Positions 1 through 64,000 of a stretch of DNA of 64,000 nucleotides are shown piece after piece (position 1 is the first letter of the stretch; every line of letters starts with the position of its first letter). This stretch comes from Diaporthe sp. PMI_573 (Eukaryota > Ascomycota > Sordariomycetes > Diaporthales > Diaporthaceae). Both the position numbers and the translations under genes were made by a program. The stretch spans positions 372,001-436,000 of the forward strand of contig JAJTUP010000045.1 of the NCBI GenBank assembly GCA_021399435.1, read 5' to 3'. The notes below the pieces were generated by a model. That model was not told where the DNA came from. It was given only the letters and a program-made list of their open reading frames with translations, and made no database searches.

Positions 1-20
1 TGAGTGTTTTGGGAGTTGTC

Positions 21-98
21 TTGGGAGGGGTGTTTTATGAGTTAAGACATATGTCCTCCTAAGACATCTCTTAAAACACCTCCGGAAACACCTCCCAA
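21..98. repeat. Imperfect inverted repeat at left edge
   Basis: The arm TTGGGAGGGGTGTTTTA is mirrored by TAAAACACC and CACCTCCCAA about 45 bases later, with the palindrome GACATATGTC between them. It lies in what should be an intron or the 3' part of the neighbouring dehydrogenase gene. It could be a small foldback element, but no target duplication is visible because the window begins here. Confidence 0.45.
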
Positions 99-138
99 TA
101 CATTTGAGAATGGGAATTTGGGTGGGGGAATAGCTGAC

Positions 139-998
139 CTTGCTGCGAAGAAACTTGGCTTCGGGGGAAGCAAGCCAGACAGCGAACTGGCCAGGTAGCT
201 CAACTGCAAAAACAAGACGACTCTGTTAGCTTACGACCACAAAGACATTATTACTGTGAGTTTGAGACCATATCACTCACCAACATCTTGTGCTGGTATG
301 TTTTTTCCTTCAGTCATTTCCGTCGCAAGAATGCCGGGCTGGAAGCTGACGACGTGCATATTCGAATTCTCGGCGGCAAGGTAGTCAAGCATCTTGAACA
401 CAGCGGCCTTGGCTACGCCATAGACACCCGTGCCTGGGAAGGGCGCCGTGTGAACGATAGCAGCGTAGGTGTTGATTACTGTCGGTTCTTCAACGGCAAC
501 ATGCATGAACGCCTGAACGGCGTGAAGCCCACTCAACGCGTTGAGCTTGAATCCCTTCAGTACGGCCTCGGGGTCCGATGTCAGTAGAGGTCCTGGCGCT
601 ATCAAGGTGGCTGCGTTGGAGATGAGGATGTCCAGCTTGCCGACTTTCTCATAGATGGACCTGAAGGCCGTATCGATCTGGGCCCGGTCCATAAGGTCGG
701 CGACTTCAAAGAAGACCAAGGTCTCTGGGCTAGCCTTGGCCTTGCTGATGTCGACGGCGGCAGTCTCGAGTCTGTCGAGGCGACGGCCGAGGATGGAGAC
801 GGATTTTGCACCGGCTTGGCTGAAGGCGATGGCAATGGCCAAGCCGACACCGGTGCCTCCGCCGGTGATGACGACATTCTTTCCTGATACCGAGAGCTCG
901 GGCCGTGCTGGTGAGATATCTTCATATGGCTTGTTGTGGTATGTCTTGGTGAAAGACACAAAAGCGGGAATTTCGATGTTTGAGCCTGGGTCCGCCAT
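139..998 (-). CDS. Short-chain dehydrogenase/reductase, 3' end outside window
   Basis: Classical NAD(P)-dependent SDR oxidoreductase; substrate unknown. The Rossmann cofactor motif TGGGTGVG lies near the N-terminus, followed by the NAA motif and the YGVAK catalytic Tyr/Lys pair. The start chosen is the ATG at 998 (MADPG), which has a good fungal context (CACAATGGC); an upstream in-frame ATG at 1031 would add 11 residues. Exon 1 is 998-281. A 77-bp intron (280-204, GTGAGT...GCAG) joins to exon 2 (203-139), which restores a typical SDR tail (VELPGQFAVWLASPEAKFL). Exon 2 ends at a GTCAGC donor. The last ~30 residues expected for this family are not seen before the window edge, where a foldback repeat sits, so the gene is cut by the window or broken by that repeat. 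Confidence 0.8.
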
Positions 999-1159
999 TG
1001 TGGCAGTGGTATGGAAGAATACTTTGTGCAAATCAAAACCTAAAATGGCGTATTATCTCTACTGTCGTGTAATTGTTGGATGGAATCTTGAATGGAAAGT
1101 TGGATAGCAGGAATGAAGATCTAGGAGACATTGGAAATGGGCGCTCCTGGAATCATCGC

Positions 1160-1168
1160 TTATATACC
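1160..1168 (-). promoter_or_regulatory. TATA-like box of the dehydrogenase gene
   Basis: On the minus strand GTATATAAGC lies about 165 bp upstream of the SDR start codon. Just beyond it, AGGTGACAGGG (1178-1188) and its near-complement CCCCTGTCACCT (1222-1233) form an inverted pair that could be an operator-like site. Function is inferred from position only. Confidence 0.35.
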
Positions 1169-1246
1169 CATAACGTTAGGTGACAGGGCGCGTTCCGCTT
1201 AAAGTACCTACGCTGCCCGTTCCCCTGTCACCTACGAGTAGCTGAT

Positions 1247-1361
1247 ATTTGCAAGCAAATTTGCCATGAGGCTGGGTTGATATGCAAAATAGTGGACTAC
1301 TTTATTTGCAAGCAAGTCTGCCACAGAGCTAAGTAGGGGTATATGCAGAAAAGTGGGCTAC
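1247..1361 (+). repeat. Imperfect tandem duplication, about 57 bp unit
   Basis: Two diverged copies both begin ATTTGCAAGCAA and end in a TGCA(A/G)AA-AGTGG(A/G)CTACT block. The differences are mainly transitions. Confidence 0.5.
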
Positions 1362-1434
1362 TTCACTAGATTTTGAAACGAGAATAGTAAGCCTAACACC
1401 CAAAGCAGACATGTCTTTTTTATTGTGCCTTTCT

Positions 1435-1513
1435 GACGCTTGGGTGCAACTTGCTGACGCTTGGGTGCAACTTGCTGACGCTTGGGTGCAACTTGCTGAC
1501 GCTTGGGTGCAAC
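1435..1513 (+). repeat. 21-bp minisatellite, 3.8 copies
   Basis: The unit GACGCTTGGGTGCAACTTGCT is repeated perfectly in tandem. Its 21-bp length keeps reading frames open on both strands, which makes spurious repeat-containing ORFs here. Confidence 0.9.
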
Positions 1514-2323
1514 CGAGCACACTGCCCTCGACAGAGGCAGAGCAATTCAAATCAATTAGTCAGACTGTTAGCTTAATAATGCAGCATCTTGCTTATGGTC
1601 ATTTATCTCTTAAGCCTTTTCCTCTACTGTCCATTTCCCATGCCGCACCTTTTTTTTTTCGAAGCCAGGGGTCCACTGCACTCATGGACGTCCGTCTCAG
1701 CCACAATAGAGCCCTGGAAGGATGGACCACCACATGCGATGCTCAACTCACGGTCCCACCGCTCGGCTTACGTGCGCAAACTGAAAAGCGAGGTCAAGAA
1801 TCAATTGTAATCTGGCACCTGGCTGGCACGAGGCGAGCGCGAAGACGGCGCGAACGGACCAATGCGCGACGATCCAAGGTTTTCGCATGACGCTGACGCT
1901 GAAGCTGAAGGGGACGGTGCTACCCAGTAGCCGATCATTGGCCAGCAAAGGTGGCGTCTTGTCTAAGTCGTGGCGCGTTTCACGTTTACCTTCTAGAGGA
2001 GGAACGATTTGGAACCTGTGGTCCAAACCAAAAATTTCTCGGACTTCTAAGTTAGCTGGTCGCCAAGCATGGGAGGCCAGATTCCAATGATTGGAAGCGG
2101 TTGGTTGATTTCGGGCCGTGCTGCTTGGCCTCGCCTGGATATTTGTAGTCATCCATTCTCAAGTGCCTGGGAATGAAGAGACAACGTTGTCTACCACAGA
2201 ATCTCCATGCCGATTACTATTGAAGTCGAGACACCAAAGTGCCACAGTCTACTCCAACAATTCCGCTCCGCCAAACTCCTATGATCACCACTCTTATTGT
2301 CTACGTGCCGTCTCTACTGAATC
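1514..2323. other. No gene recognised; hAT 5' flank
   Basis: Short overlapping ORFs on both strands have no recognisable domains. This stretch lies between the minisatellite and the transposase start. It should contain the left end of the hAT element, but I could not find a left TIR matching the right end. Confidence 0.4.
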
Positions 2324-4545
2324 ATGTCTTCCATCGTGGATCTCTCCGAGGCAGCTAGTGCTATTGGCAGCACCAGCCATCTGGATGATTCTGAACTTAT
2401 TAGTGATGCAGCGGCCACCACGTCGCTTGCATCATCGTCTTCGCCACCTTTTAGCGTCTCCCGACAAAAAAAGTCTCCTATTTGGCAGTATTGTCGAAGA
2501 GAAGAAGGCAAGAGTATCCCGGCAGCTTGGGTCGATTCCAACGGAACGAAATGGTGGCATTGCCAGCCCTGCTTCGACAAGAAAAGAGCGAAGAAATACA
2601 ATTACTCTGGAGGGTCGACCGCCATCGTCAATCATCTGCGGAAGGGGCACAATATCACGATTTCTGGAAGGCAAGAAACCAGGCGGGAAGTGACTCAAAG
2701 TCGCCTTGGAGACATTGCTGCCTTCCTGGCCAATGAAACCCTACCCCCCGCCAAGAAACGCAAGGTGACGGCAGAGGAAGATGCCCTAGACCAAGCCACT
2801 CTGCGCGAATTGTACTGCCGCTACACTGTAGCTTGCAGCCTCCCATTTGCTCATGTTGAGCAGCTGGCCTTTCGCGATTTTATCCGGTATATTCGTCCCG
2901 CTGCTGATGATCTCCTCCCGATGACTGGCGATACGGTCAAAAATGACTTACAATGGGCCTACGACAACAAAAAGGAATTTGTAAGGTGAGCTCTACAGAA
3001 TGCCCTTTCTTCAATCCACATTGTTCCCGACAACTGGACATCGCCAAATTGTTTGGGCGTAATCGGATTCACAGTTCAATTCGTTACCGAAGACCATGGC
3101 CTGCAGTCCCTGGTGGTGGGGATCAAAGAACTGGAAGGACAGCACAGCGGCGAGAACATGGCAGAAGCCATCATGGAGTTCATACGAGAATATGGAATCG
3201 CATCGAAAGTTGGATACTTCATGATGGAAAATGCTACTAACATGAACACCATGATCGACAAAGTATCTGACGACTTGGAACACGAGTTCGATGTCTTCTA
3301 CGATCCTCTTCCTCACCGGCTTCGGTGTTTCGGCCACATCATTAATCTGGCCGTGATGGAGTTCCTCATAGGAAAGCGACCACCCACAACAGATTCCTAC
3401 CACGGGCCATCCAACAAGGAAGTTGAGCAATGGAGAAGGCGAGGGGCGATAGGCAAGCTGCATAACATCGTAGTCTACGTCACTTGGACACCCCAGCGGC
3501 TTCAAACATTTACTGGTCTCACCGACGGTCTAAGGCTGCGGCGCGACAATGACACTCGTTGGAATTCGTGGTACGGCATGGTCGAGTGGGTCCTCAGGCC
3601 CAAAGTCCGCCAAGCCATCACCGTATTTTGTGCTGAAGAGCCGGCTCTGCAAGACGATGTCCTGACTCCCTCTGACTGGGTAACTTTGACCGAGACTCAC
3701 AAATTCCTCGAGCCATTTCACGACGCTACAATGGCCAACGAGGGCATGGGAAATTCCATCTCTGACGTTCTGCCTACCATGGACTACCTTCTGCATCACA
3801 TTGAGACAGCCAAGAAGACCACCACCATCCCCCAGTTGGCTACAATGATGGAGACCGCCTGGGCAAAACTGGCTGACTACTATGAATTGACGGAAGATTC
3901 GCCGGTCTACTCAGCTGCGACGGTATTGCATCCTTCCCTCAAGTGGGCATACATGGAGAAGACTTGGGAGGACAAGAATGAATGGATTGAGAGAGCTAAA
4001 GCTCGCGTAGGGGAGCTGTGGAGGGAGCCGTACAAATCAACCACCTCCTGCCCTGCTCTTCGACCAACTTCTGCACAAGAGCCAACTACAAGACGACCAA
4101 ATGGGTACAAAATGTGGATGAGAGAGCAAAAGGCTACGATTTTCAACATGGATGACGACGAGTACGAAGTGTACTGCCGTGAGCCTGTGATGATGGTATC
4201 GGATCCGTTGAAATGGTGGTTAGAATCAGCGCAGCGACGGCGGTTCCCTAACTTATCTATGATGGCCATCGACATTCTATCGATTGCGCCTATGTCTACT
4301 GAGACAGAGCGACTCTTCTCCAAAGCCAAGCTTTCGGTAACCGACCAGCGAGGATCCATGAACATTGAAACGTTGAACCTCTTGGAATGCCTACGATCCT
4401 GGGACAGGAGCTCTTTGATAGTCCCATCAGAGGTAAGCCTTCTGATTCGTGATGTGTACCGTTGTTTAATTCTGGACTCTAGTGTCGTTATGTCGATCCG
4501 GCAGCCACGGGTACCATCGTCGATACTTTGGATTCAGGGACGTGA
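2324..4545 (+). pseudogene. hAT transposase with one in-frame stop
   Basis: hAT-superfamily cut-and-paste transposase. The N-terminus has a BED zinc finger (C-x2-C ... H-x4-H; HCQPC and HLRKGH near residues 74-105). The middle is an RNase-H-like catalytic core, and the C-terminus is the hAT dimerisation region (SIAPMSTETERLFSKAK ... LLECLRSW). The frame is continuous from 2324 except for a TGA at 2987-2989; the codons after it still read as hAT protein up to the first later ATG at 3053. A plausible 50-bp terminal intron (4433-4482, GTAAGC...CTAG) leads to a 21-codon last exon ending at 4545. One nonsense change (CGA to TGA would explain it) inactivates the full-length protein, so this is recently dead or, less likely, uses readthrough. 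Confidence 0.88.
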
Positions 4546-4684
4546 TAAAGAAGGCGGGCGGTGAGACAATTCGACAATGGTATTGGGAAGCTTGGAGGCA
4601 GGTACGGTGATGGGCCACAAGCCATCTTTTATGTTTGGACTATTAGTGTAGACCATAGTTTACACTGTGGTCTAGTGTGACGGT

Positions 4685-4790
4685 GACGGACGGACCAATA
4701 GTTTAGTTTGGGCATTTTAGGCAGACTGGTAGTTTAGTGTGGCCAAGTTAGACGGACCGGTAGTTTAGTGTGGCCAATTCAAACGGACTA
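4685..4790 (+). repeat. Subterminal repeats of hAT element
   Basis: About three units of 31-34 bp share the core GGTAGTTTAGTGTGGCCAA or its variant AATAGTTTAGTTTGGGC, with ACGGAC at the joints. Arrays of short subterminal repeats are typical transposase-binding sites of hAT elements, and this one sits between the transposase and the right terminus. Confidence 0.65.
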
Positions 4791-4814
4791 AATGAGCAGT
4801 TTGAGGCTTTCACA

Positions 4815-4842
4815 CGCACTGGTTACACTATTAGGAGCCCTG
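4815..4842 (+). mobile_element. Right terminus of hAT element (CAGGG end)
   Basis: Read inward on the minus strand the end begins CAGGGCTCCTAATAGTG. CAGGG is a common hAT terminal pentamer (as in Ac). MFS transporter coding sequence starts immediately outside, at 4843. No matching left end or 8-bp duplication was found, so the boundary is inferred. Confidence 0.5.
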
Positions 4843-5650
4843 GAGTAAACCTAAAGCGCAGAAGGGGAACATAATGTAGAATATCCAACGCCAGGTTGCC
4901 TTTTCCGCAAGCACGCCACCAAGAACAGGCCCCAGGCAATTACCCAGGGCCCACGCCCCAAGTCTGCTATACGTCAATAATGATCAGACAACACCGTAGA
5001 AGAACATACTTACACAAACCCGTACCATTTTGGCCTATGGCGGAGGGGCACAATATCTGTGAATATGACGAAGCTCAAGACCATCACCCCAGCCCCCCCC
5101 CAGCCCCTGAAGTACCCTCCCGCCGAGGAGTAGCGAGATTCCACTCGAAAGACAGCAGAAGATTGTACCGACAGTGAAGAAAACCAGGCAAGAGGCGAGG
5201 ACTGCCGGTCGCCCAAAGACATTACTCAGCGCGGCAAGTAACGGCATTGTGGTAGCGGTGACGAGGAGGTATGTGGTACCAATCCAGATACCTTGGGTTG
5301 TATTCAACCGGAGGTCAATTGTAATAGCCTGGTGAGCGTCAATAGATAACACCTGGCAAGTTTTAATATGTAAGAAAATAGGTAAAACGTATATTTAACG
5401 AGGTAATGATGATACAGGCATCTAGCGCAACCATAAATGAAACGATGGATAAAGTGAACATAATCAGGCGTTGATGCAAAGTAGGCGTCCAAACTGAAAT
5501 GTGGGCCTTTGCAGCTTCAGTTGGTGTCAGGAACACATCTTCCGAAGTCTGGCTTGGAGAAGTGACTGAACCCAGGTCATGTTGTTGGGACTTAGTGGGA
5601 ATCTTGATCCCTCCAAGCTCATTATTAATGGCAGGCATATCGTTAGACAA
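4843..5650 (-). pseudogene. MFS multidrug transporter, N-terminal half only
   Basis: Drug:H+ antiporter of the major facilitator superfamily, a plasma-membrane exporter. The fragment covers the cytosolic N-terminus (start MSNDMPAINN at 5650), TM1 (SFMVALDAC), TM2-TM4 including the signature ALSNVFGRP and LLGGRVLQG, and then FTDIVPLRHRPKWYG and [11 protein letters not shown]. Introns are visible near 5390-5345 and 5000-4955. A shift of frame occurs at a run of nine C (5093-5101), where the GGGG-encoding stretch changes length. The protein then stops dead at [19 protein letters not shown], where the hAT terminus begins. The C-terminal half is not present anywhere in the window. Transposon insertion followed by loss of the far side is the simplest explanation. 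Confidence 0.8.
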
Positions 5651-5709
5651 AGAAGGTATTCCATGTTTCCAATCTCGAAAGCTTCCATTGCTTGACCCGT
5701 AACCTCCAT

Positions 5710-7744
5710 GCCCAGAGATGTTTGCTCATGTCCCGTTGCTGCCTGTATAGGTGTGCAGATGCACTGTTGGACCCTCTCTTGGCACTTCTATATAACACGT
5801 TCCCACTATCGGCTGGACACATGTTTCGAATGGTATGAAACTCAACCATTTCCCGCATATTTCTACCCCAAGAGGCCTGCAATGACCCACTGCCTATTCA
5901 TATTGAGCAGTGATCCAATTAACAAAACAAGAAATACTTACGCAATATCTCTGTATAGTAATGTGGCCCCGCATTTTATTCGACGCGATGCGATATTGGT
6001 CAAGATTGATAGCAGCAAGGTATGAAAACAATGCCAAGGAGGAAAAGTGCCAAGGAGGCCGGAAGGAACAGAGATGACGGGGCTAGGACCGCATTTTAGC
6101 GCGAGTGGGATGCCCTTTATATAAGAAGGCATCGGCCGGCTTGTCTAACAGATTGATGGGATCAGCCTGCGGTGCAGCAGTCAGTCTAGGAAGGTCCAAT
6201 GTTGGCTGTTTGCAGGGGAGCAGTGTGAATCCCACTCTGATTGGATTTACCCCAGGCGAAGACCAAGCGCGCTTAAACAGGCACCAGGACCAGTTTGTCC
6301 TCGTTGTACCCCCTTACCACGAGCGCTCGAGTGATCACGCCGGTGGCCCATGTGAACATCAGCTCACCATCATTGTAATGGACGAGGTCATTTTGTGGCG
6401 GCCTCGGGCATACACTATTGGGATTCTGCGAAGTCAAGGAAAAACACCAGGCGGAAGTCACCGCGACACAGAGCTGACGACAAACCGAGGATAATTGAGG
6501 AATGAGAGCTCTCCCTTGCCGTCGGTGTCCAATCTCTAGCTTTCCATGGACTGTATGATCTGTGGCAGCTGATGTCGCTGAAGGAAAAAGACGGCTCTAT
6601 CCACACTCTCTAGAATCTCTTGCTTGGCGTGCGGAGTGGACCAGTCATCCTCCTTACTCCGCTCCGGATAGTAAAGGGCACAAGGCAGTAATGGTAGATC
6701 TCACTGCTTTTCTTGCTGCGTTCACCGACGTGTTCAAAAACTTCGAAACGAGACGGGCCTCCTTGAAGCAGACTTCGGTCAAAGTCGCAATGGAGCAGAC
6801 AATTCCAGACAGCAAGCAACATGCGCTATAGGTCTCGGAGTGGAGACACGTTCTTTATATTTAGATAACATGTATACTGTTATGGCTATAATAGCAAAAA
6901 TAAAAGTTGCTACATTTACAAAATAAAACTCGGATGTCTTGATTGGCAACGGACCCATTGCGACAGACGTGATCTGCTCCATCCTTAGCTGAGTCAAGGT
7001 GCATTTGAATTTCGTTGAACAACTTAAGGCAGCCTTTATTTGCGAAAATCTTTTTGTTCTGGGGCATTTGTATCTCTTGAAGGAAGATGCAGGGTTCTTG
7101 CTTCATTTGTGTTCTTTCAACGCGGGTCTGGTATCGATGGATGGCAGCTTCGCTGCTTCTCTGTAGTGGTGATGTTAATATAGTCCTTCGGTGGCGAAAT
7201 TACCCCGCTGGTGGCGATATTGCTCTCTGTCGGCGGTGTAGCGATAGTGCCTCTTCTGCTCTGCTTTCTATCAGCTCTCTCTCAAAGGGAACACACTGGG
7301 CCCTACCGGTCTGCCCCCTTAAAGGGTAGAGGCTTCAAACTGTAAGGCGAATGGGCCACAGGCAGAGTGATAGGGCCGAATAGGGGTAATCTATTGAAGC
7401 CTAAGAGGACCATGACAAAAAGCTTACATGGATCGAAATTTTCACATCATATTCAACATCTAGTCTTCTCTCTCACCTTGGGGTGATCACTGACTCTCAA
7501 GTTATAAAGGCGGAATCGCAAGACAAAAGTCAGTGACTACTGGTGCTTACATAATACTCAACGTTCTGTCAACACAGAGTTTTCAAAAATCCCACAGGAG
7601 AATCAGGACGCGGCATCAAAATTGCTTCCAGTATGCCCAATTTTTGGGCTACAATACCGTTCTCCACGGAACCGACCCACTGGAAACTGATACAAAAAGC
7701 ACACGCTTTGGAACGACGCTGGACCGAAGCTTGAGTCTGCTGCC
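5710..7744. other. No gene recognised
   Basis: There are only short ORFs without family features. The stretch around 6880-6960 is A/T-rich and encodes a hydrophobic run on the minus strand that looks accidental. The region upstream of the broken MFS gene (5700-5900) may hold its former promoter. Confidence 0.4.
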
Positions 7745-8074
7745 ATGTCGACTGCCGACTTGTCCAACACCCAGGGTGAAAATACTAGTATAAGTCGGGC
7801 ACAGCACATTCGGCCCACCCGGGGATTCGGCCCACCCGAATCGCCCACCCACCACAACTACCCTTCGTCTTCATTCTCTTCTGGTTCTGGGGTATCTTCA
7901 GACCCTTCTTTGTCTGCTGACTCAGCCTCAATTGAAGGGCTTGGCAGTACTTGTGGTGCTAATATATGGCCACAGTCCCATCAATCGAGCAGGTCCGGCT
8001 CGGCAAGACCCCAGACATCTTATCAGTGGAACACTCCAAGTGCTAGTTTGCCATTGCCCAATTACCTAGCTTGA
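7745..8074 (+). CDS. Hypothetical Ser-rich protein, weak
   Basis: The 109-residue open frame is rich in Ser and Pro, with a low-complexity middle (SSSFSSGSGVSSDPS). It has no recognisable domain, signal peptide or membrane segment. Its composition is compatible with a disordered fungal protein or with chance. It is listed because no better explanation covers this stretch. Confidence 0.2.
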   Translation: MSTADLSNTQGENTSISRAQHIRPTRGFGPPESPTHHNYPSSSFSSGSGVSSDPSLSADSASIEGLGSTCGANIWPQSHQSSRSGSARPQTSYQWNTPSASLPLPNYLA

Positions 8075-8401
8075 AAAGGTGGGCGGGGCGGGAGTGATTC
8101 ATCCACCCACACCAACGTTCAACAGTCACTGCAAGTTAGTCATCTCACGCTTCACTTCATCCAAGCCGACAATATACACTGGTCTCATCATCGAATTCAA
8201 CACACATAACACCTTTGAAAGTCTCAAACCTTATCCGTTGGACTAAGACTTTGGCTATTCATTCAGAGGCCCCATCAGTTACCGCCGCAGGTAATCGGAC
8301 GTCTCACTCTACGTGCACCGTGTTTGGCAGGAGCCATTGCTAATATCAACACAAGCAGAACACTCATTATCATATCCTACACCATTACTCGCTCAGCACG
8401 C

Positions 8402-8869
8402 ATGATGGATGTACCGCTCGTGGAACATCCACTTGGCTCCAGTGCTCCAGCAGCGTCGAACCCAACCGAGGCCACCAATCACCCTCAAATCGACAGTTTC
8501 TCATGGTTGAAGCCTCACCCTGAGCTGATGGTGATTTTTGTCGGCCCAGAAGAGGTTCCTTTTGGCGTGCACAAGAACTTTTTCTGCGCAAAAGCCGAGG
8601 ATTCGTACATCGAGCGACTGCCTCACTGTCCCATCGAAGTGTTCGGCTTTGTTCAACATTTCCTGTACACTGGCGCAGTCATCCCTGATGAACTCCTCTT
8701 GCCATCATACGAGATTCTGGTCGGAGTTTGGAAGTTGGGACATGAGCTTCGCATAGACGGTCTTTGCGACCAACTTCTCGACGCAATGATAGTGGTGCGA
8801 CGGGCTACCAAGAGAATTCCTTCCACGCCACTCCTGGCCCAGGTGTGGAAAGACACCCCGGAGGGATGA
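8402..8869 (+). pseudogene. BTB/POZ-domain protein, internally and C-terminally deleted
   Basis: Fungal BTB/POZ proteins mediate dimerisation or cullin-3 binding. The start is taken at MMDVPLVEH (8402). Recognisable pieces are PFGVHKNFFCAK (BTB start), HCPIEVFGFVQHFLYTGAV (BTB core), LGHELRIDGLCDQLLDAM (end of BTB), then STPLLAQVWKDTPEG. The stretch expected between FFCAK and DSYIERL is shortened. The protein also stops at TPEG, where the family normally continues for about 60 residues. It reads as a decayed member of a large fungal family rather than a functional gene. Confidence 0.6.
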
Positions 8870-8969
8870 TCAATGGCAGCCTCGTTTCCAGCTAGAAACT
8901 TCATAGCCGGACATTTAGATAAGGAAGGACATTGGCGTCAATGTAACGGCGGGGGACGATCGCATCACA

Positions 8970-9188
8970 CTACTGGCCAAGCTGAGAAGCATCGGTGAAG
9001 ACCTTGGATGGTGTCGGCTTGTCTTCGGTTGGGTTTTCCATGAACGTGTCTCTGTCCGATTCTGGTAGGATAGCTGTTACCAAGACGTTGGCATTGCCGT
9101 TTGTATTTGCTTCGATTTTGCCGTACTCCACCTGGGAATTGCAATTTGAGATCGCAATCAATGCGCCGGGCTTTATCCAACTCCTCAT
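8970..9188 (-). CDS. Hypothetical protein or last exon
   Basis: The 72-codon frame has coding-like composition (frequent C-ending codons, balanced residues: NTNGNANVLVTAILPESDRD). It has no recognised domain. An upstream exon could exist but I could not define it. On the opposite strand around 9198-9290 a short frame carries CDEC and CPYCRG, resembling the last half of a RING finger. The two readings compete and neither is secure. Confidence 0.3.
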   Translation of the reverse strand: MRSWIKPGALIAISNCNSQVEYGKIEANTNGNANVLVTAILPESDRDTFMENPTEDKPTPSKVFTDASQLGQ

Positions 9189-9359
9189 AGTTCGCGCAAT
9201 GTGCGACGAATGTTATGTGAGTTATGCTAGCTTGTGGTTGAAGCATAATCCTACACGCGTGAACATCCCTTGCCCTTACTGTAGAGGGATTGTACAAGAG
9301 ATTTGGCCCTGTATTTATTATAATATTGGAAATATCTGAAACAATGCACAAGAATCCGG

Positions 9360-10150
9360 CAAATAGACCTTGTAACCGGATCTTGACTTCAGGCAGGGCA
9401 GATTACTCACCCGCTACAGGCTCAGAGGATATGGAGTTAGACTATCAAGCGACGTTCAAACACGATTATGCCCTATACCCCATCTTGCCTATCCTCAAAC
9501 TTGTTCCGGGAGGTTTTCTACCTGATAGTTTGGTTCCCGTCTCCCCACATCTCTATCCTGTTTATTCTCGCTTTTAACTGCCCTATTTTCAGAATGTGTG
9601 CGTTGAATCTCACAAGTTTGGTGCAGTTTCTGAGAATACCGTTCGGCTGAACAGTACTGGGTAATTCGTAGGCTATGAAATGATATGTCTTGTCTGATAG
9701 CTTAGGCGGATGATTGATGCTTGGGTAGAGATAAGCTTATTTCCTTCCAAATTCGGGTTTCTGCCTATGATGCCATCAATCCAGATGCATCCGGCCGATC
9801 CGAAATATTTGAACCGCCCATCAAACCTGATCGACGATTGCAGAGGTCAGCTCGCGTCTGATAAAAGCGCGGCGTAAGTATTTGTTCTATTGAAAGTTCA
9901 TTGCAGCCGTGTATTTTTTAGCTCATGCCAGAGGCCACGCAACAAGATACCGTTTATGTACTTATGTTCCAAAAAACAGTACTTTATCCGGACTTCACCT
10001 TTCAACTTTAAACATATTTAAACATAGAAGTACATCCCTTGCCTACCTTGCATTACCCTACGCATAAGCCATCTCAACTAATATAAAACAGTCTTATATC
10101 CCCTACATTTTAAGTAATCCAATCATCAAGCACGCGTAGTCCCATCCCTT
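9360..10150. other. AT-rich intergenic stretch and probable promoter
   Basis: No ORF of interest is seen from 9660 to 10150. The last 150 bases are A/T-rich with TATAAAAC near 10081 and lead into the small secreted-protein gene; I infer that this is its promoter and 5' UTR. Confidence 0.4.
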
Positions 10151-10157
10151 AGCAAAA

Positions 10158-10642
10158 ATGAATGCTCTTCTCTTCGTTACAGGTCTGCTTACACTTGGGT
10201 CTTCCCACAATATATTTAGGAATAATGGTACTCCCGTCCTTGTTCCCTCCACCATCATGACTATTGACTAATGTGATTTGGATATATAGGGAGTGTTGAG
10301 GCTCGTCAAGTCCTGATTCTTGACGGTATAATAATTACGCTTCAATTCCTTCACTCAAAGATACGCGCTAATTATGACACAGGGAAGCCCTCTAATGCTA
10401 TTGACAGTCCTGCGGAAGATTCAAAGTCTAAAATATTTGAAAGTTTTTCTTCTGAACACGGTGAATCGACTGCTACCGAGTCTGCTATCCTCGAACGGCA
10501 GGAGACCCAGGAATCTTCGCTTTACTCAATTCAAGCAGCGCAGTTAGTTACTAGCACCGTCGAACATCGCCCTGGAACACACAACTAATGCGATATCAGG
10601 GTCCCTGAGCCAACAGTTACTGTATACGTTAATGTCTGCTAG
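10158..10642 (+). CDS. Putative small secreted protein, three exons
   Basis: The spliced model encodes 121 residues: exons 10158-10227, 10290-10542 and 10600-10642. Intron 1 (62 bp, GTACTC...ATATAG) has a TGACTAAT branch site; intron 2 (57 bp, GTTAGT...TATCAG) has ACTAAT. All phases match and the last exon ends at TAG. The N-terminus MNALLFVTGLLTLGSSH looks like a signal peptide. The mature part is Ser/Glu-rich with no paired cysteines, and the C-terminus PEPTVTVYVNVC resembles the TVTVY tails of fungal wall or secreted proteins. Size and signal would suit a secreted effector or wall-associated protein, but no family is recognised. It lies 200 bp upstream of the copia element. Confidence 0.55.
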
Positions 10643-10846
10643 ACTAGCTACGAATCGCTAGTAGCATGATGATGGTTCTTATTGTGTGGATTTTGAAACT
10701 GGTCTTCTTTTCCAAATTGGATCAAAGTTAATGTGGATCTGTTGAGACTTTTGAGATGGGAAATGGAGCTCTAAGTAGAGGAGTGCGCGGCGTTAAATGA
10801 ATCCAAGCTTTCTTGAACCATTAAATTCCCTCCTCAACTTTGGAAC

Positions 10847-10966
10847 TGTTGAAACAAAACACCATCACACCCACTACCGCTCCATCTACATATAGACCGT
10901 AGGCCCCAGCACCCTCTGAAGGGCCTACTCTCACTTGAATTAACTCAATTCTTCTCTCATTTGACA
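10847..10966 (+). repeat. 5' LTR of copia element
   Basis: It starts TGTTGAAACAAAAC and ends CATTTGACA, 120 bp, identical by eye to the 3' copy. It contains ACATATAG (about 10888-10895) as a possible TATA box. It is short for an LTR. Confidence 0.95.
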
Positions 10967-10980
10967 GGTTATGAGCCCGG
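10967..10980 (+). other. Primer-binding site for half tRNA-iMet
   Basis: GGTTATGAGCCC directly follows the 5' LTR and is the reverse complement of the anticodon arm of initiator methionine tRNA (GGGCTCATAACC, anticodon CAT). Priming from a cleaved half-tRNA rather than the CCA end is known for Drosophila copia and relatives. Confidence 0.8.
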
Positions 10981-11234
10981 GCGTCCCGCGGGGCGTCTGT
11001 GCCTAGCCGCACTGCACCGCTTCTTCCCCAACGAGAATGAATTGCACTAAAACGACTTTAAAACAACACCCGTTTCACATGAACACCATGAGACACTCAC
11101 TAGATTACTTTATTTCAGGGTCCCTGCCTCAGAATCCCCGCACAGACCAACGACGCTGTCCTCAAAGGGCAGTACCGGAAACGGGGGCCCCCTAAAGCTA
11201 CATGCAAGTCAACCCACCTATCTATTTGCTGAAT

Positions 11235-12011
11235 ATGGCTTCTAGGAATCAGAACCAGCCCTGGGTACCAGTCTTTCGCCCCCAGGCCACTTCCGCCTCA
11301 AGTCATCTGAGACTGCTGAGACAACCGCGCTTTCCCGCCTTATCTCGGGAGGTTCAGAACTGGCGTGACGCCGGAATCGACCCCTGGGACGAGAACGATC
11401 ACAGCGGCGAATATCAGCCTCCAGCAGTCGATCTGGCGTCTGAGGAGGAGCTGGAAGCAGGCCCAGCTTCGATTCCTGAGCAGCCGAGCGAGATAGACCT
11501 TTATGACCTGGAAGTCCGCACTCCTCCCTCAGCTCAGCCAAGCTCAGAATCACCACGGCAAGGCCATGTTTCATCAGGAACAGTTAGAGCTTCAAGCACC
11601 TCAACTGGGAGATCAGTCGCAAAGACCCCCCGGCGCTCAGAAGCACCTAAGTCAGCCCGAAACCGCTCTTCCTCAGACGGCAGCAGTGACGGGAACGGAA
11701 GCTCGTCGACAAGCTACATTTACACATCCTCTTCCTCAACACCGGAACCTCACAGCTCTCAAGAACGCTACGAAACGCCACAAACAACACCAACTCCCCC
11801 TTTAAACAGGCTGGTACCGAGACCAACACCAAGACCAGCAGCAATAATGCCTCCTCGCCAGCAGCAAATCAACGTTCAGGTCCAATCACACCCCGAAAAG
11901 CTTCAAGAACTCCGAATCAACGCACTAAACCTTAGCAACCTTGCCCAACTACACAAGGCTGAAGACTACCACAAATGGAGGACAGACAACCTTGCAACAC
12001 TGTGGATCTGA
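11235..12011 (+). CDS. Copia Gag, N-terminal part
   Basis: N-terminal region of Gag, the structural protein of the particle. The start is set at MASRNQ (11235); an in-frame ATG at 11202 would add 11 residues. The protein is Pro/Ser/Thr-rich and probably disordered until QELRINALNLSNLAQLHKAEDYHKWR, which resembles the start of the folded Gag core of copia elements. The frame closes at 12011 just as the core begins, and the core continues in the -1 frame from about 11990. I infer a one-base indel rather than programmed frameshifting, because the break is inside a single domain. Confidence 0.75.
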   Translation: MASRNQNQPWVPVFRPQATSASSHLRLLRQPRFPALSREVQNWRDAGIDPWDENDHSGEYQPPAVDLASEEELEAGPASIPEQPSEIDLYDLEVRTPPSAQPSSESPRQGHVSSGTVRASSTSTGRSVAKTPRRSEAPKSARNRSSSDGSSDGNGSSSTSYIYTSSSSTPEPHSSQERYETPQTTPTPPLNRLVPRPTPRPAAIMPPRQQQINVQVQSHPEKLQELRINALNLSNLAQLHKAEDYHKWRTDNLATLWI

Positions 12012-14683
12012 TGGGTGCTGGCGATGTGCTGGAGACCTACAAGACTCGCGAGGATGTCCCAGACCACCTACTGAGGAACTGGATCGAGAAACAACGACAG
12101 CTGGTTCGAATGATGCGTACAACAATGACTGAAAGCATTGGTCAAATGATGTCTGCTGAGGACACAATCGTCAAAATATTTGACCGAGCAGCACTTGAGT
12201 TCCAGACACATGGCCTGACGGCGCTTCAGAAGGCCTATCAAGACTGGGAAGGCATCAACGTTAGCCAATTCCAGTCGGTCCGCGAATTTGGGCACGAGAT
12301 TCTCCGAATTCAAGATGAATTCATCAAAGTCGACAAAAAACACGCACTCCCTGACTCGCACATCGTCCTGAAATTCGTCAATGGACTTGGAAATGAATTT
12401 AACCCCTGGAAGACCGGCTTCTGGGGGAGACAAGACACAAAGGAAGCCACTATTCCGAACTTCCAAGACATACTACGGCAAGCCGAAAACGAGGAAGGAC
12501 GACTACGCTCAGAAGCAACACCTGCGCTAATTGCGAGACCGCCAACAACAAGTGCCAACAAGCAATGGGTTGAAATGGATTTTTGCTCCTACTGTAGAGA
12601 GAAGGGATTTCGGTCAATCGGACACAATCAGGAGACGTGCTTCCACCTACACCCTGAACTTCGAAAAAACAAGCGCCCTGGACGACCAAATAAGCGGAGG
12701 AGGACCGACAAGTCAGGGGAGAGCTCCAAGGACTCAAGGCCTGACGAAGCAGACCAAGTGGTCGAGACTGCAAACTTTGCCCAGACGGAGTTCAGTTTTC
12801 ATGGCCAATCAGTGGCATTTATGGCCTCAATAGGCAAGGAGTGCTCACTACGCACCCAGTGGTGTGTGGATTCAGGGGCTGGAAATACAATGGGGCACTG
12901 CAGAGAGGACTTTGAGGACTTCCGGCCACTGGAAGGCACTGTGACAGGCATAGGAGAGTTTGAACTGCCCATCCGAGGATGTGGTACAGTTCGACTTAAG
13001 TGCCAAACACGCGCAGGAACAGTGGTGGAAATGTGCCTCCGAGATGTCTATTATGTCCCGGATCTCGGCGTGAATCTCCTCTCTGTCACCCACCTACTGC
13101 GCACTGGAGCCGAGCTTACAGTATCACTGGACGGGTGGTATATCAAGAAGCAAAACCACACTTTTATTGCTAAACGTTTTGGGAACCTCTTTGTTTTACA
13201 GACTGTTTCAACTCCCCTTCCTGCACTAATTGCTTACTCTGTTGACCCAAAATGGAAACAATGGCATGAGCGTATGGCGCACCTAGGCCAGAAGAGCCTA
13301 GAGAGGATGCCTGAAATGGTGGACGGAATGGACGAGGCACAGAACTTCTGCTTGTGTGAAGCCTGCCTTCAGGGCCGAATGCGGGAGCTCCCACACAAGG
13401 GAACGCTTCCGAAGGGTGAATACGTTGGCGACGTTATCCACGCAGACATGTGCGGGCCCTTTCACATTACTGGATTTAGGGGAGAACGCTATTGGATCAC
13501 ACTCTTAGATGGCTTCTCTCGTCTCAGCGGGTCTGTCGCAGTAAAGACGAAAAAGGATGCTTGGTTATTTGTACGGAAGTTTGCTCTTATGTTGGAAAAT
13601 CAGGATCCCCTCCGCAGAAGATGCCGCCGTATTCACACAGATCGAGGGGGCGAGTTTCAAGACTCAGACTTTGCCCAGTGGGCAGCAGGACATGGCACCC
13701 AACTCACCAACTCAACCACTGAACAACACCAATCAAATGGAATGGCCGAAAGCCTGAATATTGTTATCCGTGACAAGCTTTTACCAGCTCTGATCGGTGG
13801 AGAAATCCCGAAGAAGTACTGGCCAGTAGTTCTGGAAGCAATCAACTATCTGAGAAACAGAAGCCCACACACTGCACTTGATAAGACACCATTTGAAGTT
13901 GTCTACGGGCAACGGCCTAATGTCTCTAATATTCGTGTGCTCGGAACAGAAGCATGGTACCTACTTCCCTCCACTAAGAGAAAGAAGCTAGACGAGCGTG
14001 CACTAAAGTGTAAGCTACTTGGCTTTGAGGGATTACACACATACCTGCTTCTAGACCCTAGTGGGAAAGTTATTCGGTCAACAAATGTTCACTTCCCACC
14101 AGAAAAACTCACTAAATGGGCACCCAAGGGGGACACACGATCAATTGGGACACAAACGTCTCTGAAGACGCCTTGTGCCTGTCCTCTCTGTGCCGAGAAA
14201 CCAGAGCCGGACCACAGGCACTTCAGACAACCTCAGACAACTACCGTTTCATCTCAGCATCCGCAACCCAAGCGTGCCAAGATCTCTGACGGAACATTCC
14301 CCGAAGCTCCTCCGAATGAGAGTCATGTGACCATAACGCCACAGCCACGGGAAATCCCTGGTCACCCAGAACTGCGGTACCCATTGCGTAACAGGCAGCC
14401 AAGCCACCTGTACCCAGGGGAGCAATACCTTCTCCTTGCTGAAGCGGCGATTGCCTTGGTGGCTAGACTAAGCACCGAAGAGCGAGAGCCAGGAAGCCTG
14501 AGAGAAGCAAGAGTAAGCTTCAACTGGGACAAGTGGCGGGCAGCAATGAAGGACGAAGCTGATTCTCTTAACGAGAATGAGACCTGGGTCCTAGTTGACG
14601 CCCAGCGTCAGCAAATGTCCTGTCTGGCAAATGGGTCTACTGAAAAGGGGACCACAGGGAGAGATAACCCGCTACAAGGCTAG
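11975..14683 (+). CDS. Copia Gag core, protease and integrase
   Basis: Continuation of the polyprotein in another frame. In order: Gag core (to about residue 190), zinc knuckle C-x2-C-x9-H-x4-C (CSYCREKGFRSIGHNQETC), aspartic protease (WCVDSGAGNTM), the GAG-pre-integrase zinc site (H..H..C..C, HERMAHLGQ ... CLCEACLQG), and the integrase core with its three acidic residues in IHADMCGP, HTDRGGEF and NGMAESLN. It ends in the linker to RT (WRAAMKDEADSLNENETWVL), after which the frame is lost near 14610. Processing by the element's own protease would give separate proteins. Confidence 0.92.
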   Translation: MEDRQPCNTVDLMGAGDVLETYKTREDVPDHLLRNWIEKQRQLVRMMRTTMTESIGQMMSAEDTIVKIFDRAALEFQTHGLTALQKAYQDWEGINVSQFQSVREFGHEILRIQDEFIKVDKKHALPDSHIVLKFVNGLGNEFNPWKTGFWGRQDTKEATIPNFQDILRQAENEEGRLRSEATPALIARPPTTSANKQWVEMDFCSYCREKGFRSIGHNQETCFHLHPELRKNKRPGRPNKRRRTDKSGESSKDSRPDEADQVVETANFAQTEFSFHGQSVAFMASIGKECSLRTQWCVDSGAGNTMGHCREDFEDFRPLEGTVTGIGEFELPIRGCGTVRLKCQTRAGTVVEMCLRDVYYVPDLGVNLLSVTHLLRTGAELTVSLDGWYIKKQNHTFIAKRFGNLFVLQTVSTPLPALIAYSVDPKWKQWHERMAHLGQKSLERMPEMVDGMDEAQNFCLCEACLQGRMRELPHKGTLPKGEYVGDVIHADMCGPFHITGFRGERYWITLLDGFSRLSGSVAVKTKKDAWLFVRKFALMLENQDPLRRRCRRIHTDRGGEFQDSDFAQWAAGHGTQLTNSTTEQHQSNGMAESLNIVIRDKLLPALIGGEIPKKYWPVVLEAINYLRNRSPHTALDKTPFEVVYGQRPNVSNIRVLGTEAWYLLPSTKRKKLDERALKCKLLGFEGLHTYLLLDPSGKVIRSTNVHFPPEKLTKWAPKGDTRSIGTQTSLKTPCACPLCAEKPEPDHRHFRQPQTTTVSSQHPQPKRAKISDGTFPEAPPNESHVTITPQPREIPGHPELRYPLRNRQPSHLYPGEQYLLLAEAAIALVARLSTEEREPGSLREARVSFNWDKWRAAMKDEADSLNENETWVLVDAQRQQMSCLANGSTEKGTTGRDNPLQG

Positions 14684-16049
14684 ATGGGTCGTTCGTGGTT
14701 TCGAGCAAATAGAGGGAGTGGACTACTTAGAGACGTTTGCATCAGTGGTTAAGCCAATGAGCTACAAGGCCCTGTTTGCAATTGCAGCTGCTCATGACCT
14801 TGAAATCGAGCAAATGGATGTGAAGACAGCGTTTCTCTATGGCACAGTGGACGAAGAGATATACGTCGAGCAACCACCAGAATTCTCAGACGGAACTTCA
14901 CGAGTGTGCAAGCTTAAGAAGGCGCTGTACGGACTGAAGCAAGCACCACGGGTCTGGTATAAGACCTTTACTGATCACCTCTCAACGATGGGCTTCCTCC
15001 CACTAGCCACAGACTCTGGCATCTACTACAAGGATGGCACCTATATTGCTATCTACGTGGATGACCTTCTGATCATTGGCCAAGACAAGGAGAGAATCAG
15101 GGAGCTCAAGGAAGCACTCAACCAGCGTTTCCACATGTCAGACCTTGGACCATGCAGTTTTTACCTGGGAATCCGTATTCAGCGTGACCGACCAAATCGA
15201 AAGATCACCCTTGACCAGGAGGCCTATATCGACAAGATCCTCCAACAATTCAACTTCGACAGCGGCGCAGCCAACGCCACGCCTATGGCGACAACAACCA
15301 AGCTTGAAAAGGCCCCACTGGACTACGAATGCGACCCAGGCCTTCGAAGAAACTATCAGAGCGCTGTAGGGTCGCTGATGTACCTTATGCTTGGTACAAG
15401 GCCGGACATTGCCTTCGCTGTGTCAACTGTCAGTCGATACGCCTCAAATCCAACGCAAGCACACTGGACGGCAGTCAAGCGCCCATTCCGATATCTACGG
15501 GGGACAAGGAAGCTGAAGCTCCAATTCCGGGGACCACTTGCACCCCTATCCGGGTACACTGATGCCAGCTGGGCAGACGATATTGACACTCGGAGGTCAA
15601 CCTCTGGGTATGTCTTTAGCGTTGGAAGTGGAGCAATCAGCTGGTCCTCGAAGCGACAGGCGACTGTCTCACTATCGACGTGCGAGGCAGAGCTTAAGGG
15701 TCAATCCTTTGCAACAAGGGAGGCCATCTGGCTACGGCGGCTACTTTCTGACTTGTGCTCACATCTCGAAGGGGAGAAATGGGCAGCAGCTACCGTCATC
15801 TTTTCAGACAACCAAAGCGCTATCTCGCTAGCGAAGAACCCAACACATCACGATAGGTCAAAGCACATCGAGCTTCAGCACTTCTTTATTCGAGAGCAAG
15901 TCGAAGCTGGAATGGTACGGGTGGAATACGTTCCAACGAAGGAAATGGTGGCTGACGGGCTGACAAAGGCCCTGAGTCGAGATATGTTCACAAGGTTCAG
16001 AGCAGCACTGGGATTGATCGGGACCGCTGATGAGGCAACTGAGGAATGA
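14595..16049 (+). CDS. Copia reverse transcriptase and RNase H
   Basis: RT converts element RNA to cDNA; RNase H removes the RNA strand. RT motifs: KARWVVRGFEQ, EQMDVKTAFLYG, KKALYGLKQAPR and the active-site YVDD (AIYVDDLLI). RNase H: GYTDASWADD, STCEAELKG and FSDNQSAISLAKN. The domains look complete to ALGLIGTADEATEE. The first ~12 codons of this frame are not the true protein: nucleotides 14617-14640 encode VLSGKWVY in the third frame, so two small indels within about 40 bp separate integrase from RT. Confidence 0.93.
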   Translation: MTPSVSKCPVWQMGLLKRGPQGEITRYKARWVVRGFEQIEGVDYLETFASVVKPMSYKALFAIAAAHDLEIEQMDVKTAFLYGTVDEEIYVEQPPEFSDGTSRVCKLKKALYGLKQAPRVWYKTFTDHLSTMGFLPLATDSGIYYKDGTYIAIYVDDLLIIGQDKERIRELKEALNQRFHMSDLGPCSFYLGIRIQRDRPNRKITLDQEAYIDKILQQFNFDSGAANATPMATTTKLEKAPLDYECDPGLRRNYQSAVGSLMYLMLGTRPDIAFAVSTVSRYASNPTQAHWTAVKRPFRYLRGTRKLKLQFRGPLAPLSGYTDASWADDIDTRRSTSGYVFSVGSGAISWSSKRQATVSLSTCEAELKGQSFATREAIWLRRLLSDLCSHLEGEKWAAATVIFSDNQSAISLAKNPTHHDRSKHIELQHFFIREQVEAGMVRVEYVPTKEMVADGLTKALSRDMFTRFRAALGLIGTADEATEE

Positions 16050-16086
16050 GATGTATAATTTCAGTGGGAGTGATGTTGAGTGGGAG

Positions 16087-16206
16087 TGTTGAAACAAAAC
16101 ACCATCACACCCACTACCGCTCCATCTACATATAGACCGTAGGCCCCAGCACCCTCTGAAGGGCCTACTCTCACTTGAATTAACTCAATTCTTCTCTCAT
16201 TTGACA
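16087..16206 (+). repeat. 3' LTR of copia element
   Basis: Identical 120-bp copy of the 5' LTR. It is preceded by the purine-rich GAGTGGGAG (about 16078-16086), a likely polypurine tract for plus-strand priming, and followed by the target duplication GGAAC. Confidence 0.95.
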
Positions 16207-16341
16207 GGAACAAACGGCTATCTGTTGTGTCATAATTACTAGCCCACCAGCCCTCCAAAACCTGCTTGTCTCGGCAGCGCATCGAAAAGCGTAACTGAAC
16301 TTAGCTTTTCTGTTCCAGATGCTTCCTGCTGACATCCTGGA

Positions 16342-16719
16342 ATGTATCTGAGGTGGTTTCTTCGGAAATCCCTTGACATTCTTGATAGAGAGGCAGTGGA
16401 AAAGAAGGCCCTTCAATTTCAATTTGACAAGCTCCTATGGGACCCATTGAAAGATCCACTCTTTACCCACCCAAGCCGACTGTCGAGGGTGATTACCATC
16501 GACGCATTGGACGAGTGCGGGCGCCCTGAACACCTCTCACAGGTTGTAGGCCTGCTATTTAAGCTCTGCACTATCAATACGGTGCGCCTGCGTGTATGCT
16601 TTACAAGCAGGTCTGATGCTAAGATCACCGACGCGTTTACTCCTTTCCTCAATCAAAAGATCGTTCGCCGCCTAGAGCTACACCGAGAATTCCCCGAGGA
16701 TTACGTGATGCTTGTGTGA
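16342..16719 (+). pseudogene. NACHT-type STAND NTPase fragment
   Basis: NACHT NTPases are fungal NLR-like proteins of heterokaryon incompatibility and defence. Only the middle of the domain is present: FDKLLWDPLKDPLFTHPS, then the Walker B box RVITIDALDECGR, and the sensor-like VRLRVCFTSRSDAKITDAF. The P-loop side and everything after REFPED are missing. The 5' end lies about 130 bp from the copia insertion. This is a relic without the elements needed for function. Confidence 0.75.
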
Positions 16720-17612
16720 AATTGAAGCACTGTGTGCACGGGCGTAGACGTGGCAGAGCCTATTATTTTCGCCCTGGATGTGTTTCCGTTGTTGGCGAGT
16801 GTAAGTTCAAAGAAATAATGCACCAAGAATGGCTAAGAGGCGACGTTGTTATGATATATGAAATGAAATATGAGGTGACTCAAGCGAATGTAGCCTCTAC
16901 CAGCCGTCGATCGCTGGAATCAGAAGGGAAGAAGTTTTACGAATATAGCAGGATATTGACCATTGAATGATTGCTTCGATTGATATTTACACAACATTGT
17001 TTCCCACACGTTATGACTAAAGACTGCAATAAAAATATAGACAGCTGCTTTTGTTATTTGACTATAGGACCAAGTGAAACTGTAAGGAACCTGGTGTCAG
17101 GAATGTTTATTACATAAGCTAAAATGTGGCTACTTAGGTGGCGACCTGAAAAAAACTTAGACCTTAGGTTTAATTATATCCTTTGCTCCTGATTTTTGAC
17201 ACCTGGATTGGAGACCGTAAAGCGCACAACAACATAAAGCCGCGCTTTGCTGAGCATAAACTTTCTGTTGGCCTAAAAAAAAAGACTAACAATGCCTAAA
17301 TCCAGCTTTCTTAAATACAGACCACATCACTTAGTATATAAGCCGTCAAGCTAAACTATGTTTCTCTAGACTTCCGCATACAATACTAATTTGAAGGCTA
17401 CAGTATTTGCATAGTAGCAGCTCTGACTCGAAGTGGAACTGGACGCACATAGGTAGCAGAAAATGCACAATCTCACACACAACCTGTTTAATGGTAATCG
17501 TCCCCTGAACCCATCACTTTGAGAACTGCTAACATGGAATGGATGTACACACGTGGATTTATAAGTGGATTTATAAGTGGATTTTTGACGCTATTCACAA
17601 CCTCGTCGACGC
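16720..17612. other. AT-rich stretch, no gene
   Basis: No recognisable coding sequence. A short direct repeat GGATTTATAAGT (two copies, about 17556-17581) lies beside the end of the truncated hAT gene. High A+T with many TA dinucleotides is compatible with repeat-induced mutation of an old repeat. Confidence 0.4.
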
Positions 17613-18332
17613 CTATTCAGCCTCACTTTCAGAGGTTGACACTAACTCTTCAGCCTGCTGCTGCTGTGATGAATCGTCAACCTCGCTGGCGCTATCCTCG
17701 CCATCCAATAGCCATTTTGACTCAGCAAGCGCCAGCTCGTCGTCGCCTAGAGTCCCACAACCGCCATCCAGCTTACTTTCAAGGTGCAACTTAAGCAATG
17801 GATCCAGGTCCTTGATAATGCCAGCACGGTACCAAGAGCGTAAAACCTGACAAATGGCGATAATCTCAGCATCTAGGTTTGTACGCAACCCCGAGACCAT
17901 CTTGCCAGCAGCTGAAAATAACCTCTCACACTCGGCTGACATCGGCTGGATTGTCAGGAAGTCCAAGGCCATCCTGGATAATCGAGGATATCTGCTTTGC
18001 TTAGTGATCCAGTAACCAATTGGATCACGAACGTTGCCGTCGCTGACGTCACGATCCGTCTGCCACGCTTGGTACTCGTCACCAACAATAGCTGCTGCGG
18101 AGGCTGGTGTTGAGCTTGGCAGACGGCTGTTCTTCTCGGAGGGGTTGAAAAACCGAGCTCTTTCGGCTGGAGGCTCGTCGTCGCCTCTGCTGCTGCTGGT
18201 TCTAACCTCGAGATGAGCGTAATCGGACAGCCAGACGTCGGCAACCATCTCTTTTGCCTTTTCAACCCAACTAGGCTTATGAGCCCACGTTTCATCAAAC
18301 CAGTCCCAACAATAGGCTGGATGGAGCGCCAT
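17613..18332 (-). pseudogene. hAT transposase, C-terminal fragment
   Basis: Only the last third of a hAT transposase remains. It has LHPAYCWDWFDE, a WQTDRD/DPIGYW segment, the dimerisation core LSRMALDFLTIQPMSAECERLFSAAGK, then AICQVLRSWYRAGI and an acidic Gln-rich tail. Upstream of 18332 on the minus strand the homologous frame is lost, so the BED finger and most of the catalytic core are gone. It belongs to a different hAT lineage from the element at 2324. Confidence 0.85.
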
Positions 18333-18479
18333 AGCCGTACCCCACCCACTTCTCGGGGGTCTTGAGAACCCCGCCAGGGAGGCTGCTGAATGCTTGGGCC
18401 ATGATTCGAGTGATCAAAGGGGAGGGTTGAGAAAGTAACTTTTGTTTTAATCACACGAAAGAGTAGAGTCAAAGGCCTT

Positions 18480-19188
18480 TGATATGTCGATGGGACTTTT
18501 TAATGTTGTAGGATAGGAAGGACCGGCTGGGCCGGCTGAAACGGGATAAATGCTTATCCTTCGGCCAGACTGATGACCCAGTATTGTAAGTGTAGACAGC
18601 GAAACATGTTCAATAATCAATGCCATGATGCATATGTCAGTGGACCACCTCACTACATGAAGTCCGCAAATGTAGACAATTTCATAACATTTAGTTGTGA
18701 GTTCTGGGCCAAGTTCCACCGACAATCGTATTCTAAACCTACTGTTATCATCATTTAAACACTGGGTATTCAAGCGTTTACCACCGTATGAAGGGACCGC
18801 CCACATACTGCTTAAGAAGCATACATATACGGATTAAAACCGAAACCACCACTTTAGTTGCGAATAAGATGTCCGAGGATGAAGGACGAAAAGACATTCC
18901 GAAACCTAAATGGAAAAGTGGACCAAGCAACAAGGCAGACGTAGTTCAGTAATCAGCCCGCTGGGTCCCGTTGGGTCAAAGTTCTACCGAAACAAATGTA
19001 ACAGTCACTTGAACTCATCATTTACTCGGATAGTCAACTGTCCGCGTACTTACCTTACTTGTCCTACAGAACAAGTATAAGGACATATGATGCAAAGTGT
19101 CAAAATCATCTAGACATTGTCACTCACTCAGCGAATTCACGACCATTTGTAATACACTTCTCAAACAACCAGAATATCTCTCTTCAAG
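18480..19188. other. Intergenic, probable former promoter
   Basis: No gene recognised. The last 100 bases before 19189 have pyrimidine/A-rich leader character (CTTCTCAAACAACCAG) like a fungal 5' UTR, which suggests the flavoprotein gene once had its own promoter here. Confidence 0.35.
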
Positions 19189-20199
19189 ATGGCCGAGACC
19201 ATTAATGTCGACTACCTAGTCATTGGCGCAGGTGCCATGGGAATGGCATTCGTTGACACGATTCTCACAGACACCCAAAAGACCGTGGCCATTGTCGATC
19301 GCTATGCTCGCCCAAGCGGCCATTGGACTGTTGCGTATCCTTATGTGCGCCTTCACTAACCTTCCTCCCTCTATGGAGTCAACTCTAGACATCTCGGTCA
19401 CGATAGCATCGACAAACTGGGATGGAACAAGGGACTCCTCGAGCTCGCATCTCGAGATGAAATTTGTGCTTATTATGACACCGTCATGCACCAAACTTTT
19501 CTCCCGTCCGGACGGGTTGCCTACTATCCCAAGCATGAATACACTGGTGGACGTGAATTCCATTCCATTTTAACCGGCAAGACTTATCAAGTGGGAAAGG
19601 AGAAGCGTATTGTAGATGCAACCTAAATGAAAGTCAAAGTCCCTTCGATGGGCCCACCTACATACGAAGTTGTAGAAGATGTGGAGTTTGTTACTCCCAA
19701 CGACATGGCGAGCGCGGCACGACCATATTCCAACTACACCGTGATAGGGGCCGGCAAGACAGGTATCGATGCTTGTCTCTGGTTGCTGGCTAACGGCATC
19801 GACCCGGACAGCATTACTTGGATTATGCCTCGGGACTCGTTCCTCTTTGATCGCACTGGCCTTCAACCGGGAGACCAGTTTGCCGAAAACTTTCGCGCCG
19901 GTCAGAAGGCCTTTATCGATTCTGTCATGGCTGCTTCATCGGTCGACGACCTACTGAGGCGTCTCGTGGCCTGCCAGCAACTACTTCAGCTAGACGACAG
20001 CGTCTGGCCTACCATGTTTCGCTGCGCCACAGTCTCGCTACCCGAGTTCGAACAGCTGAAGAAAATCAAGAACATCATCCGTCAGGGCCATGTTATTCGG
20101 ATCAGCCGGAATGAAGTGCTGCTTCGATGCAGGTGGATCAGAGGGAGTGTAGAACAAGCCACGCAATGTGACTTTGTCCCCGGTCTGAAACGAGACTGA
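19189..20199 (+). pseudogene. FAD/NAD(P)-binding oxidoreductase with two nonsense codons
   Basis: Flavin-dependent monooxygenase-like enzyme; substrate unknown. The start MAETINVDYLVIGAGAMGMAF shows an FAD Rossmann motif GxGxxG. A second Rossmann fold, YTVIGAGKTGIDACLWL, would bind NAD(P)H. One frame runs through the gene but holds TAA at 19357-19359 (after YPYVRLH) and TAA at 19624-19626 (after RIVDAT); the protein on both sides of each is clearly of this family. The first stop is explained by CAA to TAA, a CpA-to-TpA change of the kind made by repeat-induced point mutation. After about 20120 (RISRNEVLLR) homology ends and the tail is fused to an unrelated, oppositely oriented fragment. Confidence 0.8.
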
Positions 20200-20211
20200 T
20201 TCTACATTCAT
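20125..20211 (-). pseudogene. Alpha/beta hydrolase, 5' fragment
   Basis: From an ATG at 20211 the minus strand reads MNVESVSFQTGDKVTLRG and then LFYTPSDPPASK, the typical N-terminus of a fungal alpha/beta hydrolase of the X-Pro-peptidase/dienelactone-hydrolase-like group. It stops after about 29 residues, where the flavoprotein pseudogene ends, so two broken genes face each other at one junction near 20120-20130. Confidence 0.55.
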
Positions 20212-20845
20212 GATGGAAGTTGAGATGGTAATTTGCCTAGTCCACAATGAAAACAAGAAGCTGGACCACAAGTGATGTTGTCCGTGATGGGGTTCAAAGA
20301 CTCTATTGATGTCTTTCAATATCGTTGTGAGTTGTAATCAACTCCGGCTATTTTGTGATCTACCCAAGTAGATTTGGCGGTGAAATGCTGCCAATATGTA
20401 TTCAAATGTTGGGTACAAGGCAGTTGGGCCATTCTTATATCAACAAGCAGAAATAGGGTTGTGATTGAAGTATGTTGCTTGCTGATCAGACAGACAAAGT
20501 CAGTTCATTGTTACGCCAAATGCTAGATTACTCAACAAACGGACAAAGCCCTGTTTGCAGATGCACAATTCGTGCCAATGCTGTGAAACCCAGGTGACAT
20601 CTCAGGTGGTGGCTATTAGCATGATTATTAATCACTCCGACCTGTGTCCAAACAAAGTTTACTGCCCAAACAAGCTCCACAAAGATTATTAAACACTTGT
20701 ACTCTGTGTGAACGTTAATAAATAATAACCAGCTGAACCCACGGGAGAGCTTAAAAGCATAAGAGTTTAGGACATTAAAAAGTCCTCTCTTACTTTTGTC
20801 TTAGCTGCTAGTCATTTGTTTCTCACCAGATATTCATCCAACAAC

Positions 20846-21712
20846 ATGGGCTCCAAGCTTCACGTTGATCTATATGTTGCACCGGCTATCCCGGCCAAAA
20901 CGGGTTATCCCGAGGAACTCAAGTCTGTCTGGTCACCAATCAGCTGTGTTCTTGTCCATGGGCCCAACTCCGCTGCACTCATTGATACTCCAATTACTGT
21001 CGAGCAAGGCGAGGCCATATCGAAATGGATCGCCGAGACCATTCCGGGGAAGAAACTGGAGTACATTTACACCACCCATGCACACCCTGATCACTTCCAT
21101 GCTGTTCCCGTAATCGAAAAACATTTCCCTGGTGTACAGTTTGTCGCCACATCAAATGTGACAAATGGAATCAAGGAGCTGTACAACACTGCCTACGATT
21201 ACGTTTGGCCACGATTCTTCCCCGACCAGCTCTCTTCGGTTAAACCGGTTCCTAAACCACTTCCACCCTCCGGGGAGTTCCTGATTGATGGTGAGAAGCT
21301 ACAAGGCATCGACGTTGGACATACGGACAACGAGTATTCTACATTCCTTCACGTACCTTCGGTCGGCCTTATTGTCTCAGGCGATATCATTTATGGCGAC
21401 TGTCACCAACACTTTGGGGAAGCGAACACCCCGGCGAAACGCAAGGAGTGGCTGGACGCGATCGATCGTATAGAGTCTTTGGCACCGCACATCGTTGTGG
21501 CTGGGCACAAACGAGCTACTCAAACTGATGGGCCGTACTTGATCCAGTCGACGAGGGAGTATATCTACACGTTTGAGAGAGAGCTGGCTAAGGCGAAGAG
21601 CTCTCAGCAGTTGTATGATCGAATGATCGAGTTGTATCCTCAGAGGTGGAATCTTTTCATCTTGGCCTTTGGCTGCGAGGAGTCGTTCAAGGCAAGACAG
21701 AGCCAGCTCTGA
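20846..21712 (+). CDS. Metallo-beta-lactamase-fold hydrolase
   Basis: MBL-fold protein, intronless, 288 residues from MGSKLHVDLY (ATG at 20846, context CAACATGG; an upstream ATG at 20816 is less likely). The zinc-binding signature HxHxDH is present as THAHPDHFH. Downstream metal ligands are a His in DVGHTDNE, an Asp in VSGDIIYGD, and a His in VVAGHKRA, so the active site looks complete. Such enzymes hydrolyse esters, lactones or thioesters, and fungal members often sit in detoxification or secondary-metabolite loci. No signal peptide is evident. The neighbours are pseudogenes, so no pathway can be read from context. A divergent promoter region lies at 20212-20845. Confidence 0.9.
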   Translation: MGSKLHVDLYVAPAIPAKTGYPEELKSVWSPISCVLVHGPNSAALIDTPITVEQGEAISKWIAETIPGKKLEYIYTTHAHPDHFHAVPVIEKHFPGVQFVATSNVTNGIKELYNTAYDYVWPRFFPDQLSSVKPVPKPLPPSGEFLIDGEKLQGIDVGHTDNEYSTFLHVPSVGLIVSGDIIYGDCHQHFGEANTPAKRKEWLDAIDRIESLAPHIVVAGHKRATQTDGPYLIQSTREYIYTFERELAKAKSSQQLYDRMIELYPQRWNLFILAFGCEESFKARQSQL

Positions 21713-22351
21713 GGCAGGAGTCAATTTCTACTCGTCACGTAGGAAAGCGTAAATGGTAATCAGACTGGAGCCCTCTCGACATAAGTGCCAGTGATACGAT
21801 AATGGGGAGTCATTGTGGTATTGTGTTGACGTCTTTTCAAATGTGTTCATGGGATGCACAATCGTAGACCAGTTTATTTCAATGGCTCTGAAACGTAGTT
21901 GCACCATATTCAGCCCAGCCCTGTTTGGTCCACCCTCGACGTATGCAAATTGCCGTATGCCTACCCTGGCTGCCCACTGACTATGATATTCAAGATCTGC
22001 CTTTTAAAAACCCAAGCTGGGGTCTTGATAAACTCTTCGCTGTTTTCCTTTCTGCCCTTTTTTCAAAAGCCATTGTCAACTCAAAGTCCTTATCCTAGCT
22101 AGGAGGACGTTTTTAGTAATCAGAACTGTTGAGCAGCGGTTAGGAGACGATCACTTGGGATATTGAGTGTTGTAGAGTCCATCTAGCATCTGAGACCTTT
22201 TTTTAGAACCTGGTCAGGATGGGATGCAGTTAAGACTTCGAGTTTTGGAACCACGCATTATGTACATGGTAGTTATCCTTTCACCATATTCACCCTCCTC
22301 ACCCGTCCAGGCTTGTCGTAATATCGGATCCTCCGACTCAGAGACCCGGTT
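21713..22351. other. Intergenic, no gene recognised
   Basis: 3' flank of the MBL gene; only short ORFs are present. Confidence 0.4.
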
Positions 22352-23079
22352 TCATGGAATGATGACTTGCGTTGAGGCGATCAACTTCCAATCCTTGAGC
22401 GCAGCATCGCGGTGCTCCAACGCGGTCGCAGCATACTCGTCGCAGCCGATCGCGTTGCGGAAGGTTTCGATGTTTGGGTACTTCACTAGGGCGACCGCAT
22501 CCCATTTTCATTTTCTGTTGGAAGTTTTGCAGGTTCCCCTCAACTGCAGGGATGACAGGGCTGTAAAACAGGGCGATGAGGCCACCAAAGGTGGCCATGC
22601 ATTGGGCTAAATTGTAGGCGAACACAGGGCACAACACAAGGCTAAACGCAAGGCATATTAGTGCGGCAGAGCCGCACAAAGACGTCCTGCACATAGCTAT
22701 ATGATGAAGCTGCTTTTCATGTATTATTGAGAACAAGCAACATACATGCAACATCGCATTTGGAAGAATTGACACATCTTCATCATTGCACCCAACAAAC
22801 CTGTTTCCTGTGCTATCTCACAACATTTTCTTCCCCGACGATCTTCGAGGCTGGCGTGCCTAGGTATATCAATTCAAGGCCCCCGGCTTCGGTGGCGATT
22901 CTTCTAAATTCCTTGATGTATCTCACAACCCACGCTTCCTGGCCACTGCAGGGGGAGTGCTTGCTTCCCGCTGGATATTTCGCTTGCTCGTTCCATTGCA
23001 AAAGATTGAGCATGAACACGGGCTGATCTTCGGGAAAGGACTCGGGGATATTGGCGAGAAAATTCTTGGCCTTGTCCAT
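22352..23079 (-). pseudogene. Dimeric alpha/beta-barrel (DUF1330-like) gene, interrupted
   Basis: The 5' part starts at ATG 23079 (MDKAKNFLANIPESFPEDQP) and contains VFMLNLLQWN, YIKEFRRIATEAGG and LELIYLG, typical of small dimeric ferredoxin-like barrel proteins. The 3' part (22507-22352) continues the family in a different frame: WDAVALVKYPNIETFRN ... LEHRDAALKDWKLIAST and a stop. Between them are about 300 bp beginning GTGAGATAG and ending CCAACAG. Used as an intron, this would not restore frame because a TGA lies two codons before WDAV. It also contains a GTGCGGC-AGA-GCCGCAC hairpin. An insertion plus decay fits better than a 300-bp intron. Confidence 0.6.
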
Positions 23080-23116
23080 TTTGACTTGAATGCAAGATGA
23101 ATGTTTGTGTAGTATA

Positions 23117-23265
23117 GTTGTCGAAAGTCTCTGGGGAAGATGCTGGGCAAGGGGTTGCATGAGGGCAGATCAGGACCTGAACATTCCGTGCTATGTTGCG
23201 ATGCCTAACTACATTGTGATTCCAGTGCGTCTAGCCACCCATCTTATAACCTGACCTGCCCATCC
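23117..23265 (+). repeat. 150-bp direct repeat, copy 1
   Basis: Shares a long block with copy 2 at 24575: GAGGGCAGATCAGGA, then CTGAACATTC, GCTATGTTGCGATGCCTAAC and ATTGTGATTCCAGTGCGTCT, with a few substitutions. It overlaps the 5' leader of the interrupted barrel gene and abuts the 3' end of the RING gene. Confidence 0.85.
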
Positions 23266-23266
23266 C

Positions 23267-23953
23267 TCATGGATCTCGATGCACGCTGGCCTGAGCGAGG
23301 CTCAGCCCTGACTTGGGCGCCGTATGGGCCTGAGCGGTGCTGCGGTGCCTTTCGCCGATACTACGGTGCCCTTCACCGGGCCTCCGACGGGCCCGAAGTG
23401 CTGCCTTCCAACAGTTTATAATAGCCTCAACCTCAGGCCCAGGATCATCTATAATGATGACATCGGAGACCGCGCTGACCACATGAATCACCACTCCCCT
23501 ACAACACGGGCATTTGACCGGTTCAGCGGGCAGTAGAAAGTCGGGACTGGTCTCAGACCGGCGTATACCGAGCCTCTCTGTACAGTCGGAGCATATCGTA
23601 TGGCCGATCAGAGTAGCCGAGCCTGGCGAGGTAGTGACGAAGCATGCCAAGAAAACCGCATTGATCTGTCCTTCGAAACACACTGGACACTCCCCATCCC
23701 AGCCGCACTGCTGAACCATCTGGTCATCCTCTAGATGTTGAGGACTCACGCAGTTCTCACATAGGAGCTGTAGCTTCATCAGTGGAAGAAGTGGCACCTT
23801 GGTGTGAACCGTACAAATCCTGAGGCCAAGTGGCGTAGCTTCGGGCCTAGACTGAGATCCTCGAGGCATCTGTTGCATCGCCTCTGAATCGGGGTCACGG
23901 TGTAGTGCATGCTGATGCGGCGGTATGGAGGTATTCAAGTGTGTGATGCGCAC
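23267..23953 (-). CDS. RING-finger protein, candidate E3 ubiquitin ligase
   Basis: The 228-residue intronless frame has a RING-like zinc finger in the middle: CPVCFEG (first pair), a third Cys in FLACF, then GHTICSDC (His, Cys, Cys) and KCPCCRG (last pair), a C3HC4 order. The spacing between the third Cys and the His is long (12 residues). RING domains recruit E2 ubiquitin-conjugating enzymes. The N-terminal part has an extra CENC-x-C motif; the C-terminal tail is Arg/His-rich. The start is uncertain (the first Met at 23953 is used). The gene lies between two direct copies of a 150-bp repeat, which suggests duplication or transposition of the unit. Confidence 0.55.
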   Translation of the reverse strand: MRITHLNTSIPPHQHALHRDPDSEAMQQMPRGSQSRPEATPLGLRICTVHTKVPLLPLMKLQLLCENCVSPQHLEDDQMVQQCGWDGECPVCFEGQINAVFLACFVTTSPGSATLIGHTICSDCTERLGIRRSETSPDFLLPAEPVKCPCCRGVVIHVVSAVSDVIIIDDPGPEVEAIINCWKAALRARRRPGEGHRSIGERHRSTAQAHTAPKSGLSLAQASVHRDP

Positions 23954-24492
23954 TCGATCTCGTGGTCCAGTTATACGACTGCCTCCCGCCCTCCCCCCGC
24001 GACCCCTCCTTTGATTTGTACTATTTGCCTACCGCAGTTTTTGTTCAGATGGCCTGGTCTTGGCCAGCATGCCGCCATCCTCCCCGTCCACGTGGTCCCC
24101 AGAGTATGCATTGAAATCGTCCGGTGTAAAGAAGGGCGCGAACTCCTCAGCACAATCCCCGTAGTATGTCCCAATTTGAAGTTGGTGATGACAGCAACCT
24201 GAGGTGGAACTGTCTTGCTGGAAACTGGTTTTTCAGCTGATCGCCCTGAGCTGAGACTTGCTCTTGGAGCGACTGAATTTCAGTTCATCCTTGTTGATAG
24301 CCGATAGGATATCTTTCACTTGCGTAGTTGTAATACTTTACGAACAGAAATCAGGTCAATACTCGATCCCTTCTTATGCAATGGGCCATAAAGGTATAAC
24401 TCTGGTGCTTGGGGACATACGTGATCTCTTTGTTACTATATCTAAGGCGTCTGACAGAAAAGACCCTCCCATAATCCTATACATTGACAAAT

Positions 24493-25083
24493 TTAATGGC
24501 GAGAATCTAATCCGGCCTCCAATACCAGTCTAAATATAATGACGAAGAATGGAAGTAGGAAAATCATCTGTTTTTGTCGAGAGGTCAGGGGAAGATTGAT
24601 GGGCGTAAGGATTGCTTGAGGGCAGATCAGGATCTGAACATTCTGTGCTATGTTGCGATGCCTAACTCTATTGTGATTCCAGTGCGTCTGCCTGCCCATT
24701 TTATAACTAGACGAGCCCATCGGATCGTGGGAGATAAGGTAGTAGTTGGACTTAGTGTTAGGGAGCGGAGTCGGAAACGGCGCAGAATCATTCTTGTCGA
24801 GGATAATGACGCCGCCACTGCTCCGTGCAGAAATGAGGGCTGGCTGTCGCTGCCCATTATCATCATCGAGCTGGAAGCAAAGATCGAGTTCACGTCGAAC
24901 GTTCCCCACAGTGACAAAGTCATCTTTCTGGTAGAAACCAGCTAGAGATGTAGTTATTCGTGCATTGAGAAGAATCCTGACATTCCATCCCAGCTCGCGC
25001 TGGCTGGCATTGAACATAGGCATTTCTTGATGTTGATGTTGGCTGATGACAAAAACGTGGGGTGTTGAGATGGGCGGAGCCAA
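24493..25083 (-). CDS. Hypothetical protein, weak
   Basis: The first half (MFNASQRELGWNVRILLNARI ... VRRELDLCFQLDDDNGQRQP) has coding-like composition. The second half runs through repeat copy 2 and ends with a hydrophobic stretch (MIFLLPFFVIIFRLVLEAG) that could be one membrane helix. No family recognised. The true 3' end may lie before the repeat. Confidence 0.3.
   Translation of the reverse strand: MAPPISTPHVFVISQHQHQEMPMFNASQRELGWNVRILLNARITTSLAGFYQKDDFVTVGNVRRELDLCFQLDDDNGQRQPALISARSSGGVIILDKNDSAPFPTPLPNTKSNYYLISHDPMGSSSYKMGRQTHWNHNRVRHRNIAQNVQILICPQAILTPINLPLTSRQKQMIFLLPFFVIIFRLVLEAGLDSRH
24575..24725 (+). repeat. 150-bp direct repeat, copy 2
   Basis: Same orientation as copy 1, differing mainly by transitions (GATCTGAACATTCTG against GACCTGAACATTCCG). 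The unit between the copies, about 1.3 kb, carries the RING gene. Confidence 0.85.
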
Positions 25084-25874
25084 TTCAATGTAGAAGCGCG
25101 GTTGCCATGGTTTCAGACAGGGGCAACAGGTATTACGTCAGCCGACAGCCACCACGGACCATGGCCGTCTTGGTCTGTGCGCTCGACGCGTGTCTCTCCA
25201 GTAATGCCGTTGGGCCCACATTTCGGACTTTTGAGACAGTCCTCACACCCTATTGGCAACGAAGGCACAAGCTGACTGTGAAGAATTGTCGATGTACAAC
25301 TATGTTTGCCTAACCAAAAGAGAGGGAAAGGAAGAGAGGCTGCAGTTCGCCCATGGCGGCGGCATGCCTACTAAAAAGCTTTTGGAAGCGGGCGAAGGCA
25401 CTCTCGCCGACGAAGGCACTCTCGCCGAGGTGGACAGGCTGAAGCATAAAACCACCGAATTGATTCTTAGGGACGCTACTCAAATACCGATAGTACATAC
25501 ATAGTTATAACCGAAGCTTGAAGCTAATCACATAAATAGCAGCGACTAACTCATGTGAATTCAGTGTAGAAGTGCCTCCGGGTCGTCAAAGGAATACCTC
25601 TCGTAAAGCCCGTGATATGGTGTTCCTGGTATAGCTGAAGCGCTCAGCCCAGTCGAGTTTGCAAATGGCTGCGTGTCTGTACTTTTCCATCCCTGGGATC
25701 TTGTTGACCCAGCGAGCTCACCAAGTTAATTACGGCCACTACTCTGTTTCCTAATTGAGAACCCTTTTTCACAAAAGGCAGTAACAGGAATTTCCGAGCG
25801 CCGCCACAGCGGCTCACAAATCGGCTTGAAGAATTCAGCGGGGTTTGGAAAAAAAAAAAAAAATTGCAAAAGGT
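25084..25874. other. No gene recognised
   Basis: Contains a perfect 18-bp tandem duplication (GAAGGCACTCTCGCCGA, about 25395-25428) and, near 25849-25863, a run of 15 A that on the minus strand is a T15 pol III terminator for the tRNA-like gene. Confidence 0.5.
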
Positions 25875-25946
25875 CGGAACTAAGCGGGGATTGAACCCAC
25901 AACCTTTAGACTTAATCTGACGCTCTTCCCACTGAGCTATCAGCCC
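25875..25946 (-). tRNA. tRNA-like gene with defective anticodon loop (pseudo-tRNA)
   Basis: On the minus strand a cloverleaf can be drawn: acceptor GGGCTGA paired with TTAGTTC (several G-T pairs), D arm GCTC...GAGC, T arm GTGGG-TTCAATC-CCCGC. Box A (TAGCTCAGTGG) and box B (GGTTCAATCC) match pol III consensus, and T4 and T15 runs follow. The anticodon arm is TCAGA-TTAAG-TCTAA: two bases short, leaving a five-base loop and a mismatched stem. A functional tRNA is therefore unlikely. It resembles a Lys-type tRNA body and could be a pseudogene or the head of a SINE. Confidence 0.65.
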
Positions 25947-25949
25947 CGG

Positions 25950-26425
25950 ATTTCTTGGAATGAGAGCATATTTAAGGATTATATTTGTGGAGCATCGAGT
26001 TCGCATGCGCTATGAGTAGCCTACGCCATAGGGGCAAGATGATTATAGGGACAATCATAATATGTCAAATAAAAGTCTGGTCAGAAGGCATAGAGAAAGA
26101 AGTCGTTAATTAAATTTTCAAAATAAGTACGTAGGTAGAGATATTTGTACACAGCAAGGGCCCCTAATCAGCCAAAGTCATCAGTACCACATACCTCACC
26201 CAGCACGGCTGTAGTAGATAAGGAAAGGAGTACTTTTAAGACACGTGTCAAGGCTGATCAGGTAAGAAGCATCGCAATTATTATTGAATCCTTAAGATTT
26301 ACTCGTCAATGGGAAAAGGAAAACCACCACAAGAAATCTGCTAGCTTAGTAAGCCCCGTATTCATGAGAGGAGATTGTGTCTGATCACATAAGAAATGAC
26401 AAAACTAAAACACCATTTTCTTCCC
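25950..26425. other. AT-rich spacer, no gene
   Basis: No coding frame of note. It separates the tRNA-like gene from the 3' end of the Gln/Pro-rich gene. Confidence 0.4.
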
Positions 26426-26428
26426 ACC

Positions 26429-27561
26429 TCAACCTTGGTGCTCGCGATCCCATCGCTCTTTCGCCATCTCATATTGCCAACCCTGGAAATCGTCATCAAT
26501 ATTGGGGATTACCACCGCGTGGTGTGACTCTCTCCAAATATCATCCCAATCTGGGACCTCGGGAGCAGGTGTATTGCCTCGTTGATTCCGGTCTCGAAGG
26601 GCATAACCTGATCGCTCTACATAGTGGCGTGATGAGGTTTCACGTCTCTGTGTGGAGGTTTGAGGTGCGGGTGGCACTGGGGCCTGCTGCGCTCGGAATG
26701 GGGGTATAACCAATTGTGGGGGAATCTGAACTGGTCGAAGTGCCAGTGGAGAGTGTCTAGCTGGCTGGTCTTGTGATGTGGCTCGCTGTCGGGGACCGGA
26801 CTGCTGCGGAAGGTGTTGCTGAGGCTCACTTTGAAGTCGCAGCCGTGGCACTTGTTGTGGGAGATTCTGATCAGCGCCAGATGAACCGCCTTTTCTATGG
26901 CGATGTCCAGTTGGGGTCATTTCGAGCGTGGGATCATCAAGGTTCAGCTGATTAATATTCTTCATCAGCTCAGCCTTCGTCTTTCGGACTTTCCGTTGTT
27001 GAGGTGTTGGCGTTGAGGGCTGGTCAGCGAAGGGGTCGGATGGGCCAGGCACGGGCGTCCCTCGAACGCTGGGGGTTGCCCCCAAGCTGTCACTTCGGAT
27101 TGTAAAGTTAGCGCTTATCGCGTAACACTGCTCAGCCATGACAGATACTGATCCTGTCTCTCGACCAGTGATCTGAGCAGCATCCTCTGTTGAGATTTCG
27201 GGTATGTCAATGTCTGGTGGCAGCCCTAAGCGGTTTGGTAAGAAATCAGCACCGCACGGGTTTTCGTCGTTAGGGCGGCAGTAGGTTTTATAGTTCCAGT
27301 CCTGAAATGCTGGCTGTTCAGGCCAACGGAGTGGTCTGCTTCGGCTTCCCAGTTCCATGCGGAATGTCGTGACAAGCATGTCTCTGATCGTATCCTCCTT
27401 GCCTCCAGCAGCCAAAAGATGTGCTTGGAATTGAAAAGCAAGCTCTTCGTCCAATCGATCAGGCCGCATTTGCCCCTGGAAAGTTGCTGCTGATTCTCCA
27501 GAAGCAGCATTCTGGTATTGTTGATCACATCCATCCCGCCTCCGAAGTGCTCTGATAGACT
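26429..27561 (-). CDS. Hypothetical Gln/Pro-rich protein, 5' exons undefined
   Basis: The long open frame (at least 346 codons from the Met at 27469) extends upstream in frame to an acceptor-like CTATCAG at about 27562. The first part (LDEELAFQFQAHLLAAGGKED ... WPEQPAFQDWNYKTYCRPND) looks folded. The middle is disordered and rich in Gln, Pro, Arg and Ser, with a basic KVRKTKAEL segment. The end, PDWDDIWRESHHAVVIPNIDDDF, is acidic and aromatic. No family recognised. The low-complexity body suggests a nuclear or scaffold protein, or a retroelement-derived Gag, but neither is demonstrated. Confidence 0.45.
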
Positions 27562-27735
27562 AGCAACAGAAAAGGCTAGCAAATCAATGCGTTGTTTTTC
27601 AAATGAGCAGATACATGAACAGATGCGTGGGTATGCGAACTAGGTCCAGGTACTTCCTTCCCTAGGTTGGAGACTTCAAGAAGTCAGAGAACAAAAAGGA
27701 GTTAAATGATCCCTCGTAAAGATATTGAGGAGTGT

Positions 27736-28092
27736 TTATATGGTGGGTACAGACGCGTGCACACGCGAACGCGATTGGGGGGTGCGCGGGATCAGGGGGT
27801 GCGCGGAAACGGGTGCGGGGACGTTACGTACAAACTTCCCATCCGCATTCTTCTGAGGTTTCTCAGCCTTGACCACAGTAACCCTATGGGCTCGAGCCGC
27901 CGGCCTACCCAGGGCGTTGGGTAGTATGTCTCTCTGTGGACCAACCACACAAACAGACTCATCGCTTTCTTGGTGAGAGCTTTGCGGATGTAGTTCCAAC
28001 AGCTCGGGAGAAAGATAATGCCCTGTTCCCGTAAAGCTGGACATGGGTATTTCACCATTTCGCTCTGGACGCAGATGGCAGAAGTTGCTCAT
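27736..28092 (-). CDS. Hypothetical protein, weak
   Basis: The 118-residue frame (MSNFCHLRPERNGEIPMSSF) is basic and Pro-rich toward its C-terminus. No domain. It may be a separate small gene or part of the same minus-strand transcription unit as its neighbours. Confidence 0.25.
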   Translation of the reverse strand: MSNFCHLRPERNGEIPMSSFTGTGHYLSPELLELHPQSSHQESDESVCVVGPQRDILPNALGRPAARAHRVTVVKAEKPQKNADGKFVRNVPAPVSAHPLIPRTPQSRSRVHASVPTI

Positions 28093-28161
28093 TTAATGCA
28101 TATGGTTTTATCATGTGTATTCCGTAAGACCAACTCATCACAATCCACTGCGGGAGAATGA

Positions 28162-28470
28162 TCAGCTACCCTCATCCTCTGGGATACCTCTCTCGTTTTC
28201 CGCACACGTAAAACAAGGGTATCCTGCTCTCGCTTCCTCGTCAGGAGCTGTCACATCTTTCACGTCCTCGCACACGCCCCATGCCAAATGAGGATGTTTC
28301 TTGACCTTCTCGCACTCTTTGCCCTGACGTGCCACGTTGGATACAAGAATGGTGCTGCATTTCCTGCATTTCTTGTTGAATTTCTCGCGCTTGCACATAA
28401 CCGCTATGTGCTTTGAACAAGGATGATGCGAAGTTGGATAGATCTTGTGGAGAAGGATTCTTTTTCTGTT
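28162..28470 (-). CDS. Cysteine-rich hypothetical protein, C-terminal exon
   Basis: The frame reads PTSHHPCSKHIAVMCKREKF, then KKCRKCSTILVSNVARQGKEC ... WGVCEDV ... GYPCFTCAENE. Spaced Cys/His residues (C..H..C...C-x2-C....C.....C...C-x2-C) suggest a small zinc-binding fold without a disulfide-type signal peptide. Upstream codons continue to an acceptor-like CAACAG at about 28485, so earlier exons are expected. Family not recognised. Confidence 0.35.
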   Translation of the reverse strand, partial: NRKRILLHKIYPTSHHPCSKHIAVMCKREKFNKKCRKCSTILVSNVARQGKECEKVKKHPHLAWGVCEDVKDVTAPDEEARAGYPCFTCAENERGIPEDEGS

Positions 28471-28900
28471 GATTGATGTCGTTTATGCAATGGGAGACTT
28501 CGGGTCTCTGTAGATCTTCTTTGCGCGATCCTTGCTTAGTGGGCGCGATATTGCCTGGCTCGAACAAACAGAACAGCCCAGAACCGGGGTTGGAGGAAGT
28601 AGAGAATGGCGTGGCTGTGTCAACCTGATATAGATCTCAGCCCTACCTCCGGATTCCTGGTGGCTCCGTCCCAACCCCGGGACTCGGGCACCCAGGCCGG
28701 AAAGTAGGCCCCGGCGCCAAACCTCCCTTCAGATACTCCAAAATAGCTTCTCGCACCTGGAAAAAATACCTACAATCAAAGGCGACCAGCTACTATTATT
28801 TTATTTAATAACAGATAACCTTCTACAATAAAATGGATATATTGAAGAACCACAGTAATTAAGTGATATAAGATGTTAGGAATCCCCACATAACATGGTT

Positions 28901-29262
28901 GGACAGTCAGCGAGCGATGACACTAAGCGAGCGATTTTTAGGTAAACCACCAACTTTAGCCAACCCCAGCAGCCACCCAGGGCAAAAAGGTCAATTGTAT
29001 TTGGCACCAATTGGTGCCAACTGCTTTCAATTCTTCATTTTTAATTGATTTAGTTAATTTAGAGGTGTTGACGTGGCTGCAGTGCCAGTCTGAAGTGGCT
29101 GGCTTTTGGTGGAAAAATCAGCTTCCCCACCAAAATGGAGCATTTCAGACATACAGGATCAACCTCAATTCTACACCAGCCAGGTCAACTATTTGGGCGG
29201 TCCGCCGCGGGCCGCTTAAGAATGTACTATTATACACTCAGAATCTGATGGAATAGGCTCTT
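28901..29262 (-). mobile_element. Terminal remnant of pogo-type transposon, copy A
   Basis: About 360 bp closely match the remnant at 51218: shared start GGACAGTCAG, the palindromic TTGGCACCAATTGGTGCCAA, GTGGCTGCAGTGCCAGTC, CCCCACCAAAATGGAG, and the end AATGTACTATTATACACTC. Only the non-coding end and the last codons of the element remain; homology stops at 29262. The copies differ by many substitutions, so both are old. Confidence 0.75.
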
Positions 29263-30003
29263 CTACGACCAAAGATCCCGCCCAGGCTCTCGAAGCAGCC
29301 TGCACTCGGAGGGGGACGAAACAGAGGCTTCAAGCCGTTGCTGGTAAGGGTCTTGCAGAGGTATAGAAAGGGAACAGATCCAAATTATGTTGAAGAGGAC
29401 AATCTGTAGCCTGATGACCTTCGCTCAGCCAGATGCCCACGATCTCCAGTATCCACCGAACCATACCCAGGCTCTTTCGTCGGCCGTGGACGACGAGTAG
29501 AGATCCTGTCGCAGTGGTATGGTCGCAGATTCACTGGTCGCAGGTCATCATGGACCGTGAGCAGGTGATACACGGCATCTGCCAGATGTGGGTGCCTTGG
29601 AATCGATGATCTCGTGTAAAAAAAGGCTTGGATTGCAGAGTGTAAGGCGTTGGCGATGGTGACCATTGACAGACGTGATGGAGAGGGACGAGTTTTGGGA
29701 GCAAAAGATGGGGCGTTTACCTCAGGCAACATGATTCGTATCACTCCGTTAAAGGCCGATGGGTTTCACTGTAAGCAGTGGTGTCTCGGTAGGGTACCTT
29801 CCAGAGCGCACCATGATTGGATTAGTACAGAAGTGGGTCCGCACCGCCTCAAGTTATGCCCAAAGCCATGACGTTCGGGCTTTGCTGACTAATTTAAGGT
29901 CGTGGCGCAGTCTTTGCAGCTTAGCGGCTTGGGATCGGGCTGAAAGGGACGCGCACTTCCCTTTCGCTTCTTTCCGCCTCACATTGAGAGCACACCATCC
30001 ACA

Positions 30004-32395
30004 ATGGCAGACCCACTGCGGTCGAAAATCATTGAGGAAAATCCGATTGGGAACGGCCTCGATGCTTTTCGCGCTTTATACAAATCGGTCTGTAAGGACA
30101 AGAGGATCCCGTGCACGCCAGACGCGCTCGGTCAACTCGGCCTCGAAGGTATGGCCAGCCACCTTCGCTGTATATGCTTCTCTGACTGTTATGCTAGATC
30201 TCCGGAAACTCGTACTAGCCTTTCTATCGGCGGCGCAAAACTTTCCTGCCGCCCGCCTGCTACCTGCGAGGGCGGTTCGCGGCACCCTCCGAAGCGACCT
30301 TCTGCGACTTGAGCTCTCCCTCGACTCTGACGACTACGACCTCGACCGCGTCACACCTCTCCTGAAAGCAGCGCTTGCCGACGATTCAGAGGATGCGCTC
30401 ATCTGGGACCGAGTGTACAGCGCCGTCACAGAATCCACTCCACCGCCCCGACCGGTAGCGTCCTCTCTTCAGCAAACCCCGTGGCTGCGCAACACCAGCA
30501 GCTTCGCCAACTCATCTGAACATCGCAAATATGTGGATAACGTGCTTAAGGAGGAGCTCGGCCCTATGTATGTCGACCTCCCGGACTTTCACGAGACCTA
30601 CTTTGGCGACGTACCGAACCTTGAGACCGCGTCGAAGACCTTCTTCGGAGAATGTTCCCAAGGCAGCAACCCGCTCTTCAACAACGGCTGGACGAAATGG
30701 CCGAGAGAAGCGAAACAAGATGATGTACTAAGCTGGTTCGCGGACTTCAGCGAGAAGCTCGCGGCGTTTGCAGAGCGCTACGGGCTAACGCCAACACGCC
30801 GACGAAGACCCTTAGCGAAGCCTGATAAACCGATCGACGGCTCTGTCGGCAAACGAAAGATGGACGTCGGCTTCGTGAACGACCCTACAGCAAACAAAGA
30901 CTCGAGGTGCCACTGGGACCAAATCCTGATTCCTGGAGAACTGAAGAGCAACCCATCCGCCGATATACCGTCAGAGGCGCGGCTTGACCTCGGCAGATAC
31001 GCGAGGGAAGTGTTTGGTGCGCAGGGCAACCGCCGCTTTGTTCTGGGTTTTACCCTCTGCGGATCTCTCATGAGGGTATGGGCTTTTGATCGGCTTGGGG
31101 GCATTGCCTCGGAACTATTCGACATCAACACGGACGGGCTGCGGTTTGTGTCTACGATCCTCGGGTTCCTCTGGATGAGCGACGAGCAGCTTGGGTTCGA
31201 CCCAACAATTATAACGGCAAACGGGCAACAGTTCATCGAGATCGAACGGGAGGGTCGGAAAGAACGGCTTGTCCTTGAAAAGGTAATGAAACCTGCACGC
31301 TGCATTGCCGGCCGTGCGACGACTTGCTGGAGAGCCCATCGCGAAGCGGACCCGCACACCCCGATCGTTGTCAAAGACTCGTGGCAATACGTGGAGCGCG
31401 AGCAGGAGGGCAAGTTGCTTCGGGAGGCGACCGACAAGGGTGTGGTCCACGTGGCCCGGTATTATTACCACGAGACCGTTCAGGTACGGGGTGCGGATGA
31501 TGATGTTCGAGGCAATGTTCGCAAGGAATTGGATGTCACGAAGGCTACGAACTACCGGCGGGACCGATCGGCACTTGCGCCAAGCACGGGTGCGGCAGTC
31601 ACACTACGGGGAGGTCGAAGTAGCAGCATCGCTGGCGCGAAGAGGTCGTCCAGCCAAGCTGGTGCCCCTCTGCCGCCCAGCAAGCGGGCCTGTTCTACAT
31701 CCCCGACCAAAACTGGCAGCGATCCGCTGCCAAATCGAGTACATCGGCGTGTCGTTCTTCGCGACTACGGAGTCCCTATCTACGAGGTGGGCTCTCGAGA
31801 AACGCTACTTACCGCGCTGGCCGACTGCATTAAAGGGCATGAGTCGCTGCGGCGACAAGCTGGCCTCCTTCACAGAGATATCTCGGTCGGCAACCTCATG
31901 ATCGACAAGGACAATCGCGGGTTCTTGATTGACTTGGATCTTGCCATTAAAGAGCAACGCCTTAGCGCCTCGGGAGCAAAGGGAAAGACGGGCACAAGGG
32001 CTTTCATGGCCATCGGGGCGCTTCTAGGCGAGCAGCATTCGTTCATGCACGACCTCGAGTCATTCTTCTGGGTGTTGTTCTGGATATGCATCCATTACAG
32101 TGGTCCGGGCGAAGCCATTGGCCCCACCGAGTATGAGAGCTGGAATTACGAGAGCGATGAGAAGTTGGTTGCGTCCAAAATTGGCGAGATTGCTGACGAG
32201 GAAGTTTTTCTTAAGAAGGCAGGTGAAAATTTCACATTACATTACCGACCATTGATCCCATGGGTCAACAGACTGCGGAGGGAGGTATTCCCAAACGGCG
32301 GGAGGTGGAAGAAGCTGGAGCCGGAGCTCTACTCCTCGATGAAGAAGACCCTTTGCGACGCCCTGAAGGACCTAGAGGTTTTTCAGATAGCATAG
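30004..32395 (+). CDS. FunK1-family protein kinase
   Basis: FunK1 kinases are a fungus-specific, lineage-expanded family of eukaryotic-like Ser/Thr kinases, often in accessory genomic regions. The model has exon 1 at 30004-30148 (MADPLRSKIIEENPIG), a 49-bp intron (30149-30197, GTATGG...GCTAG) and exon 2 at 30198-32395, giving 780 residues; the phases join as GLEDLRKLV. The N-terminal half carries FunK1-specific motifs (WDQILIPGELK, GFTLCGSLMRVWAFDR). The catalytic loop is LLHRDISVGNLMID (near residue 606), and the metal-binding triad is FLIDLDLA, with DLD in place of DFG as usual in this family. The activation segment GTRAFMAIGAL and the C-lobe HDLESFFWVLFWI follow. The Ser/Lys-rich linker SIAGAKRSSSQAG precedes the catalytic region. 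The frame is intact, so it is probably functional. Confidence 0.92.
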
Positions 32396-32606
32396 TATTA
32401 TAGGTCGCATTTTCTAATGATTACATTTGCCCACAGACATGCACTTGATCCGTTGAATAGGGAGGAAACTGTGTATAGACGGGTTTAGTCATCGGGTGGG
32501 CGACAGGCTCCACATCCATAGCGCTTGCCGCACTACGCGACCCTCTTGTTAGTCAACGGCGTTGAGGAAGTTAAGGAGCAGACGCGCGTACCAGCCTCGC
32601 CGTGTT

Positions 32607-34249
32607 CTATCCTGAGCCTCGGGTTCCGACCCTCGGATGACACCCGTAAGTCTGATACCAGACTTTGCAGACGGTCTCACGCCAATCCGGGCCGTATTCA
32701 GCCTCCCAAATACCCGCAATCTCACTCGAAACATCCTCGCTCACATCTCTCCACTCCGCTCCCTGCATCTTGTCTGCGTGTCTCGCCAACGTCGTGATGT
32801 CGAAGCAGTGCCCTGCTCACACTCCCCTGGAGATGTTTGACGTATCGTGCATACTGATACATGACGATGTTGACCAACAGATGCGTGACGCTGTACAGGT
32901 TCCGCAGGCAGGTCGTGAGACGCCGATGGGAGGAAGGCCTCTTGTCTTAGCGTACTCCTTGTACCAGTGGATGATAAGGATGATTCACAGTGCGCTTTCG
33001 GCGGCGGCCGGAAGGAAAGGTTCAGTTGTGAAGGAGTATGGGAAAAGATGACCGACTCGGATATGCGTTTCATCATATTGGCACTGGATCCGGGGTAGCC
33101 CCCAGTAACTTGCTCTGAAAACCTTCTCCAATAGTCCTTAAGGCCGTCTTGTAACTCTCGATCTTTGTAGAGTCTGTCACCTTTGTTGCAGATGAAGGAC
33201 ATATGGAGAAGATTCTGCGAGTCATGTTGGAGGCTTTTCTTGATGTCATCTTCAGCCTCTCGGTGGCGACGGGTGACCGCTCCGAGACAGAAGCAGCTGT
33301 ACAACATGCTTCTGAGTGGAGTACTAGTGATATTATTTTGTATCTGTTGAAAAATGCTCGGATCGTCTTTGTCCTCCTCATCCTCATCCTCGTCCTCGCG
33401 GGGCTGCGCCCCGCCTGAAACAGGAGGTGTATCGGGTCCCTCTTGATTCGGTACTGATCCCTCTGTTTCGCGAAGTTGTTGCTCTACGGACTCGGTCAGA
33501 TCGACCCCGTCCTCTTCCGTGGGGTCAACTTGTTTCAAGGACGTCGTGGTTGGCTGTCTGTCATGGACGGTGGGTTCGCCTTGCAAGAAGTGGAGGGCCC
33601 ACGCCACAGCTCGGGGTGCTCGCATGAGCTCGTGCCAGGTGTCTTGGGCGTTTGACAGCGCCGCCACAGCGGTGATGATTTGTTTCTTCACCGCAAGTTC
33701 CAAGGCCCCCGATTTGTGCGCTACCTCCATGTAGCTCAGCCACTCGTTTACCATGTTGCCGAAGTATCGCAGCAGTGTCCGTGTTGTGTATAACAATAGG
33801 CTTGTGAGTTCGAGGTAGACTTTTGTGGGGTTATAAATTGCTTCGCTTGGTCTCGTCGTGTTGGTGTTGTCTGCGGCGGCTGAGGCCTGTGTTTCGACGT
33901 CTTTCTGCAATTTCTTCACTCTACTGAGAGCATCACCACCATCTATGTCAGCCGAGGGCAACTTGGCCCAGACCACGGCTGCCCATCCCTTGATCTGCTC
34001 TAGCTGGTTTAGGCTGTGCCTCATTTCCAGGAAGCCTTTGAGTTTGTCAGGTGTTCTCCCCTGGTTGGTGGTCGCGGTCCAAAGTTCCTCGAGGCTGGGC
34101 TCCATGCGGTCACGCTCTTGAATTTCCGTGGCAAATATGACATCCTGTAGCGGGTTACGGGAGTTCGCCGCGCCTTTGACGTGCTGTAATGCCCGGCGGA
34201 TATCTCGTGCACTGGAATTCGCCGCTGGTGTACCGACCAAGACTGTCAA
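32607..34249 (-). pseudogene. Decayed gene for large hypothetical protein
   Basis: The main frame (34249-32741) encodes MTVLVGTPAANSSARDIRRA and continues with long helical segments and an acidic stretch (REDEDEDEEDKDD). Near 33000 the likely protein changes frame: another frame reads IILIIHWYKEYAKTR after a TGA that replaces an expected Trp codon. A third frame then reads LRNLYSVTHLLVNIVMYQYA, and 32789-32607 reads EWRDVSEDVSSEIAGIWE. At least one nonsense codon and two frame changes indicate decay. No family assigned; the start, helical character and basic-acidic blocks are all that can be said. Confidence 0.5.
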
Positions 34250-34379
34250 CCGCGGTGAAATCGATGGTGGCCTTGGGGTGCCCGTCAGGACGCGTTGTCC
34301 TCATAGCATCCTCGTCCGGCCATGATATTTTCATGTAGCTCGTCCTTCTAGATAAAATCTTTTCCACTATTTATTATAA

Positions 34380-35640
34380 CTACATGTCCCCCCCCCCGCC
34401 TTTTCTGCACCCGGGCAGACAGAGCGGGGTAGGAATATCACGCACAAAAAATGTGAACCCGGGAGTCGAAGCAGCACCAAGGCTGTGCGGAGGTTCTCAA
34501 AATTTCCGTCCCGACAGATCGGTAGCGATGTTAGAGCGCAGCGAATAATTGGATAGTCTCATGGCTAATCTGGAGTATCCCCTCCAGGAGTCATTAGCAG
34601 CTGCAGACCTTACACCTGTTGGTTGGTGTTTAGTAGATTTATCCCGTATAGCCTAGAACCTGCGGCGCGTGATGAAAGTCTGGCCATATTTCGACCATAC
34701 TGGCCTCGTTGTAGCTGCCTTCGAGAGCAAGGTACCGGTGCCGTGCCGTCGGCTTACCGCAGCAGATGGTGCGGTACCCCCACGTCCTGCCGCCGCCGTG
34801 CTCGGCCGCGAGTTCCGCATCTTGAACCAGGCGTCGGCGTTAATAATAGGAGTAGTTAATACGTTTACACTAAATACTACGTTTAACAGTACGTTTTAGC
34901 TTAAACTCGTCGCCTTTACTTTGATAGGCTGTAGCATGTCTTGTATGGCTTGATTAGTTACAAGTTCCTTGTTGTGCGGTGACAGAGACAAGTCTGGTGA
35001 GCCTCGGTTGTGACAACTGTTGAGTCTAAGGTCCGGAGACGTAATAGTTGAGGTATTTAATATCTGTCTCGATATCCGTGAATTGTTTATGTCTATGTCG
35101 AGAACCATGAGGCAAGAATACGATGTTTAGGCGGTTAAGGGGATATGAAATTTAATTATGACCTGGCCCCTTTCTCAATCTGCTTGGCCATCTTTTGTCT
35201 GCACCATTGCCTCCTACTCCTACCTTACTTTAAGATACCTATCCTTGACTTAGTAAACTAACGACTTCTAGCTGACCAGCCAGACCCACCAGCACTCCCA
35301 TCACCGCAGCGTCGTCATCAAAGGAAGCCACCTTATGCAATGTATGACTTGCGAGTACAGTCATACCCCCTCTCGGACGGTATGAGACGGTTACCATTCT
35401 CTGTAAGCCCTGAATCCCTGGCCTTCATTCGGTGTATTGCCCCCTTACCCTTAAGGCATATTGGCCTTTCTGTGATTGATCCTGGCCCCTGAATCCCTGG
35501 GATTCGTTCATTCTAGCCGCACTTTGCCCCTCCTTATTATCGTCAGTCATCCTCATTCCCACAAAACCTCAGAAATTAAGTAAAATTGTTCCCCCTCCCC
35601 CGATAAGGCAGAAATTCGAATCCTAGCATCCACACGTTTC
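34380..35640. other. Gene-free AT/GC-mosaic spacer
   Basis: Contains a C10 run (about 34386), TACGTTTA-type repeats around 34860-34900 and a direct repeat CCCTGAATCCCTGG (about 35407 and 35486). No coding sequence recognised. Confidence 0.4.
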
Positions 35641-35647
35641 GAAGCAA

Positions 35648-37174
35648 CTACTGGCCTTGAACAAACACAACCAGAACAGCCGAGAACCTAGATTGGACAT
35701 CGCAGTTAGCTGATGTCCCCAAGAACCTACGATGGAACTATACTCACGCTGCAGCAGCCATGAAGATCTGCACTCTCGAGATCTCGCTCGTAAACACCGA
35801 CAACCCCATCGAAAACAACATCGTGAAGCCACCGATCCAGAGCAGCTTATGCAACGTTGTATCCGCCGTGGTCAGCACTGCAATGGCTCCCGTGGGCAGC
35901 AAGCAGGCGACGACGGTGGCGAAGAACGAAGTGATCTTGCTCACGATTCTTTCGGATACGAGAGTGATATTCATCTGAGGACGAACTTTATCAGTGACCG
36001 ATTGTTGCGGACATTAGTGTGGTTCCCCATCCTTACCAACCTTGGATCCTCCTCTACTTCCTCCTTCTTGTCCGTCTGCTGCCCCACTTGCTTTTCCAGT
36101 TCAACATGCTGGACCTTCAGCTTGCCAGTCGAAGACGACCCGTCCTTCTTCCGAGCCGCAGCGCATGTGATGCGATTCCAGAAGAAGACGGTCCATGGAA
36201 TGGCGTCATAGACGATCCAGCGGGCAACGGTGTCGACTTTCTTGTGGCGGCCTGGAGCGACGAGATCCGACCTGGTCTGGGGTGTCTTCTTCTTCCAGAA
36301 CATGATGATGGAAAGCACGCCGTGCCCGAGTTTTTGGAAGAGCTGCACGAGAGTTGGGTCTCCTTTCGGCGGCGTGTACAGCTTTCCCCAGATGTCGCTG
36401 CCGCAATTGCCGATGCAGAAGTCTCCGTAATCGGGCTTGATGACCCACTTGACTAATTCGGCCATGTTGCGGCTGTTTGGCTCGGGCAGGGCGGAGATCT
36501 GTGAGTATTGAAGGAGGGCTTCGTCTGTTGGGGGTGACGTGAAGAGCAAATCAGCACATGTCTAGCCTGCCTTGTCGAGAGGAGAAGGTAAATAGAATAG
36601 AATAGGTACTCGTCTTACTGTAGTCATGCAGACACCTCCGCAGTTTCAGCACTAGTTTCCACTGCTCAGCCCGGTTAGGTTTGGAGTTGGCCTCGGGGCC
36701 CGAGCTGCTGCCACTTCGGAGCATCTTCTCTGCATCTTTGTAGTACTCTCTTTCGGGACTGGGAGGCGGCTGAGCCCCGTCATACTTCTCCTGGTCCTCG
36801 AGATCTATTCTTATGGTTTCCAGCTCGACCTGGTAGTACAGGAGGTTTTTGATGTTGAGTTCTCGAAAGCGGGAAAAGGCCTCGAAGCCGGGCTGTTCCT
36901 CCATCAGCTTGGCCAGGAGAGGCCAGCCGTTTTTCCTATTGCTGTTGTCTTTAATGTGCTGTGCTAGGTTAGCATGAGACAGACTTGCTCCGCCAGATGA
37001 TCTGTTATTGTTGTTCCACAGTGTTTTTGATGATCCGGCCGTGTTGAAGCTGTCTCCAGAGTGCGCACTTTTGGGACCGGGATTTGAACCGGAAACTGAG
37101 GAGCCATTACGAGAGTGAGTGGCGATGGACATGGTGTCTTCGAGGATCGATCTGGGAGTCGACCTGGAAGCCAT
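35648..37174 (-). CDS. DUF6594 membrane protein, four exons
   Basis: DUF6594 proteins are fungal proteins of unknown function with a soluble N-terminal part and C-terminal membrane helices. Exons: 37174-36619, 36524-36037, 35974-35748 and 35687-35648; introns of 94, 62 and 60 bp; all phases agree, giving 436 residues. Family hallmarks are PGFEAFSRFRELNIKNLLYYQVEL, DYNEALLQYSQI (rebuilt across intron 1) and IWGKLYTPPKGD. There are three hydrophobic C-terminal segments: ITSFFATVVACLLPTGAIAV, LWIGGFTMLFSMGLSVF and AFSAVLVVFVQ. Start MASRST is chosen over MKCYEQ 22 codons upstream because the latter lies in a region without coding character. The Ser-rich N-terminus is probably disordered and cytosolic. 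Confidence 0.85.
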
Positions 37175-37705
37175 GATAACGACCTTGTGAGCTATCACGA
37201 TACCGCGATGGGTTGGTTCAGTTTGTTCGTAACACTTCAAGACCGGGGTTCCGTGTTTGTTTGTGTTGCGGAGCGAAGAGGTCGGGGTTCTTTGAATGCT
37301 TTTACCCCCTCTTTTTATGCCGTGGTTCCCTTGCGGCTCCGGGCGGGCTCATCGAGTGCCGAGTGCGTTAATGATAATGGTAGTCCAATGAAGCATGCAG
37401 GAGATTCTGCATGGTTCAGAAACGGCTCGCGATGCAGTCATGCATTGCATGCTGGCACTGCAGGAACTCCTTGAAGCTCAATAGGCCAAAACCCTAACCG
37501 ATGCATGCAGCCGTCACTTTAGAGTCTCTCCTATTTGCTGCCAAATATGTAGGTTTAGAGCAAACCCTCCTTCTCTGGAAACCGTCTGCACTGCCATAAC
37601 TGACGTGATCCGTGATTATCTCCTCACAACCAAGGTTTGAAGATGCGGAGGTGAAGAAATTAGGCAAGTGTGTGGAAAAGGCAGCAACATTCTTGCGTAT
37701 TAATA
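37175..37705. other. Upstream region of DUF6594 gene
   Basis: No gene. Contains clustered GCATGCA-type palindromes around 37390-37510 (ATGCATTGCATGC, GATGCATGCAG), which could be protein-binding sites. Confidence 0.35.
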
Positions 37706-37975
37706 CAGATGTCGCTGCAAATAGTCTTTGACGCCAAGGAGCATGGGGGGCTGTCTTGTCTAGGGGCTGCTCTACAACAAGTACTCAATGCATACCCCCA
37801 AAGGTTCCAAACAATAGCTGAAACTTTCTCCATCACCTCCCATCCGTAACAGAAGATGGTCTTTCATGTCTTATATACTTTGTAGGGTCTGTACAAAGGA
37901 AGAGATAACAGCAGCCCCCGATCAAGGTAACCCCCTCATGCTCTTAGCGTCAAAGACTTTTTGCAGCGACATCCG
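37706..37975. mobile_element. 270-bp MITE with TA target duplication
   Basis: The termini are inverted for about 43 bp with few mismatches: the left starts CAGATGTCGCTGCAAATAG and the right, reversed, starts CGGATGTCGCTGCAAAAAG; both continue into GTCTTTGACGC. TA flanks each end (37704-37705, 37976-37977), as for Tc1/mariner-type insertion. There is no internal ORF. Confidence 0.85.
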
Positions 37976-39960
37976 TACAAACACCGAAACCAAGAATAGA
38001 CAATGGAGATAAACACCTGTAGAAGCAGCAAATCTAGAATAATAAATTAAGGATAATAAAGTCCATTATAGTGAAAGCTGGAATACCGCAGGTTATAATA
38101 ATCAGAACTAGAATAACGAGGACTGGAACGGAATCAAGTGGCGTCTGATATGTCACGGTTGTTCACACGTGATAATTCGGGGTTGGACTCTTACCTCAGC
38201 AAAGCTCAGACCATGGCGACTGATACATGGGCGCCCAGGCGCTCAAATAAAGCTGCGCAGCCGGGTGCCCAGCGCCCAGGCCATTTCCAAGAGGAGTCTA
38301 GCGCCATAGGTCACGTTACTTTGACGAGGACCACATGTGACTTACTGATTAGGTATAGTCCGGTTCGTTGCCTTAGGCACGACCGTAATGGCCTGAGCTT
38401 GCTGGACTCCTCACTCTGACGAAAAGTGTGGAAACCCCAGGCCCAACTTTCAAAGCATCCCGTTGCGAAGGACCCGGTGTCGGCAAAGACAGATTTTGCT
38501 ACCATGCCAGCAAACTGTCAGGTTGATTCCATGGGATAACAAGGATGACCAAAGTCCGATGACCAACAGCATGGAAGATGGCTTACCTGTCACTTTCCTT
38601 AGTCGATGAGGTATTTTTTGGCCTCAGCCACTCAGAGGTTTAGAAGAAAAGTGCAGAAACTGATGTGGCACCGGGGACTTTCCGTTTCTGCTCCTTCTGT
38701 GCTCAGAGCCTCGTTCAGGACCTCCATGACAAGGGGGATGAGAAAAGTGTGGCATTCTGCAAGCTGATTAGCAGGGGTCCTTTCATGCTGTGCAACTATC
38801 AAGTGCTTCAGCTGTGGCTACCTCCATAGCTCTCGGCCTTTTAAACAATCCGAGAATTGATCCTTGCTTGAACGCATAGGGCAATGTCTTCGCCATATAT
38901 TTGATATGTAAGCCTCAGCCTTGCGCACATGTCTTTAGCCTCGATCCTTCTCATGCCTGCCTTTAAGCAGGTACAGAATCCAAAAGAGAGAAAAATCATC
39001 TTACGCTTCCCCAGTCCACGGACTAATGATAGCTTTAAATGTTCGCAGGCTTCTTTGCCATGTTTGTGCAAGTTTTCAAGTATTCACATCATGATCTATG
39101 ACAACCTGGAAATTTTGTGGGTGTCAGCTGCCAATCCCTTACTGTTTCCGGACGGAGCTAACAACGCCATAGAAGCCTGTCACAAGCTTCCTTTTTTTGG
39201 AGGTTTAACATGACATGATCTTTTGCCTGGACTCGGTGGTTATTCGGACACCTTGGGCGATGAAAACTAGGGCAAAATCCAGCCTTGGTCGCCCTCTTGC
39301 TTGGGGTAAATGGGGCACATGTTTCAATATTTCAGCCATCGACCACCCATGATCCTAAAAGTTCCTCGGCGGTGATGTGCCGTCTCCGCACCCCCAGAAA
39401 GTTCCTATGGCGCTCTCTCTTTGGGAGGGGCCCGCGACAAAGGCTGCTTCTCGGTCAATCTAACTCCGGATTGGGAAAGTGTAAGGTGACTCGGAGGCGA
39501 CACCGAGAATTGGAGGAGATACATCTCTCCGCGTTCAGCCTTGCAAACGGACGACTTCCACCCTAGACTTAACTAGGGTTTGGGGAAAATCCCAGGAGCA
39601 GCATCGATCATCGGACAGCCGGACTTGCAAGCCAACTTGGTTTTTGTGGCGGCGATGGCTGGTAAGCAACAACCCCAGCCCGTGAGCTTTCGGTGTGATG
39701 AGCCATGTAATTGGCTCCCTAACGACTTGACTTCAAACCTTAAAGACCCCAAAGAAGTAACGGATTTCCGCTAGGTCTTTGAGGTTCTTTAAGAGCGATG
39801 CTTCAAGAACAGAGAGGAAGCCCCCTCCCGGATCCCTCGCTACTGAACCTTCGGGACTCAACGCATCTGGGCATTACCTGGCCTCCGTCTATCAAGAACT
39901 CAAAATCGCAAACGTGGAGCCACCTCAAATTGCTCGGTAAGCCTGATCCCTGCTTGAATC
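37976..39960. other. No gene recognised
   Basis: Only short unconvincing ORFs. A minus-strand frame at 39071-38841 ends in a plausible peptide but has no domain. Confidence 0.4.
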
Positions 39961-39968
39961 TCTCTCTC

Positions 39969-40007
39969 AAGCAGCAGCAGCAGCAGCAACAACAACAACA
40001 ACAACAA
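39969..40007 (+). repeat. (CAG)n(CAA)n microsatellite
   Basis: Six CAG/GCA units are followed by six CAA units. In one frame this reads as poly-Gln, but the frame has no other coding support. Confidence 0.9.
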
Positions 40008-40047
40008 TTGGCGAAATACCTAGCGTGCGTGCAACCACCCCGACACC

Positions 40048-40495
40048 ATGCCGAAAGACAACCCAGCCACGATCTTGACACTTGGTGTCCCGGGGGTTGG
40101 TAAGATACTTCTCTACCTATCACATTAGCGCACTCTAAAGCCCAGAGTAACCTAATGCCATTCTTGTACGTGTGACAGATCCCCTCGAGGCCTCGATTGA
40201 GCGAGAAGCATGGAGCGACGAGGTGCGCAGGCTCGAGGGGATGATTGAGCGCCTATTACACAGGGGCATCAAGGACAATCGCGTCGAAGACTACCAGGTT
40301 CAAATGGAGAAGGCCGCCTTGGAGCTGGAAGCCTGGGACTTCAAGCGTGCCCTTGATGATCCTGACGGGTTTGCGAACGCGACCCTCCAGCGCCGATTCG
40401 AGGATGCCAAAAGCAAGGTTGAGGAGTTCATGAAGAAGAAGAGCGAGGGAACCGTTTCCGGATCGGACAAGAGCAGCAGCGTTCCGGGTTCTTAA
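40048..40495 (+). CDS. Small two-exon helical protein
   Basis: Spliced model: exons 40048-40099 and 40179-40495, with a 79-bp intron (GTAAGA...GTGACAG), give 122 residues: MPKDNPATILTLGVPGV joined to DPLEASIEREAW. The rest is charged and helical (VRRLEGMIERLLHRG, FEDAKSKVEEFMKKKSEG), with likely coiled-coil character and a Ser-rich tail. No family recognised. The unspliced DNA at the donor reads LGVPGVGK, a P-loop-like peptide, so this may be the shrunken relic of a P-loop GTPase gene whose start and end were joined. Confidence 0.5.
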
Positions 40496-41025
40496 TGAGG
40501 GACTGAATACTACTTATCTGTCGGGTTGAGTAGGTAGTAATGGGTCCCCAAGACGAATTATTCGGTGTTGCTGGGCTTGATTGGAAGTTCCTACCCACAC
40601 TTCTTGCTTATTTTTCGTCGGTTTCAACAACCGACCGAGCCAACACACGCTGCCTTCCCTTTCTTCGCTTCTTTTTCGCAGGGCAAACATTGCTGTTGGC
40701 AGTTTCCCGTCGGTTTACAACAACCGATTTGCGTGACTTTGCGGTTGGCGGTCTCCATTACCCTTGGTCCGGGTGGCATTTTGATGTTGCTCCGTTGGTG
40801 GCTGTCGGTCATTTTCATGAATACAAGACTACAACTACCTATCACTTCACTTAGAGTGGGTAGCTACTACAAGAAACTCCTGGGTTTATGATCCGAGAGT
40901 ACAGAATTCACACTCCGTTGCTCACAAGTTCAAACTCTCATCAGCACTGTATCATAAGAAGATACATTGCTTCTTAAGAATGTCTTTATAACTTGGTTGA
41001 CTTGGTACACTTCGTTATACTGACT

Positions 41026-42243
41026 ATGGAGGACGACCTGGGTATCTTCCGGCCCGAGCATCCCGATTATTTTGCCCAGCACCCGGATCATCGCTGGGAT
41101 GCTGGGAAACTCGGACTGGATCTCGACGATGTGTTCACCACTCTCCCTAAGCAATTCAACCTGATGGTGATCCCGATTCTCGACCGCGAATCGTTCCGAC
41201 TAGAAACACAACACGTCGCTTCCATCGCCAACGAATGCGCCGAATTCTACGAGCTGCTCCAAAGCCGACTGGAGGCCAGGCGGAAAGAACAAATCAAGAT
41301 GATGATGCGCGCACTCTTGCGTCTTGCTAGCGACCCGGAGCAGATAGAGTTGCCCGACCGGATGGCTAGACATTGGGGGCACGCCATGCACATTGCCCGC
41401 TCCAAGTCCTTCGACGCCATCGTCCGCTTCCTTGCCGGCTTCCTCCGCGACGAGGAGCCCGAGGACCGCGTCGCCACTTTGGCTGCCGATCAGCACGACC
41501 ACTTGATGCACCAACCGGACGCAGCATCCCCGGTCAAGGGTGGCGAGAACGCTTCTACCGGCCCGCCCCCCGAGATATTCTCACAGCTATCTTCTAGTAG
41601 CTCAACCGTGGACCACAGTGAAAGGACAAGCACGGCTAGCAGTACGCAAACGCGGAAGAGATCACACACACCAGCAACCGCGAACGCCGACGAAGACGAA
41701 GACGAAGCGCGACCCACCAAGAAGATACGATTCGCCGATGACATGGTTGAGCCAAGGACGGCACCGTCATCGCGCAGGCCAATATCACCCCGACCCAGAC
41801 GAGTTCCCAAAGGCCAGCTACCATCAATACCTCAGCATTCTATATCGACAGAACCGCGTACTACGACGGCTCCCTCACCCTCAGTAGGATCGCGGCACCG
41901 TGCTGATGAAGCTAGCATTGGCAATCCGACCGAACAGTGCGGTAACATGAGCACGGCTCCGCAAATACACCTGGGAAACAGCGGGCAGCACACAGAATCT
42001 GGGTCGGTACATCCGAACGAGAAAGACGAAAGAAATAACAACACAAGAGACATGCACGACAATAGGCTGGCTGCGACTGGACCTGAGACTTCACAAGGCA
42101 GCTGCCGTCCAAGGCCGCGCAAGGGCAAACCACCATCAGCCAGTCCATACACCAAGCACAGCAGCAAAATACAAAAGTCCACCATATTACGACCAGACCG
42201 GACAGCATCATGGAGATTCCTATCCCCAGATCTTCTGGCATAA
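41026..42243 (+). CDS. Hypothetical protein with helical N-terminus and disordered tail
   Basis: Start MEDDLGIFRPEHPDYF (41026); a Met 33 bases upstream is possible. The first ~170 residues are helical and well composed (FYELLQSRLEARRKEQIKMM, FDAIVRFLAGFLRDEE). The remaining ~230 are Ser/Thr/Pro-rich and contain an acidic block (DEDEDEARPTKKIRF) with a nuclear-localisation-like KK-R cluster. About 405 residues, no intron needed. Family not recognised; the composition suggests a nuclear protein. Confidence 0.6.
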   Translation: MEDDLGIFRPEHPDYFAQHPDHRWDAGKLGLDLDDVFTTLPKQFNLMVIPILDRESFRLETQHVASIANECAEFYELLQSRLEARRKEQIKMMMRALLRLASDPEQIELPDRMARHWGHAMHIARSKSFDAIVRFLAGFLRDEEPEDRVATLAADQHDHLMHQPDAASPVKGGENASTGPPPEIFSQLSSSSSTVDHSERTSTASSTQTRKRSHTPATANADEDEDEARPTKKIRFADDMVEPRTAPSSRRPISPRPRRVPKGQLPSIPQHSISTEPRTTTAPSPSVGSRHRADEASIGNPTEQCGNMSTAPQIHLGNSGQHTESGSVHPNEKDERNNNTRDMHDNRLAATGPETSQGSCRPRPRKGKPPSASPYTKHSSKIQKSTILRPDRTASWRFLSPDLLA

Positions 42244-42396
42244 CGTCTCCAGTCTCAGTTGTAGCGCCACGGTCCTCAGCCGTTGTGTAGTGAGCAGTGT
42301 TCATCTCCTCGTCCACAGTAGGCTCTGCGTGATGTGCGCAGGCGCGAATTGCAGCTGTAACTCGTGTCTGTGTCCATCTGGAAAGCTCTTCGGTAT

Positions 42397-42840
42397 CTAT
42401 GGCAATATTGCTATATACAGGGTTGTTTGCTTTAAGCCAGAACAGTGCTTTCCATCCATACGTAGCTTTGTTATGAAACCGAATGGTGTGTTAATACTGA
42501 TGGCCCTCTCTTCAAGTGGTGTCAGGTCCATCAGCTCCTGGGGGTATCGGTGCATGCAGCGGAGATGTGGCTGCAGGAAGGATGCACGTCTCGCAAGCTT
42601 TGCATGTCGTTGCTCATTCATTTGTCGAAAACTCATTGCTGTATGGCACGTCTTGCAAGTTGGAACGGATGGTAACAGGCAATTCCCAAGGTGTTCAGTT
42701 CTGAAGCACTGATTACACTCTATTACCTTTGACTGCCTTCCAGAGCGAGTTCTGACCTCCGCAGGCATCTCATCATCATCCTCCAAATTGTCCTCATCCT
42801 CTTCATGTATGACAACGGCTATCTCAGCCTTAGTATGTCC
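42397..42840 (-). pseudogene. Helitron-type N-terminal fragment
   Basis: Minus-strand peptide with ECNQCFRTEHLGNC, TCKTC and the segment LMDLTPLEERAISINTPFGF, resembling the DUF6570-like N-terminal region of fungal Helitron proteins (LTPLEE..I ... PFG..K). The Rep and helicase domains are absent. The upstream end merges with hAT-like terminal sequence at about 42879. Confidence 0.5.
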
Positions 42841-42878
42841 TCTATTGACATAAACTTCTTGTTGGGGTTGGGAGCAGC

Positions 42879-43040
42879 CAGTGTGTCCAATAGTCAGGTA
42901 ACGGGAAAAATGGAGGTTATAACGTACCTAACGGTTGGATTTCCAACTTTGTAACGTCCCTAACGGTTGAAAATAAGCCGTTAACGGCTTGTCAAACGTT
43001 AACTAACTGGTAACGGTTGGAATTTCCTAAATAGGTAACC
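42879..43040. mobile_element. hAT-like end with TAACGGTTG subterminal repeats
   Basis: CAGTGTGTCC at 42879 resembles a hAT terminus (CAGTG). It is followed by four occurrences of TAACGG(TTG) between 42935 and 43018 and one GTTAACGGC inverted form. It lies beyond the C-terminal end of the transposase chimera at 43311, in the position expected for its terminal repeats. The other terminus was not found. Confidence 0.5.
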
Positions 43041-43310
43041 CATGATAGAAACTCGTTGGTGCTGAAGGGGATTTACACCAAATTAAGCTTTGCAAGCAAT
43101 ATATTCCCATGTTTCATTCAGGTTTTATCTTTCTCTCAACTTCTGATAAAGAACAATGTCCAATCTATAAAAAAAATCCGCCTATCGAGCCTCAGTATGC
43201 AAAGCGCCGCTATCAAGCTCCCACAGGTACAACTCTGCCGGTCTAGCCTCTGCTAGCGGAGTATCAGTCATACCGCCGTCACTATGAGCACTAATCCAGC
43301 TAGCCCATAC

Positions 43311-43886
43311 CTATCCTGCTAGCATATCCCTCCGCCGCCGCTGCTCATGGCCGCGGCGTAACCAGTTCTTGAGACATTCGTTCGCTTCAATTGTGACAGA
43401 TCCAAGCCGATTGCGTTCGTCGGTGATTAGGCGTTTGGACTGACTGAAGACACGTTCGCACTCGGCGCTCATAGCTGGGATAGAGAAAAGATCAAAAGCC
43501 ATTTGGGTTGACGATACACCTACTGAAGTATGGCTGAAATGGCCATCGAGATTCAACAAAATGGCTTCTGAAACGTCTTTACGGCGGGAATTCATTTGAG
43601 GAAGCAATACCCCCTGGAGCCACTCAACACCAATATTATTACTGGTCCAACCATTGGGAGAGGTAATGAAGCGCCAAACGGGCACTTCTCGTCGAAATTG
43701 GTCAAGAAACCACTGCTTCTGAAGCTCTTTTCCTCTGAAAATAACCCCTGGGTTGAGGGCATCGCCGTTGGCTGTGACAGCTTCAATTATCGTTGACCAC
43801 CATCGTGACTGGTCACTCTTAATCATAGCCTTTTCTGTTGCAGATGTACCTACAACCAGGGAATCAAGGCCTATAAATTTAGTCAA
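43311..43886 (-). pseudogene. Chimera: pogo-type DDE segment joined to hAT C-terminus
   Basis: One 191-codon frame joins two transposase families. Residues 1-121 match the DDE region of CENP-B/pogo-like (DDE_1) transposases: VVGTSATEKAMIKSDQSRWW, NPGVIFRGKELQKQWF, SPNGWTSNNIGVEWL, and ILLNLDGHFSHTS, which carries the second catalytic Asp. From about residue 126 the sequence becomes the hAT dimerisation region: MAFDLFSIPAMSAECERVFS ... EANECLKNWLRRG. The junction is near 43505-43525. Neither half is complete, so no transposase activity is expected; the frame across the join is nevertheless open. Confidence 0.8.
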
Positions 43887-44362
43887 TCGCGTTCAATTCA
43901 AGTATATCAATTCAAATCAAGTTAAGTAAGTTCACGGACGATTTTATTTCAAGTAATCAAGTTACACCCCCGAACTTGACTTACTTGAATTGAAGTGCAC
44001 AGGATAGACAACAACCGCAGTGCGATGGTTAAGAACTTTTCTCAGTCACCTTTTGAGACTTTGATATACTTAGCGATTCTTTGTGGACCATGAAGGACGT
44101 TTCTATTGGAAGTACCATATTATATGGAAGTACTGTAGATCTCTAAAATTCCTATTGTTTTATTTCCTGTCAAAGTATGCATTTAAGTACAGTATATCCT
44201 AGAAGGCTAATTCCTTATGTGTAAATTAAGTACAATACACCAGTTTTCGCTCAGGATTTATATATCCATTTTAGTTTCCACTTTTGAATTTTGCCCAGGA
44301 CATTTTCCCTTCCCTACAACTAGATCTGCTTCCAAATATCGCCCACAGCAGGACTAGCAAAG
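43887..44362. other. Upstream region of the SKP1-HSF gene with inverted repeat
   Basis: Around 43920-44000, TCAAATCAAGTTAAGTAAG is loosely mirrored by CTTACTTGAATTGA, with several TCAAGT motifs. The rest is A/T-rich. The region is the probable promoter and 5' UTR of the gene starting at 44363 (pyrimidine-rich CTTCCAAATATCGCCCACAG leader). Confidence 0.45.
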
Positions 44363-45839
44363 ATGCCTGGACAACAGAATATATCGCGCGAGGAGGCTCA
44401 GCTCACACTTAAATGCAACGATGGCGGTATCGTAACTGTCGAATTGCCGGTCGCTAAACGCTCTGTCCTTCTCAAGAACCTAATTGACGATATGGGTGTC
44501 GAAAAGGCAACTGCCCAGCCTGTGCCTCTTCCCAACGTAGCTCAGCCTGTCCTCGAGAAGATCGTTGAGTGGTGCAAACATCACCGTAATGATCCTCCCC
44601 CCACCCAAGATCTTAAAAGCGAGTACCGTGTTGAGAATGCTCCAATCGATGAGTGGGATCAGACGTATATGAAGGTAGATCAGGATATGCTTTTTGAGAT
44701 TCTTCTTGCCGCCAATTATTTGGACATCAAGGCACTCCTCGACCTTGGGTGCAAGACAGTTGCGAATATGATCAAAGGCAAAACTCCAGAGGAGATCCGT
44801 CGGATATTTAACATAACCAACGACTTTACACCAGGAGTTTGCTGCGAGATGGCACAGCTAGTCAGTCGCGTCGACCGAGTTGGAGAACAACCTGGCAAGA
44901 ATGGCTCTGTTCTCGCCGGGAATTCGCAAAGTTCCATCAAAGACGCCCCGCCCAGCCAATGGGGCACCCTGGGAGGCGATGGCGCCCTCATGCCGCTACC
45001 CAACGAAGCGCTGAGCGAGGAGGAGCATCTCAGACTTCTCCTGGAGCACGCGAGGAAGATCGAGGAGGAGGCCACAAAAAGGAAACCCGGACCAAACCAG
45101 AAGAGGAGTATCCCGCCGTTCGTGCTGAAGCTCTCCAGGTTTGTATTCTACCCGACATACGGCACCGCGCCCGGACGACTCCCGCTGACTGCTTTACAGC
45201 TTTCTCAACAATGGTAGCAACAACGATCTCATCCGGTGGTCAGAGAAGGGCGACTCGTTCATCGTGCTCGACGAGGAGGAATTCGCGAAGAAGCTGATAC
45301 CCGAGATGTTCAAGCACAACAACTACGCCTCGTTTGTCCGCCAGCTAAACATATACGGGTTTCGCAAGCGAGTCGGGCTGTCCGACGACTCCATGAGAGC
45401 GAGCGAGAAGAAATACAAGAGCCCAAGCGAATATGCGCACTCCTATTTCCTGCGGGCTCACCCGGTCCTGCAATGGCTCATCACGAAGCCGAACAAGACC
45501 GACGGCAAAAAGAGGCAGAAGCAGGCCAGCAAGGATTCGTCGGGAGCTTTCGAGCAGGATAGCGACGCCGAGGACTTCATGGACGGCCCCGCCGGCCAGC
45601 ACGCTCTCCCCGACATCCATCCAGGCAGGAATGTAGGGCGCGGTGAGGTTGGGCCATTGGCGAAGACAGAGATGGGGAGGCTGCGAGAGGAGCTCACGCA
45701 GGTCCAGCAAAAGCAGCAGCAATGTCTAGCCCTCATCCAGCAACTACAAAACAATCAACACGAGATGGCATCTGCAATTTCGACCTGGAGCAGGCATGAG
45801 ATAGTGTTTCGTGCCATTCCGTACGGGCCGTCCTCTTGA
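44363..45839 (+). CDS. SKP1-HSF fusion protein
   Basis: Exon 1 (44363-45138) and exon 2 (45200-45839), with a 61-bp intron (GTTTGT...TTACAG, branch GCTGAC), encode 471 residues. Residues 1-157 are Skp1, the F-box adaptor of SCF ubiquitin ligases: the POZ fold with [12 protein letters not shown], then [40 protein letters not shown]. Skp1 stops at ITNDFTP, before its final F-box-contacting helices. A linker (158-248) with a charged helix ([19 protein letters not shown]) leads to a complete heat-shock-factor DNA-binding domain (249-357): [31 protein letters not shown]. The intron lies inside this domain. A heptad coiled coil follows (about 405-450; [20 protein letters not shown]). The usual HSF activation tail is missing. 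The frame is open throughout, so the fusion is potentially expressed. Confidence 0.88.
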
Positions 45840-45858
45840 TGCGCAGCCGAGTAAAGAA

Positions 45859-47388
45859 TCACTCAACGAAGGTAGGGGAAATGCAAGAAGGTACTAGTTT
45901 GGATCGGGAATTAAATGTTTCGATATGAGATCTCCCCTCTTCAAGCCACGGTTCAGCTCGCTGGGTGATAAACTGCCACCAGGCTGGGCCAACCTTTAGA
46001 CCAAAGGGTAGGACTTTCCATTGGAAGGTACCTTGACGGGTGCGGAATGCTGTCAGGTATTCAGAGCCAACAGCTATACGGAGTCGGTGGAAGGCCTGGA
46101 TAATATCAATCTTTGAAAAGCGGCGGGCGTTTCGGCAGTTAAAGACCGTTCCATTCAGGTCAGGCGCTGGGACAAGGCGGTTCTTAAGAAACTGGTTGCG
46201 CCAGCGGTAGTCGATACAGAATCGTCGGTCTGGGGAATGCGGCTTTGGGACAAACAGTACTGGGGCTGCGTCTGTTCTCATACAGCGCTCAATGAATCCC
46301 AGCTTCAGCAGCTTATCTGTCGTCTCCTTCTCTAATGGCAGGAACTGGACTGGTGTGCGGTATGAGGGCGGACCGGTTGCTGGCAGCGGCCCCTCAAGCT
46401 CAAGGACTACATCGTGTTCAGGGCGGTGTGGCGGTAACGTGTCGGCTTCTTTCTTTGAGAAGAACCCTTCCAGGTGGGCTAGTGCTTTTGGCACGCGGTC
46501 TCTCACAAATTGAACATGTTCCGGGTCTTCGTCAGCCGGGAACGGGATCTTCTTGCCGTCAAATGTCTTCGAGCTGCCCAGGGCGGCGAGAGTCACCGTG
46601 TTGGTATCCAGCTGACTGCTGTCAAACTTGATCACCTCTTTAGGTAGGGGTGAGTGCTCCCAACGCTTCCTGCGAGGGTCTGCTTCTAGCCTTGCAGCAA
46701 GTGCGGAGATGACGGCTTCGTCCTCTACAGCTTCCATAGCCGAGGGGGCTGCTGCCGCTTTGGGGTGTTCGGTGGTTTTCACGGGCCCGCCGTTGGTCGA
46801 ATTCGGGCTTGGGACGTCTTTTCTCCAGGAGCGGCGCAGGATCTGGTACTGCTTGTGGGTTTTCTGCAGATTAGCATCGCGCCGGTCGGCATCTTCCTGG
46901 ACCCCTGGGTCGATCAACCCGTCGGATAGGCAACCGGGTGGAAGCTGGATAGCTGGAGAGTACTTCGCCAGGGCGGGGAGGTCGTCAGGCCACACCATCC
47001 CTCTTCTATGGCAGTCCAGCAGGACATGCTGTCGTGCCAGCCATTCCATTCCGATGAAGACGTCATGCCCTGTTTCGGTGATCCAGAACTTCTGGTTTGG
47101 GAATCGACGTCCGTCGATTTCTAATGTGATCGTCATATACTTAGCAATCCGTCCTGCCGGTTGCTTGCGGTAGTCTTGGAGCTGTAAAGGTTGATCTAAT
47201 TGGATCGTCTTTGCTCTGAGTTGCTTTCTCGCCCTGCGGGCGGCTTCTGGGCTCATCAAGAGCTCGGCTTGTGCTCCTGTGTCTACAAGAGCGGCGGCTG
47301 CAAAACCAATACCATTGACTTGGAGCTGAACGGTCTTAGTGAATGGTTTCTGTCTTGATTGGCTGCCAACCTGTGCTAATGTGGACAT
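45859..47388 (-). pseudogene. Ty3/gypsy protease-RT fragment
   Basis: Fragment of a gypsy-type polyprotein. It contains a retropepsin (AAALVDTGAQAELLMSP; TETGHDVFIGMEWL), a linker, and the N-terminal half of reverse transcriptase (PVQFLPLEKETTDKLLKLGF, RFCIDYRWRNQFL, FSKIDIIQAFHRLRI, FRTRQGTFQWKVLPFGL). RT stops just after WQFI, before the catalytic xxDD box, near 45965. Gag, RNase H, integrase and LTRs are absent. The truncated RT end lies about 130 bp from the 3' end of the SKP1-HSF gene, tail to tail. Confidence 0.9.
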
Positions 47389-47536
47389 CTGGACCGTCGT
47401 GGAGACTTCCGACGGTCTTAGTCTTTTCCCGACTCCTCTGCTCTCTTGTCATCTACTCTTCTCTTGCCTTCAGACTTAGCATGGCTCCGCTAATCTGTAG
47501 AGTAATTAATGCTCTCGGCCAGGGGATTCCCAATGC

Positions 47537-48211
47537 TCATGTCACATTAGACGGACTAATATCACAAGAATCCGGATTCACGCGGCATGTAACTTTCACT
47601 GAACAGAATGGCTTCACCCATACATTTCGTCGGTTGTTGGCAATAATCTCCTTAAGAGAAACAGTCATGTTAGCCAATCTAACATACGCAAGTCTGGACA
47701 ATGGGTATGCATTGTCTCTGCTTGTGATGATACTGTCGACAGCCCTGAAGGCATCTAGTACGCGTCGGTCGGTGAACCTGATATTCGGTGGAAAGGTCGT
47801 CTGGACCAACAACCGCAACCAAAATTTGTAAAATCCTTCCATGTTTTCGGCAAAAAATGTCTCGGCGTCATGCTTAATCAGCTGTTGTGCGAGCCTACTA
47901 ATCTTGGATGTGTTCGAAAGATAACCAAGTATGTTCGGCTGCTCGCAAACTTGTGGTTTGTAGGGATTGCCCACATTGGGCAGTTCGACTGCGCAATCTA
48001 AGTCCATGGGCGTCGTCATATCTACATCTCCTTTATCTTCATTGTCTTCCCAAGTCATTGCTTTGAACATCTCCGCAAGCTTATCAATGCAAACGGTACG
48101 ATTCTTTCTTGCAGGCGGCTCGTCCGAAACGTACTCGAGAGCCATGCCACGGATCTGGCACGATCCAATGCAGAGGTTTCGCATTTTTATACTGGAGAAA
48201 GGCACAGCCAC
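47537..48211 (-). CDS. Hypothetical protein or internal exon
   Basis: The 224-codon frame has good coding composition: MAVPFSSIKMRNLCIGSCQI, VCIDKLAEMFKAMTWED, FYKFWLRLLVQTTFPPNIRF, RLAYVRLANMTVSLKEII. It has no recognised domain and no signal. The frame is open upstream of the first Met, so earlier exons are possible. It lies between the gypsy fragment and a minisatellite. Confidence 0.4.
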   Translation of the reverse strand: MAVPFSSIKMRNLCIGSCQIRGMALEYVSDEPPARKNRTVCIDKLAEMFKAMTWEDNEDKGDVDMTTPMDLDCAVELPNVGNPYKPQVCEQPNILGYLSNTSKISRLAQQLIKHDAETFFAENMEGFYKFWLRLLVQTTFPPNIRFTDRRVLDAFRAVDSIITSRDNAYPLSRLAYVRLANMTVSLKEIIANNRRNVWVKPFCSVKVTCRVNPDSCDISPSNVT

Positions 48212-48347
48212 GCTATATTTTCTGAGTTCTCAGAACCTAGAAGCGTACTCGAACTTCAAAGATCCAGGAACATGGTCTTGTTCGTGCCCCTCAACAAGCC
48301 TGCTGAGGTAAGCTCGTTTCCACCACTTGGCTTGGTCCCCAGGTTTC

Positions 48348-48625
48348 ATTCCCGCCCAGCTCTCGTTCCCGCCCAGCTCTCGTTCCCGCCCAGCTCTCGT
48401 TCCCGCCCAGCTCTCGTTCCCGCCCAGCTCTCGTTCCCGCCCAGCTCTCGTTCCCGCCCAGCTCTCGTTCCCGCCAGGCTCACTTCATTCCCGTCATCCA
48501 CTCATTCCCGTTATCCACTCATTCCCGTTATCCACTCATTCCCGTTATCCACTCATTCCCGTTCCCGTTCTCATTCCCGCGTCTCATTCCCGTGCCTCAT
48601 TCCCGTGCCTCGTTCCCGTGCCTCA
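48348..48625 (+). repeat. Compound 17-bp minisatellite
   Basis: Eight copies of TTCCCGCCCAGCTCTCG run straight into five copies of a variant ATTCCCGTTATCCACTC, then 11-13-bp units ATTCCCGTGCCTC. All share the core TTCCCG. The 17-bp period is not a multiple of three, so the repeat-bearing ORFs here are not genes. Confidence 0.93.
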
Positions 48626-51217
48626 TTCACATGGGGTCGTCCACGGGGTCGTTAGTTTTCCTCACAAAGAGTGCAATGATTTGTACTTTGATCGAGCTTC
48701 ATCTTAGACTCGGTGCCACGAAAATACCTCAGACAGCAGGACGTGGGGTGTCGGTGACAGCGCTTTGTCTCGGCAAATCCCACGAGTCGTGGTATCCAAT
48801 CAAGACCATGGGATGAACTTTTCTGGTTAAATGATAGTCATGGTGCGAAAGACACGTGCGGCGGAATCGTCAACGGCCGGCAAAGCGGCAACAGAGCAGG
48901 ACAACACCCCGCCGACTTCTCAGATCTCGGATCTAAGATCCGAAATCTAATCCACGGAATCCTATCTCTGAAATCGGATTATGGGGCCAGTCTAAAAATA
49001 ACAAACTAAGAATATCTCCGGATCGATTGTAGCCGAAACGGACTGCAAGGCTCTGCGCTTAAAATAATTTGGGGGCCAGAGGCTGGACGCTGCGACTGTG
49101 AGGATGAGACCTCCTCCTAGGCCGCTGGTTCCTCCAGTGGCATTTGGGTGTGGCTAGCGGCTCTCGTGAAGGCGAAGCAACGGTTCTAGTGTAGCTTCGA
49201 GAATTTGGTTTCAGCCTCTGACGTCACAACACCGTTGCCGAGACTCGACTATCTTTAGGGTGGAGATGGCGGGGGCGGTCGGGGCCGCAAGGGTTATAAA
49301 GTTACTTCTAATCTAAGATCTCAGACCCTGGATGCTGGATCCAAGTAACAGGAGGAGTTAGCTTTACGGCCGCGACGTGGGTTGGCAGAGATGGAGAGAT
49401 GGGTAGGGCCATCCACCCACCAATTTCTCCTTGTGCTGGGCGCCGTGCAAGATTCTAGTGCTTTTCATCAGTCTTTAGACACAAATTACAGAACTCGCAT
49501 CTTTCCAATAGGTAATCAGTCTACCCCAACGGCGTTTCATGAAAAGAAGGTTTCTGGAATCAGAAATAAAGAAATTGATCGCTTTTTCAGTTACTCCTTT
49601 GGTGGTATGGGGTCCGTCGCTTATGTGACTTGGCAAATCACGATTGTATTGGCAAATCACGATTGTATTGGCAAATCACGATTGTATTGGCAAATCACGA
49701 TTGTAGAAACGGGGTAAAGATGAGTTCCATACATCGCCGAAAATCATTGCTCGTCGTATAGTAGCCGAGATTGACCTAGCGCGATGTTTTAGACTACCAG
49801 AGTAATGTTAAAGACCGATTTTAGTAGCCACAACAGGTCAGCTCAGGCCCGCAAGATGATCATATCATAACCCGGATTATCTGCTGGCAAGCTACTGCTG
49901 GATATTCCACTCACCGAGCAGGAAGGAGAGGGGAATAGATGTTGATCGGCTCATTGTGGACGTAAGACCAACTCAGAACGAAGCGTGAGCCGAGCCTGAG
50001 ATGGGCCGATAGCCATGGAGAATCCACTGGTTGGATTCCCGTTGGAACCATTCCGCCATGTCATTGAACGAGAGAAGTCGAAGGGGCAAGCGAAATGAGT
50101 TGTCGAGGAAATAGAGAGAAGAAAAGCATTCGGTCAGGGGCGGGATCTGTTGCGCCTTTTAACCGTCTCGGGCACTTTGTTTGAACGCGAGGGTGTAAAG
50201 TCTGCCTTGCGGTTGCCTGTTCTACCAGGGGGCGTCTTTCGGTGTGTGGTCGCCCGCTGTGTCCCCGCAAATATGCAAGGGGTTGGCCACTTAACCAGCG
50301 TGGTTAGGTAACAGGCACAGGGACATCGACGATAAGAAAAAACCGTCCAAAGAGGGGTTCTGGCCGTCCAGGCTATGTTTACTGGTCTTTCTTCTGGGCT
50401 GCCGCCAGCGGTCTCTTCCTCTCGAGAATTAGTAAAAACTTACTGCAATATGGTCAGGCTTATACGTACGCATCTCACAACCACGAGCTTTGCCATTATA
50501 GTAACAATTCGCGCAAGCCCCGCGCGTTGCTGCACGCACAATGGGCACGGAACTAACCACACACAGCAACCATAGCCCCTTTCGATTTTTACACCGCCCA
50601 CAGGGCTCTCTTGCTTCATCGCCAGATATTTGAATTAAACAAGCCGCAAGGTTTTGGATCCTGCTAGTATAAAGGCGCGACGTTGAGGATGGGTTCAGTC
50701 GGGGATGACGCTGCGCGGGTATTGGTAGTAATGCATCGATGATCTTAGAAGACGGGAAACGTTGGACTTCAGGCAGTATTTCTCGGGCGTAATCACCTGT
50801 GGCTAAAAGGAATTAGTAAGAGTACCAAGAAGACTAGCCATTTTTAATAAATCATACACTGGCCTTCTGTTCCTGATGCCATAGTCGTGATCACTGATAC
50901 TGCAATGATATGGAGTAGTTGATGTTTGGGAGAAAATAAGGTTGAGAACACTCGAAGGAGTAGCTTACATAACAGAACAAAGTAGCGGTACAGACTGTAT
51001 TACTCATCTGCAAACAGCGTTGATCCAATCAGAATAATACCAGCATAAAAGTCAGAGTTGCAAACCAACCGCCGGGTTTCTCGCATTGAACATAGACAAA
51101 GTAAACATTAATCAAAACTTCAACTTGAATTATCTCTATGAATATAAGCGCAAAAGCTTAACTACTAGGCTCATTAAATAGAGGAAAATCTATGGATCAG
51201 TTTGATATAACGTAGGT
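48626..51217. other. Gene-poor stretch with small repeats
   Basis: No supported gene. It holds GGATCTAAGATCC palindromes (about 48937-48949), the 19-bp tandem repeat at 49630, and a downstream A/T-rich zone (50800-51200). Short frames at 49382 and 51626 have no domain support. Confidence 0.45.
49630..49705 (+). repeat. 19-bp tandem repeat, four perfect copies
   Basis: The unit TTGGCAAATCACGATTGTA is repeated four times without a mismatch. Confidence 0.95.
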
Positions 51218-51740
51218 GGACAGTCAGCCGGTCAGGACACATGCCCGGTCAGTTTTGCTAACTCTGCTAACTTTTGCCAACCCTAGCACCCACCTGAGGC
51301 CAACATATCAATAAAAATTGGCACCAATTGGTGCCAACTGGTCCCAATTGCTTATTTTTAATTGATTTGGTCAATTTAGAGTGGCTGGGGTGGCTGCAGT
51401 GCCAGTCTGAAGTGGCTGACTTTTGGTGGGAAAATCGCGTTCCCCACCAAAATGGAGCATTTCAACCATGCAGAATCAACCTCAATCTACACCAGCCAAA
51501 TCAACTATTTTGGCGGTCCGACGCGGACCGCTTAAGAATGTACTATTATACACTCTGAATCTGACTGACTAGACTCTTCTGCATCTTTCTCACAAGTTCT
51601 TGCGTTATGCCCAGTCTCGCCGCAGTTGCCACATCGTCGTTTGCTCGGTCCGCCGCGGTCCGCCTCCTCAGCACCACCACCTTCCCCTCGACTCTTAATT
51701 TCTTGGCACGCTGCTGTTAGCACCCTGCTAGAAATTACGC
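51218..51740 (-). mobile_element. Terminal remnant of pogo-type transposon, copy B
   Basis: Same end as the remnant at 28901 but retaining more of the coding region. Minus-strand codons 51723-51532 read KRRCGNCGETGHNARTCEKDAEE, a CCHC zinc knuckle (C-x2-C-x4-H-x4-C) found at the C-terminus of fungal pogo/Fot-like transposases. Upstream of about 51740 the frame is lost. Confidence 0.75.
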
Positions 51741-52082
51741 CATTTTACTATGGCACGCACAACTTTGGCCTAACAAGCGGTCAAAAACGCGAAAACTTCG
51801 AAACTTGCTTTCGAGATCCGACAACTGCGCAAGCGACGAGACGACGCACCTCCTTGCGTGGCCATCACGAACTTGGAGTAGACCTTGCCCCATCTATATC
51901 CAACGTTAGGGAAGGCGTGATGGCTTCTTCCCCCCCGCGCAACGGCGAGGACTACTACCTCCTCCCCGCTCGACCTTCGAGGCCAACCGGCAACAGCGAG
52001 GACTACCACACCTCCCTGCTCGAAACGACACGACGGCGGTCGCTACACTACCCTGAGAGGTTTCCCCTACGAGGTTTCCCTC

Positions 52083-52430
52083 TCAGTTTTTTGGGAATCC
52101 AGGTAGACTGTTACGCCGCTTCGGATCAAGGCATGGGCAGAAACTATCATGACGTTGATCTGCTTTGTGAAGATTGGCAGTGGCCAACATCTCGTCACGC
52201 GTTTCGAAGGCATTTCCCAGGGCTTCCAGGCAGTCGGGTTGTTCGCACTGGACGCCGCAAATACATGGAGGGTGTTCGTTTTGGCCTTCATAATAACCAA
52301 TAGCTTCCGAGATTGCTGCGCTATACGGCGTCGGCTCAGCCGTATCTCCAGCCTTGATGTCCCATTTCGCGGGAGGCCGTAAGCCGTAGGTAATGGTGCC
52401 ATCGTGAAAGATAAATCGTACTGTACGCAA
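52083..52430 (-). CDS. Hypothetical small protein
   Basis: The 115-residue frame (MRTVRFIFHDGTITYGLRPP) has Cys clusters (PPCICGVQCEQPDC and SFCPC) and a balanced composition. No signal peptide and no known domain. It lies between the pogo remnant and the MULE. Confidence 0.35.
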   Translation of the reverse strand: MRTVRFIFHDGTITYGLRPPAKWDIKAGDTAEPTPYSAAISEAIGYYEGQNEHPPCICGVQCEQPDCLEALGNAFETRDEMLATANLHKADQRHDSFCPCLDPKRRNSLPGFPKN

Positions 52431-52644
52431 TTTTGTAGTTTATCGAAATGAAGTTCGAGTGAATTCGAGACCGACTCTCCGGATTAAAGGCATTGACAAA
52501 GCAACAACAACTTGGTTCATTGAATAGTTGGCTCAATCTATTCTTGACAATCGGTGCGATGGAAACTAATCTGAACAGGGCGAGAAACGCAGCTTATGGT
52601 TGCATCATGTTGTGTGTGGTCCCTAGTCTTCGGGTATATTTTTA

Positions 52645-52703
52645 GAGATCGGAGATTCGCACGCCCAAAAACGGAGGCTGCACGCCCTCGAATGACTAAT
52701 CAC
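52645..52703 (+). repeat. MULE left TIR
   Basis: 59 bp from GAGATCGGAG to ATGACTAATCAC, the inverse of 55634-55692. Just inside it are short repeats (GTCGATTG/CGCTCGAGAG, about 52845-53010), likely subterminal binding sites. Confidence 0.93.
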
Positions 52704-53035
52704 GCTTCCCTATGTGCGCCAATTTTAAGTTCACACCTATTCGCCATACAGATAAATAATGTAACTACGTCGCTTCTCATGGTGCACCATGAAGCTATTC
52801 CCACACGCTCGAGGGCACTATATACGCTCTATTCGACCTAATTACGTCGATTTGCCAATCGACCAATTGCCCAACTATTGCAAAACACCCTCAATTAGCC
52901 CCAATTACGCTTATTTAGCGACGAAGTCGACTTCTAAGTCGATTGCTCGGCTCGTCGCCCGAGAAGTCAATCGCTCAGCCCGTCGCTCGAGAGGTCGATT
53001 GGGCAATCGTCAGTGCCCCCACAGACGATTGTGCC

Positions 53036-55408
53036 CTATGTTTCCTTGCCCCTATCGTCGTTGCTGACGTCGATGTCGTCAACGTCGTCAGCCTCTAGGT
53101 CTATAGAGGGCCGCTGGTTGACAGTCTGCCGCCCCGTCCGCTGCCTCTTAGCCGGTTGCCTTGAGCTTGAGGGTATACCCACAAGCGCTGCCGGCGCTGA
53201 GGACGTCAGCCCAGATCGTCGCTTCTGCGCCCTCCCTTGAGCATTTCTGCGGTTGAGGTCCTCGTCGTCTAGAGACTGGAGCGTTGTATCGTTGTGCTCC
53301 CACGCCGAGTTGATCCTCTGAACTGAGGCTGTCGTCGCCCTCGTTTTGTCGCCTGCTTTGCTGCCCAGACTGGTCGTCGTGGAGGAGGTCTGCTTCGCCA
53401 TAATTGCTCTTGTGAAGGCGCCTTCCTCGCTAGTCGCAAACGTAGCGGTCTCGCGAGGCCGTCCCTTCGTCGCCGTGACCCTCTTCGGCGAGAGGACTGT
53501 CAGCAGCAGGTTTCCGCTCGAGAGATCGCGATCAAGCCAGTAGACTTCGTGAACATCTGCCCTCTCGAGAGGGAGGTTTGCTTCTTCTCTATCGGCCATC
53601 CGGCTTGCACAGATTAAGCCGTACTGCGTGTAGATAGGGCAAGTGCAGCTGAGGGCATTGCAACGTCGTGGAAGCTTGTTTTTGAGGATTTGAAGCGCCT
53701 GCTGCCTGGTCCTCACGAGAAGCTCAAGGGCTGCCCACGAGACTTGGAAGGGCAGCCTTCCGAGCCAACTAAGCCCATTGTACTTCGCAAGTGAGGCTGT
53801 CTTCTGACGGGCTTCCTCCACAAGGAAGCCACGAGCAGTGTCCTCTAGAGCCTCGTGGCAAGCCTCAACCAAATAGAGGGCATTGCCTATCCCGTGGCCC
53901 AAATAGACCTTGAGTTTGCGGTGCATACTCTCCGTAGAGGAGGTTGTACGCAAGCCGAAGTTGAGGATTCTGCAGGTCTGATGGGCAGCCCATTTGCCGA
54001 CGATCTGCTCCTCGTCGTCAACATAGTAGGTCTTGAGATAGTTGAGAATTGCTTTCTGGTCCTTAAACTTCTCTTGCAGACGCTGCCAAGCCGTATCGTA
54101 GACCTCACGATCTGTAGAGTATTCCATAAACTTGAGGAGGTCAAATAGTGCCTGTCGGGTATAGGGGATATCCTTGAGCTTGGGAACCTTTGTAGAAATC
54201 GTCGCCTTGTTTCTCGCCGGCGCATTGAGAGAGGCTATCGCCGCTTCTGCTTCCTCCTCTTCGGCATCTTCTGTTTCCTCTTCCGCTTCCTCTTCCCCTG
54301 GCGCTGTCGGCTTCTGCCACTTCTTCTTGATGTTGAGGACAATGTTCATGTTCATATGGAAGACGCACAGCTGATGGTGCGCCTGAGGAAACTCGTATTC
54401 GAGGGCATTCATCAGAGCGTTATCGTAGTCAGTGATGAAGAGGGTTGGGTCGTCAGCTTTGTACTCCTTCAGGAGGAGGTGAACTTGCTCGAGGAGCCAT
54501 CGGAAGCCGCTTTCTCGCTCGTTATCGATGATCCCCTGAAATAGAGGAAGGTTCTTCTTCGTGTGGGTCACTGCTGTCCCCTGGAAGAACGGCATCTTCT
54601 TGTTGTTAGTCGAATATGTACAGTCAAGTGAGAGGCATCGTGAGAAACGTCGTTCTCGGATCCAAGCCATCTGCTGCTTCTCGCACCAGAAGATGCCCGT
54701 GACCCTGCCCTCGACGTCCCGAGCAAACCGGTACCAGCAGTCCTTCTCTTCGAGGAACCTCAGCGCTGCTTGGGTCGGGGTATAGATACCTTGCTTCTCC
54801 TTCCGGAAGCGAGCCAGCCAGTCCTTCATTGTATTCGGCCCCAGCTGTACCTGAGGGTATTCTCGGCGAAGGGCAGCCTCAAGTTTCTTCGGCTTCGCGA
54901 GCGACGGGTCCCGAGCGGTCCGAGCGAGAAAGTCGTGATGTTCGTCTGTGAGTTTTGTCCAACCACGCTGGGCTTCAGGCACGACTTGAGGACCGTGACA
55001 GCAGTGTCTATGCTCTTGGATCACAAGCTTCCACTTGCCTGACGTCGACTTGGTCTTATTGGCAATCGCTCGCCATTTGCAGCCGGCTTTAATCGTTGAG
55101 GCGTTGTTTCTTGTGGCGGTTGAGGGTCGTGGTGCACCTCGGCTACACCCCAACGTCACTACATCCGGCTTGGATCTCTGAGCGACTGTCAACCACCCTG
55201 CAAGCTTCGTAGCCTCATCTAAATCAGCCTTGAGGTCGGCATAAGTATCGTATCCATCATTGAAGAGTTTTAGATACATAGGAGGATTGGAAAGTGCTGG
55301 GCGGCGGTGGTTTGTGGCGGTGATGCTGCCGTTCCATTGCTGGCAGTCTGTCTGCCACTGCGCCTCGAGCCCCGAGTAGTCCGGATACTCTGACACCGCT
55401 GTAACCAC
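53036..55408 (-). CDS. MULE transposase
   Basis: Catalyses excision and insertion of the element. The order is: FAR1/WRKY-GCM1-like zinc finger (Cys 88 and 110, HRHCCHG near 133-139), then the MULE DDE core with Asp 262 (LSLDCTYS), Asp 327 (LFITDYDN, followed by HHQLCVFHMN) and Glu 493 (SSTESMHRK). A helical insertion with an acidic run (EEEAEEETEDAEEEEAEAA) separates the second and third acids. A SWIM-like C-x-C motif follows (ALSCTCPIYTQYGL, about 592-605). The C-terminal tail is basic and Ser-rich (AKRQRTGRQ). At 790 residues without stops or introns, it is full length for fungal MULEs. Confidence 0.93.
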   Translation of the reverse strand: MVTAVSEYPDYSGLEAQWQTDCQQWNGSITATNHRRPALSNPPMYLKLFNDGYDTYADLKADLDEATKLAGWLTVAQRSKPDVVTLGCSRGAPRPSTATRNNASTIKAGCKWRAIANKTKSTSGKWKLVIQEHRHCCHGPQVVPEAQRGWTKLTDEHHDFLARTARDPSLAKPKKLEAALRREYPQVQLGPNTMKDWLARFRKEKQGIYTPTQAALRFLEEKDCWYRFARDVEGRVTGIFWCEKQQMAWIRERRFSRCLSLDCTYSTNNKKMPFFQGTAVTHTKKNLPLFQGIIDNERESGFRWLLEQVHLLLKEYKADDPTLFITDYDNALMNALEYEFPQAHHQLCVFHMNMNIVLNIKKKWQKPTAPGEEEAEEETEDAEEEEAEAAIASLNAPARNKATISTKVPKLKDIPYTRQALFDLLKFMEYSTDREVYDTAWQRLQEKFKDQKAILNYLKTYYVDDEEQIVGKWAAHQTCRILNFGLRTTSSTESMHRKLKVYLGHGIGNALYLVEACHEALEDTARGFLVEEARQKTASLAKYNGLSWLGRLPFQVSWAALELLVRTRQQALQILKNKLPRRCNALSCTCPIYTQYGLICASRMADREEANLPLERADVHEVYWLDRDLSSGNLLLTVLSPKRVTATKGRPRETATFATSEEGAFTRAIMAKQTSSTTTSLGSKAGDKTRATTASVQRINSAWEHNDTTLQSLDDEDLNRRNAQGRAQKRRSGLTSSAPAALVGIPSSSRQPAKRQRTGRQTVNQRPSIDLEADDVDDIDVSNDDRGKET

Positions 55409-55633
55409 ATAGGATTGAAGTTTGACCAGCTAGGGGGTATTTTTGATGCTGAATCGATTGATTCCAACAGTCAATTAGTCGGTATCACGAAGCGTTGAGG
55501 GTGGGCGCGAGGGTTGAGGTTGGTGCGATGAGGAGGAATAGCAAGCGTGATCTGAGGCTGCATTCGGGCTGCAAAACGCACTGGGTTGCGTGGCCCGGGC
55601 TGGGCAAATGAAGCGTTCTGATTGGCTGCAGCA

Positions 55634-55692
55634 GTGATTAGTCATTCGAGGGCGTGCAGCCTCCGTTTTTGGGCGTGCGAATCTCCGATCTC
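55634..55692 (-). repeat. MULE right TIR
   Basis: Inverse copy of the left TIR. Its inner end is GTGATTAGTCATTCGAGGG and its outer end is GAATCTCCGATCTC, followed by CTTTTTATCC of the host gene. Confidence 0.93.
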
Positions 55693-56178
55693 CTTTTTAT
55701 CCGGAAGCTTCTCCCACACCTGCTGAGGAGTGAGGTCTTCGTCAAGCCAAGAAGGCACTTTCACAGGGTTTCCTCCACGGTAAAATATCCCATGATTCAG
55801 AACCCAGTCCTCATCCTTCCCTTGCATCAACATTGCTGTGGTGACTTTCAGGTCGTCGAAGCTCCACTTCCGATCCAACATTTTGAGCTTCAAACCATCT
55901 TGCCCGAAATCGCTGACCACTCTTGGTTTCGACGCCTCTATCTCAGCGACCCATCGTATGAGTAGATCGTCATCTGCCAGACGGCCACCGAGTAATTTTA
56001 ATGCTTTTGAGATCCCAACAAAATTCTCGAAGTTTGGAGGAGCCATGGCCGAACAATATACCAGATGGACCTGGTCCTTGGTCGTCTGTTTGAGATTGTA
56101 GTAGCTCTGGAGCAGAGCTTCGGTACGGACCCTGTGGTCCCCAAGTTGTCCAAGTGCGGTCTTCCTGGAGAGCTGCAT
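55642..56178 (-). CDS. Hypothetical protein, 3' end replaced by MULE
   Basis: Orphan gene. The main part is from MAPPNFENFVGISKALKLLG (Met at 56046), with an upstream Met at 56178 in frame. It includes LLIRWVAEIEAS, KWSFDDLKVTTAML and WLDEDLTPQQVWEKLPD. The natural sequence ends at about 55693 in DKK; the next 16 codons and stop come from the MULE TIR. Joining the flanks across the MULE would give the stop after only a few more codons (NIPED, then TAG at about 52627-52635), so the insertion changed only the extreme C-terminus. The protein may still work. No domain recognised. Confidence 0.55.
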   Translation of the reverse strand: MQLSRKTALGQLGDHRVRTEALLQSYYNLKQTTKDQVHLVYCSAMAPPNFENFVGISKALKLLGGRLADDDLLIRWVAEIEASKPRVVSDFGQDGLKLKMLDRKWSFDDLKVTTAMLMQGKDEDWVLNHGIFYRGGNPVKVPSWLDEDLTPQQVWEKLPDKKEIGDSHAQKRRLHALE

Positions 56179-56199
56179 TGTCTATGGTATTCAGCATGA

Positions 56200-56640
56200 G
56201 TGCTAGTTCTTTGTATTTGTGACTGAAATTCGTGAAAGGCCGTGGCCGTAGGGTCTTGAGAGAGATGAAAGGAAGCGTCTGGGGGGAGGGGGCGGTTCTC
56301 CACCCTTATATACTCGTAGCGCGTATTCAGGACGGATCGAAGGCAGCAGTAGCTCAGACACACCGCCAGAGTCGTCGATTTTATCACGTGTGTGGACATG
56401 GCTAGACCTTGATTACCTGAGGCCTCCCGTACTTCCGAAAGCAATCACGATTTCGAGAGCCAGTGAGAATAGGTACAGGCGTTCTTGGTTCCATGCTCCA
56501 GGTTCCATGCACCAGATCTAAATAACGAAATCTAGAGGAAAAAGAGGCTCTCCTAATATGGTTGCGAGAACAAGGAGGCCGGATACTAGCAGTATTTTTG
56601 TCTTCCTACAAAAACATGATTATGACCCAGTCCTAAAGGA
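56200..56640. other. Promoter/intergenic
   Basis: Upstream region of the minus-strand orphan gene. No coding sequence recognised. Confidence 0.3.
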
Positions 56641-56648
56641 AATACAAT

Positions 56649-56852
56649 ATGCGGGGAACAAAACGTGCAGCCCGTTTAGAGCTAGTCGAGCAGAGGATCG
56701 AAGTCTACTATCCTATTGTATCGTTTTTCCACGCCGGAGATGTGTTATCGAAAATACGATGTCATGATATAGTGTGGTTATTCGTAGAACAACCCAATCT
56801 CTCAGAGAGGATCAGGCAGGCTACAGCCGAGTTTCCGGAACTTCTGCCGTAG
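56649..56852 (+). CDS. Short hypothetical ORF, weak
   Basis: The 67 codons (MRGTKRAARLELVEQRIEVY ... LSERIRQATAEFPELLP) have helical, coding-like composition and a clean stop. They may be the last exon of a small gene. No family. Confidence 0.25.
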   Translation: MRGTKRAARLELVEQRIEVYYPIVSFFHAGDVLSKIRCHDIVWLFVEQPNLSERIRQATAEFPELLP

Positions 56853-56911
56853 TATGAGAAAAAAAGTGACCTAATCAACGATGCCGAAAAGGTCAGGCTG
56901 ACAAATGATCT

Positions 56912-58221
56912 TTATATCCCGTTCCGCCACATTTGCCAAGTCGCCATAGCCTGATCATAACATCTCTTGAACCACCAACTTTCATCCGCGACAACCCGCA
57001 GCCTCTTAGATGACGGATTCTCAGGAGATACTGTAGAGCTCCTTGTGCGCTTGGTACCTGTCCTGACGCTGTGTGCAGAGGCCGCGACGTTCTCTCTGGC
57101 AGCCGGGACACCCGCTACGGGAGAAGAAAGGTTACTCTTTGAATTCGTAGCCGCTGTCGACTTCTTCTCATCCTGAGCCTCTCTCAAAGCTTGAACCCTC
57201 TCTCTGAACCTTGCTGCTGTCTCGCCGCCGGCAACTGGTTGGCCAACATCAACATGGGGAAGTCTCAGGTCCGCCGCGGCGACCCACTCAGCAGGCAGGG
57301 CCTTAAGGGCCTGCTTTGAGAACGTGAACGCCTTCTCGGGCGGTGGAAATGTGAAGCTGCCGGGCTCGCCGGGCTTGTCATCGAAGAAAAGCACGGGGAA
57401 GACACGCTCGTTGACCCTTGGGCCGTCTTCCTCGAAGCCTTCGTTCCAGCCCGTAATGATGGGCTTCATCTTGCGGCCCTTCGCTTGTGTACGGACGCGA
57501 CTGATCCTGTAACAGTCCGGCAGATCCCGAAACAGATTAGCCTGCCAGATGCTGAACTTAATGCCAATGTGGCGCTCCCAGGCGTCCCAAGGAAGGGGAG
57601 TACACATCCACCATCCTTCGTTATACGCATCTTTATAGAAGGCTTGGCAGCTGTCGCCTGGTACTGGGTTTATGACACCATTGAAGAAACCATCCTTGTA
57701 GTGTGATGTGTTGATCTCGGATGTGGTTGGTTTAGGTGATATAGTGGGGTGGGCAATATTTTGAGGTTCTTCGGGCTGAGCCGTTGGGACGTCCGAGACT
57801 TTAGCTGCAGACTCTGGTGGAGAGGCATTTTGTGGTATAATTGACCGTTGACGTCGACGCCCGGATCAGCGGTCGGATTCGATATTTGCCCGCGAGGAAC
57901 GTGCCCAGACCCAGGGATGGGGCTGTTCTCTTTTGACGACGGCAATGCGTCGCTCCGACGACGGTTCGAGCCGTGATCGAGAGTTTCATCTCCAGAATCA
58001 GTGGGTAGTTCCGGGCAAGAGCTACTGTAGACACGCTGCTTTTTTCCACCTTCTGGGCTTGAACTCAATTCAACCGAACTGAAATTGCCAGTGTTAGATA
58101 CGCTGGACGAATTCTTTGCTTGGCTAGCGGTAGGCTGATGCTGAAGAGGCATATTGGAAGACGCAAAACTAAGATAACGAAAATCTTGAGAGACTGGGGC
58201 TATCGAGAAATTGCAGTCCAA
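56912..58221 (-). CDS. Hypothetical protein, at least two exons
   Basis: The 3' exon runs open from about 57880 to 56912: PTTSEINTSHYKDGFFNGV, DAYNEGWWMCTPLPWDAWER, CYRISRVRTQAKGRKMKPII, RVFPVLFFDD, and a Ser/Lys-rich end with KRTRSST and PSSKRLRV nuclear-localisation-like clusters. The 5' exon starts at MDCNFSIAPVSQDF (58221) and is Ser/Pro-rich. The two frames differ, so an intron around 57900-57800 is needed (for example GTTCCT...CACCAG), not firmly placed. No domain recognised; possibly nuclear. Confidence 0.5.
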
Positions 58222-58419
58222 GGACTCTAGAGGGGGCGGAGAAAGTGAAATAAAACGGCTATCGTTCTATGGTTGGTGGCCTAATAAGATAGTCCTTTCT
58301 TAGCGCTGTGGAGAAAGCAACCAATACGACGAATGGGTTCAATTGTGTCTGTCTGAAGCTAAGTTTCGAGCGGTCTGTACGGAAGGCACAATGTGCCTAT
58401 ATGAAGTGCTTCCGCTGCT

Positions 58420-59590
58420 CAGTGATGTTATTGGATTGGATTGGAGCTGGATCCGAGCCTCGATCCAATCCAGTCCAGACGTGGGGACAGGCAGCCTCCA
58501 GGATATCCAGAACCGATCCAGTTCATATTTTTACCCTTTTGGGACAATCAATGAGCCGCTGAATAAGCAGACTTGGAGTAGAACTGTTCTTGTCCTTGGG
58601 TTATGACACCACCTAACTACGGAGCTCATGTTCTCTAGCAACTTGCGTCTCCAGTATGTTCTTCTCGCTTCCATCATCTTCGCCGCCTTCCTCTCCCTCA
58701 CCCAGCCCATCCGCCCCAACTGTACTCCCTGCCTCACCCTCCATCAAACCGATGGCAGAGTCATCAAATGCCTTCTGCTCCGGGCGACCATACCAAGCTC
58801 GTAAGCACTCGCTGGCTTCAATGACGTCCATCCGGAGCCGTGAGCGATGATTTGGTGTTTCGATTCCAGGTGGTTTAAGGTAGTACAATTGCCCTTGCCG
58901 GAAATAGGAAGTCCCTGTTGGCGCTGCTGCTGTTCGCACAGATAACAGTACCAGAACGTCTTCGTCGGGTCCTGCTTGAGTTGTATGTCTTCACCATACT
59001 GCCAGACGACTGATGTCCTTTTCTTGGTGTGCTTTTGGGACTTTGCCACAACAGAGTAGCGTACATATTGCTTCCCATTCAGCTTGAATTCGTCGGGTTC
59101 GATCAGGGTTCCGTCGGGGTCGTTTGGGCGAGGACTAATATATGTTGGAGCAAGAATAACTCTGTCAGAATCAGGACGGCGACCGCTGGCAGCACCGAAA
59201 TAGCTGGAGATAGTGGCCATGGTGTAGCTGGTGAGTGGACTGTTCAGACACGTCTGCCACAGTAGAAGGACTGCTGAAGTCGCGAGCGACGCGTTTGCCT
59301 CCGTGCTTTTAATAGCGTAGCAATCTGCACGCGTTGGATGTTAACCCAATAGCGGAACGATAGTTCGCGCGTCGTGTCGTGGTCTGCGACGGCAGCTGCG
59401 ACGGGAGACTCCTCATGACCACTCAATTAGGCTTAGCTCTTGCCTTATCAGGTTAGACCATTGGAGCTCCAGGAGCTGGTTGCCAATCAATCCAATCCAG
59501 TCCAAATCTTCGAGAAACCCAAATCCAGTCCAGCCATTTTCCGACAAATCCAGTCCAATCCAAATTGCCTCCAATCCAATAACATCACTG
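58420..59590 (-). mobile_element. Internally deleted hAT element with 8-bp TSD
   Basis: A 1,171-bp element with inverted ends CAGTGATGTTATTGGATTGG, subterminal ATCCAATCC(A) repeats on both sides, and a perfect 8-bp target duplication CCGCTGCT (58412-58419 and 59591-59598). The interior keeps only the two ends of a transposase gene: the BED finger start and the last codons of the dimerisation region. It needs transposase in trans. It lies 9 bp downstream of the FPGS stop codon. Confidence 0.95.
58744..59220 (-). CDS. BED zinc-finger remnant of hAT transposase
   Basis: The 158-codon frame starts MATISSYFGAASGRRPDSD. A BED-type zinc finger is complete: RTSVVWQYGEDIQL, WYCYLCEQ (C-x2-C) and LNHLESKH (H-x4-H). 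After ESKHQ the frame crosses the internal deletion and ends out of frame with the hAT C-terminus, which in another frame reads RLRMDVIEASECLRAWYG. If expressed, it would be a DNA-binding protein without catalytic domain, able in principle to occupy the ends of related elements and repress them; this is inference. Confidence 0.6.
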   Translation of the reverse strand: MATISSYFGAASGRRPDSDRVILAPTYISPRPNDPDGTLIEPDEFKLNGKQYVRYSVVAKSQKHTKKRTSVVWQYGEDIQLKQDPTKTFWYCYLCEQQQRQQGLPISGKGNCTTLNHLESKHQIIAHGSGWTSLKPASAYELGMVARSRRHLMTLPSV

Positions 59591-59606
59591 CCGCTGCTGA
59601 CTAAGC

Positions 59607-61248
59607 TCAGCATTGAAGTGATCCCAGGGTGGCACCAACAAGATACAGGCTGCCAGTAACCAGGATGTGCGTCGTGTTGGCTGCACCAGCGTTCTCCCTC
59701 GCCGTCCGAATAGCTTCTTGCACGCATGCGGCAGTCCAAACAGTAGTGCCTGTTGGTTTGATGCTTTTCCAGATCTCATGATAGCGCCTCAAGGTCAACT
59801 CGTCCTCTTTTGAATATTTGCCTGATCTAAATGTTAGCCCTTTCCTTTGCCACGGTTTGAGAAGAAGTACTTTTGTCCGTGTGGTATGTCGTAAATATCA
59901 CGTGATCAATGGGTCCGTAGAGGGACTCCGCTAAACGCCTAACAACACCCTCGCCGTCTCGGGCTGTCGATTGTTGCGCGAAAAGAACAATCCGCATGGC
60001 TGGTTCCAACAGTTGTGCACTATCGTCTGTAAGTATGTGTCGCAGCCCGGTTTTTTTCTTCTGCGAAGCGGCTCAATACCTTCTCAAGGATGTTCTTTCG
60101 AACCAGTCCGTAGCTTTTGTTATACTGAGTTCATTATGCGCTCCGTCCAGAAGCCAGGTGATATTGCCGTCCTTGACAAACTGAAAGCGCCCTGGCCAGT
60201 TGAATTGCCGTATCCCATCTGTAATATCCTGTTGTGATAAGCGGCGCGGTTGCCCGTCTGGTGCTGCTCGTCGAAGGAATTCATCGCTTATTGCTCGCGC
60301 AAGGGAGCAGTTGAGGCGCTGTACATCACTTTCAAAATCCCCAGGTAAATTGTGATCGTCGGACACAAAATGAAGCGACACTTGTTTCTCGTCAGCCCGA
60401 TCCTGGAGAATAACAGACACATTTTGCTCCTGCGGAACAGAAATTGCCGCAGCGCCTCGTTTGAAGATGCCAGCCTTATGCCAGGCAATATTCTCAATGG
60501 TTGGACCGAGATCGAGGATATGATCGACACCAATGCTTGTGATTGCAGTTACAACCGGATTTTCAACAACATTGGTAGCGTCATATTCGCCGCCATGGTG
60601 GGTTTCGTAAATGGCCACATCAACATCTTCGCGAAGAAAGGTATGAAATGAGATCAAGGCAAGGAGTTGTAGGAAGCGGGGTTCTCCATCCTTCCCCCAG
60701 ATAGAGAGGCGGTCGCACACTTCAAAGACATACTTGGCAAAAACAGCCGGAGGTAGTGGTCTGAAATTGATGCGGATTCTTTCAGTGATATCAAGGAGAT
60801 GGGGCGATGTGTATAGTCCGGTCTTGAGTGGAAAGGATACCCTTTGTCCGTGCGCCCTGAGCAGTGATTCAACAAATGCACAGGTACTGCCTTTGCCCTT
60901 TGTTCCGGCAATGTGAATGATATTTAAGCCATCAACCTTGGAGGCCTAACCTTGTGAGAAGTTGGACGTAGGACACCGGGTGCTTCGGCGGTTGGGGGAG
61001 GGGGGGGGGACAGAGAACAAACCGGATGCCCGAGCTGCTGTAGCCACTCTCTCATCCCTGATAATGGTGGTGTACCCTTGAGAGAGGGTGTACCGTTCGG
61101 GAACGATGCCTTGGGGCGATTTGAATCTGTTGGCCTTGATGACCGTATCCTTTTCTTCAGGTATGCGACTGCGTGCTATAACCCATTTAGCGTACACAGT
61201 GGTTATAGTCGCATTTGCTCTACCGACCTCGAATGTTCTGAGCTCCAT
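59607..61248 (-). CDS. Folylpolyglutamate synthase, five exons
   Basis: FPGS adds glutamates to folates with ATP, retaining them in cytosol and mitochondria. Exons 61248-61228, 61175-61023, 60936-60080, 60019-59871 and 59821-59607; introns of 52, 86, 60 and 49 bp; phases agree throughout, giving 464 residues. Motifs in order: RTFEHAVAYL (rebuilt across intron 1), GMREWLQQLGHP, the P-loop HIAGTKGKGSTCAF, TSPHLLDITERIRIN, THHGGEYDATNVV, TSIGVDHILDLG and ENIAWHKAGIFK, WPGRFQ, WLLDGAHN and the C-terminal HILVTGSLYLVGATL. The P-loop and the metal- and folate-binding motifs appear intact. Intron 2 contains a C10 run and has a weak GTTTGT donor. The place among transposons suggests a duplicate of the housekeeping gene. 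A hAT insertion begins 9 bp after the stop, possibly affecting the 3' UTR. Confidence 0.9.
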
Positions 61249-61692
61249 ATTATCGAACGGGTCGGAAGTAATTCAATGCTTAGGGATGCCTAGATAGCAA
61301 AGTATCGTCAGATGCTCATGTCACGAGTGTCGAATTGTGCCCACTGCTCGATGGGTTGCGTCAACTTTCCGGACTGCCCCGCACCGGGCCCGGAGAAACC
61401 TGGGCGCCGAATCAGTGCACTACTCCCCGCCTGGCCAGCTCCGTCGCGACATCACTTATTAGGACAGGTCAACAAACACCCTAGCTGTCCGAATAGCATT
61501 TGGACATGGGTTCGTACGTATTTGTCAGCAGCCCCTTCAGCTACTTATAGCAACCCACTGGTCCGCATGAACCAGTGAATAGCTGAGGAATACTAGTCCT
61601 TTTTACTTCGTATTCCCGAACTGAGGCCTCACCCAATACCTTCCAACACTAGCCCATTTGATTGAATCTCTCAATACTCAGTTGTGATTACT
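61249..61692. other. Divergent promoter region
   Basis: Lies between the starts of the FPGS gene (minus) and the TPR-like gene (plus). No gene recognised. Confidence 0.35.
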
Positions 61693-64000
61693 ATGCCCAA
61701 CGACGTCGACCCTCTCGATCACATTAAGAGAAAAACCAAATGGAGATCCGAATTTCGGGGCCGACTGACAAGGGCGACAGACTTCTTGCAAGGGAACCGG
61801 CCCATCACCTCTGCTCAAAAGGCCCACATCGATGCCTTTGCACAAGTCCTTTACCAAAACCCCATATATAAAAATGAGGTGGAAAACCTGACATCTATCG
61901 AATTTGAGATTTTATGCATTGCGTCAACCTACAATCAAGCCATGCGTGATGCCGAATTCTTCGTAGTTTCTGAGCTTGAGGTGACTTTCTCAGACGGCTT
62001 CGTCAAGGCGGAGAGGCGCAAGGAAGTACGCGAAACAATTTCAAAGAATATCCCGTTTCTGGAGTCGATATATGGTAAAACACAGTCTAATGGTAATACA
62101 CTTGCGCTTCAATGTTTGTTACAGCTACCACTAACTGCAAGATAATAGGACTCAAAGCCCAAGATGAAAACCGTATCAAGGACATAAAAGAATGGCTCAG
62201 CTGTACTTCAAACAACCGGGACATACAGTACCTGGTCAATCGTATGCCAATTGAGCAAACGACAAACGACGTTCAGATCATGACTGATGGAATATAGTGC
62301 TTGTTGCCCATCTGGCTGAGGATAATCACACACCTGGGCCTGAGGAACCGCAGCACTTTAGCTTCTCCATATCGAAATTGACGTTGAGCCCGCCTCGTCC
62401 GCTCTTCCTCAATGATGATCAGCGCACCATCCTAGGTTTAATTCAATGCGCGGGAGGTCAAGTCCCGCGCTGTTTTTTTGCGCCTGCTATGGTCTGGACA
62501 ACATTGGGCGAACCAGGTCTGAATACGATCACTGTCCCCGAGGTTCTAGACGACGAGGAGCGGACAGAAATGGCACTCCAATCCTTGCTCGATAGTTCTA
62601 TCCTGCTCAGCAACAAGGAAAACGACACTCTCATGGTCAACCCTGAAGTATCTAGCCAAACGGAGCAAGATGTCGACCATTGGAGGGTGACGACCTTAGC
62701 TGCCACGTGCCGAGCTTTTCCGGAATGGCCTCACCTTTTAGCAGAGTAAGTACAGCGGCTCCCTTAGGTGTTCCTAGCTTATCTGACACGCGTGCAGTCC
62801 TGTAAAATGCAGGTCTCTGATCCCTATCGTCCGCAACGTACTGTCGTATCTTCCTAGGGTATCCCTAGGCCACGAACTACAGTCAAACCTGATGGGAATG
62901 TGCATCTCGGCATCCTTTTTCGGCTCCCTGTCATGGAAAGGAAGCATGCTTAAGATCGCATCAGGCCTGAGCACAGGGGACACCGTTACCAGTCACAAGC
63001 TCGGGATGCGGATTCGAATGTTGTATCGGTTATTGCGCAGGAATGATACACCGGTTGAGGTCCTGGATCCGCACTTGTTCATCAACAATCCTCGTTCCAA
63101 TGCTCAGTATGGGGAACAGATTATCCTCGAAATGCAGGTTCTCCTTGATCAGAGAGCTAGCATAGGGGACATAGAAGAGAATTTCGCAAAGTTCATACCG
63201 GGGCATCCCAAGTCGACGCAAGAGCGACAGGTCTCACTCCGGGGGGAAGAGATCATCATCAAGGCGATGCGGTTCCAAGGTCGTTTGGAGGACGCCAAGG
63301 AGAGATACGTCGAACTTATGACCCAGTATCGGAAAGACTCCATACCAGCGAGGTTTACAGCGTCCTTTGCTGAGCTTCTTTGTGACCTGGGCGACACGCA
63401 ACGGGCGCTCCACATATTAGGGTCAGAGTTTGACTATCGAAATAAAGGCGCGGGGAGGCGGCTAGAGATGGCTGTTTCTCAAGCTCACCTCACAAAAGGC
63501 CTATGGGACTTTGCGAGGGAAAAGTTTGGTGAAGAATCAAGGAGTTCATTGAATCTCGCCAGAGCTCGTTTCAGAAGCACCATAAACTCTCTCGAAGGCG
63601 AAGGCCTTCACAGGCTCTGCCAAACGAACAGAGGGCACTATTTCGTCGCTTGCGCCGGTTTAGCTATGATAGAACATATCTCAGCCCTGATCCTGATAAG
63701 AGAAGGGGCCATTCCGCATTGCGCATCGGTCGAGAAACAGTTGAAAACGGCATTGCAGGCCTGGCACACCGCACACTTCGCGCATGAAGCCGCGAGAGCT
63801 AGTTGGTCTGGTCAAGGCTATTCTGAGGTGGTCATTCTCTTTTCCAAGAGCCAACTACTACACCATCTCAGAGACCCTGGCGCTAAACAAGTCATGGACT
63901 TGGCTAAGCAGAAACACATTCAAATAGGCCGGCATTTTCACGTTGTCGCTCACGGGACGGTCTGGCTACAAATTCTGAAGCTTTGCCCTGATATGGATGG
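61693..64000 (+). CDS. Multi-exon protein with TPR-like repeats, NLR-tail-like; runs off window
   Basis: Exons 61693-62074, 62125-62241, 62298-62745 and 62798-beyond 64000; introns of 50, 56 and 52 bp with good donors, acceptors and branch sites; frame kept throughout, at least 716 residues here. The N-terminus (MPNDVDPLDHIKRKTKWRSE) is helical. Exon 3 has a compact segment (LNDDQRTILGLIQCAGGQVP ... MALQSLLDSSILL ... DTLMVNPEV) that resembles the winged-helix segment following NB-ARC in fungal STAND/NLR proteins. Exon 4 carries repeated helix pairs of TPR type (QGRLEDAKERYVELM, LCDLGDTQRALHIL, KGLWDFAREKFGEE). No P-loop or NTPase motif is visible. It may be an NLR-like protein without its NTPase, or an unrelated TPR protein. 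Confidence 0.6.

Follow-up and report, generated by a model that had tools for sequence, protein, structure and literature searches.

Whether an open reading frame that joins most of Skp1 to the DNA-binding domain of a heat shock factor (HSF) is a working gene or the outcome of shuffled gene copies is the question raised by this locus in Diaporthe sp. PMI_573. The frame lies in the window, by which is meant the whole stretch of 64,000 nucleotides that was analysed. With a probability of roughly 0.8, the locus is judged to be a young mosaic of amplified host-gene pieces in a repeat-rich compartment, probably unselected and with no established function. As selection has left no mark of conservation on the HSF half, the chimera most probably arose as a by-product of shuffling among gene copies and does not yet work as a protein; roles as a dominant-negative HSF or as a tether for SCF would be possible, if unsupported.

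Architecture of the chimeric gene

The gene model, obtained by direct reading and rebuilt by script, has two exons on the forward strand with 471 codons and one stop, and starts with an ATG at 44363. Exon 1 (44363-45138) and exon 2 (45200-45839) flank a predicted intron of 61 nt (45139-45199, forward strand, GTTTGT...GCTGAC...ACAG), whose position in the DNA alignment is the same in the chimera, the resident HSF and four accessory HSF copies. The in-frame Skp1-HSF fusion claimed in the initial annotation was confirmed by the direct reading, the script and Pfam alike. The overall order of the mosaic is Skp1, about 106 bp of a low-copy repeat, HSF, a foreign tail and a gypsy-type element.

The first 157 residues (44363-44832, forward strand) are Skp1, as had been stated, with Skp1_POZ (PF03931) at residues 14-76 (62.9 bits) and Skp1 (PF01466) at residues 123-157 (71.5 bits). 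The latter match covers profile positions 1-35 of 48 and the final 13 are absent; homology ends at NDFTP, and the end stretch that reads EEEEQIRRENEWAEDR in the resident is missing. The proposed cut before the last helix of Skp1 is thus borne out, and the helix that is absent belongs to the F-box interface. The C-terminal helix of Skp1 has a role in F-box binding. The NYLDIK stretch, which we take to have a role in cullin binding, is kept, and nearly invariant positions are altered by K101T, E108D and T148I. All solved-structure matches of exon 1 were Skp1 proteins (33 distinct sequences), the best spanning residues 13-157. The likeness to Skp1 as the SCF subunit (scon-3/sconC) extends over those residues; the chimera differs in lacking the last stretch and in being fused to a DNA-binding domain. 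The region 5′ of the Skp1 part (44228-44362, forward strand), a putative proximal promoter and 5′UTR, travels with the Skp1 copy: in the own-genome DNA search a match of about 80% ran from 44228 continuously into the coding part at 7 other places.

Residues 158-192 belong to neither Skp1 nor HSF and are encoded by a scrap of a low-copy repeat (44832-44937, forward strand) that matched contigs C164, C188 and C200. HSF homology begins at about residue 193, near 44938 with an uncertainty of a few bp, and from there to the end of exon 1 (44938-45138, forward strand) an N-terminal part of HSF and the start of the DNA-binding domain align with the resident and the four accessory HSFs. The remaining DNA-binding domain, extending to about 45494, is supplied by exon 2 together with the opening part of the HR-A coiled coil (45200-45764, forward strand). 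The DNA-binding domain at residues 249-357, approximately, was correctly recognised initially and scored 95.9 bits with HSF_DNA-bind (PF00447) in exon 2, over profile positions 5-98 of 100; E-values for the three Pfam domains range from 3.2e-17 to 2.3e-27. Solved-structure matches of exon 2 were all heat shock factors (18 distinct sequences), and around the DNA-reading helix the chimera resembles the solved HSFs.

Downstream of this point the gene departs from HSF. Homology to the resident stops at QLQNNQHE, where the resident runs on as EIVQRAQKFEEMHHRHENSITAILNFLANVFRKSL and the chimera has an unrelated tail instead (45765-45839, forward strand), common to the four accessory HSFs up to 45802 and ending in the stop at 45837-45839. 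Of the coiled coil that had been described after the DNA-binding domain, the first part of HR-A therefore stands, and the complete HR-A/B trimerisation coiled coil is absent. The C-terminal activation region is absent too, as had been noted; in the resident HSF the open frame that holds exon 2 has 607 codons, and the HSF proteins examined that are named from other Diaporthe species are 770-778 aa (P0002, P0003, P0004, P0006) or 549 aa (P0005) long. Compared with HSF1 of Diaporthe and other Sordariomycetes, the chimera shares by homology the DNA-binding domain and the opening part of HR-A; it lacks the HSF's own N-terminal region, the later coiled coil and the activation tail, and has Skp1 in front.

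The HSF tail passes into the gypsy-type element across a junction at 45802-45974. A frame of that element on the reverse strand (45859-47448) holds an aspartyl protease and a partial reverse transcriptase and is apparently broken. Three further frames were observed in the window. A 193-aa stop-to-stop frame adjoining the fusion (43311-43892, reverse strand) is itself an in-frame chimera of a DDE_1 (pogo/Tc1-type) piece and a hAT C-terminal dimerisation piece, an open 797-aa frame at 53036-55429 (reverse strand) has a MULE transposase domain, and an open 880-aa frame at 29753-32392 (forward strand) has a Pkinase_fungal domain (473 bits).

An AlphaFold2 model of exon 1, built on an alignment of 42 sequences, had a mean pLDDT of 74.4. 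Blocks of Skp1 residues 11-150 reached a pLDDT of at least 80 except for 81-90 (53), the linker was modelled as a doubtful helix at 157-173 (block means 62, 60 and 49) at the site of Skp1's last helix, and residues 176-214 fell below 50. If made, the product would consist of the Skp1 BTB-like domain minus its last helix, a flexible linker, the HSF DNA-binding domain and a coiled-coil stub, and its binding to heat-shock elements would be weak at best and largely that of a monomer.

Sister copies of HSF and SKP1

The genome of Diaporthe sp. PMI_573 is large, as its assembly amounts to 83.7 Mb (217 contigs) against the 51.4 Mb given for a D. amygdali genome. An own-genome search located HSF-family sequence at 13 places: the resident (C174), the window, four truncated accessory copies (C82, C147, C29 and C183), five loci with a 43-codon scrap, and two distant matches (C68 and C57). 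Further scraps in C155, C159 and C200 were found by the DNA search, in which 40 of 94 candidates were scored and all counts are lower bounds. Several scraps are nearly identical to the window, over 253 bp in C200 (99.2%), 126 bp at five loci (99-100%) and 507 bp in C155 (99.8%). The four accessory HSFs (L045-L048), 98-99% alike, have a common derived 3′ tail, and in all four the DNA-reading helix has changed from QLNMYGF to QLHIYRF, against QLNIYGF in the chimera. In an HSF tree of 11 rows the chimera grouped with the accessory protein P0007 (99/96) inside a Diaporthe set (99/99) of 9 rows, one of which (P0001) is without a species name. P0007 itself is a 376-aa truncated HSF of Diaporthe sp. 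PMI_573 in the database; its start and its tail are foreign, and it belongs to a cluster of 5.

A query of Skp1 plus linker matched 46 places in the assembly, some in the HSF part only and others short or weak. Matches over residues 1 to 156-158 were found in the resident (C152), C6, C29, C155 and C170, six copies end at residue 134 and the C187 copy at 148. The nearest long DNA match of the Skp1 half is C6 (87%), a copy with 2 stops, both TAG. In a Skp1 tree of 6 rows only, the fork of the chimera with P0122 was weak (82/85). Synonymous sites of the accessory Skp1 family are saturated or nearly so relative to the resident SKP1, and some members are full-length in the database (P0122, P0123); the family could be an old expansion.

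The copy units are 98-99% identical for HSF and 99.4-99.9% for the Skp1 copies cut at 134, yet their ends vary, which points to segmental mosaic duplication and argues against one clean transposon. Transduplication, in which a DNA transposon (hAT, MULE or Helitron) captured and moved SKP1 and HSF and the fusion was made inside the element, is an alternative that we regard as unlikely. It would fit the hAT and MULE pieces inside the window and the 126-bp HSF scrap within a unit present at five loci, and there is a precedent in fungi, the capture and amplification of histone H3 through hAT transduplication (PMC6710886). Against it stand the variable ends of the common units, the lack of any inverted repeat of at least 60 bases within the window, and the intron retained by the HSF copies, which sets them apart from the H3 case. 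The two cases are alike in that a conserved host gene has multiplied into partial copies dispersed through a repeat-enlarged fungal genome, and hAT sequences also lie near the chimera. They differ in that two genes are amplified and joined here, HSF copies keep their intron, three young duplicate pairs have no clear RIP, and no single carrier element is evident at the chimera locus (PMC6710886). A further likeness is the capture of genes by Helitrons, reported from Pleurotus ostreatus and other fungi, in which fragments of host genes were taken up and spread (PMC4289320). In the literature searched on chimeric genes and Diaporthe repeats these two were the only precedents found, and a full-text literature search found no earlier report of a Skp1-HSF fusion.

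Two other candidates are not favoured. For Starship cargo, 53 DUF3435 matches were found genome-wide and none on the window's contig, C158, and such an element could be broken. For RIP decay, transitions in CpA/TpG context numbered 1/9, 2/11 and 0/1 in the three young duplicate pairs and 5/41 between the window and the C82 HSF, which gives no clear sign of RIP; they were 20/50 between the window and the C6 Skp1 with its two TAG stops, where there may have been some RIP-like change.

Selection on the two halves

Nei-Gojobori counts of the HSF half compared the window with each of the four accessory copies and with the resident. The dN/dS values against the accessory copies were 1.47, 1.35, 1.17 and 1.31, with 9.5-12.5 synonymous and 50.5-54.5 nonsynonymous differences (dS 0.058-0.077, dN 0.085-0.092), and the value against the resident was 0.24 (dS 0.294). 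Among the accessory HSFs dN/dS was 0.19-0.81, from 1-7 synonymous and 3-5 nonsynonymous differences that are too few to judge. Private changes were polarised by the resident as outgroup at sites uniform in the four accessory copies, other sites being dropped and 5 being ambiguous. On the window branch 17 private changes are nonsynonymous, falling in 15 codons, and 2 are synonymous, compared with a mean of 13.4 nonsynonymous (95% 9-17) in neutral simulations of the same spectrum, of which 4% gave at least 17; counted per changed codon, 15 were observed against a neutral 13.1. The pattern reads as neutrality or mild diversifying change, with purifying selection not detected in the HSF half. Its frame stays open in 60% of the neutral simulations, and the initial suggestion of selection, drawn from the open frame, is not supported: a 471-codon open frame says little on selection when its pieces are young.

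The Skp1 half is constrained, with 14 nonsynonymous and 18 synonymous private changes against a neutral 21 nonsynonymous (16-26), and its frame stays open in 32% of neutral runs. Of the two halves, for which dN/dS had been put forward as a check in the initial annotation, Skp1 shows constraint in its private changes and HSF has dN/dS values of 1.17-1.47 against the sisters. Private synonymous changes number 18 in about 100 sites of the Skp1 half and 2 in about 171 sites of the HSF half. The Skp1 branch is thus long and most of its constraint probably predates the fusion, which is itself probably young because the HSF half has just 2 such changes. By these counts the HSF branch would set the maximum age of the fusion, unless one was lost from the sister copies, and the share of Skp1 constraint that follows the fusion is inseparable from the earlier share.

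Some observations count against an unselected locus. The DNA-binding domain, the splice signals, the frame and the Skp1-type upstream region are all retained, the Skp1 half is under constraint, 17 nonsynonymous changes in the HSF half are matched in just 4% of neutral runs, the near-intact reading helix beside the changed sisters could be due to chance or to constraint, and a dN/dS of 1 or above fits diversifying selection equally well. A newborn chimeric regulator, made under the Skp1-type upstream region, would bind heat-shock elements and there either block Hsf1 or bring cullin, and its fast amino-acid change would reflect diversifying selection, not decay; we consider this improbable. In a wider form of this reading, host regulators such as HSF, Skp1 and perhaps MADS may be fused in frame unusually often in this genome.

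A dominant-negative or decoy HSF, occupying heat-shock elements without activating because the activation tail is lacking, is very improbable in our estimate. The strong HSF_DNA-bind score, the surroundings of the reading helix, close to those of solved HSFs, and a 471-aa product that ends soon after the first part of HR-A would all suit such a role. A dominant-negative HSF is expected to need trimerisation, and with the later coiled coil missing both trimerisation and high-affinity binding appear doubtful. The lack of detectable purifying selection on the HSF half speaks against the role as well, and so does the result for the 471-aa query, whose best 120 hits, of 1,434, include no protein that combines the two halves, a set in which the same two-domain order, proposed initially as something to seek in related genomes, was not recovered. 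Among the best 120 of 5,442 hits to the Skp1-half query, P0121 (153 aa) is identical to residues 5-157. This database protein from the window's contig has no start methionine and ends where Skp1 homology ends, and the DNA codon directly after its end is a sense codon; the P0121 model speaks, if weakly, against a fusion transcript that is well expressed.

Junctions and probable order of joining

Four loci carry the low-copy repeat, the window and one each in C164, C188 and C200. Its junction with HSF recurs in C200 (99.2% over 44832-45084), which carries more of the 5′ part of the repeat followed by the same HSF start as in the window. The start of the C200 match at the Skp1 junction was considered as a splice acceptor or unit boundary, a notion dropped since C200 has further repeat upstream. 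The junction of HSF with the gypsy-type element recurs in C155, where 45468-45974 is 99.8% identical. At the Skp1-repeat junction about 3 bases fit both sides, and among the assembly matches read this junction is present only in the window. Five matches outside the window, of the 46 places, cross residue 158 by more than one residue and none has the Skp1-repeat join: C14 and C63 are normal Skp1 ends, C164 and C188 are repeat without Skp1, and C183:62060 is a Skp1 scrap joined to other sequence.

An assembly artefact, by which the Skp1-linker join would not be present in the organism, is highly improbable. The restriction of this junction to the window among the matches read (40 of 94 candidates scored in the DNA search) and a region rich in young duplicates, which assemblers can misjoin, would favour it, but the two other junctions recur in C200 and C155 and the contig of the window is 529,536 bp long. 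The Skp1 half is moreover at least 12% diverged from all the DNA copies listed, whose best matches were 88% over 175 bp and 87% over 506 bp, and so is not a swapped young duplicate. Least probable of all is an SCF tether, whose Skp1 half would recruit cullin, and F-box proteins perhaps as well, to heat-shock elements, as residues 11-150, modelled at a block pLDDT of at least 80 save for 81-90, and the retained NYLDIK stretch might allow, but which is countered by the lost final stretch with a replacement helix (157-173) in blocks of mean pLDDT 49-62, by K101T, E108D and T148I, and by the different histories of a constrained Skp1 and an HSF half without detectable constraint.

For the preferred reading, a young and probably unselected mosaic, we infer the order and mechanism of joining from the pieces, junctions and sister copies that are read directly in the assembly. 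The accessory HSF lineage would already have lost its sequence beyond the opening part of HR-A and have carried its foreign tail, and its 5′ side would have been joined to the repeat scrap. With more repeat upstream in C200, the repeat-HSF join probably came first and Skp1 later, and the window is probably the place where Skp1 replaced repeat. The 5′ end of an accessory Skp1, together with its own upstream region, would then have been joined into the repeat scrap at the fit of about 3 bases, keeping the frame by chance. The putative mechanism is illegitimate joining, at short homologies, between copies that arose by segmental duplication. The locus offers a dissected example of a two-domain gene built from amplified host-gene copies, with its pieces, likely order and sister copies readable in one assembly, and, were its expression demonstrated, it would serve as a natural trial of what fusing Skp1 to a DNA-binding domain does.

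Other composite frames were observed among the sister copies. The HSF scrap of 126 bp, which comes from the DNA-binding domain and is 99-100% identical to the window, lies inside a 278-aa open frame at five loci (L007-L011), and this frame had 7 protein hits, each covering just 13-19%. L007 has frames at 862-1155 and 1393-2226, and in L007 and L011 a MADS/SRF-like frame adjoins the 278-aa frame (in L007 at 24.8 bits, below the cut-off of 26). Another Skp1 chimera lies at L057 (C183:61800-62500), where the DNA match stops at window position 44817 and the frame continues into unrelated sequence.
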